A stretch of 7,481 nucleotides of DNA from Desulfobacterales bacterium (GTDB lineage Bacteria > Desulfobacterota > Desulfobacteria > Desulfobacterales > Desulfobacteraceae), in NCBI GenBank assembly GCA_022361135.1, contig JAKSBM010000173.1:1-7481 (forward strand). Direction: 5' to 3'. The translations under genes were made by a program, and so were the position numbers. The notes under the pieces were generated by a model, which searched no databases, was not told the DNA's origin, and worked only from the letters and a program-made list of their open reading frames with translations. Positions 1 to 7,481 of the stretch are shown here, piece after piece; position 1 is the stretch's first letter, and every line of letters starts with the position of its first letter.

Positions 1-446
1 TCAAGCGCATTGTGGCCGCCGTCACCAGCCTGGGCGTGAAAAAGATTTATCTGATCAATTCCTGGCGGGTGGAAAAAAGTTTCTGGGACAGCCAGTTCAT
101 GGATGAAGAAAAGCTGGCCCATTACATGGTTCTGGGATTGGAGCAGGCACGGGACACCCTCATGCCCAATCTCCACATCCGTCGGTATTTCACCGCCTTT
201 GTGAAGGAAGAACTCCCCGGCATTGCCCGGGATCACATGAAAATCCTGGCCCACCCCAAGACCGATCAGGTCTGCCCGGTGGCCGTGAATCAACCCGCTG
301 TTCTGGTCATTGGACCCGAAGGCGGATTTATAGATCTGGAAGTGGAGACCCTGGCCCAGGCCGGATTCTCTCCATTTTCCATTGGACCGCGAATCCTGAA
401 AGTGGAAACCGCAGTCACCCATTTGATTTCAAGACTCTATGGATAG
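1..446 (+). CDS. rsmE: 16S rRNA (uracil1498-N3)-methyltransferase RsmE, C-terminal part (5' end outside the window)
   Basis: RsmE methylates N3 of U1498 of 16S rRNA in the assembled 30S subunit, using S-adenosylmethionine. The visible 147 codons read from base 3 to a TAG at 444-446 and correspond to the C-terminal SPOUT (trefoil-knot) methyltransferase domain. Diagnostic motifs are the SAM-binding loop LVIGPEGGF and, near the end, the knot segment GPRILKVETAV, which matches the family's LG-RIL-ETA signature. The preceding stretch with LEQA and the cluster of charged residues fits the middle of the domain. The N-terminal PUA-like RNA-binding domain must lie to the left of the window. The gene ends 16 bases before a small acidic ORF with its own ribosome binding site, so the two are probably co-transcribed. 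Identification rests on the motifs and is firm for the family. Confidence 0.93.
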   Translation, partial: KRIVAAVTSLGVKKIYLINSWRVEKSFWDSQFMDEEKLAHYMVLGLEQARDTLMPNLHIRRYFTAFVKEELPGIARDHMKILAHPKTDQVCPVAVNQPAVLVIGPEGGFIDLEVETLAQAGFSPFSIGPRILKVETAVTHLISRLYG

Positions 447-462
447 AAAGGAATAGATAAAC

Positions 463-624
463 ATGGATAAGAAACTTCAAAAAGAAAGAAAGATGGCCTT
501 TGAAAGCCTTCCCCCGGCCATTAAGGACAGCCTGACCGAAGAAGAACGGGAACTCTTCCTCAGCTCCGAAGAATGGACCGAGGAGATGTTCACCAAGTTG
601 GCGGAGTTCATCGTCAACGATTAA
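463..624 (+). CDS. Small acidic hypothetical protein, 53 aa
   Basis: This ORF of 53 codons starts with ATG and is preceded by AAAGGA (447-452) at a spacing of 10 bases, which is a credible ribosome binding site. It begins with a lysine-rich stretch (MDKKLQKERK) and continues with a strongly acidic, probably helical part containing PPAIKDSLTEEE, SSEEWTEEMF and LAEFIVND. Such a composition is typical of small soluble cytoplasmic proteins; there is no membrane segment or signal peptide. It follows rsmE by 16 bases and its TAA overlaps the base of a terminator hairpin, so it is likely the last gene of the rsmE transcript. I do not recognise the family and give no function. Its good ribosome binding site, codon usage and clean placement between a gene and a terminator argue that it is real. 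Confidence 0.65.
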   Translation: MDKKLQKERKMAFESLPPAIKDSLTEEERELFLSSEEWTEEMFTKLAEFIVND

Positions 625-671
625 ACCATGGACCGGGGCCTTCCCCGGGCATTCCACATGGTTGATTTTTT
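624..671 (+). terminator. First terminator-like hairpin after the small ORF
   Basis: The arms AACCATG (624-630) and CATGGTT (657-663) enclose an inner perfect stem CCGGGG (633-638) / CCCCGG (643-648) with a CCTT loop. A run of six T follows at 666-671. The asymmetry between inner and outer stem makes it less regular than a textbook intrinsic terminator. Its position at the stop codon of the small gene supports the role. Confidence 0.45.
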
Positions 672-682
672 GTGTTTGAAAT

Positions 683-721
683 AAAAATGCCGGTGATTTG
701 ATACAAACCATCGGCATTTTT
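683..721 (+). terminator. Strong, probably bidirectional intrinsic terminator
   Basis: A nearly continuous hairpin runs from 683 to 721. AAAAATGCCGGTG (683-695) pairs with CATCGGCATTTTT shifted by one base (709-721), with one G-T pair. After an A/C mismatch the stem continues with TTTG (697-700) against CAAA (704-707), leaving a 3-base loop. The A-tract on the left and T-tract on the right would allow termination on either strand. It closes the rsmE-small ORF transcript and insulates the kinase cassette. Confidence 0.75.
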
Positions 722-729
722 GCATTATT

Positions 730-777
730 CCCAAGGGCATACGTCGCTCCGGTTTTCGCCCCTGGGTATTCTTTTTC
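730..777 (+). terminator. Third, weaker hairpin followed by a T-rich tract
   Basis: CCCA-GGGC (730-738) faces GCCC-TGGG (758-766), with one A/C mismatch inside the stem and a 19-base loop. A T-rich tail with five consecutive T follows (771-776). This could be a backup terminator. The large loop and the distance to the T run keep confidence low. Confidence 0.3.
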
Positions 778-876
778 CCATATCCCTTCCTGCCCCGGCA
801 GCCCCCATTCCCATTTCTCCTTCGGTTGAATCGATTTTTAAGTTGGGCATTCAGCTTTTTCGGCTGTGTTTGTTTT

Positions 877-907
877 TGTGAAAATCTCAATATGAATCTG
901 ATATAAT
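877..907 (+). promoter_or_regulatory. Putative sigma-70 promoter with extended -10 for the kinase-receiver-transporter cassette
   Basis: A perfect TATAAT lies at 902-907 and is preceded by TG one base upstream (899-900), giving the full extended -10 TGnTATAAT. A partial -35, TTGTGA (877-882), lies 19 bases upstream. That spacing is long, but extended -10 promoters need little -35 contact. Transcription would start near 914 and leave a leader of about 117 bases before the kinase start. It is the best promoter-like sequence seen in the gap. Confidence 0.5.
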
Positions 908-1030
908 AAAGAAAATTTTCAATTACTAAGTCTTTTGACCGGTGGGCGAACCCTTGGTCTGCAATTGTGCCAGCCAATAACCCAGGTGACGCGAACTCCA
1001 TCGTAAAATTATTTTTATCCCCTTATCCCC

Positions 1031-2914
1031 ATGGGTATTTTAAAATTCAAACCCCGTTCCATTCGCTTTAAGCTCATTGCCAGCCTAATTCTGGTATCAG
1101 CTTCCATTGGTGTGCTCTGCCTCTTGGTGGGGGGGAATTTCCTCTACCAATCGGTAATACAGGAGGTGAATCACCGAATTCGCCAGGATTTGAATGTGGC
1201 CCGGCTGATTTATGACGATCGTGTGGATTCCATTCGCCAGGCCCTTGAAGTCGCTGCCTCCCATTTTTCCCCGCCGAATCCTCCGGTTTCCATAACCGCC
1301 CCGAATCTTGGTTCCCTTAAGCTGGATTTTCTGGGAAGGGTGGATCTCCACACCCGGGAAAATGAAGCCATGCTTACCCATCCATTATTGGTTCAGGTAT
1401 TAGAGCATCAAAGGAGCGTGGCCGGAACCCTTGTTTTGACGGCGGAACAATTGGCAGGGCTCTCGCCGGAGCTGGCTGCCCGGGCGAAGATTCCCATTGG
1501 TGCAAAGGGGGCAGGCATTGACCAGGGGTTGGTCATGGGGGCGGCCGTTCCCGTTGTTGAGAAGGACCGGCTCCGGGGGATCATTTATGGGGGATTCCTT
1601 TTGAACCGGGATCGGCGTATTGTGGATAAGATAGAGCAAACCGTATTCCGCAATGAAATATACCAGGGCCGAAGGGTGGGCACCGCCACCCTGTTTTTCA
1701 AGGACATCCGCATTGCCACCAATGTGAAAGATGCATTGGGACGCAGGGCATTGGGCTCCCTGGCCTCCCCAGAAGTGTCCCAACGGGTATTGGGTGAAGG
1801 CAAGCCATGGACGGATCGGGCAAAGGTCCTGGATCAATGGTATATCACCGCCTATGAACCCATTCTTAGCATTGAAGGTGAGCGGGTGGGCATGTTTTAT
1901 GTGGGGGTCTTGGAGGCCAAATACCTGGATGTCCGGAAGAGGGGGATGTTGGTTTTCTTCCTGATTACATGTGTGGGGACATTTCTGGCCATTGCCCTGG
2001 GCTGGCTGCTCACCAATAGAATCCTGCAGCCGGTCAGCTCCCTGATCCGGGCCAGCCGGGAAATATCAAAGGGAAATTTCTCCCCGGAATTCGGTCCGGC
2101 CCATGGCGGCGATATGGGGCAACTTCAGGATCAATTCAAGGAGATGAGCCAGGCCCTTGAAAAAAGGGAAAAACGGCAAAGACTCAAAAGCCAGATCCAG
2201 CTCCTCCAATCGGAAAAGCAGGCCAGTATAGGAAAATTGGCCGCCGGCGTGGCCCATGAAATTAATAATCCCTTGACCGCAGTATTGACCTTTTCCCATT
2301 TGCTGCTCCGTCGTTCGGATCTGGACAAGGGCATGAAGGCCGATCTGGAAATGATCGCTTCTCAGACCGAGCGGGTTCGGAAGATCGTCCGGAGCTTGTT
2401 GAATTTTTCCCGGCAATCAAATCTGGCTCCGGAGCAGACCGACATCAATCGCCTCATCGTTGACTCCGTCCGTCTCATGAAGAATCAGGCCCTGGTCAAA
2501 GGGATCCATCTTTCCTCCGAGCTTGATGCGACCCTGCCCGATATCATCCTCGATCGGAATCAGATCCAAAGCGTGATGATCAATATGATTCTCAATGCCC
2601 TGGATGCCACCCCATCCGGAGGGAAAATCACAATCAGTGTGGGGAAGGAATTCATTGACCATGATCTTTGGGTTCGGATTTCCATCGCTGATACCGGATG
2701 TGGAATTTCGCCGGAGAACATCCCCCGTCTATTTGATCCTTTTTTCACCACCAAGGAGATCGGTAAGGGAACCGGACTTGGCCTGGCTGTGTCGTCGGGC
2801 ATTATCCAGCGCCATGGGGGAACCATGGAAGTCTCATCCAAACCCGGTGCTGGCAGTTTGTTTACCATTTGTTTGCCCAGGGATCCCGAAGGGGGAATCG
2901 GGGCTTCATCCTAA
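1031..2914 (+). CDS. Membrane sensor histidine kinase with periplasmic Cache-type domain, HAMP, HisKA and HATPase
   Basis: This 627-residue protein is a two-component sensor kinase. A first membrane helix (about 13-36) and a second (about 305-328) flank a roughly 265-residue extracytoplasmic sensor. The sensor's distal half (VGTATLFFKDIRIATNV, then GRRALGS, WYITAYEPI and GMFYVGVLE) has the pattern of the fused Cache_3-Cache_2 sensor family, which commonly binds small organic ligands. A HAMP linker spans about 329-381. The HisKA helix carries the phospho-accepting His409 in GVAHEINNPL. The HATPase domain shows the N box (N518, N522 in MINMILNALDA), the G1 box D554-TGCG, the F box FDPFFTTK (568-575) and the G2 box GKGTGLGL (578-585), so all catalytic elements are intact. 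No Shine-Dalgarno sequence is visible before the ATG; an in-frame TAA at 1004 excludes a much longer form. It lies 13 bases upstream of a receiver gene and is its likely phosphodonor. The ligand is unknown. Confidence 0.93.
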   Translation: MGILKFKPRSIRFKLIASLILVSASIGVLCLLVGGNFLYQSVIQEVNHRIRQDLNVARLIYDDRVDSIRQALEVAASHFSPPNPPVSITAPNLGSLKLDFLGRVDLHTRENEAMLTHPLLVQVLEHQRSVAGTLVLTAEQLAGLSPELAARAKIPIGAKGAGIDQGLVMGAAVPVVEKDRLRGIIYGGFLLNRDRRIVDKIEQTVFRNEIYQGRRVGTATLFFKDIRIATNVKDALGRRALGSLASPEVSQRVLGEGKPWTDRAKVLDQWYITAYEPILSIEGERVGMFYVGVLEAKYLDVRKRGMLVFFLITCVGTFLAIALGWLLTNRILQPVSSLIRASREISKGNFSPEFGPAHGGDMGQLQDQFKEMSQALEKREKRQRLKSQIQLLQSEKQASIGKLAAGVAHEINNPLTAVLTFSHLLLRRSDLDKGMKADLEMIASQTERVRKIVRSLLNFSRQSNLAPEQTDINRLIVDSVRLMKNQALVKGIHLSSELDATLPDIILDRNQIQSVMINMILNALDATPSGGKITISVGKEFIDHDLWVRISIADTGCGISPENIPRLFDPFFTTKEIGKGTGLGLAVSSGIIQRHGGTMEVSSKPGAGSLFTICLPRDPEGGIGASS

Positions 2915-2927
2915 CAAAGGCATATCC

Positions 2928-3281
2928 ATGAAAATTTTTGTCATTGATGATGATCCCGTTGTTGTCCAGAGTTGCCGCCGGATACTGGAGGCCGAAGGAA
3001 TGACCGTGGAGGTTGCGGAAGGTGTGGCCGAGGCGGAAAAGATTTTAAAAATCCATCAATTCGACCTGACCCTCACCGACATAAAAATGCCGGAGAGGGA
3101 CGGGTTTGACATGATTCGTCAGGTCAAGTCCATCCAACCGAATTTACCGGTGTTGGTGATGACCGGATACCTGACCGAAAGAACCATTGAAAAGGGTCGG
3201 AATGCCGGGGCCGATGATTTCATTGGCAAACCCTTTACGCCCGATGAGCTTATGACGGCCGTTTTCCGTCTGGGATCATAG
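2928..3281 (+). CDS. Stand-alone receiver (CheY-like) response regulator, 117 aa
   Basis: The protein is a single receiver domain with no output domain. Acidic pocket residues D7 and D8 lie in FVIDDDP, the phospho-acceptor is D51 in LTDIKMPERDG, the switch Thr is T79 in VMTG, and the conserved Lys is K101 in GKPFTP. All are in place, so it should be phosphorylated. The ATG at 2928 is chosen because the receiver fold begins exactly there and AAAGG (2916-2920) lies 7 bases upstream. The frame is open further upstream, but that part only overlaps the kinase gene in another frame. It starts 13 bases after the kinase stop. It could work as a phosphate shuttle or sink within a relay, competing with or feeding the receiver of the following channel fusion; this role is inferred from gene order. 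Confidence 0.92.
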   Translation: MKIFVIDDDPVVVQSCRRILEAEGMTVEVAEGVAEAEKILKIHQFDLTLTDIKMPERDGFDMIRQVKSIQPNLPVLVMTGYLTERTIEKGRNAGADDFIGKPFTPDELMTAVFRLGS

Positions 3282-3368
3282 CTGGCGCCACCCGCTTTTC
3301 CGTTTATGGTTTTTTTATCCTGGAGCTTCCGGGGGGAGCCCGGGCTTTGTGTTCAAAGATTAAAAAAT

Positions 3369-3375
3369 GGAGGAG
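3369..3375 (+). promoter_or_regulatory. Ribosome binding site that points to a TTG start of the receiver-channel fusion
   Basis: GGAGGAG is a near-perfect Shine-Dalgarno sequence and sits 6 bases before the in-frame TTG at 3382. It overlaps the upstream ATG at 3367, which itself has no comparable site in front of it. The receiver's first beta strand (TMLIIDDE) begins right after the TTG, which also suits this start. Confidence 0.6.
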
Positions 3376-3381
3376 TTTGAT

Positions 3382-4632
3382 TTGACCCAAACCATGTTGA
3401 TCATCGATGATGAAACCGCTGTTTTGACATCCTGCCAGCGCATCTTCAAGGAAGAGGGGTTTGAGGTAACCACCACAACCAACCCCATTGAGGGGCTGGA
3501 GTTGGCAAAGCAAAATGTCTATACGGTTATCCTCTGTGACTGGCAAATGCCCGAATTGGACGGGATGGATGTGGTGGCGGCATTGGAAAAGCGTGCGCCG
3601 GAATCCGCCGTGGTCATGATTAGCGGCTTCCCCAGTGTGGGGCGGGCCGCTGAAGCCATGAAGCGGGGAGCCATGGATTATCTGGCCAAGCCCTTTACGC
3701 CGGAGGAGATTTCCCATGCCGTACAAAGGGCCGTGGCAGGCAAGTTGTCCCGGGAGAAGAAAACCCTGGGGCGGTTTGAAAATATCCTGGATAAATTCCC
3801 CACCCACGGCATGGATGACCGGGGTCCCAAGATCATTGCGGAAACCGTTGCCCAATCCGTGGGGGTTACCAAGGCGACGTCTCCTTGGTTTTCCCTTTTT
3901 GTTCTGGGGGTGATGGCCGGGGCTTATATCGGGTTTGGCGGCCTTTTCAGCCTTACGGCCACCTTTGATATGGATCCGGGTCTGGGGCTGGGGATGAAAA
4001 AAATGGTGGCCGGTGCCACCTTCAGCATCGGGTTGATGCTGGTGGTTATTGCCGGAGCCGAGCTTTTCACGGGTAATACATTAATGGTATCCAGCGTGAT
4101 CACGGGCCGGGTGGCCTGGAGAACGGTGTTGGCCAAGTGGGGGTTGGTTTATGGGGCCAATTTCATTGGTGCTGTTTTCCTGGCCCTTTTATTCTATTCT
4201 TCCGGCCTGTGGAAGACCGGGGGAAATGCCCTGGGGGAAGCCGCCGTTAAACTCGCCCATGCAAAGGTCAATATCACCTTCTGGGAAGCCTTTGCCCGGG
4301 CCGTGGGCTGTAATTGGATGGTTTGCCTTGCCGTCTGGATGGCCCTGGCGGCCCGCCAGATCATCAGTAAGATATTTGCGGTGTTTTTCCCCATCATGGC
4401 CTTTGTGGCAATTGGGTTTGAGCATTGCATCGCCAATATGTATTTTATTCCCACGGGGATTTTTCTGTCTGAATGGGCTGGCCTGATTCCCCACGGTGTG
4501 GATGCTTCCACCTTGACCTGGTCCGCCTTTTTCGTGAACAACCTGATTCCGGTGACCATTGGCAATACCATTGGTGGGGTTCTGTTTGTGGGGCTGGGCT
4601 ATTGGGGGGCTTACCTGAGGCCGTCCAACTGA
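3382..4632 (+). CDS. Receiver domain fused to a formate/nitrite (FocA/NirC-type FNT) channel
   Basis: This 416-residue protein joins two complete modules. Residues 1-120 form a receiver with D9/D10, phospho-acceptor D53 in LCDWQMPELDG, S81 in MISG and K103 in AKPFTP. A linker of about 30 residues follows. Residues from about 148 to the end form an FNT channel with six predicted helices (about 169-191, 208-232, 249-275, 300-324, 331-361, 382-412). Family motifs are AELFTGNTLMV, CNWMVCLAVWM, GFEHCIANMYFIP and IPVTIGNTIGG. From memory of E. coli FocA, its pore residues Thr91, Lys156, Phe202 and His209 correspond to T230, K295, F341 and H348 at one constant offset. FNT proteins are pentamers moving formate, nitrite or similar anions, with a cytoplasmic N-terminus, so the receiver would be cytosolic and accessible to the kinase. 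Phosphorylation may gate or assemble the channel; this is inference. Using ATG 3367 instead would add five residues. It follows the receiver gene after roughly 100 bases with no clear terminator between, so one operon is likely. The substrate is not settled. Confidence 0.9.
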   Translation: MTQTMLIIDDETAVLTSCQRIFKEEGFEVTTTTNPIEGLELAKQNVYTVILCDWQMPELDGMDVVAALEKRAPESAVVMISGFPSVGRAAEAMKRGAMDYLAKPFTPEEISHAVQRAVAGKLSREKKTLGRFENILDKFPTHGMDDRGPKIIAETVAQSVGVTKATSPWFSLFVLGVMAGAYIGFGGLFSLTATFDMDPGLGLGMKKMVAGATFSIGLMLVVIAGAELFTGNTLMVSSVITGRVAWRTVLAKWGLVYGANFIGAVFLALLFYSSGLWKTGGNALGEAAVKLAHAKVNITFWEAFARAVGCNWMVCLAVWMALAARQIISKIFAVFFPIMAFVAIGFEHCIANMYFIPTGIFLSEWAGLIPHGVDASTLTWSAFFVNNLIPVTIGNTIGGVLFVGLGYWGAYLRPSN

Positions 4633-4651
4633 TCGATGGGCCAGGCCACAC

Positions 4652-4829
4652 AGGGCTTTTCCATGGGAAGTACCGGATGAGCCCTTGAGCAATAAAGCCG
4701 AACCCACGCCCAGTGTGTCAAGCCGCTGGTGGGATGGGGCCATTGGCATGCCCCGAATCCGGACCTGGTTTTTCTCCGGCCTGGGGTTTATGGATAGGAT
4801 ACGCATTGTTGCCCTGATTTCGCCTGTCC
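4652..4829. other. Array of five consecutive hairpins: candidate structured RNA or 3' UTR
   Basis: Five hairpins follow one another. AGGGCT (4652-4657) pairs with AGCCCT (4680-4685), around an inner TTCC/GGAA-type stem. CCCAC (4703-4707) pairs with GTGGG (4729-4733), extended by CAG/CTG. GGGGC (4736-4740) pairs with GCCCC (4750-4754). CCGGA (4759-4763) pairs with TCCGG (4775-4779). GGATAGG (4792-4798) pairs with CCTGTCC (4823-4829) with one G-T pair. The second and third stems are separated by only two bases. No T-tract follows, so this is not an intrinsic terminator. It matches none of the common RNA families I can recall (6S, tmRNA, RNase P, SRP). The strand is undetermined. Confidence 0.35.
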
Positions 4830-4990
4830 TCATGGAAAACATTTTTCAAAACCCCTTGGAGTGTATTCATTAATCATTTCCAAAAAAGGTTTAATTCCTG
4901 TAAGCTTCCCCTGTCGGTGGCGGTTCATTTCTTTCCCTTCGTCGAATTTAAAATTCCCGGTATGCTCAAGCCAAAAGCTGATATTCTTTC

Positions 4991-5000
4991 CCACCGGTGG
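4991..5000. promoter_or_regulatory. Perfect 10-bp palindrome upstream of dcd, possible operator
   Basis: CCACCGGTGG is a perfect palindrome 44 bases before the dcd start. It lies directly after a weak extended -10-like sequence, so it could overlap a transcription start. The related CGGTGGC occurs once more upstream near 4915. No known regulator is assigned. Confidence 0.3.
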
Positions 5001-5044
5001 CAATCAAATTTACAAAAAACAATTTAATACAATTGGACAAATGA

Positions 5045-5566
5045 ATGATTTTATCTGGAAAAGAAATCCTATCAAGGATCGGCAATGAAATTGTCATTGA
5101 ACCATTCGATGAAACACGCATCAATCCCAATAGTTATAATCTCACCCTCCACGATGAATTGTTGGTTTATAAAGAGCCCCTCCTGGACATGAAAAAGAAA
5201 AATGAGATTGAAAAATTGACCATTCCCTCCGAGGGGTTGGTATTGGAGCCCAACCGCCTTTATCTGGGGCGAACCGTGGAGCATACGGAAACAAAAAATC
5301 TGGTTCCCATGCTGGAAGGGCGCTCCTCCATTGGACGGCTTGGCCTCTTTGTCCATGTCACAGCCGGCTTTGGTGATGTGGGATTCAAGGGGTTCTGGAC
5401 ATTGGAAATTTTTTGCATCCAGCCCATCAAAATCTATCCTGGTGTTGAAATGTGTCAAATTTATTACCACACCATTGAGGGAGACCACGAAAATTATTCA
5501 AGTGGCAAGTATCAAAACAATAGCGGGATTCAGCCCAGTTTATTGTATAAAGACTTCAATGGATAG
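5045..5566 (+). CDS. dcd: dCTP deaminase, short 173-aa type (possibly also dUTP-hydrolysing)
   Basis: The enzyme deaminates dCTP to dUTP, supplying the dUMP precursor of dTTP synthesis in the cytoplasm. The 173-residue protein carries the family core: EGRSSIGRLGLFVHVTAGF (91-109), DVGFKGFWTLE with the catalytic Glu121, then PIKIYPGVEMCQI (127-139). The C-terminal GKYQNNSGIQPSLLYKDF resembles the tail of bifunctional dCTP deaminase/dUTPases (KYQG...P-S...Y...F) more than that of E. coli Dcd, so direct dUMP formation is possible; this is inference. The length and wording match the short type common in clostridia and some anaerobes. The start MILSGKEIL is the family N-terminus; GGA (5035-5037) is a weak ribosome binding site, and an ATG four bases upstream is in another frame. 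It is flanked by long non-coding stretches, so it is probably transcribed alone. Confidence 0.93.
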   Translation: MILSGKEILSRIGNEIVIEPFDETRINPNSYNLTLHDELLVYKEPLLDMKKKNEIEKLTIPSEGLVLEPNRLYLGRTVEHTETKNLVPMLEGRSSIGRLGLFVHVTAGFGDVGFKGFWTLEIFCIQPIKIYPGVEMCQIYYHTIEGDHENYSSGKYQNNSGIQPSLLYKDFNG

Positions 5567-5579
5567 ATGATATTTCCCC

Positions 5580-5628
5580 GCCGGGCTGTATTTGATTCAA
5601 AGACCTTCCTTTTTTAAGTATGCCCGGC
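5580..5628. repeat. 7-bp inverted repeat shortly after dcd
   Basis: GCCGGGC (5580-5586) and GCCCGGC (5622-5628) are perfect reverse complements separated by 35 bases. The spacer contains a T-run (5609-5615), but none follows the right arm, so an intrinsic terminator is not convincing. It may help end the dcd transcript. Confidence 0.3.
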
Positions 5629-5829
5629 CTCTAGCTTGGGGCATTCCATTTAAGCCCATTGCATGTTGTCCATTCCTTGTCATTTCTTCCAGGTGGCGCT
5701 GGGGTTTATCCAGCACCATTTCCAGCTGCTGTATTTTTATTTCACATAAAAATGTATAAAATATTTCACAAATACCCTTTAAATTTTTGTTCAAAACGTT
5801 ATATTGTTATTCACGTGTTATTAATTTAG

Positions 5830-5958
5830 CTGTGCATAACTATGGCGTCGCCCGTTGAAAAAAACTCCGTTGGGATTCCATAAATCGAAAGCTATCGCAT
5901 GGCAGCCCTCTAAGGGTAAGCATAATAACCACGTTATTTAAATGACGTGGTTTTTTTT
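5830..5958 (+). ncRNA. Candidate small RNA or terminated leader, family unknown
   Basis: A segment with several pairing elements ends in a strong intrinsic terminator. TATGG (5841-5845) can pair with CCATA near 5878-5882 around two direct copies of CCGTTG (5852-5857, 5867-5872). GCTA and TGGC form a short hairpin near 5891-5903, and CCCT/AGGG form another near 5907-5916, just before the terminator. The next coding start is 230 bases beyond, so a free-standing RNA is as likely as an attenuated leader. The promoter is not clear; the upstream 100 bases are AT-rich. I do not recognise the RNA. Confidence 0.3.
5927..5958 (+). terminator. Intrinsic terminator
   Basis: A perfect 8-bp stem AACCACGT (5927-5934) / ACGTGGTT (5945-5952) with a 10-base AT loop runs into eight T (5951-5958). 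There is no matching A-tract on the left, so it acts on the + strand. It lies 360 bases after dcd, and so more likely ends a separate short transcript than dcd itself. Confidence 0.8.
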
Positions 5959-5970
5959 GACATAACGGAA

Positions 5971-5983
5971 GGACATGATGTCC
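5971..5983. promoter_or_regulatory. 13-bp palindrome, operator-like
   Basis: GGACAT and ATGTCC are perfect half-sites around a single central G. They are nested in a wider pairing ATAACGG (5962-5968) / CCGTTGT (5991-5997). The site could be a repressor operator or an RNA hairpin just after the terminator. No regulator is assigned. Confidence 0.3.
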
Positions 5984-6071
5984 CGGTTACCCGTTGTCCT
6001 GAATCGCATCCCTTATTCCTCGGCTATGATGGATTCATTTTCCTTTGCCACCCATGGAAATACGGCAAGAT

Positions 6072-6166
6072 GTCTGTCCTTTACCAGACGATAATATGCC
6101 CTGTTCCCTTTTTTTAAAGATATGGAGCAGGGTTGAAGTCATAGCAGTCTTCCCGGAGAAGGGAAG
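6072..6166 (+). promoter_or_regulatory. Three tandem hairpins in the leader of the last gene
   Basis: GTCTG (6072-6076) pairs with CAGAC (6085-6089). CCCTGTTCC (6099-6107) pairs with GGAGCAGGG (6124-6132), with one G-T pair and an inner CTTT/AAAG. CTTCCC (6149-6154) pairs perfectly with GGGAAG (6161-6166). The last stem ends 9 bases before the ribosome binding site AAGGAG (6176-6181). The arrangement could control translation or RNA stability. No T-tract marks an attenuator, and no riboswitch family is recognised. Confidence 0.4.
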
Positions 6167-6187
6167 CGCGAGGATAAGGAGTTCGTC

Positions 6188-7481
6188 ATGCCGACTCAAG
6201 ATTTTATTTTTTGGCCCACCAGTAATTCTTTGGCAGCAGGTTCCGTGATGGTTGCAGTCCCTGCCGGCTTTGTTGCAACCAATGATGAAGCCACAGCCAA
6301 TATTATGGCCCGGCGGGTGCTTGAAATCATAGAAGGGTGGGCAACGACTCCTCCTCCCGGGTTGAATGCCCAGCAGAGTGCTGAGTTCAGCCGATTGCTG
6401 AATTTTTCCCTGAGAAGTGCCTCTCCTTCCAATGTTGCGCCTTCCACCATGGGGGAACTCATGGCGGATACCCCGTTTGATGCCCCCACCAACCCCGGAG
6501 AGACCCTTCCATCCAATCTCGGATTGGTGATTTATCTGAATCCCAATCGGAACAGCGCCACTGCATCCACCCGGATATATCGGGGAGAGGATGTCTATAA
6601 CCGGAATCGATCCGGGCTTCCCATCATTGAAATTGGTACGCGCTATTTTGAGGATTTCATCCGCTATGGCCAAGGTTCCCTTGCCTCCAGTTTGGCCTTT
6701 GCGGGGCAGGTCGCTGAAGGAACGGCGGGCGATTCCAATTATGCATTTGTCAATGAAGTGGCCAGTGCCATTGCCTATGAAATCGGTGCGCCCCCATCCC
6801 CGTCGGACAATCCAAGTGAAACCAGTTTTACCCAGACGGATTTCGTGGACCGGGCCGGTTTGGAAATGGAAGTGTCGGCGGTGAATTTGACCCGGACCGA
6901 CCTGGTGCCGTTGAGACGGACTCTGGAATTGGCCAGCACCTCTTCCACTGAGCTGGGGATTCCCGTGTTTAAACTTACTGTGGATGTGTTAACCGAGGGA
7001 GGCCCCCGGTATCCGGAGTTGGTCGTTGCGCCCTTAACCTCACAGGAACATATGGAGCCGGAGCTCCATGCCGCCCGCCAGATTCTGCTATCCCAGCTTA
7101 AAAATACCAGCAATACCAATGTGGCCGAGCTCATTTACAACTACAATGCCGAACTCATTACCACCCTGGGGGATGCCGGGTACCGATATTATTTGAATCA
7201 AACCTATGAAGACGCTGCCGAAGTGCTTCTCACCCGAAGATCCAATCTACCCCTGCGGTACTCCAACCAGATTACCTTTCTGGTTCCCTACGATAATCTT
7301 GGATCCGACGCCTTTATCGATTCCCTTCCCATAACATTAAATCGAACCCAGGTTCGTGCCCTAAGGACACGGGCAGCAGAATTTATCACTGCACTGGGGA
7401 TTGCAAATCCCAGTCCGGAGATGCGGGCCTTTGCCTTTCATCTCTTTTTTAATACCTACCAGCGGAAAGTGGCCGGTGTGA
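6188..7481 (+). CDS. Large protein of unknown function, N-terminal 431 residues (runs off the right edge)
   Basis: The frame is open from ATG 6188 to the end of the window, and AAGGAG (6176-6181) lies 6 bases before the start, an excellent ribosome binding site. The protein begins MPTQDFIFWP and lacks an N-terminal basic signal peptide or clear membrane helices, so it is probably cytoplasmic or exported by a signal-less route. Residues 1-110 are Ala/Pro/Ser-rich. Residues 111-200 form a segment with LVIYLNP and IIEIGTRYFEDFIRYGQG. Residues 222-285 contain RAGLEMEVS, FKLTVD and YPELVVAPL; the ExE (226, 228), Asp266 and Glu277 spacing recalls GCS/amidoligase-type ATP-dependent ligases, a weak similarity by eye. 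The rest (290-431) is helical and polar, with IYNYN, ITFLVPYDNLG and FHLFFNTYQ. It stands alone after a long leader. I do not recognise the family. Its size and lack of neighbours leave a secreted effector, a toxin or a housekeeping protein all possible. Confidence 0.8.
   Translation, partial: MPTQDFIFWPTSNSLAAGSVMVAVPAGFVATNDEATANIMARRVLEIIEGWATTPPPGLNAQQSAEFSRLLNFSLRSASPSNVAPSTMGELMADTPFDAPTNPGETLPSNLGLVIYLNPNRNSATASTRIYRGEDVYNRNRSGLPIIEIGTRYFEDFIRYGQGSLASSLAFAGQVAEGTAGDSNYAFVNEVASAIAYEIGAPPSPSDNPSETSFTQTDFVDRAGLEMEVSAVNLTRTDLVPLRRTLELASTSSTELGIPVFKLTVDVLTEGGPRYPELVVAPLTSQEHMEPELHAARQILLSQLKNTSNTNVAELIYNYNAELITTLGDAGYRYYLNQTYEDAAEVLLTRRSNLPLRYSNQITFLVPYDNLGSDAFIDSLPITLNRTQVRALRTRAAEFITALGIANPSPEMRAFAFHLFFNTYQRKVAGV

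Follow-up and report, generated by a model that had tools for sequence, protein, structure and literature searches.

In this study, we describe a protein in which a complete receiver domain is fused to an anion channel of the FNT family, and our analyses indicate that this receiver–FNT fusion is a real, recurrent and apparently uncharacterised response-regulator output. The gene was found in a Desulfobacterales bacterium, within a stretch of 7,481 nucleotides that was analysed as a whole and is referred to as the window, where it is the last gene of a cassette in the order sensor histidine kinase, lone receiver, receiver–FNT. It is probable that kinase-driven phosphorylation directly modulates the anion flux through the fused channel; we infer phosphotransfer, gating and its direction from the conserved features described below.

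Results

The fusion gene (3382..4632, + strand; 416 aa from a TTG start) is recognised by its open frame and its Pfam matches, and no stop codon occurs within the frame from either ATG 3367 or TTG 3382 to 4632. The TTG is the likelier start, as a Shine–Dalgarno-like GGAGGAG (3369..3375, + strand) is well spaced upstream, with 6 nt between AGGAG and TTG, and most of the listed relatives have 416 aa or close to it. In the 421-aa numbering, Pfam finds Response_reg at residues 11–120 (E = 1.7e-26; 93 bits, cut-off 30.2) and Form_Nir_trans at residues 164–413 (E = 3.6e-82; 275.8 bits, cut-off 34.6), and the score for TIGR00790 is also above its cut-off (256.9 versus 232.3). On the + strand, the receiver domain (PF00072; D9, D10, D53, S81 and K103 in TTG numbering), delimited by Pfam, alignment and AlphaFold2, is encoded at 3397..3726 with the codon of the phospho-acceptor D53 at 3538..3540, and the channel domain (PF01226), identified by Pfam and Foldseek, at 3856..4605 with the codon of the pore histidine H348 (FocA H209) at 4423..4425. 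The protein thus has the curated scores, the fold and the pore His and Thr of an FNT channel, and likewise the Pfam score and the full site of a receiver, consisting of two acidic residues, the Asp, an S/T and the Lys. The original prediction of a single-frame receiver and FNT fusion, made from the sequence alone, is borne out by the open frame, Pfam and AlphaFold2.

The AlphaFold2 model was calculated with an 87-row alignment, a chosen subset, and reached a mean pLDDT of 80.5 and a pTM of 0.59. It shows the receiver fold, an alpha5 that extends to residue 132, a helix at residues 149–165, and the FNT helices; TM4 was not flagged by a plain hydropathy scan with a threshold of 1.6 and was placed by the model together with the FocA alignment. 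The pLDDT was below 50 at residues 128–146 and at residues 226–234 of the Omega-loop, and with this linker and the pTM of 0.59, the position of the receiver on the channel is not fixed by the model. FocA was the top Foldseek match (9g49, TM 0.89 by target length), and the identity to the Escherichia coli protein is 40.1% over 277 aligned residues. What differs is the N-terminus, as the fusion has about 148 residues in which the receiver stands in place of FocA residues 1–11 and runs into the counterpart of the FocA N-terminal helix; the alignment hence confirms the location at the FocA N-terminus that had been proposed for the receiver. The end of the long alpha5 and the low-confidence linker to P149 are encoded at 3727..3825, and the N-terminal helix of the channel, the equivalent of FocA P12–H30, at 3826..3885 (both + strand). 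In this helix, P149 and K164 are conserved and correspond to FocA P12 and K26, G161 and T166 correspond to G23 and T28, and T and S are found in place of Y25 and K29. Passages of two FocA studies describe the N-terminal helix as required for translocation, with Y25, K26, T28 and K29 being important (PMC11841067, PMC12559229). The K26 equivalent is present in 64 of 64 fused rows and the T28 equivalent in 47; the former is also Lys in 36 of 36 unfused rows, and Y25 and K29 of FocA are not kept.

The phosphorylation site is conserved throughout. D9, D10, D53 and K103 are identical in 119 of 119 listed homologues, in which position 81 is Ser (117) or Thr (2). In a partly overlapping set of 43 genomic loci, D9, D10 and D53 are present in 42, the remaining one being truncated, and K103 in all 43. 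In a second clade of fusions (n = 120), D9 and D10 are Asp in 117 rows with 3 gaps, D53 is present in 118 with 2 gaps, and K103 in 120. The complete site that had been recognised in the window protein is therefore a general property of its homologues, and a pseudo-receiver that functions without phosphorylation is made unlikely by its conservation in all three sets. The distance from K103 to P149 is also nearly invariant, with 46, 47, 48 or 49 residues in 127, 3, 32 and 1 of 163 rows, respectively; in the second clade, it is 49 residues in 99 of 119 rows, 45–51 in 118 and 61 in one, not counting one row without P149. Linker and alpha5 contain residues that are at least 90% conserved in the 87-row subset. 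At the level of sequence, the near-constant spacing is the best evidence for a mechanical coupling of receiver and channel.

Fusions of this kind are recurrent. The first homology search scored 8000 candidates, 7824 of them with E ≤0.001, and both Pfam domains were found in all of the best 120 that were listed, one being the protein of the window itself and the other 119 having 67–89% identity to it. With a planctomycete protein of 46% identity to the window protein as second query, both domains were present in 119 of the 120 matches listed, including the query's own; the exception is P0240, a second-clade protein of 352 aa that has only the channel domain and may be truncated. Besides the window's own, both listings together thus contain at least 238 90%-clusters with both domains (119 + 119). 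In one source, a protein of this kind bears the name "response regulator receiver protein modulated with fnt", and the existing database labels apparently are automatic annotation. With one genome scanned per species, 80 loci were retained. Of these, 43 are fused (L001–L041, L047 and L050, including L038 and L040, which are truncated pieces of the fusion), and in the remaining 37 the match is confined, or nearly confined, to the channel. By their record titles, the 43 loci belong to Desulfobacterota/Deltaproteobacteria, Syntrophaceae, Spirochaetota, Acidobacteria, Latescibacterota, Planctomycetota and one unassigned bacterium; many are metagenome-assembled, and single phylum labels may be wrong. 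Two are complete chromosomes of named strains, Desulfosarcina alkanivorans (L002) and Desulfosediminicola flagellatus (L003).

The fusion is frequent in one class and patchy elsewhere. In the class of D. alkanivorans, 38 of 192 genomes have an FNT above the cut-off, and 12 of these 38 have it in a fusion-sized open frame of 425–454 aa, an assignment made by frame length. A second full-length unfused FNT was seen in none of these 12 genomes, and fused and unfused forms may exclude each other. In eight fusion-bearing genomes examined, the fusion is the only full-length FNT, with a second partial FNT in one of them and a sub-threshold match in another. Among Spirochaetota, 12 of 198 genomes match, four with a full-length fusion and a fifth with half of one. 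Two of 392 Planctomycetota genomes match, one being that of the query; the other copy (G402:C404:3081-4346, L083), a planctomycete-group receiver–FNT, has one internal TAG, for which a pseudogene, a sequencing error or recoding are possible readings.

A tree was built from 101 FNT domains, 65 of them fused and 36 unfused; it left out L038 and L040 as truncated as well as L053 and sampled the second clade by 23 proteins. Its fused rows fall into two clades, one with 40 and one with 25 rows. Two changes are needed, and no unfused row lies inside either clade; as a single origin was not rejected (p-AU 0.50), the fusion may have arisen once or twice, judging from this phylogeny. By the thresholds applied, six FNT columns split fused from unfused rows, yet in each of the six the fused class is also seen in the majority of the eight nearest unfused rows, and among the columns compared, no fusion-specific residue was found in the channel. 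The position of FocA N113 at the cytoplasmic mouth had been a candidate, with R/K in 60 of 64 fused and N in 30 of 36 unfused rows, but five of the eight nearest unfused rows also have K, so that the difference looks like ancestry.

The probable partner of the fusion is a sensor histidine kinase (1031..2914, + strand) with sCache_3_3, HAMP, HisKA (H409) and HATPase domains. Its sCache_3_3 match lies between two hydrophobic segments, and the H, N and G boxes are all present (H409, NALDA, DTGCG and GKGTGLGL); the H-box pattern is kept in 34 of 35 kinase homologues. Such a homologue, nearly full-length with the sensor included and of 37–58% identity, is found within four genes of the fusion in 35 of 43 loci, upstream and on the same strand in 34 and on the opposite strand in L050. 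Four of the eight loci without it start at most 0.7 kb from a contig end (L019, L030, L038, L041), and the other four have 2.4–8 kb of upstream sequence without a kinase (L024, L029, L035, L039). For comparison, any receiver or kinase homologue was found within 3 kb in five of 36 unfused FNT loci (BLAST E ≤1e-5), a control with taxa that differ from the fused set and with uncorrected contig ends. The distances of kinases and channels correlate with r = 0.79, which 0 of 2000 permutations reach (34 loci), and this correlation could stem from shared descent. The neighbouring kinase of the original prediction thus holds up, as a full-length enzyme with all motifs that is conserved in most of the 43 loci.

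The lone receiver of 117 aa (2928..3281, + strand) begins 13 nt past the kinase gene; a counterpart occurs in 28 of 43 loci, with the phospho-acceptor Asp in 27. In the window, 100 nt separate it from the fusion, and a terminator-like hairpin lies at 3328–3344, so that co-transcription of the two is not certain; terminator-like sites number 12 in the region, compared to a mean of 7.5 (sd 2.9) in shuffles. The family scan recognised no DNA-binding domain in the cassette of the window, and Rfam and tRNA searches gave no matches.

A further receiver protein, of about 208 aa and with five helices in its C-terminal part, is encoded in about half of the 43 loci. The count is 21 by a length criterion, of which at least one (L047) is in fact a lone receiver whose start is distant, and L039 and L041 carry a protein of this type outside that criterion. 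It consists of a receiver and a conserved C-terminal part of about 80 aa that ends in ...GDIxWIE...WLExRLxAEIW, and it adjoins the receiver–FNT at L034:7983-8609, L010:7287-7913, L050:2038-2766, L039:3611-4531 and others. Both second-clade loci with known context are among these, L050 with a kinase on the opposite strand and L039 without one. The C-terminal part has no Pfam match over the curated cut-off; a length-limited search with it found 62 proteins, all with a receiver, and the Foldseek rows are receiver-bearing proteins as well. It is possibly an undescribed response-regulator output domain.

Single loci and the window hold further open frames. A 376-aa protein with receiver, HisKA and HATPase domains, scanned in L009 and assigned by similar sequence in L027, is encoded between lone receiver and channel gene (L009:6093-7223, L027:6310-7440). 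L017:899-4216, just upstream of the cassette, encodes a further kinase that is homologous to that of the cassette over its full length (37% identity to that of the window), followed by a 455-aa receiver-containing protein. In the window, a 431-aa frame that leaves the contig end (6188–7480) has no Pfam or NCBIfam match, and a 53-aa frame behind an RsmE-type methyltransferase gene (463–624) has no family match.

The channel part had been classified as FocA/NirC-type. This is correct insofar as FocA is the nearest solved channel overall, with 40% identity, but FocA-invariant pore residues are missing, and the name is therefore no guide to the substrate. The window protein keeps FocA F75, L89, T91, F202, H209, K156 and N172 along with P12, G23 and K26 of the N-terminal helix, and F75, L79, G86, L89, T91, K156, N172, V175, F202, E208, H209 and A212 are the same as in FocA in 64 of 64 fused rows. 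In the Omega-loop (G225–L234; 4054..4083, + strand), FocA G86 and L89-F90-T91 are kept, and S92 and T93 are replaced by G and N, both replacements being present in 119 of 119 listed homologues; L167 is replaced by R in 119 of 119, in 42 of 43 loci and in 118 of 120 second-clade rows. The window protein further differs from FocA by K100→V and N113→K. According to Table 4 of an FNT census, S92, S/T93 and L167 are each found in 100% of the FocA subfamily (PMC5525234). FocA as a family name is thus rejected by the G/N/R pore signature and by a TIGR04060 score below the cut-off (228.4 versus 290.1). The NirC subfamilies, characterised in the same census by V212, F/Y79 and R/K37 (alpha), H93 (beta) or N/Q86 and R/K37 (gamma) (PMC5525234), do not fit either, as the window protein has A212, L79, L37, N93 and G86. 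The best-fitting pore column of Table 4 is that of the hydrosulfide channel (HSC), with 11 of 13 informative positions in a hand count (PMC5525234). From the HSC signature F90, G/S/A92, N93, R/K167, F/Y34 and G/S/A/T100, the window protein matches at positions 90, 92, 93 and 167 but not at 34, where it has L and others have V/T instead of F/Y, nor at 100, where V/I stands instead of G/S/A/T (PMC5525234). The identity of the fusion to solved HSC is 28–29% in the Foldseek rows.

Gene context gives little further indication of the substrate. E. coli focA lies beside pflB, whereas no pyruvate formate-lyase gene was recognised in the window, nor was a sulfite reductase gene, as might be compared with HSC. 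When 714 non-cassette flanking frames were clustered, convincing genes reached at most 4 to 6 of 43 loci; the larger clusters, which overlap cassette genes, look like shadow frames. For metabolic genes beside the cassette, recurrence is limited to four loci at most. Most of the 169 neighbours were family-scanned as the alignments A2 (65 rows) and A3 (77 rows), which gave 111 and 106 families with the 25 commonest of each listed, and some were scanned singly. Acetyl-CoA synthetase homologues are near the fusion in four of 43 loci (L022:10221-12725, L041:2530-5034, L032:13394-15367, L047:559-2532), where in L022 and L041 a GNAT acetyltransferase gene comes directly after the cassette and before the synthetase, and L010 has a truncated homologue of 38% identity. 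These neighbours are a hint at acetate, but an anecdotal one. Equally anecdotal are two proteins that score below curated cut-offs: a NuoF-like one in L022 and, in L012, a truncated one that is formate-dehydrogenase-alpha-like. We propose that the substrate would be a small monovalent anion, for instance formate, acetate or possibly hydrosulfide.

Discussion

Our data suggest a pathway in which the sCache histidine kinase (1031–2914) would sense an extracytoplasmic small molecule, autophosphorylate on H409 and pass the phosphoryl group to D53 of the fused receiver. The lone receiver would also be phosphorylated by this kinase, as a co-target or phosphate sink. The receiver switch would then move the extended alpha5, the linker of nearly fixed length and the N-terminal helix at the cytoplasmic mouth, and the anion flux would be raised or lowered without a transcription step. 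Such direct gating is favoured by the conserved phosphorylation site, the conserved pore, the near-constant linker and the conserved kinase neighbour; against it speak the alternative targets of the kinase, namely the lone receiver and, in many loci, the 208-aa receiver protein. FNT channels are generally pentamers, from which the originally predicted five receivers per pentamer would follow. We lean slightly towards the view that the fusions represent a recurrent class of phosphorylation-gated channels, in which a two-component system would, as its output, open or close a pentameric anion channel that is capped by up to five phospho-receivers, for a fast post-translational control of formate, acetate or sulfide in anaerobes.

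One kinase faces two to four receiver proteins per cassette, and one kinase with several receivers is a lay-out known for phosphate sinks. The receiver could hence be a phosphorylation-dependent docking or assembly module that recruits a soluble enzyme, keeps the kinase at the membrane or serves as a phosphate sink on a tether, and the pore would conduct on its own. Passages of the FocA studies describe contacts of the FocA N-terminus with PflB (PMC11841067, PMC12559229), which would be in line with docking. However, the near-constant linker and the residues of at least 90% conservation in linker and alpha5 (87-row subset) fit a mechanical link better than a loose tether, and metabolic genes recur beside the cassette in at most four of 43 loci, so that we regard docking as an unlikely explanation, albeit one to be taken seriously.

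Signals might also run in the reverse direction, with the FNT part sensing anion occupancy and reporting it to the receiver, which would tune the kinase or other receivers, and with transport being secondary or absent. There is a precedent in Ks-Amt5, which, like our fusion, joins a transporter fold to a two-component domain and reportedly binds ammonium without translocating it (PMC5764959). In that protein, an ammonium transporter domain is joined to a histidine kinase, and the non-conducting transporter is the input (PMC5764959). Here, the two-component part is a receiver, and the channel is therefore likely the output, unlike in Ks-Amt5. As receivers are signal acceptors, as the kinase has an sCache sensor of its own, and as the fusion retains the residues that serve pore and gating in conducting FNTs, a transceptor function is doubtful to a considerable degree.

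It is more doubtful still that the fusion is merely historical, with neighbouring genes joined and domains that work separately. Receiver and FNT genes do share one cassette, and the coupling is our proposal, but an uncoupled fusion would hardly persist across several phyla with no unfused row inside either fused clade, a statement to be qualified by the channel-only and possibly truncated P0240. Finally, although the window is a short contig, a sequencing or assembly artefact is ruled out for practical purposes by the at least 238 listed 90%-clusters with both domains and the complete chromosomes of the isolates L002 and L003, which exclude an assembly join, just as the listed homologues from several phyla exclude that relatives lack this architecture and establish its conservation.

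Direct gating by the kinase-controlled receiver, our preferred reading, would place the fusion outside the common types of response regulators, which mostly are transcription factors, enzymes or docking proteins. The fusion resembles CheY-like and NtrC-type receivers in its complete PF00072 domain with all phosphorylation residues and differs in its output, a membrane channel and not DNA binding, an enzyme or protein binding. What we infer to be new is a response regulator whose output is an ion channel. Literature searches by title and abstract start, with subscription papers mostly outside their coverage, gave no report of a receiver–FNT fusion, and among the matches listed there was no paper that combines the FNT and receiver Pfam terms. 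The main text of the FNT census, which covers 2206 sequences, does not contain the terms response regulator, receiver, fused, fusion, domain architecture or CheY (PMC5525234).

If our model is correct, direct channel control adds a class of response-regulator output, and the FNT field gains a natural, genetically encoded gate at the very helix that is essential for translocation in FocA. As it is the only full-length FNT in the eight genomes examined, the fusion could set the timing at which sulfate reducers and syntrophs let formate, acetate or sulfide pass their membrane, and such control would matter for interspecies exchange in sediments.
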